Shown here: positions 1-64,000 of the stretch, piece by piece | Numbering within the stretch: position 1 is the stretch's first letter | Layout of the letters: each line of letters starts with the position of its first letter | From: an uncultured Eubacteriales bacterium | GTDB taxonomy: Bacteria; Bacillota; Clostridia; Christensenellales; Aristaeellaceae | Direction of reading: 5' to 3' | NCBI GenBank assembly: GCA_944349855.1 | Contig: CALVNS010000003.1 | Span: 43,883-107,882, forward strand | DNA length: 64,000 nucleotides | The notes under the pieces: model-generated | What the model was told of the DNA's origin: nothing | The model's input: only the letters and a program-made list of their open reading frames with translations | Database searches by the model: none | Position numbers and translations under genes: made by a program

Positions 1-522
1 CGCGTCCACGCCCACGGGATCCATCGGCGCGTCCTCGACCCCCGCGATGGAGGCGATGTGCGCGCCGACCTCGATGCCCCGCGCCGCCAGCGCCTGCCGG
101 CACAGCGCGCCCGCGAACACCAACGGCGCCGTCAGCCGTCCGGAGAAGTGCCCGCCGCCGCGCGGGTCGTTCATGCCGCGGTACTTGACGTAGCCCGCGT
201 AGTCCGCGTGGCCCGGGCGCATCAGCCGCTGCATCGCCTCGTAGTCGCCGGAGCGCACGTTCGTATTCTCGATCAGGCCGCACAGCGGCGCGCCGGTCGT
301 ATGCCCGCGGTACAGCCCCGACACGATGCGCACGCGGTCGGCCTCGCGCCGCGCCGTCGCCGTCGGGTCCTGGCCTGGCGCGCGGCGCGCCATGTCGCGC
401 GCGACCGCCTCCTCATCGACCGAAAGGCCGATGGGCAGGCCGTCCACGACCACGCCGATCGCCGGCCCGTGCGACTCGCCGAAGATCGTCAGTTGCAGGT
501 TATTCCCCCACGTCGAGCGCAT
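1..522 (-). CDS. aroC: Chorismate synthase, N-terminal 174 residues (cut by window edge)
   Basis: Chorismate synthase converts EPSP to chorismate using reduced FMN, the last shikimate step. The N-terminus reads MRSTWGNNLQLTIFGESHG, matching the family's invariant start (G-x-x-x-x-x-x-FGESHG), followed by D-G-x-P-x-G-L, a GRETA-like 'RREADRVRIVSG' stretch and 'RPGHADYAGYVKY', all typical AroC blocks. The ATG start (520-522) lies 20 bases inside the end of aroA, so the two are translationally coupled. The C-terminal half is beyond position 1. Last visible gene of the aro operon. Confidence 0.95.
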   Translation of the reverse strand, partial: MRSTWGNNLQLTIFGESHGPAIGVVVDGLPIGLSVDEEAVARDMARRAPGQDPTATARREADRVRIVSGLYRGHTTGAPLCGLIENTNVRSGDYEAMQRLMRPGHADYAGYVKYRGMNDPRGGGHFSGRLTAPLVFAGALCRQALAARGIEVGAHIASIAGVEDAPMDPVGVDA

Positions 523-1828
523 GCGTCATTCCTCCCAGCGATGCGTATTCCCGATAGAATGCGGGCGCGCTCTTGCGCACCGACTCCGCGCCCGAGAGCG
601 CCGTCCCGCCCTCGCACGACGCGGCCGCCACGCACAGCGCCATGGCGATGCGGTGGTCGTTCCACGCGTCCACCGCCGCCCCGTGCAGGCGCGCGCCGCC
701 CTGCACCGTCAGCCCGTCCGGCGTCTCGCGCACGTCCGCGCCCATCCGGCACAGCCCCTCGCGCATCGCCGCCAGCCGGTCGCACTCCTTGATGCGCAGC
801 CGCCCCGCGTTCACGATCCGCGTGACGCCCTGCGCGGCGCACGCGGCCACGCACAGCGCCGGCACCAGGTCCGGGATCTGCGCGGCGTCGATCGTCGTGC
901 CCGTCAGGCGCGACGGGTACGCGCACAGCGCCGGGCCGTCCGGACTGTCCGCCCAGCGGATGTCCGCGCCCATCGCGCGCAGCACCTGCACGACCGCGCG
1001 GTCGCCCTGCGTGGAATCGGGCAGCAGGCCCGTCAGGCGCACGCCCTGCGGCGCGCCGGCCGTCGCGCCCGCCACCAGGTAAAACGCCGCGTGCGACCAG
1101 TCGCCCTCGACCTGCACGCGCCCCGGCGAGCGATAGCGCTGCCCGCCCGGCACGAAGAGCGTGCGCTCATCCCGCCACGCGGAGCGCACGCCAAAGCGCG
1201 CGAGCATCTCCCGCGTGAGCGCCACATACGCGCCCGACTCCAGCGGCGTGGTCAGCGTCAGCGTCGAGTCCTGCGCGCACAGCGGCAGCGCGTACAGCAG
1301 TCCCGTCACGAACTGGCTGGACACGTCGCCGCGCAGGCGCATCCGACCGCCCTGCAGCCGTCCGTCCAGCGTCAGGCTGCCCGGGCCGTCTTCCCAGCGC
1401 GCGCCCATCGCGGCAAACAGCGCGCGGTATACGTCCTGCGGGCGCTCCATCAGCCGCCCATGGCCGATAAAGCGCACCGGCCCGCGCCCGTCCAGCGCCA
1501 GCGGCATGAAGAAGCGCAGCGTCGAGCCCGACTCGCCGCAGTCGGCCTCGCGCAGCCCAGGCGAGGCCGGAATGCCGCCGCCGCGCAGGCGCGCGCGCAC
1601 AAATCCCTCCTGCGCGCCGGAGAGCGGCTCCAGCGCGCAGTCCGCCAGCAGGCCCAGCGCGCGGGCGCAGCGCAGCGTGGCCTCGACATCGGCCGACAGC
1701 TGCAGCGGCGCGACCTCGCACGGCTCGGGCGCGAGCGCGGCGGCCAGCACCGCGCGGTGCGAGGCGGACTTGCTGGGCATCACGCGCAGCGTGCCGCCCA
1801 GCGCAGCGGGGCGAATGATGCGGATCAT
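500..1828 (-). CDS. aroA: 3-phosphoshikimate 1-carboxyvinyltransferase (EPSP synthase)
   Basis: Joins PEP to shikimate-3-phosphate. 442 residues, normal for the family. Visible hallmarks are the N-terminal substrate-binding 'PSKSASHRAVLAAAL' (Lys and Ser/Arg of the active site), 'CGESGSTLRFFMPLAL' in the PEP/S3P loop, and the C-terminal 'RIKECDRLAAM' with 'DHRIAMAL'. The ATG at 1828 was chosen because GGGAGGTGG lies just upstream and homology begins there; the frame is open further upstream. The PEP loop is the Clostridia-like ESGST form, not the GNAGTA of class I enzymes. It sits 34 bases after aroB and overlaps aroC. Confidence 0.94.
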   Translation of the reverse strand: MIRIIRPAALGGTLRVMPSKSASHRAVLAAALAPEPCEVAPLQLSADVEATLRCARALGLLADCALEPLSGAQEGFVRARLRGGGIPASPGLREADCGESGSTLRFFMPLALDGRGPVRFIGHGRLMERPQDVYRALFAAMGARWEDGPGSLTLDGRLQGGRMRLRGDVSSQFVTGLLYALPLCAQDSTLTLTTPLESGAYVALTREMLARFGVRSAWRDERTLFVPGGQRYRSPGRVQVEGDWSHAAFYLVAGATAGAPQGVRLTGLLPDSTQGDRAVVQVLRAMGADIRWADSPDGPALCAYPSRLTGTTIDAAQIPDLVPALCVAACAAQGVTRIVNAGRLRIKECDRLAAMREGLCRMGADVRETPDGLTVQGGARLHGAAVDAWNDHRIAMALCVAAASCEGGTALSGAESVRKSAPAFYREYASLGGMTHALDVGE

Positions 1829-1862
1829 GGGGCCACCTCCCGTTCTTGCTTGTTCAGGCCCG

Positions 1863-2921
1863 TCAGAGCAGGGCCTCCAGCGCGGCCTGATCGACCTCGT
1901 GCGTCGCCGCGCGGCCGATGCGCTCGAGCACGACGACCTGCACGCGCCCGCCGGACGCCTTCTTGTCCAGGCGCATGGCGCGCGCGAGCGCCTCGCGCGG
2001 CAGGTTCGGGGCCTGCGTGGGCAGCCCATAGGCGCGCAGCACGCGCTCGATGCGCGCGGCCGTGCCCGGCTCCGTCACGCCCCAGCCCTCGCCCCAGCGC
2101 GCCGCCGCGACCATGCCCATGCACACGCCCTCGCCGTGCAGCACCTGGCCGTAGCCCGCGGCGTTCTCCACCGCGTGGCCCAGCGTATGCCCGAAGTTCA
2201 GCTGCGCGCGCACGCCCTTATCCAGCGGATCGCGGCGCACGTAGTCCGCCTTGAGCGCACAGCAGCGTGCGATCACCCCGTCGATGTGCGCCCACAGCGC
2301 CGCCCGGCCGCCCGCCTGCTCGATGCGCGCAAAGAGCGCCTCGTCGGCGATGCAGCCGTACTTGATCACCTCGCCCAGGCCCGCGCCAACCTGGCGCGCG
2401 TCCAGCGTATCCAGCGTATCCACGTCGATGAGCACGCGCTCGGGCTGATAGAACGCGCCGACCAGGTTCTTGCCGCGCGGCAGGTTCACGGCCGTCTTGC
2501 CGCCCACGGACGAATCCACCTGCGAGAGCAGCGTCGTCGGGACCTGGATCAGCCGCACGCCGCGCAGAAAGCTCGCCGCCGCATAGCCCGCCAGGTCGCC
2601 CACGACGCCGCCGCCCAGCGCGACGACGAAGTCCCGCCGCGACAGGCCCGCATCCAAAAACGCGTCGTACAGCGCGGCCAGCTGCGCAAGGCTCTTGCTC
2701 TCCTCGCCCGCCGGCACCGTGTACAGCGACGCCCGCGCGCCCGCCAGCCCCAGCGCGCGCAGCATCGCCTGCCCATAGAGCGGGGCCGTGTTCGTATCGG
2801 CCACGACGAGCGCGCGCCGCCCCGCGCACATCGAAAGCGCCTGCTCTGCCTGCGCAAGCAGCCCGCGCCCGATCAGGATGTCATAGCTGCCGTTCTGCGC
2901 CTCAACGCGTACGGTTTGCAC
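1863..2921 (-). CDS. aroB: 3-dehydroquinate synthase
   Basis: NAD- and metal-dependent cyclisation of DAHP to 3-dehydroquinate. 352 residues. The NAD-binding 'GGGVVGDLAGYAAASFLRG' and 'PRGKNLVGAFYQP', plus the metal ligands in 'GLGEVIKYG', 'FGHTLGHAVE' and 'HGEGV', are all present. Start is GTG at 2921 with AGAAAGGAGG ten bases upstream; the first 20 bases overlap the end of tyrA. It lacks any fused domain. Order aroF-tyrA-aroB-aroA-aroC places the whole early pathway in one transcript. Confidence 0.94.
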   Translation of the reverse strand: MQTVRVEAQNGSYDILIGRGLLAQAEQALSMCAGRRALVVADTNTAPLYGQAMLRALGLAGARASLYTVPAGEESKSLAQLAALYDAFLDAGLSRRDFVVALGGGVVGDLAGYAAASFLRGVRLIQVPTTLLSQVDSSVGGKTAVNLPRGKNLVGAFYQPERVLIDVDTLDTLDARQVGAGLGEVIKYGCIADEALFARIEQAGGRAALWAHIDGVIARCCALKADYVRRDPLDKGVRAQLNFGHTLGHAVENAAGYGQVLHGEGVCMGMVAAARWGEGWGVTEPGTAARIERVLRAYGLPTQAPNLPREALARAMRLDKKASGGRVQVVVLERIGRAATHEVDQAALEALL

Positions 2922-3753
2922 GGTTGTACGCCTCCTTTCTTGAAGAGGCCGCCGCCAGGCGCGCGCGCAGCGCCTCGCGCTCCCCGCCGCGCAGCAGCGC
3001 CACGTAGTCCTCCAGCTTGCCGATCAGCTCCTCCGTCTCCTGCGCCAGCGCGTCCCGGTTTTGCCAGAACAGCTCCGTCCACAGGTCCGGGTCCAGCGCC
3101 GCCACGCGCGTCGTGCCGCGGAATGACCCGCCCTCGAACCCGTAGCTGTCCGCCAGCGCGTCCTGCTCGCAGATCGCCACCGCCAGCACGTGCATCATCT
3201 GGCTGGTGTAGGCCACGCGCAGGTCATGCGTGAGCGGATCCGTGCGGATGACATCCGCGCAGCCCATGGCGCGGGCCATGCGCTCCACGCGCGCGACCGC
3301 CTGCGCGTCCTCGCCGCCCGAGAGCACCAGGATGTAGTGCGCGCCCACGAACAGCGAGCCCGTCGCGTTTTCGTAGCCGCCGTGCTCCTTGCCCGCCATC
3401 GGGTGCCCGCCCACGAAGTGCGCGCCCGGCGTCAGGTACGCGCGCGCGGCCTCAAACACCGGCCGCTTCACGCCGCACACATCCGTCACCAGCGCGCCCG
3501 GTCGCACGCGCGCGCCATGCGCGCGCAGGAAGTCCACGCATCCCTGCGGATGCAGGCACAGCACGATCACGTCCGCGCGCTCGACCGGCGCCTGCGCGGC
3601 ATCCGCATAGGCCGCCTCGACCACGCCCTCGCACAGCGCCGCCGCGCGCGTGTCCGGGTCCCTGTCCACGCACAGGGCCCGCATGCCCTCGAACCCGCGC
3701 AGCGCCTTGGCCATGCTGCCGCCGATCAGCCCCAGGCCGACGAAGAGGATCAC
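2902..3753 (-). CDS. tyrA: Prephenate dehydrogenase (TyrA family), no ACT domain
   Basis: Oxidative decarboxylation of prephenate to 4-hydroxyphenylpyruvate for tyrosine. 283 residues. Starts at GTG 3753 in a GTGA overlap with the aroF stop, giving 'ILFVGLGLIGGSMAKAL', a Rossmann NAD(P) motif right at the N-terminus. The catalytic block 'GGHPMAGKEHGGYENA' carries the conserved His and the family 'HPMAG' signature. It ends in a basic tail with no C-terminal ACT regulatory domain, so feedback may reside in AroF and in the leader. Cyclohexadienyl (arogenate) specificity cannot be excluded. Confidence 0.9.
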   Translation of the reverse strand: MILFVGLGLIGGSMAKALRGFEGMRALCVDRDPDTRAAALCEGVVEAAYADAAQAPVERADVIVLCLHPQGCVDFLRAHGARVRPGALVTDVCGVKRPVFEAARAYLTPGAHFVGGHPMAGKEHGGYENATGSLFVGAHYILVLSGGEDAQAVARVERMARAMGCADVIRTDPLTHDLRVAYTSQMMHVLAVAICEQDALADSYGFEGGSFRGTTRVAALDPDLWTELFWQNRDALAQETEELIGKLEDYVALLRGGEREALRARLAAASSRKEAYNRANRTR

Positions 3754-4763
3754 AGCGTGCGCTCCACGATCGGGGCCAAGGCGTGAATCTTGGCCACCAG
3801 CTGCGCAAACTGCGGCGGCGTCAGCGACTGCGCGCCGTCGCACAGCGCGCGCGCCGGGTCGTTGTGCACCTCGATGATCAGGCCGTCCGCGCCCGCGGCG
3901 ATCGCCGCCAGCGACATGCGCTCCACCATCCACGCCTGGCCCGTCGCGTGGCTGGGATCGACCAGCACCGGCAGGTGCGACAGGCGCTTGACCGCCAGCA
4001 CCGCCGACAGATCCAGGGTATTGCGCGTATACGTCTCAAACGTGTGGATGCCCCGCTCGCACAGGATCACGTTCTCATTGCCCGCGGCCATGATGTACTC
4101 CGCGCTCATGAGCCACTCCTCGATCGTGGCGGACAGGCCGCGCTTGAGCAGCACGGGCTTGCGCGTCTTGCCCAGCTCGCGCAGCAGGTCGAAGTTTTGC
4201 ATGTTGCGCGCGCCCACCTGGATGACGTCCACGCGCCGGTCGAACTCCTCCACCAGCGCGGGGCTCATGATCTCCGTGACGATGGGCAGGCCGCTCTCCG
4301 CGCGCGCCTCCTCCAGCATCGCCAGTCCCTCCAGCTTCAGCCCCTGGAATGCGTAGGGCGACGTGCGCGGCTTGAACGCCCCGCCCCGCAGCATCGACGC
4401 GCCGCTGGCCCGCACCGCCAGCGCGATGCCCGTCACCTGGTCGATCGACTCCACCGAGCACGGGCCCGCCACCAGCGCCAGCTGCCGACCGCCCACGCGC
4501 ACGCCGCTGCAGTCGATGACGCTCTGCTCCGGGTGGAACTTGCGGTTCGCCTTCTTGAACGGCTCCGACACCGGCATGACGCGCTCCACGCCCTCGCGCA
4601 TCAGGAAATCCGTCGGGTCCAGGCTCGCCACGTCCCCGATCACGCCCAGCACCGTGCAGTCCACGCCGCTGTTGCGCTGCACCTGCATGCCGCGCCCTTC
4701 CAGCTCCGAAATCAGCGAGTCGATGCTCTCCTCGCGCGCCTTGGGCTTCATGATGATGATCAT
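3750..4763 (-). CDS. aroF: DAHP synthase, type I-beta with N-terminal regulatory domain
   Basis: First committed step: PEP plus erythrose-4-phosphate to DAHP. 337 residues. Residues 1-70 (MIIIMKPKAREESIDSLI...) match the ferredoxin-like domain that gives Phe/Tyr feedback in type I-beta enzymes such as the Thermotoga one; the TIM barrel follows with 'VAGPCSVES', 'RGGAFKPRTSPYAFQG', 'LLKRGLSATIEEW', 'PVLVDPSHATGQ'. ATG at 4763; its Shine-Dalgarno is weak (GAGAGGG), unlike that of the leader peptide upstream. First gene of the operon, directly behind the attenuator. Confidence 0.94.
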   Translation of the reverse strand: MIIIMKPKAREESIDSLISELEGRGMQVQRNSGVDCTVLGVIGDVASLDPTDFLMREGVERVMPVSEPFKKANRKFHPEQSVIDCSGVRVGGRQLALVAGPCSVESIDQVTGIALAVRASGASMLRGGAFKPRTSPYAFQGLKLEGLAMLEEARAESGLPIVTEIMSPALVEEFDRRVDVIQVGARNMQNFDLLRELGKTRKPVLLKRGLSATIEEWLMSAEYIMAAGNENVILCERGIHTFETYTRNTLDLSAVLAVKRLSHLPVLVDPSHATGQAWMVERMSLAAIAAGADGLIIEVHNDPARALCDGAQSLTPPQFAQLVAKIHALAPIVERTL

Positions 4764-4820
4764 ATCCGCACCCTCTCTTCGTTTCCTTCGCTACGGCATG
4801 CGCCGCGCCCTTCGATCACG

Positions 4821-4859
4821 AAAAAAGAGGCCCCCGCCGCGCTGCGGCGAAAGCCCCTG
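4821..4859 (-). terminator. Attenuator terminator of the aro operon
   Basis: Read on the minus strand, AGGGGCTTTCGCCGC pairs along 15 positions (with G-U pairs) with GCGGCGGGGGCCTCT across an AGC loop and runs into a T tract. It lies 35 bases after the stop codon of the aromatic leader peptide and about 60 bases before aroF, where it can only act as a conditional terminator. Confidence 0.88.
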
Positions 4860-4893
4860 CATTCCGTGCGTATACATGCCCGGAACGGCTGCT

Positions 4894-4989
4894 TTACGCG
4901 CTGCGGCCGCTTTTTTGTGCGCCGAAAAAGCCGTAGCCAAAATAGCTATAGCTGTTAAATCGCACAAAATTGCGGCGCATGCCGTGCAT
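4894..4989 (-). CDS. Leader peptide of the aro operon, Phe/Tyr-rich (31 residues)
   Basis: A 31-codon frame with ATG at 4989 and TAA at 4894-4896. AGGAGG (4998-5003) sits eight bases upstream, a better site than that of aroF. Residues 8-22 read FVRFNSYSYFGYGFF: eight aromatic residues in fifteen (five Phe, three Tyr), followed by a short Lys/Ser/Arg tail. A strong terminator follows. The inferred role is attenuation: a ribosome waiting for charged tRNA(Phe) or tRNA(Tyr) at codons 14-22 would leave GCGGC (4906-4910) free to pair with GCCGC (4844-4848) in the terminator's 5' arm. Position and logic resemble the enterobacterial pheA leader, but no homology is claimed. It is not expected to have a function as a protein. 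Confidence 0.85.
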   Translation of the reverse strand: MHGMRRNFVRFNSYSYFGYGFFGAQKSGRSA

Positions 4990-5018
4990 CGTCCGTTCCT
5001 CCTGCATGTATTGGCATT

Positions 5019-5047
5019 AGTATAGCACCCGCGCGCGCCGATGGCAA
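5019..5047 (-). promoter_or_regulatory. Sigma-A promoter of the aro operon
   Basis: TTGCCA (5042-5047), a 17-base spacer, and TATACT (5019-5024) preceded by TG to form an extended -10 on the minus strand. The transcript would start about 20 bases before the leader peptide start. Confidence 0.82.
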
Positions 5048-5086
5048 GCGAAAAATTTTTTCTGCGCAAACGGAAAAAAAAGGGGC

Positions 5087-5115
5087 TTGACAGATGCGCC
5101 GCCGGGCTGTATAAT
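5087..5115 (+). promoter_or_regulatory. Consensus sigma-A promoter of aspS-gatCAB
   Basis: Perfect TTGACA (5087-5092), 17-base spacer, perfect TATAAT (5110-5115). Back-to-back with the aro promoter, about 40 bases away. Confidence 0.92.
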
Positions 5116-5121
5116 GCCCAC

Positions 5122-5421
5122 AACCTCATAGCAACGGCGTCGAAGGAGACGAGTACCTCGCGCATTTCATCAGGGAGGCCGGGCCATGGACTGAGAGCCC
5201 GGCTGAAATCCCCGCCCGGGAAAGAACGCTCCTGAGCCGGCCTGCCGACCGCGCAAGCATAGGCATGTCCGTTTCCCGCGTTAAGGGTTCACGAGGCCGC
5301 CCGGCCTCATTAAGTGGGCGATGACGCATGTTGGTGCCGCTCTCGCCAAATTGGGTGGTACCGCGGGGTATTTGTATTCCCGTCCCGAGTTGATGTGTTT
5401 CAACTCGGGATTTTTGTTTTT
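5122..5421 (+). promoter_or_regulatory. T-box riboswitch, specifier reads AAC (Asn)
   Basis: The T-box antiterminator bulge TGGTACCGCGG is at 5356-5366, followed by a terminator hairpin (CCCGAGTTGA...TTTCAACTCGGG, 5384-5409) and a T tract to 5421. In Stem I the lower helix GGAG (5145-5148) pairs with CTCC (5229-5232), and AGTA (5152-5155) is the loop-E strand. The opposite strand ends GAACG before CTCC, so the specifier followed by the usual purine is AAC (5225-5227), an Asn codon; no Asp codon GAC is available there. This fits the downstream genes, which make Asn-tRNA. An overlapping GAA (Glu) codon precedes it by one base. Confidence 0.9.
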
Positions 5422-5456
5422 CCCGCGCCGCCCGCATGATGAAGGAGGCTTCCCTG

Positions 5457-6764
5457 ATGAAGACGATGACCCCTGCCGACAGACCCTTCACCCTCTTGGA
5501 CGTGCTCGCCGCGCCCGAGGGCGCGACCGTCTCCTTTCACGGCATGGCGCACGCCGTGCGCGACCTGGGCGACGTGTGCTTCGTGCTGCTGCGCACCGCG
5601 CAGGGCGCGCTGCAGTGCGTGGTGTGCCCCCCGCTGACCCCGCCCCGCCCCGGCGACGCCCTGCGCGTGCAGGGCACGGTCTGCCGCGACGCACGCGCCC
5701 CCGGCGGCGTGGAGCTGCGCCTGAGCGCGCTGCAGGTGCTCACCTCGCCCGAGGCGCCCATGCCCGCGCCCATCGACAAGTTCCGCATGCGCCTGTCGCA
5801 GGACACGGACCTCGCCCTTCGCCCCGTGACGCTGCGCAACCTGCAAAAGCGCGCCGTGTTCAAGGTGCAGGAGGGCGTGGTGCGCGGCTTCCGCGAGTGC
5901 CTGCAGGACGAGGGCTTCACCGAGATCCACACGCCCAAGCTGGGCGCCAACACCGCCGAGGGCGGGGCCAACGTCTTTCGCCTGGACTACTTCGGCCGCA
6001 GGGCCGCGCTGGCGCAGAGCCCGCAGTTTTACAAGCAGACGATGGTCGGCGTGTTCGAGCGCGTGTTCGAGGTCGGGCCGGTCTTCCGCGCGGAGAAGCA
6101 CAACACCGCCCGCCACCTGAACGAGTACACCTCGCTGGACCTGGAGATGGGCTTCATCGACTCGTTCGAGGACGTGATGCGCATGGAGGTCAAGGTGCTC
6201 GCGCGCATCATGGAGGTGCTGCGGCGCGACTACGCCCCGCAGCTGCAGGCGCTGGACGTGCGCCTGCCCGCCTGCGACGCGATCCCGGCGGTGCGCTTTG
6301 ACGAGGCCAAGCGCATGGCCGCCGAGCGCTACGGCCGCCCGATCCGCGACCCGTTCGACCTGGAGCCGGAGGAGGAGCAGCTGATCTCCCGGCTGTTTGA
6401 GGAGGAGTACGGCTCGCAGTTCGTGTTCGTGACGCACTATCCGAGCAAGAAGCGCCCCTTCTACGCCAAGGACGACCCGGCCGACCCGCGCTACACGCTC
6501 TCGTTCGACCTGCTGCTGCGCGGCATGGAGATCACCACCGGCGGCGAGCGCATCAGCGGCTACAGCGAGCAGGTGGAGAAGATGCGCCGCAAGGGTCTGG
6601 ACCCCGCGGACTTTGGCTCCTACCTGATGATCCACCGGCACGGCATGCCACCGCACGGCGGGCTGGGCATCGGCCTGGAGCGGCTGACCGCGCGGCTCGT
6701 CGGCGCGCAGAACGTGCGCGAGGCGTGCCTGTTCCCCCGCGACACCCTGCGCCTGGACCCGTGA
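5457..6764 (+). CDS. aspS: Aspartyl-tRNA synthetase, archaeal type (AspS2), probably non-discriminating
   Basis: Charges tRNA(Asp) and, if non-discriminating, misacylates tRNA(Asn) with Asp as substrate for GatCAB. 435 residues, much shorter than the about 590-residue bacterial AspRS because the GAD insertion is absent. An OB-fold anticodon domain (to about 100) precedes the class II core: motif 2 'PVFRAEKHNTARHLNEYTS', motif 3 'GGLGIGLERLTARL'. ATG 5457 was chosen over ATG 5436 because AAGGAGG (5442-5448) lies between them. Discrimination is inferred from the Asn T-box and gatCAB in the same operon; the deciding residues were not tested. Confidence 0.88.
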   Translation: MKTMTPADRPFTLLDVLAAPEGATVSFHGMAHAVRDLGDVCFVLLRTAQGALQCVVCPPLTPPRPGDALRVQGTVCRDARAPGGVELRLSALQVLTSPEAPMPAPIDKFRMRLSQDTDLALRPVTLRNLQKRAVFKVQEGVVRGFRECLQDEGFTEIHTPKLGANTAEGGANVFRLDYFGRRAALAQSPQFYKQTMVGVFERVFEVGPVFRAEKHNTARHLNEYTSLDLEMGFIDSFEDVMRMEVKVLARIMEVLRRDYAPQLQALDVRLPACDAIPAVRFDEAKRMAAERYGRPIRDPFDLEPEEEQLISRLFEEEYGSQFVFVTHYPSKKRPFYAKDDPADPRYTLSFDLLLRGMEITTGGERISGYSEQVEKMRRKGLDPADFGSYLMIHRHGMPPHGGLGIGLERLTARLVGAQNVREACLFPRDTLRLDP

Positions 6765-6783
6765 GCGAAAGGAGGACCCCTGC

Positions 6784-7071
6784 ATGAAGGTCACAAGGGA
6801 ATTGGTCGACTCCGTCGCGCATCTGGCGCGGCTGGATCTGGATGCGGCCGAGCGCGAGGCCGCGCTGCGCGACCTGACGCGCATCCTGGACTACGTGGAC
6901 GCGCTCTCGGCGCTGGATACGGACGGCGTGCAGCCCATGAGCCACGCGCTGCGCCTGCAAAACGTCCTGCGCGCGGACGAGCCCGCGCCCTCCATGGCCG
7001 CGCAGGACGTGCTGCAAAACGCGCCGGAGCGCAAGGACGGCTGTTTCCTCGCGCCCCGCGCCGTCGAGTGA
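6784..7071 (+). CDS. gatC: Asp/Glu-tRNA amidotransferase subunit C
   Basis: Small scaffold subunit that wraps GatA and GatB and stabilises the complex. 95 residues, normal. 'VDSVAHLARLDLDAAE' and the 'ILDYVDALSALDTDGVQPMSHAL' stretch with 'LRADEP' are the standard GatC blocks. It begins 20 bases after aspS behind AAAGGAGG. Its stop lies 14 bases before the gatA start. Confidence 0.93.
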   Translation: MKVTRELVDSVAHLARLDLDAAEREAALRDLTRILDYVDALSALDTDGVQPMSHALRLQNVLRADEPAPSMAAQDVLQNAPERKDGCFLAPRAVE

Positions 7072-7085
7072 AGGGAGGAGCGCAC

Positions 7086-8558
7086 ATGCAACTGACGGAT
7101 CTGACCGCCCTGGAGCTGGGCGCCGCCATCAAGAGCCGCGCCTGCAGCGTGGAGGAGGCCGTGCGCGCCTCGCTTGCGCGCATCGCCGCGCTGGATGGGC
7201 GCATCGGCGCGTTCATCACGGTGTGCGAGCAGGAGGCGCTGCAGGAGGCCCGCCGCGTGCAGCGCGGCATCGACGACGGCTCGCTGACCCATCCGCTGGC
7301 CGGCGTGCCCATGGCGCTCAAGGACAACCTGTCCACGCGCGGCGTGCGCACCACCTGCGGCTCGCGCATGCTGGAAGGCTACGTGCCCACGTTCGACGCG
7401 ACGGTGGTGGAGCGCCTGCGCGCGCTGGGCGCGGTGTGCGTGGGCAAGACGAACATGGACGAATTCGCGATGGGCTCCTCGACGGAGACGTCGTACTTCC
7501 ACCCCACGCGCAACCCCTTTGATCCCGCGCGCGTGCCGGGCGGCTCCTCCGGAGGCAGCGCCGCGGCCGTCGCCGCGCGCGAGGTGCCCTACGCGCTGGG
7601 CTCGGACACCGGCGGCTCCATCCGCCAGCCCGCGTCCTTCTGCGGCGTGACCGGCCTCAAGCCCACCTACGGCGCGGTCTCGCGCTACGGCCTGATCGCC
7701 TACGCCTCCTCGCTGGACCAGATCGGCCCCCTGTGCCGCGACGCGCTGGACGCCGCCGCCGTCCATGCCGCCATCGCCGGCGCGGACGCGCGCGACGCCA
7801 CCAGCGTGCAGGCCCCGCCGCTGCCGCCCCTGGGCGCGCCGGACCTTGCCGGCCTTTGCGTGGGCATCCCCGAGGAATACCTGGGCGAGGGCCTGGACCC
7901 CCAGGTGCGCGCGCGCGTGCTGGACTGCGCGCAGACGCTGCGCGAGCTGGGCGCGCAGGTCGAGCGCTGCTCCATGCCCGCGCTGCGCGCCGCCATCCCC
8001 GCCTATTACGTGCTCGCCTCCGCAGAGGCCAGCTCTAACCTCTCGCGCTACGACGGGATCAAGTACGGCTACCGCGCCGCCCCGCGCCCGGACGGCGAGG
8101 AGGACCTGACCGGCCTGTACGCGCGCACGCGCAGCGAGGGCTTCGGCCGCGAGGTCAAGCGCCGCGTGCTGCTGGGCACGTTCGCGCTGTGCAGCGGCTA
8201 CTACGACGCCTACTATGCCAAGGCGCAGCGGGCGCGCGCGCTCATCCGCGCGTCGTTTGACGAGGCGCTGGCCCGCTTTGACGCGCTGCTGGGCCCCACC
8301 GCGCCCACGACCGCCTTCCCGCTGGGCGAGCGCCTGGACGATCCGCTGCAGATGTACCTGGGCGACATCTACACCGTGTCGGTCAATCTGGCCGGCCTGC
8401 CGGGGCTTTCGATCCCCTGCGGCGCGGATGCGCAGGGCCTGCCCGTGGGCGCGCAGCTGATCGCCGCGCCCTTTGGCGAGGGCACGCTGCTGCGCATCGC
8501 CGCCGCCTACCAGGCCGCCACCGGCCACCACAGACGCGCTCCAAAGGAGGTGGGCTGA
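7086..8558 (+). CDS. gatA: Asp/Glu-tRNA amidotransferase subunit A (glutamine amidase)
   Basis: Hydrolyses glutamine and channels ammonia to GatB. 490 residues. The amidase Ser-cisSer-Lys triad is visible: Lys in 'VGKTNMDEFAMGSSTE', cis-Ser in 'GGSSGGSAAAVAA' and the nucleophile Ser in 'DTGGSIRQPASFCG'. The frame is open to a GTG at 7068 that overlaps the gatC stop, but GGGAGGAG (7073-7080) favours ATG 7086. Confidence 0.95.
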   Translation: MQLTDLTALELGAAIKSRACSVEEAVRASLARIAALDGRIGAFITVCEQEALQEARRVQRGIDDGSLTHPLAGVPMALKDNLSTRGVRTTCGSRMLEGYVPTFDATVVERLRALGAVCVGKTNMDEFAMGSSTETSYFHPTRNPFDPARVPGGSSGGSAAAVAAREVPYALGSDTGGSIRQPASFCGVTGLKPTYGAVSRYGLIAYASSLDQIGPLCRDALDAAAVHAAIAGADARDATSVQAPPLPPLGAPDLAGLCVGIPEEYLGEGLDPQVRARVLDCAQTLRELGAQVERCSMPALRAAIPAYYVLASAEASSNLSRYDGIKYGYRAAPRPDGEEDLTGLYARTRSEGFGREVKRRVLLGTFALCSGYYDAYYAKAQRARALIRASFDEALARFDALLGPTAPTTAFPLGERLDDPLQMYLGDIYTVSVNLAGLPGLSIPCGADAQGLPVGAQLIAAPFGEGTLLRIAAAYQAATGHHRRAPKEVG

Positions 8559-10013
8559 ATGACCGCCTATGAGATGGTCGTCGGGCTGGAGGTGCACGTG
8601 GAGCTGGCCACGCGCACCAAGCTCTTCTGCGCCTGCTCCGCCGCGTTCGGCGGCGCGCCCAACACCCACTGCTGCCCCGTGTGCTCGGGCATGCCCGGCG
8701 CGCTGCCCGTGCTCAACCGCCGCGTGGTCGACCTGGCCATTGCCACCGGCCTGGCGCTGGGCTGCCGCATCACGCGCCACACCCAGTTTGACCGCAAGAA
8801 CTACTTCTATCCCGACCTGCCCAAGGCCTACCAGATCTCGCAGCTGTACATGCCCATCTGCCGCGGCGGCAGCGTCCAGATCGACGTGGGCGGCGCCAGG
8901 AAGGACGTGCGCATCCACGAGATCCACATGGAGGAGGACGCGGGCAAGCTCGTGCACGACCCATGGACCGACCGGACAATGGCCGACTACAACCGCTGCG
9001 GCGTGCCGCTGCTGGAGATCGTCTCCGAGCCGGACATGCGCTCGCCCGAGGAGGTCGTCGCCTACCTGGAGAAGCTGCGCGCCACGCTGCAATACCTGGG
9101 CGTGTCGGACTGCAAGATGCAGGAGGGCTCGCTGCGCGCGGACGTGAACCTGTCCGTGCGCCCCGTGGGCAGCGAGGCGCTGGGCACCCGCACCGAGATG
9201 AAGAACCTGAACAGCTTCAAGGCCATCGCGCGCGCGGTGGCGGGCGAGTTCCGCCGCCAGGTGGAGCTGCTCCAGGACGGCCGCGCCGTGCGCCAGGAGA
9301 CGCGCCGCTGGGACGACAACAAGGACACGTCCTTTGCGATGCGCTCCAAGGAGGACGCGCAGGACTACCGCTACTTCCCCGAGCCCGACCTGCCGCCGCT
9401 GGTCATCGACGAGGCATGGATCGAGCGCGTGCGCGCATCGCTGCCCGAGCTGGCGGAGGCGAAGATCGCCCGCTTCCAGCGCGACATGGGCCTGAGCGAG
9501 CGCGACGCGCGCGCCCTGACCGCCGAAAAGCCGCTGTGCGACCTGTTCGAGCAGACCGCCGCGTGCTGCGCCCGGCCCAAGGACGCGGCCAACTGGGTCA
9601 TGGGCGAGGTGCGCGCCGCGCTCAAGGCGCGCGGCCTGGCCCCCGACGCGCTGACGCTCGCGCCCGAGGCGCTTGCGCGTATCGTACTGCTCACCGCACA
9701 GGGCAGCCTCGCCCGCGACGGCGCGCGCGAGGCGCTGCAGGCCGCCATGGACGCATCGCCGGACGCGCCGTTGGACGTGGACGCCTTTGCGCGCGCGCAT
9801 GGCCTGCTGCTCGCGCGGGACGACGGCGCCTGCGAGCGCGCGGTGCGCGAGGCGCTGCAGGCCTTCCCCGCGGAGGTTGCGCGCTGCCGCGCGGGCGAGG
9901 AGAAGCTGGTGGGCTTCCTCGTGGGCCAGGCGATGAAGCGCATGCCGGGCCGCGGCGACCCGCGGCGCGTGAGCGAGCTGCTGCGCGAGGCGCTGCGCGC
10001 GCCGGACGCATAA
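8559..10013 (+). CDS. gatB: Asp/Glu-tRNA amidotransferase subunit B
   Basis: Activates the mischarged Asp or Glu on tRNA and transfers ammonia to give Asn- or Gln-tRNA. 484 residues. 'YEMVVGLEVHVEL' opens the protein; a zinc site is visible as CAC...CCPVC near residues 26-48; 'FDRKNYFYPDLPKAYQISQ' and the C-terminal YqeY-like helical tail follow. ATG immediately follows the gatA TGA (TGAATG), with AAAGGAGGTGG inside gatA. Confidence 0.95.
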   Translation: MTAYEMVVGLEVHVELATRTKLFCACSAAFGGAPNTHCCPVCSGMPGALPVLNRRVVDLAIATGLALGCRITRHTQFDRKNYFYPDLPKAYQISQLYMPICRGGSVQIDVGGARKDVRIHEIHMEEDAGKLVHDPWTDRTMADYNRCGVPLLEIVSEPDMRSPEEVVAYLEKLRATLQYLGVSDCKMQEGSLRADVNLSVRPVGSEALGTRTEMKNLNSFKAIARAVAGEFRRQVELLQDGRAVRQETRRWDDNKDTSFAMRSKEDAQDYRYFPEPDLPPLVIDEAWIERVRASLPELAEAKIARFQRDMGLSERDARALTAEKPLCDLFEQTAACCARPKDAANWVMGEVRAALKARGLAPDALTLAPEALARIVLLTAQGSLARDGAREALQAAMDASPDAPLDVDAFARAHGLLLARDDGACERAVREALQAFPAEVARCRAGEEKLVGFLVGQAMKRMPGRGDPRRVSELLREALRAPDA

Positions 10014-10019
10014 GAAAAA

Positions 10020-10057
10020 GGGGCCGGACCTCCCGATGGAGGCCCGGCCCCTTTTTT
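10020..10057. terminator. Bidirectional terminator between gatB and the DegT gene
   Basis: GGGGCCGGACCTCC pairs with GGAGGCCCGGCCCC (one mismatch) across CGAT, with six Ts on the plus strand and a run of As before the stem that serves as T tract on the minus strand. Genes converge here. Confidence 0.9.
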
Positions 10058-10064
10058 CATTTCT

Positions 10065-11237
10065 TCAGCGCTTGAATTTCTGCACGATGTCCAGCACCGC
10101 CTCGGCCACATAGGCCGCGTCCTCCACGGACAGGCGCGAGTACATCGGCAGCGAAATCTCCGTATCCGAGAACCGCTCGGCCCGGGGGAAGTCGCCCGGC
10201 GCGAACCCGAAGCGCGCCCGGTAGGCGCTCATCAGATGCACGGGCAGGAAGTGCACGCTCGTGCCCACGTTGCGCTCGGCCAGCTCCGCCACAAAGCGGT
10301 CGCGGTCGATCGTCAGCGCCTCGGGCCGGATGCGCAGCACGTACAGGTGGCGGCTGTGCACGGTGTTCTCAGGCGTCTGCTGCAGCACCAGCGCCTCGCA
10401 CGGCGCAAACGCGCGCTCGTATACCTCCACCGCCTGCATGCGCGCCGCCTGCATCTGCGGCATGCGCTCCAATTGCGTCAGGCCCAGCGCCGCCTGCAGG
10501 TCGAACATGTTGTACTTGTAGCCGAACTCCGTCACGTCGTAGCGGAACGAGCCGCCCTTGCCGTAGCGCTTCCACGCGTTGCGGCTCATGCCGTGGCAGG
10601 AGAGCACGCCCGCGCGCTCGGCAATGCCGTCGTCGTCGGTGACGAGCATGCCGCCCTCGCCCGTGGCCAGGTTCTTCGTCGCGTAGAAGCTGAACGACGC
10701 CGCGCCCATCGGATGGCAGCCGATGGGTTCGCCGTGGTAGCGCGTCTCCACGGCGTGGGCGGCGTCCTCGCTCAGGAACAGCCCATGCGCCCGGCACAGC
10801 GCGCGCACGGCGTCCAGGTCGCAGGCGACGCCCGAGTAGTGCACGGGCACGACGGCCCTGGTGCGCTTCGTGATCCTGCGCTCGATCTGCTCGGGGTCGA
10901 TGCAGCCGGTGCGCTCGTCGATGTCGGCAAAGACCGGCGTCGCGCCCGTGTGCACGATGGTGCTGGCCGTGGACGCGAACGTCAGCGGCGAGGTGATGAC
11001 CTCGTCTCCCGGCCCGATGCCCTGCGAGAGCAGCGCCAGGTGCAGCGCCGCCGTGCACGAGTTGACCGCGATGGCGTGCTTGGCGCCCACGTACTGCGCA
11101 AAGCGCTTTTCAAACTCGACGGTCAGCGGGCCCTTGGCCCACCAGCCGGAGCGGATCGCCCCGGCGACCGCGTCGACCTCCCGCTCGGACACATCCGGGA
11201 TGCAGAAGGGGATGAACGTCTCTCGTACCTTGAACAT
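10065..11237 (-). CDS. DegT/DnrJ/EryC1-family PLP aminotransferase
   Basis: Sugar aminotransferase fold; members transfer an amino group to nucleotide-linked keto-sugars. 390 residues. 'SGWWAKGPLTVEFEKRF', 'AVNSCTAALHLAL', 'GDEVITSPLTFASTAS' and 'LSEDAAHA' are family blocks, and the PLP lysine is in 'SFYATKNLATGEGG'. SD AAAGGAG. It follows mgtE by 30 bases and is probably co-transcribed. No other nucleotide-sugar gene is nearby, so the substrate is unknown; ArnB/PseC-like or a cell-surface sugar role is possible. Confidence 0.85.
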   Translation of the reverse strand: MFKVRETFIPFCIPDVSEREVDAVAGAIRSGWWAKGPLTVEFEKRFAQYVGAKHAIAVNSCTAALHLALLSQGIGPGDEVITSPLTFASTASTIVHTGATPVFADIDERTGCIDPEQIERRITKRTRAVVPVHYSGVACDLDAVRALCRAHGLFLSEDAAHAVETRYHGEPIGCHPMGAASFSFYATKNLATGEGGMLVTDDDGIAERAGVLSCHGMSRNAWKRYGKGGSFRYDVTEFGYKYNMFDLQAALGLTQLERMPQMQAARMQAVEVYERAFAPCEALVLQQTPENTVHSRHLYVLRIRPEALTIDRDRFVAELAERNVGTSVHFLPVHLMSAYRARFGFAPGDFPRAERFSDTEISLPMYSRLSVEDAAYVAEAVLDIVQKFKR

Positions 11238-11267
11238 GGCAGTCTCCTTTTGTCGTAGGTTGGGGCG

Positions 11268-12617
11268 TCACAGCCCCAGCAGCTGGATCGCCAGCAGGAA
11301 ATAGATGCCCAGCGCGCAGGCATCGACGATCGTGGTGATCATCGGCGAGGCCATGATCGCCGGGTCCAGGCCCAGCTTCTTGGCGCCCATGGGCAGCAGG
11401 CAGCCCACGCCCTTGGCGATGATGACCGTGCACAGGATCGACAGGCTCACCGTCAGGGAGACGAGCACGTCCACGCGCACGAACAGCAGCATGCGCACGA
11501 AGTTCACCGCCGCCAGGATCGCGCCGCAGATCACCGCCACGCGCAGCTCCTTCCACAGCACGCGCCACACGTCGCGCGTCTCCACCTCGCCCAGCGCCAG
11601 GTTGCGGATGACCATGACCGACGTCTGCGAGCCGGAGTTGCCGCCCGTATCCATGAGCATGGGGATGAACGAGGTGAGCACCACCATGCTGGACAGCACG
11701 CTTTCAAACCGCGCGATGATCGCGCCCGTGAACGTGGCCGAGATCATGAGCAGCAGCAGCCACGGCACGCGGTGCTTGGCCAGCGTCCACACGCTCGAGC
11801 GCAGGTATTCCTCGTCCGAGGGCGTCATGGCCGCCATCTTCTCGAAGTCCTCGGTGTTCTCCTCCTGAATGACGTCGACGATGTCGTCGACCGTGATGAT
11901 GCCCACCAGCCGCTCCTCCGCGTCGACGACCGGGATGGACATCAGGTCATAGCGGCGGAAGTTGCGCGCGACGGCCTCCTGATCGTCCGTCGTGTGCGCA
12001 AAGACCGGATCCGCCTCCATGATCTCGCGCATCGTCTGCGTCTCGGGCGCGACGATCAGCTTGCGCAGCGAGACCGTGCCCAGCAGCTTGCGCTGCTGGT
12101 CGATCACGTAGCAGGTGTAGACCGTCTCCTTGTCCACGCCCGTGCGGCGGATGTGGTCCATCGCCTTGCGCACGGTGTAGTAGTCGTGCAGGTCGACAAA
12201 CTCCGTGGTCATCAGGCTGCCGGCGCTGTTCTCCGGATAGCGCAGCAGCTGGTTGATCTGGCTGCGCGTCTGCTGATCCGCGTTTTGCAGCACCTTCTTG
12301 ACCACGCCCGCGGGCATCTCCTCCAGAAAGTCGACCGTGTCGTCCATGAACATCTCGTCCATCAGGTGGCGGACCTCCAGGCCCGACATCGACTCCACGA
12401 TCGCGCGCTGCTCCTCCGCGGACATATAGGAGAACACGTCCGCGGAGATGTCCTTGGGCAACAGGCGGAACAGGCGCACGACCAGATCCTTGTCCTGCTC
12501 CTCCATCGCCTCGGCGATGTCGACCGGCGGGATGTGCGACACGCGCTCCTTGAAGCGCTGAATCTCGCCCGCCTGCACCAGCTGGGTCAATTCCAGCAGG
12601 ATTTCCTTCTCTTCCAT
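11268..12617 (-). CDS. mgtE: Magnesium transporter MgtE
   Basis: Mg2+ channel/transporter of the inner membrane. 449 residues in the standard order: N-terminal superhelical domain (1-130; 'PPVDIAEAMEEQDKDLVVRLFRLLP'), tandem CBS domains (about 135-255; 'SIPVVDAEERLVGIITVDDI'), plug helix, then five membrane segments with the pore signature 'PMLMDTGGNSGSQTSVMVIRNLALGE' (shown in part: MDTGGNSGSQ) and 'PMITTIVDACALGIYF'. The N and CBS domains normally sense cytosolic Mg2+. The transcript has a leader of about 200 bases that holds a small open frame. Confidence 0.95.
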   Translation of the reverse strand: MEEKEILLELTQLVQAGEIQRFKERVSHIPPVDIAEAMEEQDKDLVVRLFRLLPKDISADVFSYMSAEEQRAIVESMSGLEVRHLMDEMFMDDTVDFLEEMPAGVVKKVLQNADQQTRSQINQLLRYPENSAGSLMTTEFVDLHDYYTVRKAMDHIRRTGVDKETVYTCYVIDQQRKLLGTVSLRKLIVAPETQTMREIMEADPVFAHTTDDQEAVARNFRRYDLMSIPVVDAEERLVGIITVDDIVDVIQEENTEDFEKMAAMTPSDEEYLRSSVWTLAKHRVPWLLLLMISATFTGAIIARFESVLSSMVVLTSFIPMLMDTGGNSGSQTSVMVIRNLALGEVETRDVWRVLWKELRVAVICGAILAAVNFVRMLLFVRVDVLVSLTVSLSILCTVIIAKGVGCLLPMGAKKLGLDPAIMASPMITTIVDACALGIYFLLAIQLLGL

Positions 12618-12673
12618 GTTCTATCGCTCCTCTCGTTCTGATTCGGGGTGGATCAGGACGCGAGGCCCTCCCT

Positions 12674-12778
12674 TTACGCCGGCAGGCCGGGCGGGGGCGC
12701 GCCGAAAAGCGGGCAGCGCGCTCCGTTCGTCGCCGGCGGCCTTGGGGGAACGCCCGCGTCGTGACCATGATCGTCCAC
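12674..12778 (-). CDS. Possible leader peptide upstream of mgtE (34 residues)
   Basis: GTG start at 12778 with AAGGAGAGG (12787-12795) eight bases upstream; stop TAA at 12674-12676; 57 bases before mgtE. The start is acidic and is followed by prolines: (M)DDHGHDAGVPPRPP, and nine of 34 residues are Pro. Acid-then-proline openings are what the enterobacterial Mg2+ leader MgtL uses to destabilise ribosomes at low Mg2+. GC-rich DNA yields prolines easily, so this is a suggestion only. No match to the M-box consensus was seen in this leader. Confidence 0.35.
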   Translation of the reverse strand: MDDHGHDAGVPPRPPATNGARCPLFGAPPPGLPA

Positions 12779-12827
12779 GCTGCTCACCTCTCCTTCCTCT
12801 TGCGCAAATCGGGGGGACGCCCCGTAT

Positions 12828-12856
12828 AGGGTAACGCCGCCCCCGCAAAAAGTCAA
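12828..12856 (-). promoter_or_regulatory. Putative promoter of mgtE
   Basis: TTGACT (12851-12856), 17-base spacer, TACCCT (12828-12833) on the minus strand. The -10 is weak, but the placement explains the long leader. Confidence 0.55.
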
Positions 12857-12870
12857 GCCCTTTCGCACGC

Positions 12871-13803
12871 CTATAGCGTGTTCCCCTCGTGCTCGATGTA
12901 TTCCTCCAGGCACCAGCCGTTGTATTCCATGACCGTGGCCACCTCCAGCCCCACATAGCGGATGTGCCACGCCTCGGGCAGGTAGCCCGTGATCTCCTGC
13001 TTGCCCTCCGGATAGCGCACGACGAACCCGTACGCATAGCAGTTGGCGTGCAGCCACTTCTGCTGCTGCGTGCCCTTGAACGACACGCCGGGCACCGTGA
13101 TGTCAAACGCCAGGCCCGTCTGGTGCTCGCTCGCGCCCGCCGGCGCCACCAGCTGATAGGTCGCCTGCAGCGCCTTCTGCGCCGACAGGCCGTTCTCCGT
13201 CCGATAGATGTAGGCCTGCTCGTCCACCAGCGACTGCTGGTAGTCGTACGTGCGGTAGCCCGCGCTCACCTGCCAGTTGTCCACGCCCTGCGCCACCGCG
13301 TCGCGGATCATCACGATCAGCGCCTCCACGGCCGTGCGGTCGCCCTGGATGTCCGCGCCCTTGACCTTGAGCAGCCCCTCGGGCACCACGTCGCGCAGGT
13401 ACACCAGATCGTCCGGCACGAAGTCCGCGCCGAGCGTATGCTCGCGGTTGACCAGCAGGATCGTCGCGCGCGGCGCGGGCGCGGCCGTGGGGGCCGGCGT
13501 GGGCGCAGGCGTCGGCGCAGGCGTAGGGGTCGGCGTCGGGGTCGGCGTCGGGGTCGGCGTGGGTGTGGGCGTAGGCGTGGGCGTGGGCGTCGCCGTCGGG
13601 ATTGGCGTGGGCACGGGCGTGGGCGTCACGCCCAGCAGCGGCCCGGCGACGGCGTAATACGCCGCGTCGACAAACGGCCTGTAGCCATAGACGAGCAGCA
13701 GATCCGCCAGGATGACCGACAGCAGCACGCACAGCGCGATCAGCAGCCGCTTGAACGGATTGGGCGGCCGCCTGCGGCGCGCGCGTTTCCCGCCTCGGGC
13801 CAT
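12871..13803 (-). CDS. Membrane-anchored D,D-carboxypeptidase (peptidase M15B/VanY type)
   Basis: Trims D-Ala from peptidoglycan stems outside the membrane. 310 residues from ATG 13803 (GGAGGG eight bases upstream); a GTG at 13821 in GTGA overlap with the preceding gene is the alternative. Order: basic cytoplasmic tail (1-18, RARRRRPP), one membrane segment (20-40), a Thr-Pro/Ala-Pro spacer (about 59-112), then the catalytic domain with zinc motifs '[10 protein letters not shown]', '[11 protein letters not shown]' and 'EAWHIRYVG'. The Thr-Pro tract is encoded by hexamer repeats and may vary in length. Last gene of the MBOAT operon. Confidence 0.88.
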
Positions 13804-13817
13804 GATCCTGTCCCTCC

Positions 13818-14864
13818 TCACGGCCGGCCGCCCTCTGAGACGATGTCGACCCAGTCGTAGATCTGCTCGTCGTGCTCGTACACGTCGTAGATGTCGTGCA
13901 CGCGGCCCTCGTCCGCGGCCAGGGCATATGCGATGGCGTCGTTGATCTCGGGCGAGTGGTGCGTGGTGTCCTTGTAGTTGTTCAGATCCAGCACCCAGTC
14001 CGCGCGCGTCTGGAAGTCGTAGAGCTTCACGTTCTCATACGGCAGCAGGCGCTCGGTGATCAGATCCTTCATGTTGAGCACGAAGTCCAGGTGCCCCTTC
14101 TGGCGCATGAGCACGTATTCCATGACGCTGTAGGGCGGGAAGTAGATCAGGAACTCCGTCTCCGGGTGCTGCTCGATGAACGGCAGCAAATTGTACTCCA
14201 GGTTGTCGTTCATCTGCCGGTCGTAGATGCTGATGTCCCACTGGTCGGGCGCGCCGGCCGTCGGGTTCACGCCCTTGAGCACCTCCGCCTCGGAGAACTC
14301 GTAGTTGCCGCCCCAGTAGTACATGCTGTCGCGCGTCAGGTAGGTCAGGCCCTCGGCGTTGTACTGGTACGTCTCGTAGAGCCTGTCAAAGAGGATGTCC
14401 TTATTGAGCAGGTAGTACACGTCATTGAAGGGGTTGTCGTCGTACAGGTACATGGGCACGTACTGCGCGGTCTCGTCCTTCTCGGCGATGAACGAGTAGA
14501 TGTCCAGCCCGTAGACGATGCGCTTCATCTCGCGCGTGCGGAAGGCCACGTCCATCAGGATCGCGTGGTTGTGCGCGGTGCCGCCGCTGGTCACCAGCTT
14601 GATCCACTCGCCGCCGAACAGCTCGTCGTACAGCGAGGGCGCGCTGTTCTCCGTCAGCGACGTGCCCACGATCGCGCTGTCGTAGCTGTAGTGCTTGGCG
14701 ATGCCCGCGTTGGTATACACCTGCGTGGCGTAGTCGATCAGCGGCGTGTACCACGTCGCCTGCCGGTAGATCTGGAGCGGATCGACGACGAACACCGTGC
14801 CCGCGCACAGCAGCAGCGCCGCCAGCAGCGCCGAAAGCACGCCGATGCAGAATTTCTTGCTCAT
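13818..14864 (-). CDS. DltD/AlgJ-like SGNH protein partnering the MBOAT acyltransferase
   Basis: 348 residues with one N-terminal membrane anchor (5-28) and an extracytoplasmic SGNH-like domain. The nucleophile block is '[10 protein letters not shown]' (about 67-76) and the likely His/Asp pair is in '[12 protein letters not shown]', features shared with DltD and AlgJ/AlgX proteins that take acyl groups exported by an MBOAT protein. ATG 14864 was preferred over ATG 14873 because GGGAGGG directly abuts the latter. It follows the MBOAT gene by 18 bases. Target polymer unknown; no dltA/dltC is present here. Confidence 0.72.
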
Positions 14865-14882
14865 GCCGTTCATCCCTCCCGA

Positions 14883-16316
14883 TCAGAAGTTGTAGTACAG
14901 GAACACGCTCACGCCCGACAGCGAGAGCACGCACGCCACCAGCAGCACGACCGTCAGCGCCGCGCGGCCCAGCGTCGGCCTAAAGCGGTCGGTCAGCTCG
15001 TACGTGTTGGGCAGGCCCAGCACGCCCACGAGCGCCAGCACATACCACAGCTGCATCATGATGGCGTTGTAGCCGGGGTGCAGGTTGAGCGGCGTTTTGA
15101 ACACGCCCGTGACGGAGCTGCTGATGGCGCCAAAGTCCATGGAGAACATCGCGCGCAGCACGGTCATGGCGCTGTCCATCGTCTCAGCGCGGAAGAAGAC
15201 CCACGCCACCGTCACGAACAGGAACGTGATCAGCCAGCGCAGCGCCGGGTGCAGCCGGTCGTAGGGCCTGCGAAAGAGGCGGTAGAGCACGCTCATCAGC
15301 CCGTGCAGCCCGCCCCAGAGCACGAACAGCCAGCCCGCGCCGTGCCACAGGCCGCTGACGAGGAAGACGACCATCAGGTTGACGCACGTGCGCGCCAGGC
15401 CCCTGCGGCTGCCGCCCAGCGGGAAGTAGACGTACGTGGTGAAGAAGCGGCTGAGCGTCATGTGCCAGCGCTGCCAGAACTCCTTGATGCTCAGGGATTT
15501 ATAGGGCGAGTTGAAGTTCTGCGTGATGCGGATGTTGAACATCTTGCCCAGGCCCAGGGCCATGTCGCAGTAGCCGGAGAAGTCAAAGTAGAGCTGGAAC
15601 GTATAGCCCAGCGCGACCAGCCAGGCCTCGGGCGTGTTGAGCGCCTGCCCCGCCGCAAAGCCCCACTCGGCCACCTGCGCGAACGTATCCGCGACGATGA
15701 CCTTCTTGAACAGGCCCAGCGCGAACGCGTACAGGCCGGGCGCGAAGTTGTCAAAGCGGAAGTGGCGGTTTTCCGGGTCGGCGAACTGGGGCACGATCTC
15801 GCTGTGCAGCACGATGGGGCCCGCGATCAGCTGCGGGAAGAACGTGACGAACAGCGCGTAGTCCAGGATGTTGTAGCGCGGCACCGTGCGCTTATAGCTG
15901 TCGATGACATAGGAGAGCTGCTGGAATGTGAAGAAGCTGATGCCCAGCGGCAGCACCAGGTGGTGCAGCACAAACGACGTGCCCGCCAGGGCGTTGAGGT
16001 TCTCCACGAAGAAGTCGTAATACTTATAGTAGCCCAGCACGCCCAGGTTGCCCGCCAGGCCCAGACCCAGCAACAGCCGGCGCACGCCCTGGCTGCGCAC
16101 CGTCAGCATGCCCTGGCTGAGCGCGTAGTTGACGAGGATGCTCAGCACGATGATGGGCAGGTAGCGCACGTTGAAGTAGGCGTAGAACACGAGCGAACAG
16201 CCCACCAGCCACACCTTGTTCAGCGGCAGCCGCTTGCACAGCCGGCCCAGGCCGAAATAGCCCACCAGCGTGACGGGCAGGAAGGCGAGGATGAAGACGT
16301 AGGAATTGAACAGCAT
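14883..16316 (-). CDS. MBOAT-family membrane O-acyltransferase (AlgI/DltB type)
   Basis: Moves an acyl group across the membrane for attachment to a surface glycan or teichoic acid. 477 residues, about ten or more hydrophobic segments. 'FNSYVFILAFLPVTL' opening, 'LPLGISFFTFQQLSYVID', 'FFPQLIAGPIVLHSE', the conserved 'SIKEFWQRWHMTLSRFF' and the catalytic His in 'FLVSGLWHGAGWLFVLWGG' are all AlgI-type. First gene of a three-gene operon with the SGNH protein and the carboxypeptidase, suggesting cell-wall polymer O-acetylation. Confidence 0.9.
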   Translation of the reverse strand: MLFNSYVFILAFLPVTLVGYFGLGRLCKRLPLNKVWLVGCSLVFYAYFNVRYLPIIVLSILVNYALSQGMLTVRSQGVRRLLLGLGLAGNLGVLGYYKYYDFFVENLNALAGTSFVLHHLVLPLGISFFTFQQLSYVIDSYKRTVPRYNILDYALFVTFFPQLIAGPIVLHSEIVPQFADPENRHFRFDNFAPGLYAFALGLFKKVIVADTFAQVAEWGFAAGQALNTPEAWLVALGYTFQLYFDFSGYCDMALGLGKMFNIRITQNFNSPYKSLSIKEFWQRWHMTLSRFFTTYVYFPLGGSRRGLARTCVNLMVVFLVSGLWHGAGWLFVLWGGLHGLMSVLYRLFRRPYDRLHPALRWLITFLFVTVAWVFFRAETMDSAMTVLRAMFSMDFGAISSSVTGVFKTPLNLHPGYNAIMMQLWYVLALVGVLGLPNTYELTDRFRPTLGRAALTVVLLVACVLSLSGVSVFLYYNF

Positions 16317-16363
16317 CTGTCAGGCTCTCTCCTTTTGCGCGAAATCCGGGCATAATCAAGGTC

Positions 16364-16392
16364 ATTATACACGAAAGCCGCCCCCTCGTAAA
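16364..16392 (-). promoter_or_regulatory. Promoter of the MBOAT operon
   Basis: TTTACG (16387-16392), 17-base spacer, perfect TATAAT (16364-16369) on the minus strand, about 45 bases before the MBOAT start. Confidence 0.75.
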
Positions 16393-16415
16393 GAAGGTAC
16401 GGCCGGAAAAAGGGC

Positions 16416-17273
16416 TCATTCGCCGCCCAGCGCGGCGGTTTTGTTCGGCGTGGCGCGGCCCTCCAGGTTCGGCAGGCGCCGCTCGAGCGCCGCCATGGCG
16501 ATCTCCACGTCCTCGTGCACCTCCTCGGGCGTGAACGCGCCGACCGTCACCATGTCGCACGGGCGGATCGTCGCGTAGGAGAACGTCAGCCCCACGTAGG
16601 GCGACACGCGCCCCGCCGCCATGGCCTTGATCGTCATGACCGGCTTTTTCGCCTCGTGGATGATCCGGGCGACCGCCTCGATCTCCACCTGCATCAGAAA
16701 GCCCGCGCAGTTGTAGATCTGGATGTACGTCTGCACGTCGTAGCCGTTGCGGTCGGAGTAGACGATCAGCTCCGGCATGTGCGCCGACAGGCCCGGCACC
16801 AGCCCCGCCTGGCGGATCATGTCCAGATAGTCCGGCAGGCGCTCGATCGTGCCCCTGTGCTTGTTCACCAGCTGCTCCACGCACGAGTGGTGCAGCAGGC
16901 AGATCGACGCGCCCATCTTCGCCGAGCGCTCGATGCGCGCGCGCGCCGCGGCGCGCCCGGCCGCGCTGTCCGTCACGTCGACGATGGGCGTGTCAATGAT
17001 CGTCATCGGCCGGCCCGCGCGCTCGCCCGCCATCCCCACGCCCAGGAGCAGCGCGCCGTCCGGCTCAAACGGGCCCATGACCGCGTCGATCCCGTGGGCG
17101 AGGTAGGCCTCCATCAGGCGCGCGACGTCCTGCGCCTGCGCGTAGCGGCGGCGGATCAGCGCATCCGCCGCGGGGCTCGTGTGGCTGTAGCCGAGCACCC
17201 AGTTGGTGCCCGCGATCATGCGGGGCAGGGAGATCCCTTCGACCTGCGTGCGGGGAAAGGTTTGCACCGTCAT
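16416..17273 (-). CDS. Uncharacterised protein, possibly TIM-barrel
   Basis: 285 residues from ATG 17273 with AAAGGAGGA just upstream. I do not recognise a named family. It is soluble, with alternating hydrophobic strands and helices ('GIDAVMGPFEP', 'PMTIIDTPIVDVTDS', 'GASICLLHHSCVEQLV', 'GLVPGLSAHMPELIVYSD', 'FLMQVEIEAVARIIHEAKKPVMTIKAM'), a rhythm typical of (beta/alpha)8 barrels. The N-terminal 'LPRMIAGTNWVLGYSHTSPA' is distinctive. A terminator separates it from the MATE gene upstream. No function assigned; an aldolase- or hydrolase-like enzyme is conceivable. Confidence 0.8.
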   Translation of the reverse strand: MTVQTFPRTQVEGISLPRMIAGTNWVLGYSHTSPAADALIRRRYAQAQDVARLMEAYLAHGIDAVMGPFEPDGALLLGVGMAGERAGRPMTIIDTPIVDVTDSAAGRAAARARIERSAKMGASICLLHHSCVEQLVNKHRGTIERLPDYLDMIRQAGLVPGLSAHMPELIVYSDRNGYDVQTYIQIYNCAGFLMQVEIEAVARIIHEAKKPVMTIKAMAAGRVSPYVGLTFSYATIRPCDMVTVGAFTPEEVHEDVEIAMAALERRLPNLEGRATPNKTAALGGE

Positions 17274-17353
17274 TCCTCCTTTTGTGGGGTTCTTCGATGC
17301 GTTTGGAGTTCGCCCGCCGGGCGCGCATCTCCTGCCTGCGCGCCAAAAGGCGC

Positions 17354-17382
17354 AAAAAAAAAAGGGCCCCTGAGGGGGCCCT
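17354..17382 (-). terminator. Terminator after the first MATE gene
   Basis: AGGGCCCC/GGGGCCCT stem with a short loop, followed on the minus strand by ten Ts, 13 bases beyond the MATE stop. Confidence 0.92.
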
Positions 17383-17395
17383 GAAAGGACGGCTC

Positions 17396-18757
17396 TTATC
17401 TTGGGTCCGCCGCGGGGCTTACCGGATACCTGCGCCCCAGCTGGCGCAGGCGCACGCACATCATCGGCACCAGCAGGATGCACGCGAACAGCCAGGCCAG
17501 CGGGTTGGCGTAGCACACCGCGGCGTAGCCCAGCGCGCCCACAAACGCAAACGCGACCAGCGCGCGCGCGACCATCTCGAAGATGCCCGCCAGCATCGCC
17601 GACATGCTGTAGCCCAGGCCCTGCAGGCTGTTGCGCAGCACCAGCAGCGTCATGAGCAGCACGAAGCCCATCGCATTGCCGCGCAGGAACTGGTCGATGT
17701 TTTGCAGGATCTGCACCTCTTCGGGCTTGATGAACAGCAGCGCGATCGTCGTGCCGAGGGTCATGGTCACCAGCATCGCCAGCGCCGTATAGGCCGCGCC
17801 CAGCAGCAGGCTCGTGCGCAGGCCCCAGCGGATGCGGTCCACGCGCTGCGCGCCCAGGTTCTGCCCGCAGTAGGTGGCCATGGTCGCGCCCAGCGCCTCC
17901 ATCGGCTGGGTGACGATCATCTGTACCTTTGAGCCGGAGGTGACCGACGCCACGGCGTCCGAGCCGAGCGTGTTGACCGCACTTTGCAGCACGACCGAGC
18001 CCACGGCCGTCAGCGAGAACTGCAGGCCCATCGGCAGCCCGATGGCCAGGCCCACGCGCGCGCTCTGCGGATCGAACTTCCACTCGTCGCGCTGCGGGCG
18101 CAGCACCGGGAAGTGGCGCGCGATGTAGCGCACGCACAGCAGCCCCGACACCGCCTGCGCGATGACCGTCGCCCACGCGGCGCCCTCCACGCCCATGCCG
18201 AAGGCGAGGATGAACAGCAGGTCCAGCACGATGTTGAGCAGCGACGCCACGATCAGAAACAGCAGCGGCGTCTTGCTGTCGCCCAGCGCGCGCAGCAGGC
18301 CCGCCGGCAGGTTGTACAGCAGCGTGGCGAACGTGCCGCCGAAGATGACGATGATGTAGTCGTAGCTCTGCTCGAAGATGTCCTCCGGCGTGCGCATGAG
18401 GCGCAGCATCGGCCGGGTGAACACGAGCATCGCCGCGGTGACGACCACCGTCACGCCCAGCGTGATGTAGATCGCGCTGACCAGCGCGCGGCGCATGCCG
18501 TACATGTCGCCCGCGCCGAAGCGCTGCGACACGGGGATGCACAGCCCGCCGCACAGCCCCAGCGCAAAGCCCAGCACCAGGAAGTTGAACGAGCCCGTCG
18601 CGCCCACCGCCGCCAGCGCGCCCTTGCCGATGAACTGCCCGACGATGATGCTGTCGGCCATGTTGTACATCTGCTGAAAGAGATTGCCGATCAGCAGCGG
18701 GAAGAAAAAGGACAGGATCAGTTTCAGCGGCCTGCCCTCCGTCATGTCTCTGACCAT
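17396..18757 (-). CDS. MATE-family multidrug/cation antiporter
   Basis: Na+- or H+-driven exporter of the inner membrane. 453 residues, about twelve membrane segments in two homologous halves. 'DMTEGRPLKLILSFFFPLLIGNLFQQMYNMADSIIVGQF' is the classic start of the clostridial NorM/DinF-type group (quoted in pieces: PLLIGNLFQQMYN, ADSIIVGQFIG), with 'GDSKTPLLFLIVASLLNIVLD' in TM5-6. Monocistronic: its own terminator follows and 190 bases separate it from the Usp gene. Substrate unknown. Confidence 0.88.
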   Translation of the reverse strand: MVRDMTEGRPLKLILSFFFPLLIGNLFQQMYNMADSIIVGQFIGKGALAAVGATGSFNFLVLGFALGLCGGLCIPVSQRFGAGDMYGMRRALVSAIYITLGVTVVVTAAMLVFTRPMLRLMRTPEDIFEQSYDYIIVIFGGTFATLLYNLPAGLLRALGDSKTPLLFLIVASLLNIVLDLLFILAFGMGVEGAAWATVIAQAVSGLLCVRYIARHFPVLRPQRDEWKFDPQSARVGLAIGLPMGLQFSLTAVGSVVLQSAVNTLGSDAVASVTSGSKVQMIVTQPMEALGATMATYCGQNLGAQRVDRIRWGLRTSLLLGAAYTALAMLVTMTLGTTIALLFIKPEEVQILQNIDQFLRGNAMGFVLLMTLLVLRNSLQGLGYSMSAMLAGIFEMVARALVAFAFVGALGYAAVCYANPLAWLFACILLVPMMCVRLRQLGRRYPVSPAADPR

Positions 18758-18950
18758 AGCGAAATTCCTTCTCCATTCGGCCCGTGTCTCAGCCGCGTCT
18801 GCGGCCGCGTCTTCACCCGGGCGGCATTTGATTCGCCCTATTGTAGCGCAAAACCCCGCGCTTGGCTAGAGGGATTCCGAAAAAAAGGATTTTCACCAAA
18901 TTGACCCGCCGGCGTTTGCGCAGGCGGTCAAAAAGCGGCGGGACCCGGCC

Positions 18951-19355
18951 CTAGCCCTCCTCGAAAAACACGCGCACGTCCGCATGCGGCAGGCGGCTGC
19001 GCAGCTGGTCGGCGAAGTCCTGCGCGCCGCGCCCCCGCGCCGCGCCCAGCACCAGACAGTCCACGTCGTTTTGCTGCGCCAGGTCGACCAGCGCGTCCAC
19101 GGCGCTGTCCGCGCGCTCCACGACCATCTCCGCCCCGCAGGCCTGCGCGCAGCGGAACAGATACTCCAGCGCCTCGGCCTCCTGGCGCGCGCTCACGCCC
19201 ATGAACGGCGCGCCGCCGGTGGCCACGTGCACCACCTTCATCTCGCCGTCCACCTGCCCCGCGATGCGCGCCCCCTCGCGGATGAGCCGCTCGCAGGTCT
19301 TCTGGCCCGTCACGCAGACCATGACCTTCAGCGCGTCGTTCCCGATCCGATCCAT
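18951..19355 (-). CDS. Universal stress protein-like domain protein (KdpD-Usp type)
   Basis: 134 residues, single UspA-type alpha/beta domain. 'LKVMVCVTGQKTCERLIREGARIA' resembles the Usp domain of KdpD (ILVCVSGSPSSERLIR type), followed by 'MKVVHVATGG' and 'DVDCLVLGAARGRG'. The C-terminal nucleotide-binding Gly loop is reduced (GAARGRGAQDF). It is upstream of a KdpE-like regulator by several genes, but no kdpFABC or KdpD kinase is in the window. 22 bases before it lies the small membrane protein gene, probably in the same transcript. Confidence 0.75.
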   Translation of the reverse strand: MDRIGNDALKVMVCVTGQKTCERLIREGARIAGQVDGEMKVVHVATGGAPFMGVSARQEAEALEYLFRCAQACGAEMVVERADSAVDALVDLAQQNDVDCLVLGAARGRGAQDFADQLRSRLPHADVRVFFEEG

Positions 19356-19377
19356 CGGCTTTCCGTCCTTCCTCCCC

Positions 19378-19854
19378 TCACGCGCGCGTGAGGCCGATCA
19401 CAAAGTTGCTATGGCTGGTCACGCACACGCGCTCCCCCGCCGACAGCTCCGGCTGGGGCTTGCAGTGGTCGTAGTAGAACATGCGGTCGTCCTCCTCGTC
19501 GCCCTTCTGGCCGACGTTGACCACCAGCACGTGAAACTGCACGCCTTCCTTGAACGTCAGGTCCTGCGCGTAGGAGACCACCACGCCCTCCGTGCGCCGC
19601 GACAAGCCCGTCGTCACCTCGCGCAGGTAGCGCCGGTATGCGTACACCGGCCCCAGGCGCAGGCTGCACAGGAAGATCAGCAGCGCGCCCCACACAATGG
19701 TAACGACGATCGTGACGACTTCCATGCGCCGCACGAGCGAAAAAATCAGCAGCGCCAGCAGCGGCGCGGAATACAGCGCGATGCGCAGCCACTCCGACTT
19801 GAGCTGGCGCGCGTTCTCCTCCAGGTCCTTGGGGGTATACAGCTTTTCATCCAT
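19378..19854 (-). CDS. Small two-span membrane protein, unknown function
   Basis: 158 residues from ATG 19854, chosen because AAAGAGG (19864-19870) is nine bases away; two other ATGs lie just upstream. Two adjacent membrane segments (about 23-65: 'IALYSAPLLALLIFSL', 'VVTIVVTIVWGALLIFLC') are followed by a soluble beta-rich domain of about 90 residues ('TEGVVVSYAQDLTFKEGVQFHVLVVNVG', in part). No recognised family. Linked to the Usp-like gene, so a membrane stress or signalling partner is possible. Confidence 0.75.
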   Translation of the reverse strand: MDEKLYTPKDLEENARQLKSEWLRIALYSAPLLALLIFSLVRRMEVVTIVVTIVWGALLIFLCSLRLGPVYAYRRYLREVTTGLSRRTEGVVVSYAQDLTFKEGVQFHVLVVNVGQKGDEEDDRMFYYDHCKPQPELSAGERVCVTSHSNFVIGLTRA

Positions 19855-19903
19855 GGTCATCATCCTCTTTCGCGCCGCCTGGCGCGGCCTGCTTTCACTC
19901 AAG

Positions 19904-19932
19904 ATTATGCCGCCTGGCGCTCCGTTTGTAAA
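19904..19932 (-). promoter_or_regulatory. Promoter of the membrane protein-Usp pair
   Basis: TTTACA (19927-19932), 17-base spacer, CATAAT (19904-19909) on the minus strand, 50 bases before the start at 19854. Confidence 0.7.
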
Positions 19933-19960
19933 GGGGGCTTTTCGCTTTTTCGCGCGCCGG

Positions 19961-22036
19961 TCAATCGCGCCGCGGCTCGAACCCGACCTGCCGCCCGTCC
20001 CACGTCAGCGCGCCCGTGCTGCCCGCCAGCCGCCCCTTCTCCATCACGGCCCGCAGCAGCTTCTCCGTCAGCTCCGGCCCGCCCGCGCGCCGGCAGCAGT
20101 CCTTCCACACCGTGAACGCGCACCCCTCGCGCCAGCGCGAGCAGCCAAAGGCCCGTTCGTTTTCCGTGATCCGCCCGCGCCCGCACGCCGGGCAGGCCAG
20201 GTCCAGCCGCTTTGCGCCCCCCGCGCGCCGGCCCTTTGGCGCCTCCGGCTCAAAGGCCACGTCCGGCGCCTCCTGCGCGGCGTAGCGCGTCATGCGCTCC
20301 GTCATGCGCGCGATGCCCGAGAGAAACCGCGCGCCATCCGCCTCGCCGCGCGCGATGCGCGCAAGCTCCCGCTCCCAGCGCCCCGTCGTCTCCGGCGAGG
20401 CGATCGCCTCCGGCGCCGCCTCGATCAGCCGCACGCCCTTGGGCGTGGCCACCAGCGAGCGCCCCTTGCGCGCCGCGTAGCCCATGTGGATCAGCCGCTC
20501 GATCGTCGCCGCCCGCGTGGCCGGCGTGCCCAGGCCGCTGTCCTTCATGCTCTCGCGCAGCGCCTCATCCTCAATGCGCCGCCCCGCCTGCTCCATCTCC
20601 CGCAGGATCGACGCGTCCGTGTGCTCGCGCGGCGGGCGCGTCCTGTCCTCCTTGACCCGCGCCGAGCGCACCGTCCGCGCGTCGCCCTCGCGCAGCGCCG
20701 GCAGCGGCGCCGCCTGCTGCGCCCTCTTGCGCGGCTGCAGGCACGCATCCTTCCAGCCGCTTTGCGTGACCACGCGCCCCGTGGACACGAACGCATGCCC
20801 GTCCACCTGCGTGATCACGCGCGTCGTCTCATACGTGTGCGCGGGCAGAAACGCCGCCAGCAGCCGCCGCGCCACCAGGTCGAACACCCGGGCCTCGTCC
20901 GGCGGCAGGGCGGACGCATCCGCCCTGCGCCCCGTGGGCACGATCGCGTGGTGGTCGCTGACCTTCGCGTCGTCAAACACCCGGCGCGTCTGCGGCAGCG
21001 TCTGCGGCAGGCGCGCGCGCAGCGGCGCGTACGCCTCGGGCAGCGCATGGATCGCGGCCTGCACGCGCGCGGCCATGTCCCGCGGCAGGTAGCGGCTGTC
21101 CGTGCGCGGATAGGTCAGCAGCTTGTCCCGCTCATAGAGCGCCTGCGCCGCGCGCAATGTCCGCTCGGCCGTGAAGCCCAGCAGCGCGTTCGCGTCGCGC
21201 TGCAGGCTCGTCAGGTCGTACAGCAGCGGCGGCGGCTCGCTGCCCGCCTCGCGCGCGCAGGCCGTCACCACGCCCGCGCGCCCGCGCACGGCGGCGGCGA
21301 TCTCCCGCGCGCGCTCCGCCCGGTCGATGTGCCCATCCCCGCCCGCCGGGTCCATCCACTGGCCCGTGTAGTCGCCAAAGTCCGCCTGCACCGTCCAGTA
21401 TTGCTGCGGCACGAACGCGTCGATCTCCAGCCGGCGGCGCACCAGCATCTGCAGCGTCGGCGTCTGCACGCGCCCCACGCTCAGCGGCACGCCGTAGCGC
21501 AGCGTGAACGCGCGCGAGAGGTTCATGCCCACCAGCCAGTCCGCCTGCGCGCGGCACGCGGCCGACGCATACAGCGCGTCATACGCCTGCGACGGGCGCA
21601 GCGACGCGAACCCCTCGCGGATGGCCTCGTCGGTCATCGACGAGATCCACAGCCGCTGCACCGGCCGCGTGCAGCCCGCCATCTCATAGATGTAGCGGAA
21701 GATCAGCTCGCCCTCGCGCCCCGCGTCCGTCGCGCACACGATGCGCGCCGTCTGCGCGTCGTTCATCAGCCGCTTGACCACGCGAAACTGCGCCGCCGTC
21801 TTGCGGATGACCTTGAGCGGGATGCGCTCGGGCAGGATGGGCAGGTCCTGCGCGCGCCAGCGCTTGTAGCGCGGATCGATCTCCTCGGGCTCGCACTGGG
21901 CCACCAGATGCCCAAGCGCCCAGGTGACCGTCCAGTCCCCGCCCTGCAGGCACCCTTCGGCGCGCTCGCGCGCGCCCAGCACGCGCGCGATGTCCCGCGC
22001 GACGGACGGCTTTTCCGCGACGACGAGCGTGCGCAT
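19961..22036 (-). CDS. topB: DNA topoisomerase III (type IA)
   Basis: Single-strand passing topoisomerase. 691 residues. TOPRIM domain at the N-terminus ('LVVAEKPSVARDIARVLG', 'CATDAGREGELIFRYIY'), 'SVGRVQTPTLQMLVRR', catalytic Tyr in 'LLTYPRTDSRYLPRDM', and a C-terminal zinc ribbon (CPACGRG...FGCSRWREGC). It sits downstream of dnaB; the 76-base gap has no obvious terminator. TopB-type rather than TopA from the QTPTL spacing and the short C-terminus with one zinc module. Confidence 0.93.
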   Translation of the reverse strand: MRTLVVAEKPSVARDIARVLGARERAEGCLQGGDWTVTWALGHLVAQCEPEEIDPRYKRWRAQDLPILPERIPLKVIRKTAAQFRVVKRLMNDAQTARIVCATDAGREGELIFRYIYEMAGCTRPVQRLWISSMTDEAIREGFASLRPSQAYDALYASAACRAQADWLVGMNLSRAFTLRYGVPLSVGRVQTPTLQMLVRRRLEIDAFVPQQYWTVQADFGDYTGQWMDPAGGDGHIDRAERAREIAAAVRGRAGVVTACAREAGSEPPPLLYDLTSLQRDANALLGFTAERTLRAAQALYERDKLLTYPRTDSRYLPRDMAARVQAAIHALPEAYAPLRARLPQTLPQTRRVFDDAKVSDHHAIVPTGRRADASALPPDEARVFDLVARRLLAAFLPAHTYETTRVITQVDGHAFVSTGRVVTQSGWKDACLQPRKRAQQAAPLPALREGDARTVRSARVKEDRTRPPREHTDASILREMEQAGRRIEDEALRESMKDSGLGTPATRAATIERLIHMGYAARKGRSLVATPKGVRLIEAAPEAIASPETTGRWERELARIARGEADGARFLSGIARMTERMTRYAAQEAPDVAFEPEAPKGRRAGGAKRLDLACPACGRGRITENERAFGCSRWREGCAFTVWKDCCRRAGGPELTEKLLRAVMEKGRLAGSTGALTWDGRQVGFEPRRD

Positions 22037-22112
22037 GGCTTCCTCCTTTCACCGGCCGGGAGGCCGTCATGGACAAAGCGCGCGTCCCCCGGCGTGCGGA
22101 GGGCGCGCGCAG

Positions 22113-23456
22113 TCATCCCTGTTGCAGCGAGGCAAAGCGCGTATACTGCCCCAGCCAGGCGAGCTTGATCGTGCCCAGCGGGCCGTTGCGCTGCTTGGCC
22201 ACGATGACCTCGGCGATGTTCTTGTCCTCGGTGTTGGGGTCGTAGTACTCCTCGCGGTGCAGGAACATGACGACGTCCGCATCCTGCTCGATGGCGCCCG
22301 AGTCGCGCAGGTCGGACAGGATCGGCCGCTTGTCGCTGCGCTGCGCGCCCGCGCGCGAGAGCTGCGCCAGGGCCATCACGGGCACGTTGAGCTCCTTGGC
22401 GATGCCCTTGAGCGCGCGGGAGATCTCGCTGACCTCGTTTTGGCGGTTTTCGGCGCGGCCGTCGCTGGCCATGAGCTGGATGTAGTCGACCATGACCAGG
22501 TCCAGCCCGCGCTCGATCTTCAGGCGCCGGCAGCGCGAGCGCAGCTGCGAGGGCGTGATGCCCGAGGTATCGTCGATATACAGGTTGGCCGCGGCGATCG
22601 GCCCCAGCGCGCGGGAGAGCGACAGCCAGTCCTCGTCGCGCAGCGTGCCGTGGCGCACGCTCTGCATGTCCACGCGCGCATCGGCGCACAGCAGGCGCAT
22701 GGCCAGCTGATCGCGCGGCATCTCCAGGGAGAAGGCCGCGACCGTCTTGCCCGCCATGACCGACGCGTAGGACAGCACGTTCATGGCAAAGGACGTCTTG
22801 CCCATGGACGGGCGCGCGCCCACGAGCACCAGCTCGCCGCCGTGCAGGCCGGTGAGCAGGTTGTCCAGGTCGACAAAGCCGGTGGGCACGCCGTCGATGG
22901 CGCCCTTGAGGCGCGAGAGCGTCTCGATGCGCTGGTAGGTATCGGGCAGGATATCGGCGATGTGCACGAGCGTGGAGCCCTCCGTGCGGCGCATGACGAT
23001 GTCGAAGATCGACTTCTCCGCGCGGCCCAGGATGTCCGCCAGCGGCTCCTGCTGTGCGTAGGACGCCTGCACGATCTCGTCGCCTGCGTGGATGAGCCGG
23101 CGCAGCGTCGCCTTCTCCGCCACGATCTGGATATACGCCCGCGCGTTGGCCGTCGTGGGCACGTAGCGCGAGATGTCCACCACGTACTGGATGCCGCCCA
23201 CGCCCTCCAGCGTGCCGCGGCGGGTGAGCTCCTCATCCACCGTGACGATGTCCACGGGCTGGCCCGCGCTCTGCAGCCGGTGCATCGCGTCGAACAGCTC
23301 GCGGTTGGCCGGGTGGTAGAAGTCCTCCGCGCGCAATGCCTCGATCGCCAGCGAGAGCGCCTCGTGGTCCTGCATCATCGCGCCGAGCACTGAACGCTCC
23401 GCGTCCAGGTTGTTGGGCGGCACCCGGCCCGCGCGCTCCTCCTCCACGGCTGACAC
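22113..23456 (-). CDS. dnaB: Replicative DNA helicase DnaB
   Basis: Hexameric fork helicase (DnaC in Bacillus naming). 447 residues. N-terminal domain opens 'RVPPNNLDAERSVLGAMMQD'; RecA core has Walker A 'GARPSMGKTSFAMNV', Walker B 'LDLVMVDYIQLM', and the arginine finger region 'LKGIAKELNVPVMALAQLSR'. Start is GTG at 23456; an in-frame GTG three codons later (23447) is better spaced from AGGTG, so the true start may be there. Eight bases from rplI. Confidence 0.95.
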   Translation of the reverse strand: MSAVEEERAGRVPPNNLDAERSVLGAMMQDHEALSLAIEALRAEDFYHPANRELFDAMHRLQSAGQPVDIVTVDEELTRRGTLEGVGGIQYVVDISRYVPTTANARAYIQIVAEKATLRRLIHAGDEIVQASYAQQEPLADILGRAEKSIFDIVMRRTEGSTLVHIADILPDTYQRIETLSRLKGAIDGVPTGFVDLDNLLTGLHGGELVLVGARPSMGKTSFAMNVLSYASVMAGKTVAAFSLEMPRDQLAMRLLCADARVDMQSVRHGTLRDEDWLSLSRALGPIAAANLYIDDTSGITPSQLRSRCRRLKIERGLDLVMVDYIQLMASDGRAENRQNEVSEISRALKGIAKELNVPVMALAQLSRAGAQRSDKRPILSDLRDSGAIEQDADVVMFLHREEYYDPNTEDKNIAEVIVAKQRNGPLGTIKLAWLGQYTRFASLQQG

Positions 23457-23463
23457 CTCGCTT

Positions 23464-23913
23464 TTACTTCGTCGTGTCGATCTTGACCGTCATCTTCGCG
23501 GTGACGCCCGGGTACAGCCACACGGTGACCTCGGTGTCCGTGGCCGTGCGGATCGGCTCGGGCAGCTCGATGCGCCGCTTCTCCACCTTTGCGCCGTGCT
23601 GCGCCTCCAGCGCCGCGGCGATCTCCTGCGCGGTGACCGAGCCGTACAGCCTGCCGCCCTCGCCCGCCCGCGCCGTCACGCGGATCACGCGGCCCGCCAG
23701 CTTGCGCGACAGCTCCAGCGCCTGCTCACGGCGCACGTCCTCCCGGTGCTGCTCCGCAGCCTTTGCCTTCTGCACCGCGTTGAGCGCCGTGCTCGTCGCC
23801 TCCACCGCCAGCTTCTTGGGGAACAGGAAGTTGCGCGCGTAGCCGTCCGACGCCTCCACGATCTGATCCTTCTTGCCCGTGCCCTTCACGTCCTGCAACA
23901 AAATTACCTTCAT
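23464..23913 (-). CDS. rplI: 50S ribosomal protein bL9
   Basis: 149 residues. N-terminal '[36 protein letters not shown]' (in part [15 protein letters not shown]) is the L9 signature, followed by the long connecting helix and the C-terminal domain ending in a typical '[13 protein letters not shown]'. ATG overlaps the stop of the upstream gene as ATGA, so translation is coupled. Confidence 0.96.
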
Positions 23914-24992
23914 GGGTCCAAATCATCCTCTCCGTCGTCCCCGCCCTGCGGCGGAAACTTGATTTTCTTCTGGCCGCGCAGGCCTAGCAGTTCATCCAGC
24001 AGCCCCACCCCGGCCAGCGCCAGGTCCAGGTGCAGCAGCTTGGCCAGCGCAAACGCGCCGACCGCCAGCAGCACGCGGGGACCGCGGCGCATGCCGCGCG
24101 CGTGCGCGTGATGGTCGATGACCGCCAGGCCCAGCAGGCCTGCCGCCGCCGCCGCCGCGCCCCACACGACGTACAGCGCGCGCCATAGCGACTGCAAGCC
24201 CAACAGCCCCAGCAGCATCAGCGCGCCCGCCGTGCCGTACAGCGCGCCCAGCGCCCCGCGTGGAAGCGCCAGCGCGCGCAGCGGCACAAAGTCAACCGCC
24301 TCCCCGCGCTGACGCGCCGCATAGCGCGGCAGCAGCGTGCCCAGCAGCGCGCCCATGATCGAACCCGACGCCCACTGCGCGGGCAGCAGCAGGCGCAGGC
24401 TCGCATCCAAATACAGCGACAGCGAGCGCAGCAGCTCCTCGCGGGCCGCATCCGTCAGGCGCACTGCCGCGCTCAGGCCCTCGACGGCCTCCATGCCCTC
24501 GGGCAGGCCCAGCAGCCCGCCCGCGTACATCGACCACAGCAGCGCGTCCGTCTGGGGCATCTGGCGCATGAGCGCGATCAGCCCGCCCGAGAGCGCGCCG
24601 GCCAGATCGCCGCCGGCATAGACCGTACCCAGCAGCAGCGCGGCGCCGCCGCTGCACAGCAGCACCAGCCCCTCGACCAGCGCCGCGCGCACAAACGGCA
24701 CGCCGCGGTCCATCGACGCCAGCGCCCAGACGCTGCCGGGCAGCAGCACCAGCGCCACCGCCAGCGCGAACACAGGCCCCAGCAGCCAGCCCATGAACGC
24801 CGCCGCCGCGACCGCCAGCGTCGCGTAGCAGACCGGCCCGGCCTTCACGCCCGCCCAGGCCAACAGCGCGGGCAGCGTCAGCGCCACAGCCGGGAACATG
24901 AACAGCAGCCCGCCCAGCAGCCACAGCAGCGCCCACAGCGGCAAAAGCGCCGCCGTCAGGCCCCAGCGGTTCGACCGTTTCAAACTCTCCAT
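23910..24992 (-). CDS. YybS/DUF2232-like polytopic membrane protein
   Basis: 360 residues from ATG 24992 with GGAGAGG upstream. About nine hydrophobic segments, the first pair ('[20 protein letters not shown]') close to the N-terminus. Location directly before rplI-dnaB matches yybS of Bacillus and Clostridia, and the acidic C-terminus ([11 protein letters not shown]) is cytoplasmic. In those genomes gdpP (c-di-AMP phosphodiesterase) normally separates yybS from rplI; here it is missing. Family call rests on topology and context more than on motifs. Confidence 0.7.
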
Positions 24993-25106
24993 GCGCCTCT
25001 CCGTCCCGCCCGGCCGCGTCTTCGCGCCGCCCGCCGTGCAGGCGGGCATGACCCGGGCTGTTCCGAAGATATTCTGCGCTTCCTGCGTCCGTTCCTGCCT
25101 GGACGC

Positions 25107-25128
25107 AAAAAAAGCGGGCGCAGCCCGC
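25107..25128 (-). terminator. Terminator after the KdpE-like regulator
   Basis: GCGGGC-TGC-GCCCGC stem and seven Ts on the minus strand, 16 bases past the stop at 25144. Confidence 0.92.
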
Positions 25129-25143
25129 CGGCCCGGTCCCGCC

Positions 25144-25839
25144 TCACTCGCCCTCGACCATGCGGTAGCCCACGCCGATCTCGGTGACGATGTACTCGGG
25201 ATAGGACGGCTCGCGCTCGATCTTGCGGCGGATGTTGCCCATGTTCACGCGCAGGATCTGCGCGTCGCACGTCGCATACGGCCCCCAGATGCTCTTGATC
25301 ATGAAATCGTACGTCAGCACGCTGCCCGCGTGGCGGCACAGCAGCGCGACGATCTTGTACTCGTTTTGCGTCAGGTGCACGGGCTGGCCGTCCACCTTCA
25401 CCACGCGCCGCGCCAGGTCGATCTCCAGCCCGCCGGCCTTGAACGTCTCCCGCCGCGCGGCGCCCGGCGCGCCCTCCCGGTAGCGCCCGCTGCGCAGCGC
25501 CGCCCGCACCCGCGCCAGCAGCTCCTCCGTGCCGAAGGGCTTGGTCACGTAGTCGTCCGCGCCGCCATCCAGCGCCATGACCTTGTCCTGCTCGTGCCCG
25601 CGCGCCGACACGACCACGATCGGCCGCTGCGTCCAGCCGCGCAGGCTGCGGATCAGCTCCTGCCCGTCGCGGTCGGGCAGCCCCAGATCCAGCAGGATCA
25701 GGTCCGGGTCGTGCTGGGCGGCCATGCTCAGCGCGTTGTGCCCATTTGCCGCCTCCAGCACGTCGTAGCCGCTGGAGGACAGCACGGCCTGCAGATAATG
25801 GCGGATGCGCGCATCGTCCTCCACGATCAGAATCCGCAT
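25144..25839 (-). CDS. OmpR-family response regulator, KdpE-like, orphan
   Basis: 231 residues: receiver domain (1-120) with acidic pocket 'VEDD', phospho-Asp in 'LILLDLGLPDRDG', Thr/Ser in 'VVSARG' and Lys in 'DDYVTKPFG'; winged-helix DNA-binding domain (about 130-228) with 'LTQNEYKIVALLCRHAGSVLTYDFM' (in part) and 'LRVNMGNIRRKIE'. These wordings resemble KdpE. No histidine kinase or kdp operon adjoins. It has its own promoter and terminator and is divergent from the OadB-like gene. Confidence 0.85.
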   Translation of the reverse strand: MRILIVEDDARIRHYLQAVLSSSGYDVLEAANGHNALSMAAQHDPDLILLDLGLPDRDGQELIRSLRGWTQRPIVVVSARGHEQDKVMALDGGADDYVTKPFGTEELLARVRAALRSGRYREGAPGAARRETFKAGGLEIDLARRVVKVDGQPVHLTQNEYKIVALLCRHAGSVLTYDFMIKSIWGPYATCDAQILRVNMGNIRRKIEREPSYPEYIVTEIGVGYRMVEGE

Positions 25840-25881
25840 CGCGTCGTCCTCCCCTCCGGGCTGCTCCCGTCCGTTTCGTCC

Positions 25882-25890
25882 ATTATAACA
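25882..25890 (-). promoter_or_regulatory. Extended -10 promoter of the response regulator
   Basis: TGTTATAAT on the minus strand (TG plus perfect TATAAT), about 45 bases upstream of the start; no good -35 seen. Confidence 0.65.
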
Positions 25891-25940
25891 TGTCCGCGCC
25901 CGCAGGCCTATAAAAATTTTATAAAGTTGGCATTCCCCAC

Positions 25941-25969
25941 TTGCCCGACGCCGGATGGCCCCCTATAAT
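25941..25969 (+). promoter_or_regulatory. Promoter of the oadB-like operon
   Basis: TTGCCC (25941-25946), 17-base spacer, TATAAT (25964-25969). Confidence 0.82.
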
Positions 25970-25999
25970 GAAACTACCATTTTGACAGGGGGATCTTGT

Positions 26000-27133
26000 A
26001 TGCAGTCATTTCTGTCGGACCTGTTCGGCAACGCGCTGAACATCACCCTCCCCATGGTCGCCATGTGGTGCATCGGCGCGCTGCTGATCTACCTGGCGAT
26101 CAAGCGCGACATGGAGCCCACGCTGCTGCTGCCCATGGGCTTTGGCGCGATCCTGGTCAACCTGCCCATGTCCGGCGCGGTCACGCAGATCGCCGAGGGC
26201 GTGGAGGAGATCGGCGTGATCGACGTGCTGTTCAACGCGGGCATCGCCAACGAGCTGTTCCCGCTGCTGCTGTTCATCGGCATCGGCGCGATGATCGACT
26301 TCGGCCCGCTGCTGCAAAACCCAAAGCTCATGCTCTTCGGCGCGGCGGCGCAGTTCGGCATCTTCTTCACGCTGGGCATGGCCTCGCTGCTGGGCTTTGA
26401 GCTCAAGGACGCCGCGTCCATCGCCATCATCGGCGCGGCGGACGGCCCCACGGCCATCTTCGTGGCCAACTTCTTCGAGTCCAACTACCTGGGCGCGATC
26501 ATCGTGGCGGCCTACAGCTACATGGCGCTGGTGCCCATCGTGCAGCCGCCGGTGATCAAGCTGATCACCACCAAGGAGGAGCGGCGCATCCGCATGGCCT
26601 ACGAGCAGCGCAGCATCTCCCGCACGACGCGCATCCTGTTCCCGATCGTCATCACGATGATCACGGGCATCGTCTCCCCGCGCTCGGTGGCGCTGATCGG
26701 CTTCCTGATGTTCGGCAACCTGCTGCGCGAGTGCGGCGTGCTGGACAGCCTGTCCGAAACCGCCCAGAAGGTGCTGGCCAACCTGGTCACGCTGTTCCTG
26801 GGCATCACCATCGCCGCGCGCATGCAGGCCGACGCCTTCCTCAACCCGCAGACGCTGCTCATCCTCGGCCTGGGCCTGATCGCCTTTGTGATGGACACCG
26901 TCGGCGGCGTGCTCTTTGCCAAGCTGCTCAACCTGTTCTGCAAGGAGAAGATCAACCCCATGATCGGCGCGGCCGGCATCAGCGCCTTCCCGATGAGCGC
27001 GCGCGTCGTGCACAAGATGGGCCTTGCGGAGGACAACCAGAACTTCCTGCTGATGCACTCCATCGGCGTGAACGTGTCCGGACAGATCGCCTCGGTCATC
27101 GCGGGCGGCCTGATCCTCAACTTCTTCGGCTAA
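26000..27133 (+). CDS. Sodium-translocating decarboxylase beta subunit (OadB/GcdB type)
   Basis: Membrane subunit that couples biotin-carboxyl decarboxylation to Na+ export in oxaloacetate, methylmalonyl-CoA or glutaconyl-CoA decarboxylases. 377 residues, about ten membrane segments, with the family motif 'AIIGAADGPTAIFVAN' (the essential Asp) and 'GNLLRECGVLDSLSETAQ', 'MDTVGGVLFAKLLNL'. ATG 26000 has AGGGGGAT seven bases upstream. The alpha (carboxyltransferase) and biotin-carrier genes are not in the window; only a 45-residue membrane peptide follows. Confidence 0.9.
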   Translation: MQSFLSDLFGNALNITLPMVAMWCIGALLIYLAIKRDMEPTLLLPMGFGAILVNLPMSGAVTQIAEGVEEIGVIDVLFNAGIANELFPLLLFIGIGAMIDFGPLLQNPKLMLFGAAAQFGIFFTLGMASLLGFELKDAASIAIIGAADGPTAIFVANFFESNYLGAIIVAAYSYMALVPIVQPPVIKLITTKEERRIRMAYEQRSISRTTRILFPIVITMITGIVSPRSVALIGFLMFGNLLRECGVLDSLSETAQKVLANLVTLFLGITIAARMQADAFLNPQTLLILGLGLIAFVMDTVGGVLFAKLLNLFCKEKINPMIGAAGISAFPMSARVVHKMGLAEDNQNFLLMHSIGVNVSGQIASVIAGGLILNFFG

Positions 27134-27149
27134 GGAGGGCCTCAAAGCC

Positions 27150-27287
27150 ATGAATGTAAGCGCCTTTCTCTACACGCTGCCCTACATCGTCAAGGGCATG
27201 GTCGGCATCTTCCTCGTCACGGGCGTGATCGTGCTCACGATCAACCTGCTCAGCCGCTACGCGGGCGGCAAGTCCAAGGAGGACTGA
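27150..27287 (+). CDS. 45-residue single-span membrane peptide, possible OadG-like small subunit
   Basis: ATG 27150 with AAGGAGGG upstream and 16 bases after the beta-subunit stop. The peptide begins MNVSAFLYTLPYIVKG, has one hydrophobic helix (about 11-34, 'MVGIFLVTGVIVLTINLL') and ends in a charged SRYAGGKSKED tail. Operon position and topology (one N-terminal span, short charged cytoplasmic tail) recall the gamma/delta anchor subunits of Na+ decarboxylases, which are larger. A terminator follows. Real gene very likely; role inferred. Confidence 0.75.
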   Translation: MNVSAFLYTLPYIVKGMVGIFLVTGVIVLTINLLSRYAGGKSKED

Positions 27288-27298
27288 ACGACGCCAAC

Positions 27299-27333
27299 GG
27301 GGCGCGGCCTTTCGGCCGCGCCCCGCTTTTTTT
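27299..27333 (+). terminator. Terminator of the oadB-like operon
   Basis: GGGGCGCGGCC-TTTC-GGCCGCGCCCC followed by GCTTTTTTT. Convergent with the second MATE gene, which ends 15 bases away. Confidence 0.92.
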
Positions 27334-27347
27334 GATTTGCCGGGCGC

Positions 27348-28721
27348 CTACGCGCTCAGCTCCCGCCCGGCTGCGCGCAGCACCTTGCGCCGCACCACCA
27401 CGAAGCATGCGAAGTGCACCGCCGCGGTGATGATCCACGAGACCGGATAGGAGATATAGAGCATCGTCAGCGTGCGGTCGGCCGCGAAGATCGTATAGAT
27501 CCACACGATCCGCAGCCCGCACGCGCCCAGGATGGACACGATCATCGGCACGACCGAGCTGCCCATGCCGCGCAGCGAGCCGACCAGCACGTCCATCCAG
27601 CCGCATATGAAGTACGTCGTGGCGATGACGACCAGGCGCTTCATGCCCATCTGCACGACCGTGGCATCCGTCGTGTACAGGCGCAGCAGCTCCGGCCCCA
27701 GCGCATACACGATCAGCCCCAGCGACAGGCCCACCGCCGTGACCGTCAGGATGCAGCTGAGCAGGATGCGCCCGATGCGCTCGTAGCGGCCCGCGCCCAG
27801 ATTCTGGCTGGTGAAGGTCAGGTTCGCCTGGTAGATGGAGTTCATCGCCGTGTAGACGAAGCCCTCCAGGTTGGCCGCCGCCGCGTTGCCCGCCATGACC
27901 GTGGAGCCAAAGGAGTTGACCGCCGACTGGATCAGCACGTTGGAGATCGAGAACACCGACCCCTGCAGCCCCGCCGGCAGGCCCACGCGCATCATCTCCG
28001 CGAACTTGTCGCGCGCGATGCGCACCCGCTTCAGGTCCAGGTGGATCGCGCCGCCGGAGCGCATCAGGCACAGCAGCACCAGCGCCGCCGAGATGCACTG
28101 GGAGATCACCGTGGCCAGCGCCACGCCCGCCACGTCCATGTGCAGCACGATCACGAAGAACAGGTTGAGCACGATGTTCACCACGCCCGCGATGAACAGA
28201 TAGTACAGCGGCCGGCGCGTGTCGCCCACCGCGCGCAGGATCGCCGCGCCGAAGTTGTACAGCATCGTGGCGACCATGCCGCCGAAGTAGATCTTCATAT
28301 ACAGCGCGGCCAAGTCCAGCACGTCCTCGGGCGTGCCCATCAGCTCCAGCAGCGGCCGCGCCAGCGCGATGCCAAACGCCGTCACCAGCACGCCGCACAC
28401 CACGCTCAGCCCGATGGCCGTGTGCACCGCCTCGCCCACGTCCTTCCAGCGGCCCGCGCCGTAGTTGCGCGCCACCACCACGCTCGCGCCGATGGACATG
28501 CCCATGAACACGTTGACGATCAGATTGATCAGCGCGCCCGTGGAGCCGACCGCCGCCAGCGACGTGCTGCCCGCAAACTGGCCCACGACGACGATATCCG
28601 CCGCATTGAACAGCAGCTGCAGGATGCCCGAGAGCATCAGCGGCACGGAGAAGACCAGAATCGACCGCACCAGCGGCCCGTTGAGCATGTCGACCTCGTA
28701 ATGACGGCGTGAGAAATGCAT
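27348..28721 (-). CDS. Second MATE-family antiporter
   Basis: 457 residues from ATG 28721 (AAGGAGAC upstream). 'DMLNGPLVRSILVFSVPLMLSGILQLLFNAADIVVVGQFAG' (in part PLMLSGILQLLFNAAD) opens the first half; 'GDTRRPLYYLFIAGVVNIVLN' and 'NSIYQANLTFTSQNLGAGR' are typical MATE loops. About twelve membrane segments. It is a paralogue of the protein encoded at 17396-18757 in fold and length but clearly diverged. It lies 44 bases downstream of the trmB-NUDIX gene on the same strand. Confidence 0.88.
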   Translation of the reverse strand: MHFSRRHYEVDMLNGPLVRSILVFSVPLMLSGILQLLFNAADIVVVGQFAGSTSLAAVGSTGALINLIVNVFMGMSIGASVVVARNYGAGRWKDVGEAVHTAIGLSVVCGVLVTAFGIALARPLLELMGTPEDVLDLAALYMKIYFGGMVATMLYNFGAAILRAVGDTRRPLYYLFIAGVVNIVLNLFFVIVLHMDVAGVALATVISQCISAALVLLCLMRSGGAIHLDLKRVRIARDKFAEMMRVGLPAGLQGSVFSISNVLIQSAVNSFGSTVMAGNAAAANLEGFVYTAMNSIYQANLTFTSQNLGAGRYERIGRILLSCILTVTAVGLSLGLIVYALGPELLRLYTTDATVVQMGMKRLVVIATTYFICGWMDVLVGSLRGMGSSVVPMIVSILGACGLRIVWIYTIFAADRTLTMLYISYPVSWIITAAVHFACFVVVRRKVLRAAGRELSA

Positions 28722-28765
28722 CGTTCCGTCTCCTTCCTGCTTCTTGCGTTCCCTGTATTCCTGCG

Positions 28766-29839
28766 TCAGGGCGCGTCCCGCGCGGCCAGCGCGCGCGCCA
28801 TCTGCACGTCCGCCGGGCACAGCGCGTAGCCCGTCAGCGCCCGCGGGCGCACCCAGGCCGCCTGCGCGTGCTCGCGCAGCTCCAGCGGCCCGCCCTCCTC
28901 CAGCGCGGCGCGCACAAACGTCAGCGACACCGTGCGCGAGGGGTAGGCGTACACCGTCTCGCCCAGCTCCTGCACCGGGCGGATCCGCGCGCCCAGCTCC
29001 TCCAGCACCTCGCGCCGCGCGCACGCCGCGGCGCCCTCGCCCGGCTCCAGCTTGCCGCCCGGAAACTCCCACCGGCCCGCGCACTCGCCGCCCGGCCCGC
29101 GCCGGCACAGCAGCACCTCGCCGCGCGCATTCTCGATCACCGCCGCCGCCACGCGCACCAGCCGCCCGGCCGGCAGCAGCGCGTCCGGCCGCTTGACCGC
29201 AATCAAAAACTTCACCGGCACGCCCTGCGCCGCATACTTGAGCTCGTGTTCGCTCTCGTAGTTGGGCGCGTAGCCGCTGCGGTGCAGGTCGCGCGTGAGA
29301 TAGCGCACCTCGAACCCGCACGACGAAAGATACCCCAGCGTGTCGTCAAAGAGCGCGTCATCGTCCGTCTTGAAGTGCAGCTCGCCCCCGTCCATGAGAA
29401 ACGAGCGGTACTGCCACAGCTGGCGCGGGTGCGTCAGGCGCCGCTTCTCGTGCCGCTTCTTGAGCGTCCAAGGGTTACAGAAGCTGATGTGGATGCGCTC
29501 CACCGCGTCCTGTGCGGCGAAGTACTGCCCGATCTGCTCCACGTTCAGCGCCGCCAGGATCAGGTTGTCCACCGGCGCGTCCCCGTACGCCGCCTGCGCG
29601 TTGCGCCGCGCACAGCCCAGCACGTCGCGCCCCACGTCCACCGCCACGAAGTTCACGCCCGGGTTGTCCCGCGCCATGCGCGCCGTCGACACGCCCTTGC
29701 CGCACCCCAGCTCCACCTGCAGCGGCTGCCGCCGCGCAAATTCGTCCCCCCAGCGCCCCCGCAGCTGCGCCGGCTCCTCGCGGTAGTAGCCGCACGCCGC
29801 CAGCTCCGGCCGCGCCCAGGGTTTGCGTCTCATGTGCAA
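28766..29839 (-). CDS. trmB: Fusion: tRNA (guanine-N7-)-methyltransferase TrmB plus NUDIX hydrolase
   Basis: 357 residues in one uninterrupted frame. Residues 1-215 are TrmB: 'MRRKPWARPELAAC' start, SAM loop 'VELGCGKG' (42-49), and the tRNA-binding 'FCNPWTLKKRHEKRRLTHPRQ' block (in part NPWTLKKRHEKRRL), which makes m7G46. Residues about 225-350 are a NUDIX domain with complete box G262-x5-E268-x7-R276-E277-VLEE-x-G283, typical of MutT/8-oxo-dGTPase relatives. TTG 29839 is preferred: AAGGAGG is nine bases away and MHMRRKPW matches the usual TrmB start; ATG 29833 is the alternative. Full catalytic residues appear intact in both halves. Confidence 0.85.
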   Translation of the reverse strand: MHMRRKPWARPELAACGYYREEPAQLRGRWGDEFARRQPLQVELGCGKGVSTARMARDNPGVNFVAVDVGRDVLGCARRNAQAAYGDAPVDNLILAALNVEQIGQYFAAQDAVERIHISFCNPWTLKKRHEKRRLTHPRQLWQYRSFLMDGGELHFKTDDDALFDDTLGYLSSCGFEVRYLTRDLHRSGYAPNYESEHELKYAAQGVPVKFLIAVKRPDALLPAGRLVRVAAAVIENARGEVLLCRRGPGGECAGRWEFPGGKLEPGEGAAACARREVLEELGARIRPVQELGETVYAYPSRTVSLTFVRAALEEGGPLELREHAQAAWVRPRALTGYALCPADVQMARALAARDAP

Positions 29840-29972
29840 AGGCGCACGCCTCCTTCCGCGGCCCGCAGGCCGCTCTGTCCTCTTATTATACCGCGAACCG
29901 CCCGCCTTGTAAATCGCCGCCGCAAAACCGAACATTATTAAAAAGCAATATGAAAAAGTTTGTTTTTTCTCA

Positions 29973-30001
29973 TTGCAAACGCGGCGCGGTTTTGCTATAC
30001 T
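29973..30001 (+). promoter_or_regulatory. Promoter of the purine operon
   Basis: TTGCAA (29973-29978), 17-base spacer, TATACT (29996-30001) with TG for an extended -10. The leader to purE is only about 75 bases; I see no purine riboswitch in it. Confidence 0.85.
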
Positions 30002-30081
30002 CAAAGCGTATCGCGCGCGCCCGGAGCCGCCGGACGCTGCGCGCCATTCACGCGCGAGGCGCGTTGGGGAGGGAAAGACAC

Positions 30082-30579
30082 ATGCCCAAGGCTGCGTTGT
30101 TCATGGGTTCAAAGAGCGACTTTGCGTCGCTGGAGGGCTGCGTTCGGGTGCTCAAGTCCTTCGGCATTGACACGACGGTGCGGGTGGCGTCGGCGCACCG
30201 CACGCCGCAGGTGGTGGCGGAGTTTGCCGCAGGCGCGCGGGCAAACGGCTATGAGGTGATCCTGGCGGCGGCGGGCAAGGCCGCACACCTGGCCGGGGTG
30301 ATCGCCGGGCACACGACGCTGCCGGTGATCGGGATTCCGGTGAAATCCTCGTTCATGGACGGGCTGGACTCGCTGCTGTCCACGGTGCAGATGCCCACGG
30401 GCATCCCGGTGGCGACGGTGGCGGTGGGCGGCGGGGACAACGCGGCCTACCTGTGCGCGCAGATCCTGTCGATCAAGTACCCGGAGATCGCCCGCAAGCT
30501 GGCCGAGCACCGCGAGCAGATGGCCGCGGGCATCGCCCGGGACGACGCGGCCGTGGCCGAGCAGGCGCGGACGCTGTAA
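30082..30579 (+). CDS. purE: 5-(carboxyamino)imidazole ribonucleotide mutase
   Basis: Converts N5-CAIR to CAIR. 165 residues. '[13 protein letters not shown]', '[14 protein letters not shown]', '[26 protein letters not shown]' (in part [12 protein letters not shown]) are class I/II PurE blocks with the active-site His of SAHRTP. SD GGGAGGG. First gene of the pur cluster; no purK adjoins. The wording of loop AAAGKAAHL rather than AGGAAHLPG hints at a class II (direct CO2) enzyme, not decided here. Confidence 0.93.
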
Positions 30580-30591
30580 CGGAGGGACGGC

Positions 30592-32013
<1,422 letters not shown>

Positions 32014-32043
32014 GCGCCCCGGCGCGGAAAGGACGGTTTTGCC

Positions 32044-33078
32044 ATGATCACCTACAAGGACGCGGGCGTGGACGTCGAGCGCGGCTACGAGGCCGTGCGG
32101 CGCATGAAGCAGCACGTGCAAAAGACGTTTGACGAAAACGTGCTGGGCGGGCTGGGCTCGTTCGGCGGCTTCTACTCCATCGAAAACGAGCGCCTGGAAA
32201 AGCCCGTGCTCGTGGCGGGCACGGACGGCGTGGGCACCAAGCTCAAGCTGGCCTTCCTCATGGACCGCCACGACACCGTGGGCATCGACTGCGTGGCCAT
32301 GTGCGTCAACGACGTGGTGTGCCAGGGCGCCAGGCCGCTGCTCTTTCTGGACTACCTGGCCACCGGCCGCCTCGACCCCGAGCGCGTGGAGCAGGTGGTC
32401 AAGGGCGTGGCCGAGGGCTGCCGCCAGGCCGGCTGCGCGCTCATCGGCGGCGAGACCGCCGAGATGCCCGGCTTCTATCCCGAGGGCGAGTATGACCTGG
32501 CGGGCTTCACCGTGGGCATCGTCGACCGCGAGCGCTCCATCAGCGGCGAGCGCGTGCGCTCCGGCGACGCGCTGATCGGCCTGGCCTCCAGCGGCGTGCA
32601 CTCCAACGGCTACTCGCTCGTGCGCCGCCTGCTCCTGGACGGCGAGACCGACCTGAGCGCGCCCGTGCCCGAGCTGGACGGCCGCTCCCTGGGCGACACG
32701 CTGCTCACGCCCACGCGCATCTATGTCAAGAGCGCGCTCGCGCTGTGCCAGGCCTTCGACGTGCACGGCATCGCGCACATCACCGGCGGCGGCTTCATCG
32801 AAAACATCCCGCGCATCCTGCCCCAGGGCCTGTGCGCCCGCATCGAGCGCGGCGCGTGGCCCGTGCCACCCATCTTCGAGCTGCTGCGCAGCCGCGGCGG
32901 CCTGCAGGACGCGCAGATGTACAACACCTTCAACATGGGCGTGGGCATGGTCTTCGCCGTGCCCCAGGCGCAGGCGGACGCCTTCCTCGCAAGGGCCGGC
33001 GAGCTGGGCGAGCGCGCCTACCGCATCGGCGCCGTCGCGCCCCAGGCCGAGGGCGGCGAAAGGCTGGTGCTCGCATGA
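32044..33078 (+). CDS. purM: Phosphoribosylformylglycinamidine cyclo-ligase (AIR synthetase)
   Basis: ATP-dependent closure of FGAM to AIR. 344 residues. 'YKDAGVDVERGYEAV' opening, 'GTDGVGTKLKLAF', 'LIGGETAEMPGFYPEGEYDLAGF' (in part GGETAEMPGFY) and 'AHITGGGFIENIPRILP' are diagnostic. Its TGA overlaps the purN ATG (ATGA). Confidence 0.95.
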   Translation: MITYKDAGVDVERGYEAVRRMKQHVQKTFDENVLGGLGSFGGFYSIENERLEKPVLVAGTDGVGTKLKLAFLMDRHDTVGIDCVAMCVNDVVCQGARPLLFLDYLATGRLDPERVEQVVKGVAEGCRQAGCALIGGETAEMPGFYPEGEYDLAGFTVGIVDRERSISGERVRSGDALIGLASSGVHSNGYSLVRRLLLDGETDLSAPVPELDGRSLGDTLLTPTRIYVKSALALCQAFDVHGIAHITGGGFIENIPRILPQGLCARIERGAWPVPPIFELLRSRGGLQDAQMYNTFNMGVGMVFAVPQAQADAFLARAGELGERAYRIGAVAPQAEGGERLVLA

Positions 33079-33698
33079 GCAAGCGCATCGCCGTGCTCTG
33101 CTCCGGCGGCGGCACCAACCTGCAGGCCATCCTGGACGCCGTGGACGCCGGCGAGATCGACGGCCAGGTCGTGCTGGTGCTCGCCAACGCCTCGCGCGCC
33201 TTTGCGCTCGAGCGCGCCCGCGCCCACGGCATCGAGGCCCTGTTCGTCAGCCGCAAGCAGGCCGGCTCCGACGCGGCCTTCAACGACCGCATTCTGGAAC
33301 ACCTGCTGCGCGTGCGGGCCGACCTGGTCGTGCTGGCCGGCTACCTGCCCATCGTCGGCCCGCAGGTCGTGCGCGCGTTTGAGCACCGCATCCTCAACAT
33401 CCACCCGGCGCTCATCCCCGCCTTCTGCGGCCCGGGCATGTACGGCCACCACGTGCACCAGGCCGTGCTCGACTACGGCGCCAAGATCTCCGGCGCGACC
33501 GTGCACTTCGTGGACGAGCAGGTCGACCACGGCTGCATCGTCATGCAGGAGAGCGTGCCCGTGCTGCAGGATGACGACGCCGACGCGCTGGCCGCGCGCG
33601 TGCTGCAGGTCGAGCACCGCATCCTCCCGCGCAGCGTCGCGCTCTTCTGCGCTGGCAAATTGCGGGTAGATGGAAGGCGGGTATTTGTGGTACAATAA
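33075..33698 (+). CDS. purN: Phosphoribosylglycinamide formyltransferase
   Basis: 10-formyl-THF-dependent formylation of GAR. 207 residues. 'IAVLCSGGGTNLQAILDA' phosphate loop, 'HRILNIHPALIPAFCGPGMYG' (in part NIHPALIPAF, active His and the PxxF loop), 'GATVHFVDEQVDHG' with catalytic Asp. ATG in a 4-base overlap with purM. Confidence 0.94.
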   Translation: MSKRIAVLCSGGGTNLQAILDAVDAGEIDGQVVLVLANASRAFALERARAHGIEALFVSRKQAGSDAAFNDRILEHLLRVRADLVVLAGYLPIVGPQVVRAFEHRILNIHPALIPAFCGPGMYGHHVHQAVLDYGAKISGATVHFVDEQVDHGCIVMQESVPVLQDDDADALAARVLQVEHRILPRSVALFCAGKLRVDGRRVFVVQ

Positions 33699-33747
33699 TC
33701 CCGGCCCCTGTTTTTTGCCGAAATTCGCGCAAACCGGCCTCAATGCC

Positions 33748-33776
33748 TTGCCTTTGCGCGCTTTTTCGCGTAAGAT
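33748..33776 (+). promoter_or_regulatory. Internal promoter before the GNAT gene
   Basis: TTGCCT (33748-33753), 17-base spacer, TAAGAT (33771-33776), in a 120-base gap after purN. Confidence 0.6.
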
Positions 33777-33818
33777 AACAGGGCCCGGAGTTACCACGGA
33801 TAGAAGGAGAGCCTTCCG

Positions 33819-34625
33819 ATGAAGATCTTTCATCCCCAGAGCGGCATGAACGGCGCGCAACGGGATCACTGTTTTCTCATTCAGGACGACGCGGGCGTCG
33901 AGCTGGGCCAGGGCAGCGTGCTGGCGCGCAACATGCGCGAGGTCTACCCCGAGCGGCCCATGCAGATCGCCCTGGACATGGACGCCCACCCCCGCGCGCG
34001 CGACATGCTCTTCGGCGCGCTGCGCGCGCAGGCCAGCGCGCTGCACCGCCAGGCCGGCGCCCCGCCCGCCCGGCTGTACACCGAGTGCCAGATGGGCGAT
34101 ATGGACCGCTACAACTACTTCAAATTTCTCGGCTTTGACGACGCCGACGGCGACGAGCTGTTCCTGTGGCGCCTGAGCAAGCACGAGCGCACGGTCTACC
34201 CCCCGCTCTCGACGCAGATCATCGACATCCCGCGCCGCTCGCGCGCCGAGTCCGAGGCGCTCGTGCGCCGCATGCAGACCTTCGGCGCGGGCGAGCACGC
34301 CGTCGAATGGCTCGACGACGCCGCGCGCACGCCCAACTTCTGCGCGTTCGCCGTCTACGGCGGCAGCGAGCTGTGGGGCGAGGTCGTGACCACCGGCGAG
34401 GGCCAGGAGGCCCGCATCGAGGCGCTGTACACCACGCCCAAGTACCGCGGGCACGACGCGGCCACCGCGCTGCTCAGCCAGGTGCGCGTCACGCTGCTGG
34501 AGCGCGGCGTGCGCTTCGTGCGCATCAACGTGCCGCGCCGCAACCAGCGCGCCCTGCGCCTGCTGCAGCGCGCCCACTTCGAATGGGTGCGCACCGACCG
34601 GCTGTTTTTGGGCGTGGACCTGTGA
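33819..34625 (+). CDS. Tandem-GNAT N-acetyltransferase
   Basis: 268 residues. Two GNAT-like halves: residues 1-130 with a degenerate core ('LYTECQMGDMDRYNYFKFLGF'; in part GDMDRYNYFKFLGF) and 135-268 with the clearer acetyl-CoA segment 'ARIEALYTTPKYRGHDAATALLSQV' (in part PKYRGHDAATALL; the Q/RxxGxG/A loop) and 'RRNQRALRLLQRAHFEWV'. SD AAGGAGA. Lies inside the purine cluster between purN and purH on the same strand; substrate unknown, not a purine enzyme by homology. Confidence 0.82.
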   Translation: MKIFHPQSGMNGAQRDHCFLIQDDAGVELGQGSVLARNMREVYPERPMQIALDMDAHPRARDMLFGALRAQASALHRQAGAPPARLYTECQMGDMDRYNYFKFLGFDDADGDELFLWRLSKHERTVYPPLSTQIIDIPRRSRAESEALVRRMQTFGAGEHAVEWLDDAARTPNFCAFAVYGGSELWGEVVTTGEGQEARIEALYTTPKYRGHDAATALLSQVRVTLLERGVRFVRINVPRRNQRALRLLQRAHFEWVRTDRLFLGVDL

Positions 34626-34676
34626 CGCCCCTTTTTCCCCCTTTTTTTTCTTCGCTACACGAAAGGAGACGATGAC

Positions 34677-36224
34677 GTGATCAAGCGGGCTTTGCTGAGC
34701 GTATCGGACAAGACGGGCATCGTGGAGCTGGCCCAGCGGCTGCACGCCCTGGGCGTGGAGCTTCTCTCCACCGGCGGCACGATGAAGGCGCTGCAGGAGG
34801 CGGGCATCCCCGTGACGGGCGTGTCGGACGTGACAGGCTTCCCCGAGTGCCTGGACGGGCGCGTGAAGACGCTGCACCCCGCCATCCACGCGGGCCTGCT
34901 GGCCATGCGCAGCAACCCCGAGCACATGCGCCAGCTCGCCGAGCTGGGCATCCAGCCCATCGACCTGGTGGTCATCAACCTCTACCCCTTCCGCCAGACG
35001 ATCGCGCGCCCCGGCGTCACGTTCGAAGAGGCGATCGAGAACATCGACATCGGCGGGCCGACGATGCTGCGCGCCGCGGCCAAGAACTGGCAGGACGTGG
35101 CGGTCGTCGTGGAGCCCGCGGACTACGACGCGGTGCTCGGCGAGCTGGAGCAGACGGGCGAGGTCTCCCGCGAGACGAAGCTGCGCCTGTGCTACAAGGT
35201 GTTTGAGCACACCGCGCAGTACGACTGCTTGATCCAGCAGTACCTGCGCGCGCAGCTGCCGGGCGACAACCGCTTCCCGGACAAGCTGACGGTTACGTTT
35301 GAAAAGGTGCAGGGCATGCGCTACGGCGAAAACCCGCACCAGGGCGCGGCCTTCTACCGCGACCTGGGCGACGTGGCCGGCACGCTGCCCGCCGCGCGCC
35401 AGCTGCACGGCAAGGAGCTGTCCTACAACAACATCAACGACACCAACGGCGCGCTGGAGCTGCTGCGCGAGTTTGACACGACGGCGGTCGTGGCGGTCAA
35501 GCACGGCAACCCGTGCGGCGTGGGCGTCGCGGACGACGTGGCCGAGGCCTACCGCCTGGCCTACGAGGCCGACCCGGTCAGCGTGTTCGGCGGCATCGTC
35601 GTGACGAACGCGACGGTCGACGCCGCCACCGCCGAGCAGATGGCCCGCATCTTCCTGGAGATCGTCGTCGCGCCCGCCTACACCGACGCCGCGCTGGAGA
35701 TCCTCACCCGCAAGAAGAACCTGCGCGTGCTCCAGCTGGACACCACCCACCGCGCCTACCCCGCCGGCGAGCGCGTGCTACGCAAGGTGGCCGGCGGCCT
35801 GCTCGTGCAGGACATCGACGACGTGCTGCTGCCCGAGGGCGAATTGAAGGTCGTCACCGACCGCGCGCCCACCGAGAAGCAGATGCAGGACCTGCTGCTG
35901 GCCTGGAAGATCGTCAAGCACACCAAGTCCAACGGCATCGCCATCGCGCGCGACAACCAGTCCCTGGGCATCGGCCCCGGCCAGGTCAACCGCATCTGGT
36001 CCACGCAGATGGCCATCGAGCGCAGCGGCGAGAAGGTCCGCGGCGCGGCGCTGGCCTCCGACGCCTTCTTCCCCTTCGACGACTGCGTCAAGGCCGCCGC
36101 GCAGGCCGGCATCGCCTGCATCATCCAGCCCGGCGGCAGCGTGCGCGACGAGGACTCCATCCGCGCCTGCAACGAGGCCGGCATCGCGATGGTCTTCACC
36201 GGCATGCGCCACTTCAAGCACTGA
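34677..36224 (+). CDS. purH: AICAR transformylase / IMP cyclohydrolase
   Basis: Last two steps to IMP. 515 residues. The N-terminal MGS-like cyclohydrolase ('ALLSVSDKTGIVELAQRLH', 'GGTMKALQEAGIPVTGVSDVTGFPE' in part, 'DGRVKTLHPAIHAGLLA') is followed by the transformylase ('RYGENPHQGAAFYR', 'VVAVKHGNPCGVG', 'AIARDNQSLGIGPGQVNRI' in part). Start GTG 34677 preceded by AAAGGAGA. Confidence 0.95.
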   Translation: MIKRALLSVSDKTGIVELAQRLHALGVELLSTGGTMKALQEAGIPVTGVSDVTGFPECLDGRVKTLHPAIHAGLLAMRSNPEHMRQLAELGIQPIDLVVINLYPFRQTIARPGVTFEEAIENIDIGGPTMLRAAAKNWQDVAVVVEPADYDAVLGELEQTGEVSRETKLRLCYKVFEHTAQYDCLIQQYLRAQLPGDNRFPDKLTVTFEKVQGMRYGENPHQGAAFYRDLGDVAGTLPAARQLHGKELSYNNINDTNGALELLREFDTTAVVAVKHGNPCGVGVADDVAEAYRLAYEADPVSVFGGIVVTNATVDAATAEQMARIFLEIVVAPAYTDAALEILTRKKNLRVLQLDTTHRAYPAGERVLRKVAGGLLVQDIDDVLLPEGELKVVTDRAPTEKQMQDLLLAWKIVKHTKSNGIAIARDNQSLGIGPGQVNRIWSTQMAIERSGEKVRGAALASDAFFPFDDCVKAAAQAGIACIIQPGGSVRDEDSIRACNEAGIAMVFTGMRHFKH

Positions 36225-36232
36225 TCTCCCCC

Positions 36233-36263
36233 GGCGGACGGACGCTGCTCCGCCCGCCCTTTT
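36233..36263 (+). terminator. Hairpin between purH and purD (weak terminator or processing site)
   Basis: GGCGGA...TCCGCC stem followed within a few bases by TTTT. Could trim expression of purD and the PHP gene relative to purH. Confidence 0.4.
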
Positions 36264-36302
36264 CTTTGCCGCAACCAGAGGTTGAACAGGAGGTTGAAGC
36301 CC

Positions 36303-37568
36303 ATGAAGGTTCTCGTCATCGGCGGCGGCGGGCGCGAGCACGCGGTCTGCCTGGCCCTGTCCCGCTCCCCGCGCGTGGACGCGCTGCTGTGCGCGCCCGG
36401 CAACGGCGGCATCGCCCGCGTCGCCCGCTGCTTCCCCCAGGTCAAGGCCTCGGACGTGGACGCCATCGTGCGCCTGGCGCGGGACGAGCGCGTCGACTTC
36501 GTCGTCGTCACGCCCGACGACCCGCTCGCCCTGGGCTGCGTCGACCGCCTCGAGGCCGAGGGCATCCCCGCCTTCGGCCCCACGCAGCAGGCCGCGCAGA
36601 TGGAGTCCAGCAAGATCTTCTCCAAGCGCCTGATGCAAAAGTACGGCATCCCCACCGCCCGCTGCGAGGTCTTCACCGACTGCGGCGCGGCCCTTGCCTA
36701 CCTGGACGGCCAGCAGGCGCCCATCGTCGTCAAGGCCGACGGCCTGGCGCTGGGCAAGGGCGTGGTCGTGGCGCAGACGCTGGACGAGGCCCGGGACGCC
36801 GTGCGCGCCATGATGCTGGACGGCCGCTTCGGCGCGTCCGGCGCGCGCGTGCTGATCGAGGAGTGCATGACCGGCCGCGAGGTGACGGTCCTGTGCTTCT
36901 GCGACGGGCACACCATCCGCCCCATGCCCGCCTCGCAGGACCACAAGCGCGCCTATGACGGCGACCTGGGCCCCAACACCGGCGGCATGGGCGCCATCGC
37001 CCCCAGCCCGCTGTACACGCCCGAGATCGCCGCGCGCGTGGAGCGCGAGATCCTGCGCCCCACGCTGGCGGCCATGAACGCCGAGGGCATCGCGTTCAAG
37101 GGCGTGCTCTACGTGGGCCTGATGCTCACCCCCGAGGGCCCGAAGGTGGTCGAATACAACGCGCGCTTCGGCGATCCCGAGACGCAGGCGCTGCTGCCGC
37201 TGCTGGACAGCGACCTGATGGCCATCTTCCAGGCCGTGCGGGACGGCCAGCTGGCGCAGGCCGACATCCGCTGGCGGGACGAAAGCGCCGCCTGCGTGGT
37301 GCTCGCCTCCGGCGGCTACCCGGGCAAGTACGCCTCGGGCAAGGAGATCGCCGGCCTGGACGCGGCCGAGGCGCTGGGCGCGACCGTCTACCACGCGGGC
37401 ACGCGCGAGCAGGATGGACGCTACTACACCGCCGGCGGGCGCGTGCTGGGCGTCACGGCCGTCGCGCCGACGCTGCGCCGGGCGCTGCAGGACGCCTATG
37501 CCGCCGCGGAGCGCATCTCCTTTAACGGCATGATGATGCGCCGCGACATCGGCGCGCGCGACGTCTGA
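36303..37568 (+). CDS. purD: Phosphoribosylamine-glycine ligase
   Basis: ATP-grasp enzyme making GAR. 421 residues. '[15 protein letters not shown]', '[29 protein letters not shown]' (in part [17 protein letters not shown]), '[18 protein letters not shown]' and '[17 protein letters not shown]' are diagnostic. ATG 36303 is preceded by AGGAGG. Confidence 0.95.
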
Positions 37569-37594
37569 CCCACCCTTTTGAAGGAGGCGAACCC

Positions 37595-38473
37595 ATGCTG
37601 CTCTTTGACGAGCGCCTGCCCTTCTTCAAGGGCAACACGCACATGCACACCACCTGCAGCGACGGCCGCCTGTCGCCGCAGGATGCGATCGCCCGCTATG
37701 CGCGGGCCGGCTACGACTTCATCGCGCTGACCGACCACCGCACCGTCTCGCCCGAGCGAATCGAGCAGGGCGTGCTCGTGCTCTCGGGCGTGGAGCTGGA
37801 CTACCGCCTGGACGTACAGGTCGTGCACATCACCGGCCTGGGCCTGCGCGAGCCGTTCGACGCCCACGCCGTGTGCCAGCCCGGCATGGGGCCCGAGGAC
37901 GGCATCGCCGCCATCCGCGCCGCGGGCGGGCGCGCGATCCTCGCCCACCCAGCCTGGTCGCTCAACACACTGTCCGTGCTCCCGCGCCTGCGCGGCGTAA
38001 GCGCGCTGGAGATCTTCAACTCCGTCTCCCAGAGTCCCTGGAACGGCGACCGCGCCGAGTCCGCCTCCTTCTCGGACCTGGCCAGCACCGCCGGCGCCTA
38101 CCTGCCCGTCGTCTGCGCCGACGACGCGCACTTCTACGACGGCGACGAGTGCCAGTCCTTCATCTGCGTCAACGCCCCGGCCTGCACGCGCGAGGCGCTG
38201 CTCGATGCGCTGGATGCGGGGCGCTTCTACGCCTCGCGCGGCCCGCGCATCGAGCAGGTGGAGGTGGCAAATGGCCGCGTCGTCGTGCGCACCAGCCCCG
38301 CCCGGCGCGTCATCTTCTACTCCAACCTCGTCTGGACCGACGGCCGCTGCGTGCAGGGGAGCGGCATGCGCGAGGCCGCGTATGCGCTGCAGCGGGGCGA
38401 GCGCTTCGTGCGCGTGGAGGTCGTGGACGAAGCGGGGCGCAAGGCATACCTCAGCCCCATCGCGCTGGACTGA
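37595..38473 (+). CDS. PHP-domain metal-dependent phosphoesterase
   Basis: 292 residues. PHP metal motifs: 'GNTHMHTTCSDGRLSP' (HxH near the N-terminus), 'ALTDHRTVSP', 'SGVELDY', 'ILAHPAWSLN', and 'VVCADDAHFY' (Asp-x-His). Members hydrolyse small phosphoesters such as nucleoside 3',5'-bisphosphates or histidinol phosphate. 26 bases after purD behind GAAGGAGG, followed by a hairpin, so it is the last gene of the purine transcript; a house-cleaning role for nucleotides is a guess. Confidence 0.82.
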   Translation: MLLFDERLPFFKGNTHMHTTCSDGRLSPQDAIARYARAGYDFIALTDHRTVSPERIEQGVLVLSGVELDYRLDVQVVHITGLGLREPFDAHAVCQPGMGPEDGIAAIRAAGGRAILAHPAWSLNTLSVLPRLRGVSALEIFNSVSQSPWNGDRAESASFSDLASTAGAYLPVVCADDAHFYDGDECQSFICVNAPACTREALLDALDAGRFYASRGPRIEQVEVANGRVVVRTSPARRVIFYSNLVWTDGRCVQGSGMREAAYALQRGERFVRVEVVDEAGRKAYLSPIALD

Positions 38474-38482
38474 TGAATGCGT

Positions 38483-38527
38483 CCAAACAAAGGCAGACAC
38501 GGCATTGCCGTGTCTGCCTTTGTTTGG
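38483..38527. terminator. Long perfect hairpin between convergent PHP and guaA-like genes
   Basis: 22-base perfect inverted repeat (CCAAACAAAGGCAGACACGG... with a single T at the centre). T-rich 3' arm on both strands; probable bidirectional terminator. Confidence 0.75.
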
Positions 38528-38539
38528 GGGTGAAGTCGC

Positions 38540-39988
38540 TTATGCGCCCTCCGCACGGACGCCGCCGGGCGTCAGGTCGTACAGCACGCGGCTCACGCCC
38601 GGCACTTCGCGCACGATGCGGCCCGCGACGCGCTCTGTCAGGTCGTAGGGCAGCCGTGCGGGCACCATGCGGCTATCGCTGGCATGCGCCGCATGCAGCA
38701 CGATCACCTCGCCCGTCCAGCCGAACGGCGCGCCGCTGACGAGCGTCGGATAAAAGCGCGTCAGGCGCCTCTCCTGCCCCGCCTCGCGGATCTCGGCGGC
38801 GAACACCGCGTCCGCCGCGCGCAGCATGCGCACACGCTCGGGCGTCGTCTCGCCCGCGATGCGCATCGCCAGGCCCGCCGCCGGGAACGGCTGCCTGCGC
38901 GCGACCTCGGCCGGCAGGCCCAGCTGCTCGGCCACGCGGCGCACCTCATCCTTGAACAGCTCGCGCAGCGGCAGCACCGTGCGCAGCCGGCCGCCGGCCG
39001 TTTCCGGCACGTGCCCGATGGTGATGTCGGAGTAGTTCGTGCCCTGCAGCAGGATGCTCGCCTCGTCCAGCGCGCCGGCGAAGGCGTCCATCGCCCGGTG
39101 CATCACGCCCACCACCGCGCGGCGCTTGGCGTCCAGATCCGTCAGCCCGCGCAGCGCCTCGAACGTCTGCGCCGTCACGTCCATGCGCGCGGTGTCCACA
39201 TCCAGATTCGAGAGCATGTCAAAGGTCGCCTGCGCCTCGCCCTCGCGCAGCAGGCCGTTGTCCAGCACGAGCGCCTGCATGCGCTCGCCCAGCGCCAGGT
39301 GCGCCAGCAGCGCGCAGACCGTCGAGTCGACCCCGCCGCTCACCGCGCACAGCGCGCGCCCGCCCTCCGCCTGCGCGGCGATCTCGGCCTTGCTGCGCTC
39401 GATGAACGCCTCAGTCGACCACCAGGGCGTGCACCGGCAGATCCGCTGCGCGAAGTTGGACAGGATCGCCATGCCGTCCGGGTCGTTCTGCTCCACCTGG
39501 AACTGCACGCCGTACACCGGCCTGTGGCTGTGCCCGAAGGCGACCGTGCCCGCGTCGCACTGCGCAATGGGCGTCACCTCCGCGGGCAGGTCCACCTCCC
39601 GCGCCTGCGCCAGCCAGCGCTCGCCCGCGCCCAGCCCGTCAAACACCGGAATGTCCGCATAGCGGATGGTCAGCGCCTGCCCCTGCACGAACGCATCGCC
39701 CACGCGCCCGCCCAGCGCGCACAGCAGCGCCAGCGACGCATCGCCCATGGCCAGCACCGGCAGCTCCAGCGCCACCACGCCCGCGCAGGCCTCCACCTGC
39801 GCCGCCGTGGGCGCCTGGCCCTGCACGCCGCCCGCCAGCACGATGCCCGACGCCTCCTGCGCGCGCAGCTGCTCGGGCGTCATGTCGCCCGGCACCACCC
39901 GGCAATAGAAGCGCTCGGCCCGCAGCTTGCGCGCGATCATCCGGCTGAATTCGTGCTGATGGTCCACGATCAGGATCATATCCCGCAT
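38540..39988 (-). CDS. GuaA (GMP synthase) paralogue with inactivated glutaminase domain
   Basis: 482 residues, shorter than GuaA (about 510-525). Domain order is GuaA-like: class I glutaminase (1-185), ATP pyrophosphatase (195-375) with P-loop 'SGGVDSTVC' (217-225) and 'DNGLLREGEAQ', and the C-terminal dimerisation region. The glutaminase Cys is lost (GVCYG becomes 'AMGDA', Gly82) and the His is Gln (QFHPE becomes 'VQFQVE', Gln164). 'IKSHHNVGGLP' is absent, 'PFPGPGLAIR' reads 'PFPAAGLAMR', and the XMP-binding C-terminal 'KPPGTIEWE' is replaced by 'TPGGVRAEGA'. It follows guaB on the same strand. Probably not an ordinary GMP synthase; true activity unknown. Confidence 0.8.
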   Translation of the reverse strand: MRDMILIVDHQHEFSRMIARKLRAERFYCRVVPGDMTPEQLRAQEASGIVLAGGVQGQAPTAAQVEACAGVVALELPVLAMGDASLALLCALGGRVGDAFVQGQALTIRYADIPVFDGLGAGERWLAQAREVDLPAEVTPIAQCDAGTVAFGHSHRPVYGVQFQVEQNDPDGMAILSNFAQRICRCTPWWSTEAFIERSKAEIAAQAEGGRALCAVSGGVDSTVCALLAHLALGERMQALVLDNGLLREGEAQATFDMLSNLDVDTARMDVTAQTFEALRGLTDLDAKRRAVVGVMHRAMDAFAGALDEASILLQGTNYSDITIGHVPETAGGRLRTVLPLRELFKDEVRRVAEQLGLPAEVARRQPFPAAGLAMRIAGETTPERVRMLRAADAVFAAEIREAGQERRLTRFYPTLVSGAPFGWTGEVIVLHAAHASDSRMVPARLPYDLTERVAGRIVREVPGVSRVLYDLTPGGVRAEGA

Positions 39989-40157
39989 GGCTTCTCCTCC
40001 TCATGCGCCGCGCCCCGCGGCGCGCGCCGGCGGCCCCATTCCCCCGGGGCCGGACTTTTTTCTATACTATTCTGCACGAAAGGCGTTTTTTCCTTCCATG
40101 GCTGATGCGACGTCGTGCGCCGCGTCGCATGCGGCCGTCGCATGCGTGCGGGCGCGC

Positions 40158-40190
40158 AAAGGCCCCGCCTCCCCTGCGGGAGACGGGGCC
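40158..40190 (-). terminator. Hairpin after guaB
   Basis: GGCCCCGTCTCCC-GCAG-GGGAGGCGGGGCC followed by only TTT on the minus strand. Strong stem, weak T tract; may only partly separate guaB from the guaA-like gene. Confidence 0.5.
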
Positions 40191-40198
40191 GCGAGGCG

Positions 40199-41707
40199 TC
40201 ACTTGACCGGCACTGCCGAGCTGTCCTTGAGCACGACGTCGTGCGCGCCGCCCTCCACAATGCTCACCGAGGAGACCAGCGTGAGCTTTGCCTTCTCCTG
40301 CAGCTGGGGGATCGTCAGCGCGCCGCAGTTGCACATCGTGGAGCGCACCTTGGCCAGCGTGAGCGACACGTTGTCGTGCAGGCTGCCCGCATAGGGCACG
40401 TAGGAGTCGACGCCCTCCTCGAAGGACAGCTTGCTTGCCCCGCCCAGGTCGTAGCGCTGCCAGTTGCGCGCGCGCGCGCTGCCCTCGCCCCAGTACTCCT
40501 TCATGTAGTTGCCGTTGACCATGACCTTGTTGGTGGGGCTCTCGTCAAAGCGCGAGAAGTAGCGCCCCAGCATGCAGAAGTCGCTGCCCATCGCCAGCGC
40601 GAGGGTGATGTGGTAGTCGTGCACGATGCCGCCGTCGGAGCAGATGGGCACGTACATGCCCGTCTCGCGGTAGTACTCGTCGCGCGCCTTGGCCACCTCG
40701 ATCACGGCCGTGGCCTGGCCGCGGCCGATGCCCTTCGTCTCGCGCGTGATGCAGATCGAGCCGCCGCCGATGCCGATCTTTACAAAATCCGCGCCCGCTT
40801 CGGCCAGGAAGCGGAAGCCGTCGCGATCCACGACGTTGCCCGCGCCGACCTTGACCCGCTCGCCGTAGCGCTCGCGGATGAACGCGAGCGTGCGCCGCTG
40901 CCACTCCGTGTAGCCCTCGGAGGAGTCGATGCACAGCACGTCCGCGCCGGCCTCCACCAGCGCCGGCACGCGCTCCTCGTAGTCGCGCGTGTTGATGCCC
41001 GCGCCCACCACGTAGCGCTTTTGGGCGTCGAGCAGCTCGTCGGGGTTGCCCTTGTGCGAGTCGTAGTCCTTGCGGAACACGAACGCCGCCAGGCGCCCCT
41101 CGTCGTCCAGGATGGGCAGCGCGTTGAGCTTGTGGTCCCAGATGACGTTGTTGGCCTCCTTGAGGCTGATGCCCTCCTTGGCGTAGATCACCTTTTCAAT
41201 GGGCGTCATGAACGCGCTGACGGGGGTATCCGGCTCCATGCGGCTGACGCGGTAGTCGCGGCTGGTGACGATGCCGATCAGCCGGCCGTTCTGCGTGCCG
41301 TCGTCCGTGACCGCCACCGTCGAGTGGCCCGTGCGCGCCTTGAGCGCGAGGATATCCGCCAGCGTCTGCTCGGGGCGCACGTTCGAATCGCTCTGCACGA
41401 AGCCCGCCTTGTAGCTCTTCACCCGGCGCACCATCGCCGCCTGCTGCTCCACCGTCTGCGAGCCATAGATGAACGAGATGCCGCCCTCGCGCGCCAGCGC
41501 GATGGCCATGCGGTCGTCGGAGACGGACTGCATGATCGCCGACACCATCGGGATGTTCATCGTCAGGGCCGGCTCTTCGCCCTTGCGAAACCGCACCACC
41601 GGCGTCTTGAGCGACACCCGCGAGGGTATGCACTCCGCGGACGAATAGCCCGGCACCAGCAGGTACTCGCTAAACGTATGCGACGGTTCATCGTAATAAA
41701 AGGCCAT
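40199..41707 (-). CDS. guaB: IMP dehydrogenase
   Basis: NAD-dependent oxidation of IMP to XMP. 502 residues from ATG 41707 behind AAGGAGGAG. The barrel carries a CBS pair at about 105-230 ('[17 protein letters not shown]', '[12 protein letters not shown]', '[15 protein letters not shown]'). The catalytic loop is '[24 protein letters not shown]' (in part [10 protein letters not shown]), with Cys in the expected place; '[15 protein letters not shown]' and '[14 protein letters not shown]' bind the nucleotide. [10 protein letters not shown] is the wording of a variant IMPDH group, not the commonest GPGSICTTR form. Confidence 0.93.
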
Positions 41708-41785
41708 CCCAGGTTCTCCTCCTTCGCGCGGCGGCTGTGCGCCGCCTTTCATGCCTGTGTCAGGGTGAGCTTGCGTGAATAGTTC

Positions 41786-41814
41786 ATTATACATTACGGC
41801 CGCGGCAAAATCAA
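41786..41814 (-). promoter_or_regulatory. Promoter of guaB
   Basis: TTGATT (41809-41814), 17-base spacer, TATAAT (41786-41791) on the minus strand. The leader is about 75 bases; no guanine riboswitch core seen. Confidence 0.85.
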
Positions 41815-41954
41815 GCGTTTTACCGATTTCGCGCGGGCCGCGCGGCGCTTCACGCCCGCCAAAATAGAAAATTTGCATGTTACTTTTGTCATTCATGCAC
41901 TTTTTTTGTTTTTGATTGTGTTTTTTGCATGTTTTGAGCGTTTATTGCATAACC

Positions 41955-41980
41955 ATTTGTTCTCTAAATCAAGAACAAAT
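41955..41980. promoter_or_regulatory. Inverted-repeat operator candidate upstream of oppA
   Basis: Perfect 9-base inverted repeat ATTTGTTCT-N8-AGAACAAAT, ending six bases before the -35 of the opp promoter and centred near -55 from the expected start. It sits in a conspicuously AT-rich stretch (41870-41985) that also contains several TGCAT/TGCATG words. Position suits an activator such as the LysR protein encoded at 47803-48675; not proven. Confidence 0.6.
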
Positions 41981-41985
41981 ATGTA

Positions 41986-42015
41986 TTGGACAACAGGCCT
42001 GCCTTTCGATACAAT
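41986..42015 (+). promoter_or_regulatory. Promoter of the opp operon
   Basis: TTGGAC (41986-41991), 18-base spacer, TACAAT (42010-42015). The rest of the 41815-42076 gap holds only the AT-rich tract and the inverted repeat. Confidence 0.65.
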
Positions 42016-42076
42016 AGGTGCATGATTTTTTCCCCGCGGGAAAGGTCAATCCAAACGAAAGTGAAGTGGATGCCCA

Positions 42077-43681
42077 ATGTCTAAGTGGAAGTCGGTCGTC
42101 CTGGTCGCCGCGATGCTGGCGGCGCTGCTGCTTTCGCCCTTCGCGCAAGCAGAGGGAGAAAAGGTCGTGCGCCTGACGCAGAACGTGGAGCTGGATACGC
42201 TGGACATCAGCAACACCGGCGACGGATACGCCACGAGCATGATGGCGCTGCTGCTGGACAGCCTGTTCCGTCTGGACGAGAACAACGTGCCCCAGCCGGC
42301 GCTGTGCGAGAGCTACACGGTGTCCGACGACGGCCTGACCTACACCTTCACGCTGCGCGACAGCAAGTGGAGCAACGGCGAGCCGGTGACCGCCGCGGAC
42401 TTCGTCTACAGCTGGAAGCGCACGTGCAACCCGGCAAACGGCTTTGAGAACGCCTTCCTCTTCAACTACGTGCCGATCAAGAACCTGGCCGAGATCAGCG
42501 CGGGCGAGGCCGATCCGGACACGCTGGGCGTGACCGCCGTGGACGACAAGACGCTCGTGCTGGAGCTGACCACGCCCTGCAACTGGCTGCTGGAGTTCCT
42601 GTGCGGCTGCTACTTCGGGCCGATGAACCAGGAGTTCGTGGAGAGCTGCGGCGACCAGTACGCGCTGTCCAGCGACACGCTGCTGACCTGCGGTGCCTTC
42701 AAGCTCGAGGGCTGGACCGCCGGCGACCTGACCTGGACCATCACCAAGAACGAGGACTACTGGGCGGCCGACACGGTGAACGTGGACGCCATCGAGTACC
42801 AGGTGATCAAGGACACGCAGACGGGCATCATGGCCTATGAGAGCGGCACGGCCGACTACGTGATCCTCTCCAGCGACCTGGTGGACATGTACCGCGACAA
42901 CGAGGCCTTCTACACCGCCCCGACCACCTACAGCTGGTACATCGTGCCCAACTTCCAGGTGCCGGAGCTGCAAAACGTCAACCTGCGCTACGCCATCGGC
43001 TTTGCCATTGACCGCGAGGCCCTGGTGAACAACATCCTGGCCGACGGCTCGCTGGCCAAGTACGACTGCAACTACTCCGACGTGTTCTTCGGCTCGGACG
43101 GCACCGAATTCAACTCCGTGCGCCCCGACTTCTGGAAGAGCGACAAGGAGGCCGCCGCGGCCTACTGGGAGACGGCCAAGGAAGAGCTGGGCGTGGACAG
43201 CCTGGAGCTGGACTTCACCATTGAGGACACCGAGTCCGCGCAGAACGTGGCCGCGTTCATCCAGTCCGAGATCGAGACTGCCTGCCCGGGCCTGACGATC
43301 AACCTGAAGGTCATGCCCAAGGCGCAGCGCCTGGACGACATGGAGAACGGCAACTTCGAGCTGGGCCTGCACCGCACCGGTTCCTCCGTGCCCAACGTGC
43401 TGGCCAAGCTGGGCCAGTACACCACCGGCCACAACCTCAACTACGCCTTCTGCTCCTTCCCCGAGTATGACGAGCTGTACAACGCCACGCTCGTGGAGAC
43501 CGATCCCGAGGTCGTCTGGAACAACTGCCTTGACCTGGAGGAGATGGCCCAGCGCAACGCCGTGGCGATCCCGGTCTACCGCACGGCCGACTGCCTGCTG
43601 ATCCGTCCGTCGCTGAGCGGTTACTTCCACCACCTGGTCGGCGTCAGCTGGGACTTCATGAACGTCGACATCGCCGAGTAA
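42077..43681 (+). CDS. oppA: Oligopeptide/solute-binding protein of an Opp-type ABC transporter (SBP_bac_5)
   Basis: 534 residues. Cleavable signal peptide: positive start (MSKWK), hydrophobic core, and a type I site at SPFAQA-EGEK near residue 25; there is no lipobox Cys. The family-5 fold follows: 'LDTLDISNTGDGYATSMM', 'YTVSDDGLTYTFTLRDSKWSNGEPVTAADFVYSWKRT' (in part LTYTFTLRDSKWSNGEP), and 'LRYAIGFAIDREALV'. Named by fold and operon; ligand may be a peptide or another small molecule. Confidence 0.88.
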   Translation: MSKWKSVVLVAAMLAALLLSPFAQAEGEKVVRLTQNVELDTLDISNTGDGYATSMMALLLDSLFRLDENNVPQPALCESYTVSDDGLTYTFTLRDSKWSNGEPVTAADFVYSWKRTCNPANGFENAFLFNYVPIKNLAEISAGEADPDTLGVTAVDDKTLVLELTTPCNWLLEFLCGCYFGPMNQEFVESCGDQYALSSDTLLTCGAFKLEGWTAGDLTWTITKNEDYWAADTVNVDAIEYQVIKDTQTGIMAYESGTADYVILSSDLVDMYRDNEAFYTAPTTYSWYIVPNFQVPELQNVNLRYAIGFAIDREALVNNILADGSLAKYDCNYSDVFFGSDGTEFNSVRPDFWKSDKEAAAAYWETAKEELGVDSLELDFTIEDTESAQNVAAFIQSEIETACPGLTINLKVMPKAQRLDDMENGNFELGLHRTGSSVPNVLAKLGQYTTGHNLNYAFCSFPEYDELYNATLVETDPEVVWNNCLDLEEMAQRNAVAIPVYRTADCLLIRPSLSGYFHHLVGVSWDFMNVDIAE

Positions 43682-43797
43682 GCGGCGTTCCCCCCTTTGC
43701 CGCCCCACGGCATCCGCGCGCGCCGGCGCGGACGCGCATGAAGCGTCCCGCCGGCGCGCCGCTTTTGCTGCACATTCGTGACGGGAGATGTTGCCCC

Positions 43798-44730
43798 TTG
43801 AAGAAGTACGTCCTCAAACGGCTGCTGATGGCGGTCGCCACGCTGCTGTTCGTGCTCTTTATCCTCTTTTGCCTGATGGAACTCATGCCCGGCTCGCCGT
43901 TCAACAACCCCGAGCTCACCCCTGAGCAGCGCGCGAGCATCGAGGCCAAGTATGGCCTGGACCAGCCGTTCTGGACGCGCTACGTCAACTACATCGCCAA
44001 CATGCTGCGGGGCGACTTCGGCGTGTCCTACAACATCCAGCAGAACATGCCCATCTCCGATCTGCTGGCCAAGCGCTTCCCCGTGACGGTGCGCATCGGC
44101 CTGCAGGCGGTGGCCCTGGGCGTGACGCTGGGCCTCCTGCTGGGCGTCGTGGCCGGCTTCAACCACCGGCGCGCGGCGGACTCGATCACCTCTGCGGTGG
44201 CCATCCTGGGCGTGAGCCTGCCCTCGTTCGCCTTTGCGCTGCTGCTGGCCTACTTCGTGGGCTTCCAGTGGAAGCTGTTGCCCTTCCTGTATTCGACCAA
44301 ACAGCCCTTCCTGTCCAGCCTGCTGCCGTCGCTGACGCTGGCCGTCTCGCCCATGGCGAGCGTGGCCCGCTACACGCGCTCGGAGATCATCGACGTGCTG
44401 GGCCAGAACTACATCACCCTGGCGCGCACCAAGGGCGTCGGCCGCGCCGCGCTGACCGTGCGCCACGTGCTGCGCAACGTGCTCACCGGCGTCATCACGG
44501 TCATCGCGCCCTCGATCGTCAACGTGCTCACAGGCAGCCTGGTCGTGGAGAAGGCCTTCTCCGTGCCCGGCATCGGCGGCCTGCTGATCACCGCCATTCA
44601 GGAAAACGACTACAACGTCACCTTCACGCTGGCCTTCATCTACTGCGCGCTGTACATCCTGGTCATGCTGACGGTGGACGTGCTCTACGGTCTGATTGAT
44701 CCGCGCATCCGCGTGGCGAAGGGAGAGTGA
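43798..44730 (+). CDS. oppB: ABC transporter permease, OppB type
   Basis: 310 residues from TTG 43798 (GGGAGA upstream): KKYVLKRLLMAVATLLFVLF, the first of six membrane segments (20 residues quoted). 'PGSPFNNPELTPEQRASIEAKYGLD' (in part) is the extracytoplasmic loop typical of OppB/DppB and the EAA loop is 'YTRSEIIDVLGQNYITLARTKG' (in part). TGA overlaps an upstream GTG of the next gene. Confidence 0.9.
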   Translation: MKKYVLKRLLMAVATLLFVLFILFCLMELMPGSPFNNPELTPEQRASIEAKYGLDQPFWTRYVNYIANMLRGDFGVSYNIQQNMPISDLLAKRFPVTVRIGLQAVALGVTLGLLLGVVAGFNHRRAADSITSAVAILGVSLPSFAFALLLAYFVGFQWKLLPFLYSTKQPFLSSLLPSLTLAVSPMASVARYTRSEIIDVLGQNYITLARTKGVGRAALTVRHVLRNVLTGVITVIAPSIVNVLTGSLVVEKAFSVPGIGGLLITAIQENDYNVTFTLAFIYCALYILVMLTVDVLYGLIDPRIRVAKGE

Positions 44731-44735
44731 GCGAC

Positions 44736-45749
44736 ATGGACAAGCAGGAACTTCGCCTGACCCCCGAGGAAGCGCGCCTGACCGGCCTGAGCCGCGAGGA
44801 ATACACCGACTCCAACTTCGCAGGCCATTCCTACCTGCACGAAATCCTCATCACACTGTTTTCCAACCGCGCCACGGCCATCAGCCTGGCCTGCATCGCC
44901 GTGATCGTGCTGATGGCCATCTTCGCGCCCATCCTCAGCCCCTACTCCTACCGCGAGGTGCACTCCGAGGCCACCAACCTGCCCATGCGCATCCCCGGCC
45001 TGGAGAAGCTGGGCATCTTCGACGGCACGCGGGCCGGCGTGGATCAGTACGAGCGCCACGGCGTGCCCGACGAGTATCACTACTTCGGCACGGACAACCT
45101 CGGCCGCGACATCTGGACCCGCGTGTGGACCGGCACGCGCATCTCGCTGCTCATCGCGCTGCTGGCCGTGGCGCTGGACGTGCTCATCGGCGTCACCTAC
45201 GGCATGATCGCCGGCTTCTTCGGCGGGCGCGCCGACCTCATCATGCAGCGCGTGATCGAGGTGCTCACCGGCATCCCCAACCTCATCATCATGATGCTGC
45301 TGCTGCTGGTCATGGAGCCGGGCATCCCCACGATCTGTCTGGCGCTGGCCATCACCGGCTGGGTGAACATGAGCCGCATCGTGCGCGCGCAGGTGCTGCG
45401 CATCAAGGGCAGCGAGTACGTGCTGGCCTCGCGCACGCTGGGCTCCCCGGCCATGCGCATCATCCTGCGCAAGATCCTGCCCAACACCATGGGCCAGATC
45501 ATCATCACGTTCATGTTCTCCGTGCCCAACGCCATCTTCTTTGAGGCATTCCTCGCCTTCATCGGTCTGGGCGTGCCCATCCCCATGGCCTCGCTGGGCA
45601 CCCTCATCAACGACGGCTACAAGTCCGCCATGCTCTATCCCTACCAGGTGCTGCTGCCCGCCGCCGTGCTCTCCGTGCTGATGCTCTCATTCAACCTGCT
45701 CGGCGACGGCCTGCGCGACGCCATCGACCCGCAGATGCGCAGCATGTGA
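44736..45749 (+). CDS. oppC: ABC transporter permease, OppC type
   Basis: 337 residues from ATG 44736 (GGGAGAG eight bases upstream; a GTG at 44727 overlaps the oppB stop). Longer cytoplasmic N-terminus, then 'HYFGTDNLGRDIWTRVWTGTRISL' (in part FGTDNLGRDIWTR), the OppC/DppC hallmark, and EAA loop 'QVLRIKGSEYVLASRTLG'. Six membrane segments. Confidence 0.92.
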   Translation: MDKQELRLTPEEARLTGLSREEYTDSNFAGHSYLHEILITLFSNRATAISLACIAVIVLMAIFAPILSPYSYREVHSEATNLPMRIPGLEKLGIFDGTRAGVDQYERHGVPDEYHYFGTDNLGRDIWTRVWTGTRISLLIALLAVALDVLIGVTYGMIAGFFGGRADLIMQRVIEVLTGIPNLIIMMLLLLVMEPGIPTICLALAITGWVNMSRIVRAQVLRIKGSEYVLASRTLGSPAMRIILRKILPNTMGQIIITFMFSVPNAIFFEAFLAFIGLGVPIPMASLGTLINDGYKSAMLYPYQVLLPAAVLSVLMLSFNLLGDGLRDAIDPQMRSM

Positions 45750-45764
45750 CAGGAGGCGACCCTT

Positions 45765-46843
<1,079 letters not shown>

Positions 46844-46847
<4 letters not shown>

Positions 46848-47800
46848 ACGCACAGACCGAACGCGCCGAACGCGCCGGACAGCCGCTGCTGGAGGTCGAG
46901 GGGCTGCGCCAGCACTTCCGCATGAGCCGGCACTACACCGTCAAGGCCGTGGACGACGTCTCCTTCACGATCCACCGCGGCGAGATCTTCGGCCTGGTGG
47001 GCGAGAGCGGCAGCGGCAAATCCACCACGGGCCGCTCGATCATCCGCCTGTACACGCCCACGGCCGGCCGCATCCGCTTTTGCGGGCAGGACGTCAGCGG
47101 CCGCCTCACCGCCCAGCAGACGCTCCTGCTGCGCACCAGGATGCAGATGATCTTCCAGGACCCCATCGCCTCGCTCAACCCGCGCGAGAAGGTCATCGAC
47201 ATCATCGCCGAGGGCATCGACATCCACCACATGTACGAATCGCGCGCGCAGCGGCGCGACATGGTGCTGGCCATGCTGCGCAAGGTCGGCCTGGCCCCCG
47301 AGCACGCCGACCGCTACCCGCACCAGCTCTCCGGCGGCCAGCGCCAGCGCGTGGGCATCGCGCGCGCGCTGATCATGAAGCCCGACCTCATCATCGCCGA
47401 CGAGGCCATCAGCGCGCTGGACGTGTCGATCCAGGCGCAGGTGGTCAACCTGCTCAAGCAGATCCAGCAGGAGACCGGCTGCGCGATCCTGTTCATCGCG
47501 CACGACCTGTCCATGGTGCGCTACATCTCCGACACGATCGGCGTGCTGCACCTGGGCCACCTGGTCGAGCTGGGCACCACGCAGGACGTGTTTGAGCACG
47601 CCGTGCACCCCTACACGCGCGCGCTGCTCTCGGCCATCCCCAGGCCCAACCCGCTGCTGGAGCGCGACCGGCCCATCGAGAGCTACGACTGCCGCGCCGC
47701 CGGCGTGGACTACACGAAGGGCACGCTCCACCACCTGTCGGACACCCACCTGCTGCTGGCCACCGACGAGGAGCGCGACCGCTGGACGCGCGGCGCCTGA
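46844..47800 (+). CDS. oppF: ABC transporter ATPase, OppF type
   Basis: 318 residues, ATGA overlap with oppD. Walker A 'GESGSGKSTTGRSIIRL', Q-loop 'IFQDPIASLNPREKV', signature 'LSGGQRQRVGIARAL'. Walker B ends in 'LIIADEAISALDVS', the normal Glu for hydrolysis. 'HPYTRALLSAIPRPNP' is the OppF tail. It converges on the LysR gene with only two bases between stops; no terminator visible. Confidence 0.93.
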
Positions 47801-47802
47801 TC

Positions 47803-48675
47803 TCACAGCCCCCGCTGCATCAGCTCCTGCCCGCGCGCCAGGCAGAAGTGCGCGAAGTCTTCCACGTGCGCGGCGCGCCGCTGCGCTGGCATCTCCATGA
47901 CGATCGTGCGCGTGCGCTGCACGTCCGCCAGGGGCTTGAAGCACCGGTTCTCCGGCAGATAGGGCCCGATCGTCAGCTCCGGCACGATGCTCACGCCCGC
48001 CTCATGCTCCAGCATCTTCATGTACGTGTTCAGGTGCTGGCCCATGATGACCAGGTGCGGCGTGAAGCCCGCCTCGGTGCACAGCTGAAAGTTGAGCCCG
48101 TACGTGTCCGTGGCCAGAAAGTCCCTGTCGCGCACATCCTGCAGGGTGAGCGTCTCCCGCTGGCACAGCGGGTCCGTGCGCGACAGGCACAGGCCGAAGC
48201 GCTCCGTCAGCAGCGCGTACTGCCGCCCCGCCGAGGGCGTGTTGTCCCCCGCGGTGTGCACCACCAGGTCGTAGGACTGGATGCTCGCGCGCGCGCCGCC
48301 GTGCTCGTCGCTGGAGAGCACGAAGGAGATGTCCCCGTGCTCGCGCCGGTATTCGACGATCAGCTGTTCCACAAACAGGTCGGCCGAGCGGATGTACAGG
48401 CGGATCTGCTTCCCCTCGTGACGGTGCGCGAGCGCGCCCACCGCGTTGTCCAGCATCTCCAGGCTGCGCTGCACATGCGCATAGAAGAACCGTCCGTCGT
48501 CCGAGAGCGTCAGCTGGTGCCCGTTGCGCGCAAACAGCTGCACGCCCAGCTCGTCCTCCAGCGTGCGGATCATCTTGCTCAGGGCGGGCTGGGAGACCCT
48601 CAGTTCCTGTGCCGCGCGGGTCAGGTTTTCATGGCGCGCGGCGGCACAGAAGTAGCGCAGATGCAATAGCGTCAC
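47803..48675 (-). CDS. LysR-family transcriptional regulator
   Basis: 290 residues from GTG 48675. Winged helix-turn-helix at the N-terminus: 'LLHLRYFCAAARHENLTRAAQELRVSQPALSKMIRTLEDELG' (in part LTRAAQELRVSQPALSKMI), then 'LFARNGHQLTLSDDG' and a periplasmic-binding-like effector domain (about 90-290). It is transcribed divergently from the NTF2-bicupin operon (186-base gap), the usual arrangement for a LysR regulator and its target, and convergently with the opp operon. Effector unknown; the ligand of the neighbouring enzymes is the natural guess. Confidence 0.9.
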   Translation of the reverse strand: MTLLHLRYFCAAARHENLTRAAQELRVSQPALSKMIRTLEDELGVQLFARNGHQLTLSDDGRFFYAHVQRSLEMLDNAVGALAHRHEGKQIRLYIRSADLFVEQLIVEYRREHGDISFVLSSDEHGGARASIQSYDLVVHTAGDNTPSAGRQYALLTERFGLCLSRTDPLCQRETLTLQDVRDRDFLATDTYGLNFQLCTEAGFTPHLVIMGQHLNTYMKMLEHEAGVSIVPELTIGPYLPENRCFKPLADVQRTRTIVMEMPAQRRAAHVEDFAHFCLARGQELMQRGL

Positions 48676-48861
48676 GGTTCCTTCAGCTCCTTCCGTTTCG
48701 ACGGCCTTTCATGTACCCTCCACATTGGGTGGCCTTCGCATGCCAACCATAGTATATAAAGCCTATTATATCACATCTTTTGCCCGATCCCCCACGCGGA
48801 AAGGACATTCCGCGAAAAAATTTTTCACAAAAATTTCTGTTGAAAGGAAGATTGTTGATTC
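48676..48861. promoter_or_regulatory. Divergent control region between the LysR gene and the NTF2-bicupin operon
   Basis: Contains an imperfect dyad around 48733-48751 (TTGGGTGGC...GCATGCCAACC), an AT-rich block with -10-like TATATAAA and TATTATAT (48751-48774), and a hairpin CGCGGAA-N6-TTCCGCG (48795-48814) followed by A/T runs in the NTF2 leader. Likely LysR binding site and promoter; exact -35/-10 not assigned. Confidence 0.5.
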
Positions 48862-49680
48862 ATGTGCTGCGTCAAGACGATTGCCGGCTGCTTTGAGCAG
48901 CTCCCGCAGATCCTCCGCGACGGCGACGCCGCCCGGCTGACCGCGCTGTTTTCGCAGGGCAAGGTCTGCGTCAACGTGCCCCGCTACGGCCAGATCGGCA
49001 ACAACATCGTGTTCGGCCGCTACCTGAAAAAGGTCTGGCAGTGGATCGAGCAGCGCGAGGACATGCGCTGGGAGTACTTCGGCGCCTTCCACGACGAGAC
49101 CCACCTGGCGCTCAACGCGGTGCTCTACTTCACCGTGCGCGACGAGGAGTTCAACTACCGCAAGGAGCTGCACATCCCCGTGAGCGTGATGTGCGAGCTC
49201 AAGGATGGGGCCATCAAAGCCGCGCGCGTGTACTACTCCACCTACTGGATCGCCGGACACAACATCGTGCGCCCGGCCCTGCTCAACGAGGATCCCAGCC
49301 TCATGGCCACCCTGCCCGACAAGGAGCGCCTCTACTTTGAGTGCCTGTGGAAGGGCGACTCGGACACCATCCTGCGCGAGGTGATCGACCCCAACGCCTA
49401 CTTCATGGGCACGGCCTACAGCTACAACCAGGGCCCGGATCTGATCAAGACGTTCAACGGCCTGTTCTCCGGCGGGCGCAACACGGAGCTGCGCCTGTGC
49501 AGCGCCTTCTCCGCGCAGGGCCACCTTGTCATCGAGTACATGAACCACCGCTCCGGCGGCAACCCGAACACGCCCTCGGCCGGCATGGCCATCTACGGCT
49601 ACACGCCGGAGGGCAAGATCGCCTACGTCCGCCTGGCGGGCGATTCCCTGTTCGACCACTGCCTGTGGCCCACGCTGTGA
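48862..49680 (+). CDS. Two-domain NTF2/SnoaL-like protein A
   Basis: 272 residues, ATG 48862 behind GAAAGGAAG. Appears to be two cone-fold (NTF2-like) domains in tandem: 1-135 ('CFEQLPQILRDGDAARLTALFSQGKVCVN' in part) and 140-272 ('DTILREVIDPNAYFMGTAYSYNQGPDLIKTF' in part), ending 'FDHCLWPTL'. Such folds include dehydratases, isomerases and cyclases (SnoaL, ketosteroid isomerase, BaiE) and non-catalytic binding proteins. No signal peptide. A paralogue follows 12 bases downstream and ends in the same LWPTL motif. Substrate unknown; candidate acid/base residues cannot be assigned from one sequence. Confidence 0.7.
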   Translation: MCCVKTIAGCFEQLPQILRDGDAARLTALFSQGKVCVNVPRYGQIGNNIVFGRYLKKVWQWIEQREDMRWEYFGAFHDETHLALNAVLYFTVRDEEFNYRKELHIPVSVMCELKDGAIKAARVYYSTYWIAGHNIVRPALLNEDPSLMATLPDKERLYFECLWKGDSDTILREVIDPNAYFMGTAYSYNQGPDLIKTFNGLFSGGRNTELRLCSAFSAQGHLVIEYMNHRSGGNPNTPSAGMAIYGYTPEGKIAYVRLAGDSLFDHCLWPTL

Positions 49681-49692
49681 GGAGGTATCCGC

Positions 49693-50373
49693 ATGAAAAC
49701 CATCGACGTCGAAAACCTGTTTGCCGCCGTGATGCGCCGGGATGCCGGCGCGCTGCGCGCGCTGTTCGCCGGCGGACGCGTCCGCCTGTCCCTGCCCTCC
49801 TTTGGCCTGATCAGCAGCGAGCGCATCTTCCGCATGCTGCTGGCCAAGATCGCCGTGCGCTTTGAGCAGCTCAAGGTCGAGGCCCGCTGCCTCAACGTCG
49901 GCCACGCCGGCCGCGTGCTCGTGGCCGAGTACGACCTGAGCTACCCCTTCTTCGACGAGGAGCGCAACAAGGAGATTCGCTACAGCACGCCCACCGCGAT
50001 CGTCTTCGACCTGGACGAGGACGGCCTGGCCACCTGCGCCACCGTCTACACCGGGTTTGACAAGTTCGTGGGCAAGGAGATCATCCGCCCCGCCCTCTAC
50101 GACGCCGAGCCGCTGCTGAGCCAGGTGCTGCCCGCGCCCGTCGCCGCCGCCTACGAGGCGATGAAGCCCGAGCGCCTGACCGAGCCCTGCCGCGTGCACC
50201 TGCTGCCCGGGCGCGTGTGCGTGGAGGAGAACGTGCTGTTCACCGAGGGCGAGATCTGCACGCCCCAGGCGCACCTGAGCGTCTTCGTGCTCGCGCCCGA
50301 CGGCTCCGTCGCCGAGCGGCTGGACTACGGCGAGATCGTCTGGGACTTCAAGCTCTGGCCGACGCTCTACTGA
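49693..50373 (+). CDS. NTF2/SnoaL-like protein B, paralogue of A
   Basis: 226 residues, GAGGAGG-type site upstream. The first domain ('ENLFAAVMRRDAGALRALFAGGRVRLSLP' in part) parallels protein A ('LRDGDAARLTALFSQGKVCVNVP' in part), 'IRPALYDAEPLL' parallels 'VRPALLNEDPSL', and both end with LWPTL, but its second domain is about 45 residues shorter. The pair probably arose by duplication and may form a hetero-oligomer. Function unknown. Confidence 0.7.
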   Translation: MKTIDVENLFAAVMRRDAGALRALFAGGRVRLSLPSFGLISSERIFRMLLAKIAVRFEQLKVEARCLNVGHAGRVLVAEYDLSYPFFDEERNKEIRYSTPTAIVFDLDEDGLATCATVYTGFDKFVGKEIIRPALYDAEPLLSQVLPAPVAAAYEAMKPERLTEPCRVHLLPGRVCVEENVLFTEGEICTPQAHLSVFVLAPDGSVAERLDYGEIVWDFKLWPTLY

Positions 50374-50385
50374 GGAGGAGTCCGC

Positions 50386-51336
50386 TTGAAGAACGCTTAC
50401 CTCGTGCGCCCCGACGTGCCCGAGGACTGGGTCGACGCCACCGTCACCGACTCGGAGACGTCCGTATGCCTCCTCACGCCCGTGGGCCCGCACGACATGC
50501 TCGAGGTGCGCGACGGCATCTACCGCCAGGGCAAGGGCGAGCCCTACCACCAGCACGACATCGGCACCGAGATCTTCTATCTGGCGGAGGGCCGCGTCGA
50601 GGCGACCATCCGCGGCAAGACCTGCACGGTGAACGCGGGCGACATGGTGTTCATCCCGCAGGGCGTGCCCCACGGCCTGCGCTTCCCCGACCGGCAGACC
50701 ACCTGGCGCGTCTTCCTGCAGGGCATGAACGTCTACCGCCGCCGCATCGCGCGCAACACCATCGCCGCGCACTACCCGCAGCTGATGGACGACCCCGAAT
50801 TCTCCGCGATGTTCGCGCGCGAGAACGGCTCCTTCCCGCGCGAGCCGGCCGTCGCGCGCCCCGCGCGCCCGGGCGAGCTGCCCGAGCTGCGCACGCCGGA
50901 CTTTGGCTGGTCCGAGTTCGAGCTGCCCGGCGCGCTGCTGCGCCAGGTCGTGGGCCGCTGGGAGACCGGCGGGCTGTACGAGGTCTGGCGCGTGCAGGCG
51001 CGCCGCGGCCTGAGCGTGCGCTGGGACGACCCGCACCCGGACTGGGAGCTGTACCAGGTCACGCGCGGCAGGGTGCGCTTTGAGGTGCTGGGCGAGGCCT
51101 TTGAGGCCACCGACGGCCAGCTGGTGCGCATCCCGCCCTACACGGCGCACGCGCTGCGCGTGCTCTCGGACGAGGCCGTCGTGCACGACATGGGCTGCCC
51201 CATCCGGCTGCTGAGCCTGCTGGAGGACCGCCTCTCGCTGGCGCAGCACCGCCCGCAGGTGCTGCAGGACCCGCAGGCGCGCCGCGCGTTCCTGCGCAAG
51301 CACCGCTGCTTTGTGACCGATTGGCGCATGGACTGA
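50386..51336 (+). CDS. Bicupin protein, first cupin with complete metal site
   Basis: 316 residues from TTG 50386 behind GAGGAGGAG. Cupin 1 (about 30-115) has all four ligands: H55, H57 and E62 in 'PYHQHDIGTE', H96 in 'IPQGVPHGLRF'. Cupin 2 (about 205-285) is degenerate in motif 1 ('DDPHPDWELYQV') but keeps 'PPYTAHALRV'. The layout resembles bicupin dioxygenases and isomerases, but no specific family is recognised. Last gene of the operon with the two NTF2-like genes; likely acts on the same small molecule. Confidence 0.8.
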   Translation: MKNAYLVRPDVPEDWVDATVTDSETSVCLLTPVGPHDMLEVRDGIYRQGKGEPYHQHDIGTEIFYLAEGRVEATIRGKTCTVNAGDMVFIPQGVPHGLRFPDRQTTWRVFLQGMNVYRRRIARNTIAAHYPQLMDDPEFSAMFARENGSFPREPAVARPARPGELPELRTPDFGWSEFELPGALLRQVVGRWETGGLYEVWRVQARRGLSVRWDDPHPDWELYQVTRGRVRFEVLGEAFEATDGQLVRIPPYTAHALRVLSDEAVVHDMGCPIRLLSLLEDRLSLAQHRPQVLQDPQARRAFLRKHRCFVTDWRMD

Positions 51337-51379
51337 ACGACAAAAGCGACGCGGCGCAGCCTTCTGGCTGCGCCGCGTC
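51335..51379. repeat. Left inverted repeat of the ECF cassette
   Basis: GAACGACAA (51335-51343), six extra bases, then a 14-base perfect stem GACGCGGCGCAGCC-TTCT-GGCTGCGCCGCGTC. The same GAACGACAA plus CGCGGCGCAGCC hairpin occurs in opposite orientation at 53155-53191. It begins on the bicupin stop codon. May double as a terminator, although no T tract follows. Confidence 0.75.
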
Positions 51380-51467
51380 AGACTGTCCGGAAAGCGGCCT
51401 CTGCCACTTTTTCGAGAAGGCAACTTCGGCCAACCAGAGATCGTCCAAAGTTGCAATGCGAATGAAG

Positions 51468-51516
51468 GTCGGAGGGGCTGCGGTTCCTCCGACGCCTCTC
51501 TGGAGATTTTTCGACA
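51468..51516 (+). repeat. Left copy of repeated hairpin element
   Basis: GTCGGAGG...CCTCCGAC stem, then GGAGATTTTTCGACAG. Matches in the same orientation the element at 53102-53146 (GTCGGAGGGGCTG...CTCCGACGC...GGATTTTTTTACAG); the copies also share GCGGCCTCTG further upstream. Terminator-like on the plus strand. Confidence 0.65.
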
Positions 51517-51547
51517 GTCTGCAAACCGGGCAGGTTTTTTCATCACA

Positions 51548-51577
51548 TGAAACCTTTTGCGCTTCTGCCGCTTCTAA
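51548..51577 (+). promoter_or_regulatory. Probable ECF-sigma promoter of the sigma/anti-sigma operon
   Basis: TGAAACC (51548-51554) and TCTAATG (51573-51579) with about 18 bases between, a GAAAC...-CTAA pattern characteristic of ECF promoters and unlike the sigma-A promoters elsewhere in the window. Suggests autoregulation by the sigma factor encoded downstream. Confidence 0.6.
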
Positions 51578-51628
51578 TGAGTGGAATCAACGTTGAAACC
51601 ACCTTACGCAACACGGGGGGCTCTTCCT

Positions 51629-52102
51629 ATGGACAAGGAAACCTTTGCCGCACTGGTGACAAAACAGCAGCGGCAGCTGTACCGTATCGCCGTCAGCTAT
51701 ACAGGTAGCAGCGCAGACGCCGAGGATGTCATGCAGGAAGCCCTGCTGCGGGCATGGAACCGGCGCAACACCTTGCGCGATGCCGCCTATTTCAGCACGT
51801 GGCTGAACCGCATTCTCATCAACGAATGCAAAACCCTGCTGCGCAAACGAAAGCGTCATGTTCTCCAGCCGGATCTGCCGAACATCTCGACGCCGCCGCC
51901 GGACGAGCAGGCCGCCCTTTTGCGCGCGGCCCTGTTCTCCCTGCCGGAGAAATACCGCGTCCCCCTGACGCTGAACCTGCTGGAAGGCTATACGTTGCAG
52001 GAGATCGCCTCACTTCTTTCCCTGCCCCTGGGTACGGTCAAAACCCGGGTCGCGCGTGCCAAGCACAAACTCGAACAGGAGGTGTCCAGCCATGCGCAAT
52101 GA
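51629..52102 (+). CDS. ECF-type RNA polymerase sigma factor
   Basis: 157 residues. Region 2 'QRQLYRIAVSYTGSSADAEDVMQEALLRAWNR' (in part SSADAEDVMQEALLRAWNR) and region 4 'LPEKYRVPLTLNLLEGYTLQEIASLLSLPLGTVKTRVARAKHKL' (in part YTLQEIASLLSLPLGTVKTR). ATG 51629 has only a weak GGGGGG site. Codon use is less GC-biased than in neighbours, and inverted repeats bracket the pair, suggesting a separate history. Its anti-sigma partner overlaps by 11 bases. Confidence 0.92.
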   Translation: MDKETFAALVTKQQRQLYRIAVSYTGSSADAEDVMQEALLRAWNRRNTLRDAAYFSTWLNRILINECKTLLRKRKRHVLQPDLPNISTPPPDEQAALLRAALFSLPEKYRVPLTLNLLEGYTLQEIASLLSLPLGTVKTRVARAKHKLEQEVSSHAQ

Positions 52103-53036
52103 AGAGCTCGACCGGGCGCTGGGAGAAACTCCGCCTTCCTTCGTTCACCGCATGGATCAGACACTCCGCGGATTGAAGGAGGAAAAAGAAATGAAGCGCG
52201 TCGCGTTCTGTACCGTCGTTCTTGTAACGCTCATTACCCTGCTGCTTTGCACCACGGCCATCGCCCTTGTCAGCCAAGGGCTGGAATGGTACTACAACAA
52301 CCGTTTTACCGCCTATCAGGAAAATGAACCCGAAAAGTACGACGCCATCATGGGACATCTGCAAACCGAGCCGCCTCAAACCACCCCGGACGACCCCGAT
52401 ATTCAGATTGCCGTAACGGAGGCCTCCTGGGCACAGGAGCAGAACGTGCTGGTCATCTCGCTCCTGGCAACCGCCCGTTACCCCGAGCAGGCCGAACTGC
52501 ATCCCATGTGGAACCTGGACGCCGACGGGGCCTATGTGGGCGATAGCGCGCCCGCCGAAGTCACCGAGGACAGTGAAGACCGAAGCGAGCATTGGCTGTG
52601 GACGCCGGAAGGCTTCGGGCCGGTGGATGAAATGGTAGCGCCCGGCAAGCAGCTGCTTCTGCTGGATTGCGGCACGCCTTCTCTGGACGGGCTGTCCCTG
52701 GACCTCGTCGGGGCAAGCATGGACGCCTACATCAACGAGGACGGCGCGGTGCATACCGTGCTGGAGGTGTCCCTGGACTTCCTGCAGGACGATTATATCG
52801 AAAGACAGCGGCAGCTCCTGGAAGAAAACCCGGAATTTACCTTCCTGCTCCAAAACATTGAAACTGCACAGGAACTCCAGCAACGTTTGAAAGGCGCCTC
52901 CAGCGTGACATGCACCATTCCCTATACGGTCACGCATTATACCGAGGACGACACGCTGCTGTATACCGGCGGGCGTACCGGAGAGATTCGCTTTACCCTG
53001 AACCTGGACAGCGTTACGCTCTCCCCCTCGGCGTAA
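52092..53036 (+). CDS. Transmembrane anti-sigma factor
   Basis: 314 residues, ATG 52092 with AGGAGG upstream inside the sigma gene. A short cytoplasmic part (1-36) that would hold the sigma factor, one membrane span (about 37-60, 'VAFCTVVLVTLITLLLCTTA'), and an extracytoplasmic sensor domain of about 250 residues rich in Asp/Glu. No zinc anti-sigma (HxxxCxxC) motif. The layout matches DUF4179-type/RsiV-like anti-sigma factors of Clostridia; the stimulus is unknown. Confidence 0.8.
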   Translation: MRNEELDRALGETPPSFVHRMDQTLRGLKEEKEMKRVAFCTVVLVTLITLLLCTTAIALVSQGLEWYYNNRFTAYQENEPEKYDAIMGHLQTEPPQTTPDDPDIQIAVTEASWAQEQNVLVISLLATARYPEQAELHPMWNLDADGAYVGDSAPAEVTEDSEDRSEHWLWTPEGFGPVDEMVAPGKQLLLLDCGTPSLDGLSLDLVGASMDAYINEDGAVHTVLEVSLDFLQDDYIERQRQLLEENPEFTFLLQNIETAQELQQRLKGASSVTCTIPYTVTHYTEDDTLLYTGGRTGEIRFTLNLDSVTLSPSA

Positions 53037-53101
53037 ACCCTGCGGGAAGGCGGCCTCTGGCCAACCTGCCCTGCCGGCAAAGCCGGCGGATACGAATCAA
53101 A

Positions 53102-53146
53102 GTCGGAGGGGCTGGGCCCCTCCGACGCTTTACCGGATTTTTTTAC
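53102..53146 (+). repeat. Right copy of repeated hairpin element / terminator
   Basis: Perfect 10-base stem GTCGGAGGGG-CTGGG-CCCCTCCGAC followed by a seven-T run (53138-53144). Serves as terminator of the sigma operon and is the direct-repeat partner of 51468-51516. Confidence 0.75.
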
Positions 53147-53154
53147 AGACCGGT

Positions 53155-53191
53155 CGCGGCGCAGCCATCTGGCTGCGCCGCGTTGTCGTTC
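53155..53191. repeat. Right inverted repeat of the ECF cassette
   Basis: Perfect 12-base stem CGCGGCGCAGCC-ATCT-GGCTGCGCCGCG followed by TTGTCGTTC, the reverse complement of the GAACGACAA at the left end. It lies three bases past the pgsA stop on the minus strand. Confidence 0.75.
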
Positions 53192-53193
53192 GG

Positions 53194-53739
53194 CTATTTG
53201 CGCTTGGCCGCGCGCAGCGGGCCGAGCATATCCGCCGTATAGAAGACCAGCGCGCCAAGCGTCAGCACGACGGCCAGACCCATGGCGATGCGGTCCCACG
53301 GCTGCGCCGACAGGAAGCTGAGCACGATGGCCAGCGCAAAGGCGACCGTCGCCACCTTGCCGATGTGCTTGGCGTGCACGACGATGCCGCGGTGCAGCGC
53401 CACCGCGCCGCCCGCCACGAGCAGCGCCTCCTTGACGAGCACCAGCGCGATGATCCACCACGGCACGCGCCCGTCGATGCCAAAGCACACCAGCACCGTC
53501 AGCAGCATGAGCTTGTCGGCCAGCGGATCCATGAGCTTGCCGAAGTTGGTCACCAGATGAAACCTGCGCGCGATCAGCCCATCGAGCATGTCGGTCAGCT
53601 GCACCGTCACGTAGATGCAAAACGCCGCGGCCATGTGCCCGCTGAAGAACTGCCACACGAAAAAGGGCATGAGCGCAAAGCGCAGCATGGTCAGCGCGTT
53701 GGGCACGTTGAGGATCTTGTCCTGCCGAATCTTCTCCAC
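53194..53739 (-). CDS. pgsA: CDP-diacylglycerol-glycerol-3-phosphate 3-phosphatidyltransferase
   Basis: Phosphatidylglycerol-phosphate synthase of the membrane. 181 residues. 'NVPNALTMLRFALMPFFV' opening and a complete CDP-alcohol transferase motif: D-G-x2-A-R-x8-G-x3-D-x3-D in 'DGLIARRFHLVTNFGKLMDP' plus the next Asp in 'LADKL'. Four or more membrane segments and a basic C-terminus. Confidence 0.93.
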   Translation of the reverse strand: MEKIRQDKILNVPNALTMLRFALMPFFVWQFFSGHMAAAFCIYVTVQLTDMLDGLIARRFHLVTNFGKLMDPLADKLMLLTVLVCFGIDGRVPWWIIALVLVKEALLVAGGAVALHRGIVVHAKHIGKVATVAFALAIVLSFLSAQPWDRIAMGLAVVLTLGALVFYTADMLGPLRAAKRK

Positions 53740-53786
53740 CGTCTGATGTTCCTTTCCGAGAGCGCGCCGCGCTCCCGCCTCCGGAT

Positions 53787-53795
53787 ATTATAGCA
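53787..53795 (-). promoter_or_regulatory. Extended -10 promoter of pgsA
   Basis: TGCTATAAT on the minus strand, about 45 bases upstream of the start; only a poor TTTTCT at the -35 position. Confidence 0.65.
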
Positions 53796-53844
53796 TACTC
53801 CGGCGCGCGAGAAAACACCCGAACGGGGCAAAATTTCAGCGCGC

Positions 53845-55467
53845 TCAGTCCGCGCGGGACAGCCGCTCGCGCAGCGCGGGCACGTCCGGATTTTCCAGGT
53901 ACTCGTCGTAGGTGTCGCGCCGGTCGATCAGCCCGCCCGGCAGGATCTCCAGGATGCGGTTGGCCACGGTCTGCACGCACTCGTGGTCGCGCGTGGTGAA
54001 GATCATGCTGCCGGTGAAGGAGGTCATGCCCTCGTTGAGCGCGGTGATCGACTCCAGATCCAGGTGATTGGTCGGCTCGTCCAGCAGCAGCACGTTCGCG
54101 CCCGAGAGCATCATGCGCGCGAGCATGCAGCGCACGCGCTCGCCGCCGGAGAGCACCCGCGCGGGCTTGAGCGCGTCCTCGCCCGAGAAGAGCATGCGCC
54201 CCAGCCAGCCGCGGATGTCGGCCTCGTACTGCTCCTTGGAAAACTGGCGCAGCCAATCCACGAGCGTGAGGTCGCACCCGTCAAAGAAGGCGCCATTGTC
54301 CTTGGGGAAGTACGCCTGCGAGGTCGTCACGCCCCACTTGAAGCTGCCCGCGTCCGGCTCCAGCTCGCCCGCGAGCACCTGCAGCAGCGTCGTGCGCGCC
54401 AGCTCGTCCCCGCCCACGAGCGCGACCTTGTCGCCCGGGGTGAGGGTGAAGGTCAGGTTGTTGAGCACCATGCGCCCGCCGACCGACTTGCAAAGCCCCT
54501 GCACGCTCAGCAGGTCGTTGCCGATCTCCCGGTCCGGCTTGAACTGCACGAACGGGTAGCGCCGGCTGGAGGGCACGAAGTTGTCCATCGTCAGGTTGTC
54601 CAGCAGCTTCTTGCGGCTGGTCGCCTGGCGGTGCTTGCTCGCGTTGGCCGAGAAGCGCGCGATGAACGCCTGCAGCTCCTTGGCCTTCTGCTCGTTCTTC
54701 TTGTTCTGCTCGCGGGCCTGGCGCGCGGCCATCTGCGTGTAGGCGTACCAGAAGTCGTAATTGCCCACGTACAGCTGCACGCGCCCGTAGTCGATGTCGC
54801 AGATGTGCGTGCAGACCTTGTTGAGGAAGTGGCGGTCGTGCGAGACGACGATGACCGTGTTGGGAAAGTCGAGCAGGAAGTTCTCCAGCCAGCGCACGCT
54901 CTGGATGTCCAGATGGTTGGTCGGCTCGTCCAGCAGCAGCACGTCCGGGCTGCCAAACAGCGCCTGCGCCAGCAGCACCTTGACCTTCTGCCCGCCGTCC
55001 AGCTCCTTCATGGGCCGGTGCTCCAGCTCCAGGGGCAGGCCCAGGCCGGTGAGCAGCATCTCCGCGTCGGCCTCGGCGTTCCAGCCGTTCAGGTCGGCAA
55101 ACTCGCCCTCCAGCTCCGAGGCGCGCACGCCGTCGGCCTCGCTGAAGTCCTCCTTCTGGTAGAGCGCGTCCTTCTCGACCATGATGTCATACAGCCGCCG
55201 GTGGCCCATGATGACGGTCTGCAGCACCTCGCATTCGTCAAAGGCGAAGTGGTCCTGGCGCAGCACGGCCATGCGCTCGCCGGGCGTGAGCACGACCTCG
55301 CCCTTCGTGGGCTCCAGCTCGCCCGACAGCAGGCGCAGGAACGTCGACTTGCCCGCCCCGTTCGCGCCGATGATGCCATAGCAGTTGCCTGCGGTAAACT
55401 TGATGCTCACGTCCTTGAACAGCGGCTTGCCGCTGTAGCTGAGCGTGACGTTCTGCGTTGCGATCAT
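53845..55467 (-). CDS. ABC-F family ATPase (YkpA/YbiT type)
   Basis: Soluble twin-ATPase of the translation-factor/ribosome-protection group. 540 residues from ATG 55467 (GGGAGGAT upstream). Two cassettes: Walker A 'GANGAGKSTFLRLL' and a variant 'GGDELARTTLLQVL', two signatures 'LDGGQKVKVLLAQAL' and 'LSGGERVRCMLARMM', two Walker B with DEPTNHLD, and the linker between with 'RQATSRKKLLDNL'. The second Walker A lacks the canonical GxGKS/T (GGDELARTT, Lys replaced by Arg), which is unusual. No membrane domain. Confidence 0.9.
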   Translation of the reverse strand: MIATQNVTLSYSGKPLFKDVSIKFTAGNCYGIIGANGAGKSTFLRLLSGELEPTKGEVVLTPGERMAVLRQDHFAFDECEVLQTVIMGHRRLYDIMVEKDALYQKEDFSEADGVRASELEGEFADLNGWNAEADAEMLLTGLGLPLELEHRPMKELDGGQKVKVLLAQALFGSPDVLLLDEPTNHLDIQSVRWLENFLLDFPNTVIVVSHDRHFLNKVCTHICDIDYGRVQLYVGNYDFWYAYTQMAARQAREQNKKNEQKAKELQAFIARFSANASKHRQATSRKKLLDNLTMDNFVPSSRRYPFVQFKPDREIGNDLLSVQGLCKSVGGRMVLNNLTFTLTPGDKVALVGGDELARTTLLQVLAGELEPDAGSFKWGVTTSQAYFPKDNGAFFDGCDLTLVDWLRQFSKEQYEADIRGWLGRMLFSGEDALKPARVLSGGERVRCMLARMMLSGANVLLLDEPTNHLDLESITALNEGMTSFTGSMIFTTRDHECVQTVANRILEILPGGLIDRRDTYDEYLENPDVPALRERLSRAD

Positions 55468-55529
55468 GCGAATCCTCCCGGCGGGGCGCGGCCCCGATTG
55501 CTCTGCCGCGCGCGGGCGCAGCAAATGCC

Positions 55530-55559
55530 ATTGTACAATAGATGCGGCCAAAAAGTCAA
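55530..55559 (-). promoter_or_regulatory. Promoter of the ABC-F gene
   Basis: TTGACT (55554-55559), 18-base spacer, TACAAT (55530-55535) on the minus strand. Confidence 0.8.
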
Positions 55560-55594
55560 GCGCGCGGCCGCCTTCGCGGCCGCGCGGGGTGGGA

Positions 55595-56902
55595 TCAGCG
55601 ATACGTGGGCAGCCAGCCCTCGTGCGCGGCGATCAGGTCGTCGCACAGGCTGACGATGTCGTCGATGGACAGCTCGCTCTGGCAGTGCGGGTCCATCATG
55701 GCCGCCTGGTAGATGTACTCCTTCTTGAGCGTGCGCGCGGCCTCGATGGTCAGCAGCTGCACGTTGATGTTGGTGCGGTTCATGGCGGCGCACTGCTCGG
55801 GCAGGTCGCCCACGAACGTGGGCGTCACGCCGCTGGCGTCGACCAGGCAGGGTACCTCCACGCAGGCGTTTCGCGGCAGGTTCGTAATCAGCCCCTCGTT
55901 CATGACGTTGCCGCCGATCTTGTAGGGCGCGTTGGTGAGCATCGCCTCCATGATGTAGCTGGCGTACTCCTTGGTGCGCTCGTGGCTCAGGTGCGGATCC
56001 TGCGTCAGCTCCACGCGGCGCTTCTCCCACTCGGCGATCTGCTTGACGCAGCGGCGCGGATACTCGTCCAGCGGGATGTTGAAGCGCTCGATCAGCTCCG
56101 GGTACTTGTCCTTGATGAAGAAGGGCATGTACTCCGCGTTGTGCTCGGAGGACTCGGTCACATAGTAGCCGAAGCGCTTCATGATCTCGTAGCGCACCAT
56201 GTCGTTATGCTTTTCGGTGCGCGCGGCGGCGCGGCGCTTGACCTCGGGGTACAGGTCCTGCCCGTCGCGCGTGAGCTCCAGCAGCCACGCCTGGTGGTTG
56301 ATGCCGGCGATCTTCCACTGCACGCGCTCGTCATACGGCATGCCCAGGCCCTCCAGCAGGCCCTTGGCGCACACCTGCACGCTGTGGCACAGGCCCACGG
56401 TCTTGATGGGCGTCAGGCGCAGCATCGCGCCGGTGAGCATGGCCATGGGGTTGGTGTAGTTGAGAAACCAGGCGTCCGGGCAGACCGCCTCCATGTCGCG
56501 CGCAAAGTCCATCATGACCGGGATCGTGCGCAGCGCGCGGAAGATGCCGCCGATGCCCAGCGTATCGGCGATGGTCTGGCGCAGGCCGTACTTCTTGGGC
56601 ACCTCAAAGTCGGTGACGGTGCACGGCTCGTACAGCCCGACCTGGATCGCGTTGACCACAAAGTCCGCGCCGCGCAGCGCGTCCTTTCGATTTTCCACGC
56701 CCAGGTACGCCTTGACGGTCGCCCTGTTGCCCAGGTTGCCATTGATGGCGTCCAGCATGAGCTTGGACTCCTCCAGGCGCTTGGCGTCGATGTCGTACAG
56801 CGCGATCTCGCTGTCGCAAAGCGCCGGGGAGAGCATGCAGTCGCCCAGGACGTTCTTTGCAAACACCGTCGAGCCCGCGCCCATGAATGCAATCTTTGCC
56901 AT
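55595..56902 (-). CDS. GH4 family glycosidase, alpha-galactosidase (MelA) type
   Basis: NAD+- and Mn2+-dependent glycosidase. 435 residues. 'KIAFMGAGSTVFAKNVLGD' Rossmann start, 'ALYDIDAKRLEES', 'DFVVNAIQVG' and 'LNYTNPMAMLTGAM' (the NP motif), then the metal-binding 'GLCHSVQ' and 'GINHQAWLLEL'. CHSV identifies the alpha-galactosidase/alpha-glucuronidase branch of GH4. No phosphate-binding signature was identified, which fits MelA. Monocistronic with its own promoter. Confidence 0.88.
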   Translation of the reverse strand: MAKIAFMGAGSTVFAKNVLGDCMLSPALCDSEIALYDIDAKRLEESKLMLDAINGNLGNRATVKAYLGVENRKDALRGADFVVNAIQVGLYEPCTVTDFEVPKKYGLRQTIADTLGIGGIFRALRTIPVMMDFARDMEAVCPDAWFLNYTNPMAMLTGAMLRLTPIKTVGLCHSVQVCAKGLLEGLGMPYDERVQWKIAGINHQAWLLELTRDGQDLYPEVKRRAAARTEKHNDMVRYEIMKRFGYYVTESSEHNAEYMPFFIKDKYPELIERFNIPLDEYPRRCVKQIAEWEKRRVELTQDPHLSHERTKEYASYIMEAMLTNAPYKIGGNVMNEGLITNLPRNACVEVPCLVDASGVTPTFVGDLPEQCAAMNRTNINVQLLTIEAARTLKKEYIYQAAMMDPHCQSELSIDDIVSLCDDLIAAHEGWLPTYR

Positions 56903-56949
56903 CTTTCGAATGCCTCCTTCGCCCTGAGGGCGTTCGTTCTGTATCTGTC

Positions 56950-56978
56950 ATTATAGCCAAACTGGGGCTTGCTTTCAA
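56950..56978 (-). promoter_or_regulatory. Promoter of the GH4 gene
   Basis: TTGAAA (56973-56978), 17-base spacer, TATAAT (56950-56955) on the minus strand; its -35 shares bases with the opposing promoter at 56969-56997. Confidence 0.82.
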
Positions 56979-56997
56979 GCCCAATCGGATGTACACT
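56969..56997 (+). promoter_or_regulatory. Promoter of the CDF transporter gene
   Basis: TTGCTT (56969-56974), 17-base spacer, TACACT (56992-56997). Overlaps head-to-head with the GH4 promoter, so the two probably exclude each other. Confidence 0.7.
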
Positions 56998-57075
56998 ATC
57001 CGTAAAACCCTGCGGGCCGGGCGCATAGAATGTCCGTAAGCCGGCCCCCCATCCACGCAAAGAGGTGACCTTTCC

Positions 57076-58245
57076 ATGCTCGTCGATCTGCTCGTCCGCC
57101 GCTTCGTGCCGGACCATCAGCGCACCCAGGACCCGCGCGTGCGCGCCCGCTACGGCGCGCTCTCGGGCGGGGTGGGCATCGCGCTCAACCTGCTGCTGTT
57201 CGCGCTCAAGCTCCTGGCCGGCGCGGTGACGGCCTCCATCGCCGTGGTGGCCGACGCGTTCAACAACCTGTCCGACGCGGGCAGCTCGATCGTCACGCTC
57301 GTGGGCTTTCGCATGGCCGAGCGCCCCGCCGACGACGAGCACCCCTTCGGCCACGGCCGCATCGAGTACCTCAGCGGCCTGTTCGTCTCCGCGGCGATCC
57401 TCGTGGTCGGCGTGGAGCTGCTCAAGAGCTCCTTTGACAAGGTGCTCCACCCCGCGCCCACCGAGCTGGACCTGCCCTCGCTGTGCATCCTCGTGTGCGC
57501 CGTGGGCGTGAAGCTGTGGATGTCCCGCTTCAACCGCGCGCTGTCCGCGCGCATCGGCTCCACGGCCATGGCCGCCACGGCCAAGGACAGCCTGACCGAC
57601 GCGGTCGCCACCTCCGCGGTCGTGCTGGGCGTGGGGCTGGGCTCGGCCTTTCACCTGTACGTCGACGGCTGGATCGGCCTGGCCGTCGCCGGGTTCATCC
57701 TCTACACCGGCTACACCACCGCCCGCGACAGCCTCTCCCCGCTGCTGGGCCAGTCGCCCGACCCCGAGTTCGTCCAGGAGATCACCCAGACCGTGCTCGC
57801 CCACCCGGAGGTCGTGGGCATCCACGACCTGATCGTGCACGACTACGGCCCCGGCCAGCGCATGATCTCCCTGCACGCCGAGGTGCGCGCCGACGAGGAC
57901 ATCCTGGTCATCCACGACGTGATCGACCGCATCGAGATGGAGCTGCGCGGCCGCTTCCGCTGCGAGACGACCATCCACATGGACCCCATCGCCGTGGACG
58001 ACGAGGCCACCGCCTCCATGCGCGCGCGCGTCGAGCAGGCCGTGCATGGCGTCGACCCCGCGCTGTCCATCCACGACTTCCGCATGGTCGTCAGCCCCAC
58101 GCACACCAACCTCATCTTTGACGTGTGCGTGCCCCACCGCTTCCACCTGACCGACGCGCAGGTCTCCCGCGCCGTGCACGACGCCGTACGCGGCCTGGAC
58201 GGCCCGTACTTTGCGGTCATCCGCGTCGAGCACGGCTATCTGTGA
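57076..58245 (+). CDS. Cation diffusion facilitator metal exporter
   Basis: 389 residues, ATG 57076 behind AGAGGTGA. Six membrane segments with the tetrahedral metal site: 'VADAFNNLSDAGSS' in TM2 (D-x3-D type, here N/D) and 'AKDSLTDAVATSAVV' in TM5; 'DDEHPFGHGRIEYLSGL' is the CDF signature. The cytoplasmic C-terminal domain is unusually long, about 180 residues, resembling two ferredoxin-like modules ('ITQTVLAHPEVVGIHDLIVH' and 'AVHGVDPALSIHDFRMVVS'). Zn, Fe or Mn export; metal unknown. Confidence 0.9.
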   Translation: MLVDLLVRRFVPDHQRTQDPRVRARYGALSGGVGIALNLLLFALKLLAGAVTASIAVVADAFNNLSDAGSSIVTLVGFRMAERPADDEHPFGHGRIEYLSGLFVSAAILVVGVELLKSSFDKVLHPAPTELDLPSLCILVCAVGVKLWMSRFNRALSARIGSTAMAATAKDSLTDAVATSAVVLGVGLGSAFHLYVDGWIGLAVAGFILYTGYTTARDSLSPLLGQSPDPEFVQEITQTVLAHPEVVGIHDLIVHDYGPGQRMISLHAEVRADEDILVIHDVIDRIEMELRGRFRCETTIHMDPIAVDDEATASMRARVEQAVHGVDPALSIHDFRMVVSPTHTNLIFDVCVPHRFHLTDAQVSRAVHDAVRGLDGPYFAVIRVEHGYL

Positions 58246-58258
58246 GATCCAAAACGCA

Positions 58259-58293
58259 CAGGCCCCCGGCGGGATCGCTCCCCCGGGGGCCTG
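58259..58293. terminator. Hairpin between convergent CDF and phasin-like genes
   Basis: AGGCCCCCGG...CCGGGGGCCT stem with a 12-base loop region; no clear T tract on either side, so a weak or rho-independent-like bidirectional terminator. Confidence 0.55.
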
Positions 58294-58300
58294 CCTGCGC

Positions 58301-58753
58301 TCACGCGGTGGGCGCATCCGGGCCGTCGGCGCCGGGCGCGTCGGCGGCATCGGCCGCGCCGGCCGCATTGGCCGCGTCGGCGGCATTGGCCGCGTCGGCG
58401 GCATCGGCCGCGTCGGCGGCGTCGGCCGCGTCGACCGCATCGGCGGCATTGGCCGCGTCGGCGGCATTGGCCGCATCGGCCCGCGCGGCGCGCAGGCGCT
58501 CGACCAGCGCGCGCACCTGCTCCAGCTCCTCCTCGGACAGGCCGGCCATCTGCGCGGCCAGGTCGGCCCTGCGGGCGGCCAGGTCCATGCGCGCGCCGAC
58601 GCTGCGGCGCAGCTCGTCGGTCTTGGCCTTGCCCTGCTCGACCGCCGCCTCGCCGCGCTCGGCCAGGCCGTCGACGGCCTCGCGGGCCTTTTCAGCCGTG
58701 ACCGCGGCGGCCCCGACGGCCGCGAGCATCGCCTTCTTCAGTTCGTCATACAT
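58301..58753 (-). CDS. Phasin-like coiled-coil protein with Ala/Asp repeat tail
   Basis: 150 residues from ATG 58753 (GAAGGGGGG upstream). Residues 1-95: 'MYDELKKAMLAAVGAAAVTA', then 'EKAREAVDGLAERGEAAVEQGKAK' (in part), the pattern of small firmicute phasin/PHA-granule-like proteins, ending 'LSEEELEQVRALVERLRAAR'. Residues about 98-145 are a low-complexity run of DAA/NAA triplets, encoded by near-identical 9/18-base units (gcggcattggccgcgtcg type, 58330-58480). Tail length could vary by slippage. Follows typA on the same strand. Confidence 0.75.
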   Translation of the reverse strand: MYDELKKAMLAAVGAAAVTAEKAREAVDGLAERGEAAVEQGKAKTDELRRSVGARMDLAARRADLAAQMAGLSEEELEQVRALVERLRAARADAANAADAANAADAVDAADAADAADAADAANAADAANAAGAADAADAPGADGPDAPTA

Positions 58754-58812
58754 CGAAAAGCGCCCCCCTTCGCCTGCATTGTACGGCGTCGGGGGGCGCG
58801 ATGTCAAGTCCA

Positions 58813-60651
<1,839 letters not shown>

Positions 60652-60690
60652 AAGGATTCCCTCTTTCTCTCGATCTGCGGGCCTGCGCGC

Positions 60691-62298
60691 TCAGGCGCGC
60701 GCGGCGGTCTCGGCCAGCTCCAGGCCCTCGTTGTTCTCCAGCGCCCAGCGGATGGACCACTCGTTTTCAAAGAGCAGCACGTCGCGCCCGCGGGCGTCCT
60801 CCGCGGCGGAGGTGGTGGAGGTGAGCTTGAGCGCCTCCAGCGGCCGCGGCGTGCGCACGACCCAGCGCACGAAGCGATAGGGCAGCGTCTCGCGGCGGAT
60901 CTGCGCGTTGTACTCGGTGAGCAGCCGGTGCTCCAGCACCTCGAACTGCAGCACGCCCACCACGCCCACGATGATCTCCTCAAACCCGATGCCGGGCCGG
61001 CGGAAGGTCTGGATCGCGCCCTCCTCCGACAGCTGCAGCACGCCCTTGACGAACTGCTTGCGCTTGAGGCTGTCCACGCTCGTGACGCGCGCGAAGAACT
61101 CCGGCGCGAACACCGGGATGCCCGGATAGCGGATGTGCGCGCCGGCGCTGAGCGTATCGCCCAGCGCGAACAGGCCCGGGTCGAACAGGCCGATGATGTC
61201 GCCGGGGTAGGCGCGCTCGACGATCTCGCGCTCGTCGGCCATGAACTGCTGCGGCTGCTTGAGCTGGATCTGCTTGTCCGTGCCCGAGTGCCACACGGTC
61301 ATGCCGCGCTCGAACACGCCCGAGCACACGCGCATGAACGCCAGCCGGTCGCGGTGGGCGGGGTTCATGTTCGCCTGGATCTTGAACACGAAGCCCGTGA
61401 ACGCCTCCTGGCACGGATCGATCGGGCCCTGGCCGCTCTCGCGCGCGGAGGGCGGGGGCGTGAAGCGCAAAAACCGCTCCAGGAACGGCTCCACGCCGAA
61501 ATTCGTGATCGCCGAGCCGAAGAACATCGGCGTCAGCTCGCCCTCGCGCACCTTCTGAAGGTCGAACGCGTCGCCGGCCACGTCCAGCAGCTCGATCTCG
61601 TCGCGCAGGCGCTGCGCGTAGGACGCGCCCAGCGCCTCATCCAGGCCGGGATCGTCCACGTCGATCTCCCGCTTGTCCACGCGCGTCTTGCCGTGGTCGC
61701 CCGCGGCGTACAGCTCCACCTGGCGCGTGTCGCGGTGGTACACGCCCTTGAAGTCGCCGTCCACGCCGATGGGCCAGTTGACCGGGCAGGCGCGGATGCC
61801 CAGCACCTGCTCCAGCTCCTCCATCAGCGCAAAGGGGTCCTTGGCGGCGCGGTCCATCTTGTTGACGAACGTGAAGATCGGGATGCCGCGCAGGCGGCAG
61901 ACCTTGAACAGCTTGATCGTCTGCGCCTCCACGCCCTTGGCCGCGTCGATGAGCATGACGGCGCTGTCGGCCGCCACCAGCACGCGGTAGGTATCCTCCG
62001 AGAAGTCCTGGTGGCCGGGCGTGTCCAGGATGTTGATGTGGAAGCCGTCGTACTCGAACTGCATCGCGGACGACGTGACCGAGATGCCGCGCTGCTTCTC
62101 GATCTCCATCCAGTCGCTGGTCGCGTGGCGCTCGGCCTTGCGCGCCTTGACCGAGCCCGCCTGGCGGATCGCGCCGCTGTAGAGCAGCAGCTTCTCCGTC
62201 AGGGTGGTCTTGCCCGCGTCCGGGTGCGAGATGATGGCGAACGTCCGCCTGCGGCGCACCTCTTGCTCCAGCGGCGAAAGAGCGGCGTTTTCCGGCAT
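60691..62298 (-). CDS. prfC: Peptide chain release factor 3
   Basis: GTPase that recycles RF1/RF2. 535 residues from ATG 62298 (GGAGGAAAT upstream). '[36 protein letters not shown]' (in part), '[16 protein letters not shown]', '[17 protein letters not shown]' and '[14 protein letters not shown]' are RF3-specific wording. Domain II/III follow normally. Confidence 0.95.
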
Positions 62299-62372
62299 GC
62301 TATTTCCTCCGATTTTTCGTGTGATCGCTTCGCATTCGCCCCCGCGCGAAACGGGATGGCGCATAACGGTTT

Positions 62373-62402
62373 ATTATACACCGCGTCGGGCCCGCGCGTC
62401 AA
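62373..62402 (-). promoter_or_regulatory. Promoter of prfC-typA
   Basis: TTGACG (62397-62402), 18-base spacer, TATAAT (62373-62378) on the minus strand. Confidence 0.82.
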
Positions 62403-62422
62403 TTCCCCCGCGCCCGCTGCGC

Positions 62423-62457
62423 AAAAAAAGGGGGCCCGCCCTGCGGCGGGACGCCCC
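62423..62457 (-). terminator. Terminator of the VanW-like gene
   Basis: GGGGCGTCCCGCC-GCAG-GGCGGGCCCCC stem (one bulge) and seven Ts on the minus strand, starting right after the TGA. Confidence 0.92.
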
Positions 62458-64000
62458 TCAGTCGATGGCTGTGCTGTAGTCCACACGCGTCATTGTACCC
62501 GTGTAATAGATCTCCGTCGTGGGCTTGTACGTGTCCGTGTAGGCCAGCACGCGCTCCACCGGCGTGCCGTTCTGGTAGGTCACCTTGTACACGTCCACCT
62601 TGTAACCGTTGGCCCCGGAGCGGTACTTGTACGGTTCCTCGTCCACATAGGTCACATACTGTTGGTTCTTGTCCTCGCGGTACTCCGTCTCGTAGGGGAT
62701 CGTCTCGACCACCTGGCTCTCCAGCTTGTAGCTGTAGCCGTTGGGGTCCGGCCGGCCGTAGATGCGGAACACGCAGTTGCCGCCCTTGCCCTCGGAGTAC
62801 GCCTCGATGTAGATGGGCGCGCCCGTGTTGTTGCGGAAGACGAAGTCCGGCCCGTTGTTGCCCACCGTCGCGTCCAGGCCCATGTCCAGATAGCCCACGA
62901 CCAGGCCGTGATTCGTGCGGCTGACGATCTCCAGCCCCGCGCCGATCACCGCGTTGTACAGCGTGCTGGACACCTGACAGATGCCCCCGCCATAGCCCTC
63001 GACGTACTCGCCGTAGGCGATCTCCAGCGCCGCAAACCAGCCCGTGGACTGCTCGCGCCTGCCCGTCACCGTGTTGAAGGACACCTTCTGCCCGTCCTCC
63101 ACGACCATGCCGTTGAAGTACGAGCAGCCCTTGGCCACGTTGGCCAGGCGGCCCTCCGTGTTGCTGGAGGTGTTGCGCAGCGGCGTGCTGAACGAGGAGA
63201 GCAGTACGATCTCGTTTTGCAGCTGCGCCACCGTCACCGACGGCTGCAGCGTCTGCGGCGTGAGCGTCACCGTGCCCGACTCCAGCCGGTCGATCATGCC
63301 CGCGATCTGCGCGTGCGCCTGCGTCGTATCCAGCGAATAGCCGACCTGCTCCTGCACGTAGCTGAACGGCGGCACCTTCGTCTCGTCCGTCACGCGCTGG
63401 GCGTCCACGGCGGGCTGATCCACCTGCGCCTTGATCTCATAGAGCAGCTCGTCGATCGGGCTCAGGTCGTAGGCCAGCGTCGTATAGCGGCGCTCCGGCT
63501 CGCTCTGCAGCGCCTTCACCTGCCGGTAGCGCTCCTGCGACGTGCCCGTGCGCCCCACGTTCCACAGCTGGTTGATCTGGTCGCCCACGTCGTAGCGCAT
63601 GTTGATCGTGCTGGGCGTGATGCGCGCCACCTCCGACCCGTTGAGCACGACCGACACCGCCCACGTGCCCAGCGCCTGCGTCACCTGCTCGGAGACCGCG
63701 TCGTAGGCCTGCTGCTGCGTCATGCCGCCGATGTTGATATCGTTGATGTACAGGTTCGGGTAGAACACGCCCTCGCCCTGCGCGAGCGTGTTGCGCACAT
63801 CCAGCACGTACAGGCCGCCCGCGCCGATGCCCGCCAGCGCCGCCACCAGCACCAGCAGCAACAGCGCGCGCGCGCCGCGCCGTCCCCCGCTCCCGCGCCG
63901 CCGCTGCGGCGGCGCGCCGTAGCGAACGCTCTGCGCATAGCGGGTGCGGGCCGGCTGGCGCTGCGCCGTGCGGGACTGCGCCGTGCGGGACTGCGCCGTG
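62458..64000 (-). CDS. VanW-family surface protein with G5 domain (N-terminus beyond window)
   Basis: At least 514 residues; the frame stays open to the window edge. From the N-terminal side: basic Gln/Arg/Pro-rich cytoplasmic tail with TAQSR repeats, one membrane segment ('ALLLLVLVAALAGIGAGGL'), a YoaR-type putative peptidoglycan-binding region (about 'INIGGMTQQQAYDAV'), the VanW domain ('GRREQSTGWFAALEIAYGEYVEGYGGGICQVSSTLYNAV', in part GYGGGICQVSSTLYNAV; 'NHGLVVGYLDMGLDATV'), and a C-terminal G5-like domain ('VVETIPYETEYRED'). A TTG at 63861 could start translation just before the membrane segment, but the repeat-bearing tail upstream looks coding. Confidence 0.85.
   Translation of the reverse strand, partial: TAQSRTAQSRTAQRQPARTRYAQSVRYGAPPQRRRGSGGRRGARALLLLVLVAALAGIGAGGLYVLDVRNTLAQGEGVFYPNLYINDINIGGMTQQQAYDAVSEQVTQALGTWAVSVVLNGSEVARITPSTINMRYDVGDQINQLWNVGRTGTSQERYRQVKALQSEPERRYTTLAYDLSPIDELLYEIKAQVDQPAVDAQRVTDETKVPPFSYVQEQVGYSLDTTQAHAQIAGMIDRLESGTVTLTPQTLQPSVTVAQLQNEIVLLSSFSTPLRNTSSNTEGRLANVAKGCSYFNGMVVEDGQKVSFNTVTGRREQSTGWFAALEIAYGEYVEGYGGGICQVSSTLYNAVIGAGLEIVSRTNHGLVVGYLDMGLDATVGNNGPDFVFRNNTGAPIYIEAYSEGKGGNCVFRIYGRPDPNGYSYKLESQVVETIPYETEYREDKNQQYVTYVDEEPYKYRSGANGYKVDVYKVTYQNGTPVERVLAYTDTYKPTTEIYYTGTMTRVDYSTAID
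63961..64000 (-). repeat. 15-base tandem repeat encoding TAQSR
   Basis: The unit ctgcgccgtgcggga recurs without change to the window edge, giving TAQSR pentapeptides in the VanW-like protein's cytoplasmic tail. The full array length is outside the window. Confidence 0.8.

Follow-up and report, generated by a model that had tools for sequence, protein, structure and literature searches.

The aroF operon of an uncultured Eubacteriales bacterium (GTDB order Christensenellales) is preceded by a small reading frame dense in Phe and Tyr codons and by an intrinsic terminator, and the arrangement is, on sequence grounds, very probably a ribosome-mediated transcription attenuator, which we consider the best explanation of the locus. 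The case is carried by the predicted parts themselves, by their recurrence in relatives and by alternative pairings that can be drawn across relatives. The spread of such predicted leaders across the order and into further lineages of the Bacillota is new. In the following, "the window" denotes the whole stretch of 64,000 nucleotides that was analyzed.

The leader locus and the operon downstream

Flanked by aroF, which starts at 4763, and by an aspS2-gatAB operon of divergent orientation, the locus is situated on the minus strand (Table 1). The original prediction had named a promoter, an AGGAGG-led frame of 31 codons with eight aromatic codons among residues 8-22 and a 15-bp intrinsic terminator before aroF, and all of these were recovered, the frame exactly as described. 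Promoter-like sites number two in the leader region, one per strand, compared with 0.2 in shuffled sequences. With regard to aromatic content, the leader stands alone: among 264 small frames (10-60 amino acids, both strands of the window, each start preceded by a Shine-Dalgarno sequence counted) no other contains at least seven Phe/Tyr residues in 12 codons, the next two reaching four. The terminator (4858..4826) comprises 15 pairs, ten of them G-C, with a dG of -26.0, and is followed by a T-run to 4821. The fold of the whole leader has a z-score of -5.45 against shuffles, none of 200 being as good.

Table 1. Features of the leader locus and of the genes that it is predicted to regulate (window positions).
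Feature	Position	Strand	Basis or remark
Promoter TTGCCA-17-TATACT	5019..5047	-	10/12 matches; the alignment shows both hexamers in L003 as well
Leader peptide frame, 31 aa, Shine-Dalgarno aggagg	ATG 4989 to TAA 4894	-	sequence MHGMRRNFVRFNSYSYFGYGFFGAQKSGRSA
Leader residues 8-22, FVRFNSYSYFGYGFF	inside 4894..4989	-	8 Phe/Tyr codons
Segment 1, partner of segment 2 (pause hairpin 1:2)	4961..4975	-	whole-leader fold and genus alignment
Segment 2, 5' part, partner of segment 1	4907..4921	-	same fold and genus alignment; holds most of GCGGC
Antiterminator strand GCGCGTAAAGC, across the stop codon of the leader	4891..4901	-	10/10 pairs kept in 3 genus sequences
Terminator 5' arm	4844..4858	-	alternative partners: antiterminator or 3' arm
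Terminator 3' arm (4840..4826) and T-run (4825..4821)	4821..4840	-	
aroF, 3-deoxy-7-phosphoheptulonate synthase, first regulated gene (predicted)	3750..4763	-	NF006421, 491 bits, cut-off 335
tyrA, prephenate dehydrogenase (start approximate)	2902..3753	-	NCBIfam prephenate dehydrogenase models, all below cut-off
aroB, 3-dehydroquinate synthase	1863..2921	-	TIGR01357 above cut-off
aroA, 3-phosphoshikimate 1-carboxyvinyltransferase (start approximate)	500..1828	-	TIGR01356 above cut-off
aroC, chorismate synthase, 5' part; runs past window start	1..522	-	family model above cut-off

Beyond the window start (L236), the cluster continues with the rest of aroC, pheA (chorismate mutase plus prephenate dehydratase), aroK and a nitroreductase-like gene, the family matches of pheA and aroK lying below the curated cut-offs. 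The cluster therefore contains aroF, tyrA, aroB, aroA, aroC, pheA and aroK and includes enzymes of both the Phe and the Tyr branch. The initial designation as a whole shikimate operon goes too far, as neither aroD nor aroE was seen in the cluster. The anthranilate synthase N-terminal domain had no match in any of the three genomes of the genus, and indole-glycerol-phosphate synthase had none in the two genomes covered by that search (G002 lay outside it), while the controls for both searches were positive in 14 of 14 known genomes. A tryptophan pathway is thus likely absent from the genome of the window, likely rather than proven because that genome is 92.76% complete. Should the pathway be absent, Phe and Tyr would be the only aromatic amino acids served, and a leader with Phe and Tyr codons and without Trp codons is a fitting counterpart to its absence.

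Occurrence of Phe/Tyr leaders in relatives

To the 154 aroF loci of the order (139 genomes), mostly the best-scoring among the matches listed and not a random sample, we added 80 named loci, the best 80 from a scan of species genomes, giving 234 upstream regions. Density was counted in 229 of these (151 order, 78 named), five being too short. A frame led by a Shine-Dalgarno sequence and with at least six Phe/Tyr in 12 codons occurred at the corresponding place in 112 of the 229 mostly best-scoring regions, compared with 1.7 in shuffles, and this excess was the largest among 190 amino acid pairs. The two sets behaved alike (order 77/151, named 35/78, shuffles 0.5 each), and the reverse strand yielded nothing at this threshold in either (0/151 and 0/78). 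Conservation of the dense frame, proposed at the outset as a check, is hence borne out, and the arrangement is not that of one genome, as leaders were found across many Clostridia.

For further analyses a leader was defined by a Shine-Dalgarno pattern and at least five Phe/Tyr in 12 codons, a detector that was set after viewing the first loci and misses leaders with other Shine-Dalgarno sequences, e.g., L022 and L024. It returned 130 leaders in the 234 regions, a count that includes related genomes, which are not independent; Phe and Tyr both occur in all 130. No leader at this threshold was detected in 104 of the 234 regions, including the five short ones. In the family of the window, 26 of 33 loci carry a leader. 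Among named organisms, bearers are Clostridium chromiireducens, C. tetanomorphum, C. tyrobutyricum, C. magnum, Pelosinus, Papillibacter cinnamivorans and Candidatus Ventricola gallistercoris, while none was found at threshold 5 in Brachyspira or Faecalicatena loci, and Flavonifractor plautii reaches a density of only 4. Genera g100 and g38 (family f5) are likewise devoid of leaders at threshold 5 at 13 loci with full upstream region. These loci (L033-L038, L040, L041, L043-L045, L008, L054) also gave no Rfam match up to E 0.01.

The 130 leaders have a median length of 29 amino acids and lie at a similar position, with a median gap of 34 nt to the terminator. Median pairwise identity of the peptides is 32%, with at least 50% in 494 of 8,385 pairs, and single linkage at 50% identity chains them into eight clusters. 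Judged from these values, the peptides appear diverged and partly alike, and the shared aromatic content alone could explain the likeness. A Pfam scan of five leaders returned no family up to E 1.

Terminators and alternative pairings in the set

An intrinsic terminator lies between leader and aroF for 123 of 130 leaders, compared with 26 of 130 after base-by-base shuffling of the 3' part. Pairing was analyzed for 118 leaders, seven having been dropped for lack of a terminator and five as near-duplicates or because of a spacer below 15 nt. Against dinucleotide shuffles, complementarity of the spacer to the terminator 5' arm plus loop has a mean z of -1.95 (p<=0.05 in 58/118), and that of the frame to the spacer, i.e., the 1:2 pairing, a mean z of -2.54 (p<=0.05 in 77/118). 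When arms were exchanged among leaders of similar length and composition, preference for the own partner persisted for the 5' arm (z -0.59, p 3e-6, n=110) and for the 1:2 pairing (z -2.24, 62 leaders), while the own 3' arm was not different from swapped ones (z 0.11, n=112). Furthermore, the RNA of the leader frame is more structured than synonymous resampling would yield (mean z -1.69, below -1.64 in 69/130 leaders, -3.06 in the window).

Folding with the RNA 5' of the ribosome edge removed gave a sequestration of the terminator 5' arm of 0.67 with the last Phe/Tyr codon in the A site and of 0.29 with the ribosome at the stop codon; the corresponding values for shuffled spacers were 0.50 and 0.35. 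A fall above 0.3 was seen in 76 of 118 leaders, compared with 17 of 118 when shuffle means are taken. With all Phe/Tyr codons averaged, a calculation that carries no shuffle control, the fall exceeded 0.3 in 87 of 118 leaders and was below -0.3 in none. With masking of the ribosome footprint alone, 42 of the 118 leaders showed a difference above 0.3 and two a difference below -0.3. In full-length equilibrium folds of the set, terminator formation fell only slightly, from 0.91 at the stop codon to 0.86 in the stalled state (p 0.02).

Two groups of relatives display the alternative helix in alignments. In the first (L094, L102, L125 and L127, four genomes) the antiterminator reaches up to 13 pairs, TTCGGTATG-GCGG with CCGCCATACCGAA, and occupies the loop as well as five of nine bases in the terminator 5' arm. 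When L118 and L114, which fit poorly, are included, 79.2% of cells pair in the six-sequence alignment, a value reached by 3/500 shuffles, with slid controls at 37-49%; two pairs are changed on both sides, which 122/500 shuffles equal. In the second group (A2, seven sequences) four bases of the 5' arm also take part in a nine-pair antiterminator, with 88.9% of cells paired (slid controls 34.5-43.1%). Covariation in this antiterminator is no better than in shuffles (281/500 reach it), while the terminator of this group does covary (2/500 reach). Taken together, the fold, swap and shuffle controls support the classical 1:2 / 2:3 / 3:4 design for the relatives as a set.

Alternative pairing in the window

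For the window, the original prediction had proposed that GCGGC pairs with GCCGC of the terminator 5' arm. GCGGC is indeed present at 4910-4906. The pairing, however, is lost in the genus relative L003, whereas that between GCGCGTAAAGC (4901-4891) and GCTTTCGCCGC (4854-4844) is kept in L001-L003, where most of the intervening stretch is changed. We therefore rejected GCGGC:GCCGC as the main antiterminator; GCGGC is chiefly a part of the 1:2 hairpin, and a single fold of the window still has it in the pairing first proposed. All ten pairs of the genus antiterminator are kept in the three sequences, nine of them invariant, and covariation is uninformative because the pairs hardly vary. The 1:2 hairpin (4975-4961 with 4921-4907) comprises 13 pairs, with 94.9% of cells paired in the three genus sequences and one double change from G-C to A-U between L001 and L003, which 151/500 shuffles equal.

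With the upstream RNA removed, sequestration in the window falls from 0.64 to 0.02. Its level is reached by 4/20 shuffles and by 5/20 in a second set (L002, identical spacer); the fall is matched by 0/20 and 2/20, respectively. For L003, shuffles reach the level in 10/20 and the fall in 3/20 cases. The duplex energy of the window antiterminator is no better than that of shuffled spacers (z +0.6), and masking of the footprint alone gives 0.10 in all states without change. In the full-length equilibrium fold the terminator prevails in every ribosome state (0.98), and read-through must therefore depend on timing. By these numbers, which are statistically weak and vary with the model, the window is the weaker case, supported mainly by the design of its relatives.

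Proposed mechanism and alternative explanations

Transcription would start near 5012, as placed from the promoter, and a ribosome would translate the 31-codon leader close behind the polymerase. With ample charged Phe-tRNA and Tyr-tRNA the ribosome would proceed to the stop codon and cover the antiterminator strand (4901-4891), the terminator (4858-4826) would form, and transcription would stop before aroF. Scarcity of either charged tRNA would stall the ribosome within codons 8-22, masking segment 1 and breaking the 1:2 hairpin; segment 2 and the stop-codon region could then pair with the terminator 5' arm, blocking the terminator and letting transcription continue into aroF-tyrA-aroB-aroA-aroC-pheA-aroK. 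We infer that the frame is translated, that ribosomes stall on it in dependence on Phe and Tyr, that read-through follows and that the operon is a single transcript. The frames, terminators and alternative pairings of the relatives speak in favor of ribosome-mediated attenuation by a Phe and Tyr leader, as originally put forward.

The frame might instead encode an arrest peptide or serve translational coupling to aroF, without codon-specific stalling, a reading that we consider improbable. A peptide pattern, xx[GS]xG[FYLCV], is common to 57 of 153 leaders (threshold 4), and 17 of 130 leaders, belonging to distant lineages, contain in frame a nucleotide core chosen by eye, TTTAGC nnn GGYTAYT. 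Ser at the third position of the pattern, though, is encoded by AGC in 33 of 36 rows, and synonymous resampling yields the core 6.2 times. A UAGC...GCUA hairpin, which the core can adopt, makes RNA structure the simpler explanation for it, and the apparent peptide motif was set aside because the codon choice suggests such structure. The core, present in L159, L169, L184, L204, L222 and others, may mark common descent.

Slightly less probable still is a leader that binds a protein or a metabolite, with the frame as a by-product: a long 1:2 hairpin with a terminator, taken by itself, would suit many attenuators, but the enriched amino acids are the end products of the operon, Rfam at gathering scores has no family in the window, and matches to the minus-strand leader up to E 10 are at chance level (E>=2.6). 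Control of aroF by a T-box, i.e., by direct binding of uncharged tRNA with the small frame being incidental, is the least credible of the alternatives. In the Bacillus cereus group, T-boxes are described as controlling the synthesis of tyrosine (PMC2494555), and at L194 one precedes aroF. At the present locus, however, a search of 4700-5450 gave no minus-strand T-box up to E 10, the only one found is on the plus strand in opposite orientation, and the aromatic density of the frame recurs in relatives.

This plus-strand T-box (5131-5390; 82.1 bits, Rfam gathering score 93) is divergent and precedes the genes for aspartate--tRNA(Asn) ligase, gatA and gatB. Read from the alignment, the specifier appears to be AAC (Asn). 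In L194 a T-box (5615-5877) takes the place of the leader before aroF and represents a different sensor. As a general substitute at leaderless loci T-boxes were rejected, one of 20 loci examined (L194) having one at gathering scores. Searching below the gathering score matters because the window's own T-box scores below it; 13 of those 20 loci, searched again to E 0.01, gave no Rfam family match.

Codon content and DAHP synthase isozymes

Under ribosome-mediated attenuation the codons of the leader would specify what is sensed. Both aroF loci were available from 15 genomes, 14 of which were compared; the remaining one, G287, is without a second leader. Both copies carry a leader (threshold 4) in eight of the 15. 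In all eight the Phe share is higher on the copy nearer to the AroF of the window (Wilcoxon p 0.008), with close shares in G012 (0.71, 0.67) and three of the pairs stemming from one genus. Summed over the eight genomes, the nearer copy has 43 Phe and 15 Tyr codons, the other 13 Phe and 34 Tyr codons. The second aroF of the window's own genome (L135, G000:C20) has the Tyr-rich leader MTYASRYAYVYLYCFGSTGCLRCA. Throughout the genus the second aroF (L135, L136, L137) has a Tyr-rich leader, and the tail of that of L135 folds alternatively to its terminator.

Trp codons in leaders are associated with trpC in the order set (8/13 against 3/61) and not significantly so in the named set (15/22 against 10/20), in a comparison that counts related genomes separately, scores weak trpC matches as absent and excludes 13 order-set leaders, the genomes of which were outside the trpC search, as well as one named locus. 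We give even chances to the proposal that the codon content of clostridial leaders constitutes an evolvable specificity code, with Phe-leaning and Tyr-leaning leaders on duplicated DAHP synthases, mixed ones on single copies, and Trp added along with the tryptophan pathway.

Comparison with known systems

Regulation of aromatic amino acid genes in Firmicutes is usually told via T-boxes and protein regulators. Enteric Phe leaders (pheA, pheST) respond to Phe alone and belong to other genes and another phylum; they likewise work by classical leader-peptide attenuation through Phe codons. The Phe leader family is absent among Rfam matches at the locus.

The arrangement had been called little described, and we found no report of a Phe/Tyr leader before aroF in Clostridia in the open-access literature searched. 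One precedent exists all the same, the uORFC-13-1 motif upstream of aroF in Acholeplasma, which is the closest published case (PMC8632094). According to that paper, the motif has in common with our leaders the site upstream of aroF, a small frame with Phe, an intrinsic terminator and proposed attenuation. It is set apart by its description: 24 sequences, from Acholeplasma and environmental samples only, with at least one Phe residue, and in the text consulted without mention of a Tyr run or an isozyme split. Attenuation of E. coli aroF had been hypothesized earlier, as the same paper relates (PMC8632094). Firmicutes His leader peptides (PMC2965389, PMC9413887) are likewise regular amino acid leaders, occur in some Eubacteriales as well, and differ in preceding histidine genes and being found in few lineages. 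The Leu-rich attenuator of Staphylococcus aureus is also an amino acid leader in a Firmicute and differs in that it belongs to the branched-chain operon of one lineage (PMC5794164).

Occurring at about half of the regions examined, the Phe/Tyr leader would make classical attenuation a major form of control at the pathway entry among Clostridia, of which many are uncultured, and its sequence would be a direct readout of the end products that each aroF copy may sense. The leaders provide a natural series of codon contents, Phe-leaning, Tyr-leaning, mixed and with Trp, in which the integration of several codons and several amino acids can be studied. In E. coli, AroF, AroG and AroH divide allosteric control among themselves, and the codon code, if true, would be the transcriptional counterpart of that division.
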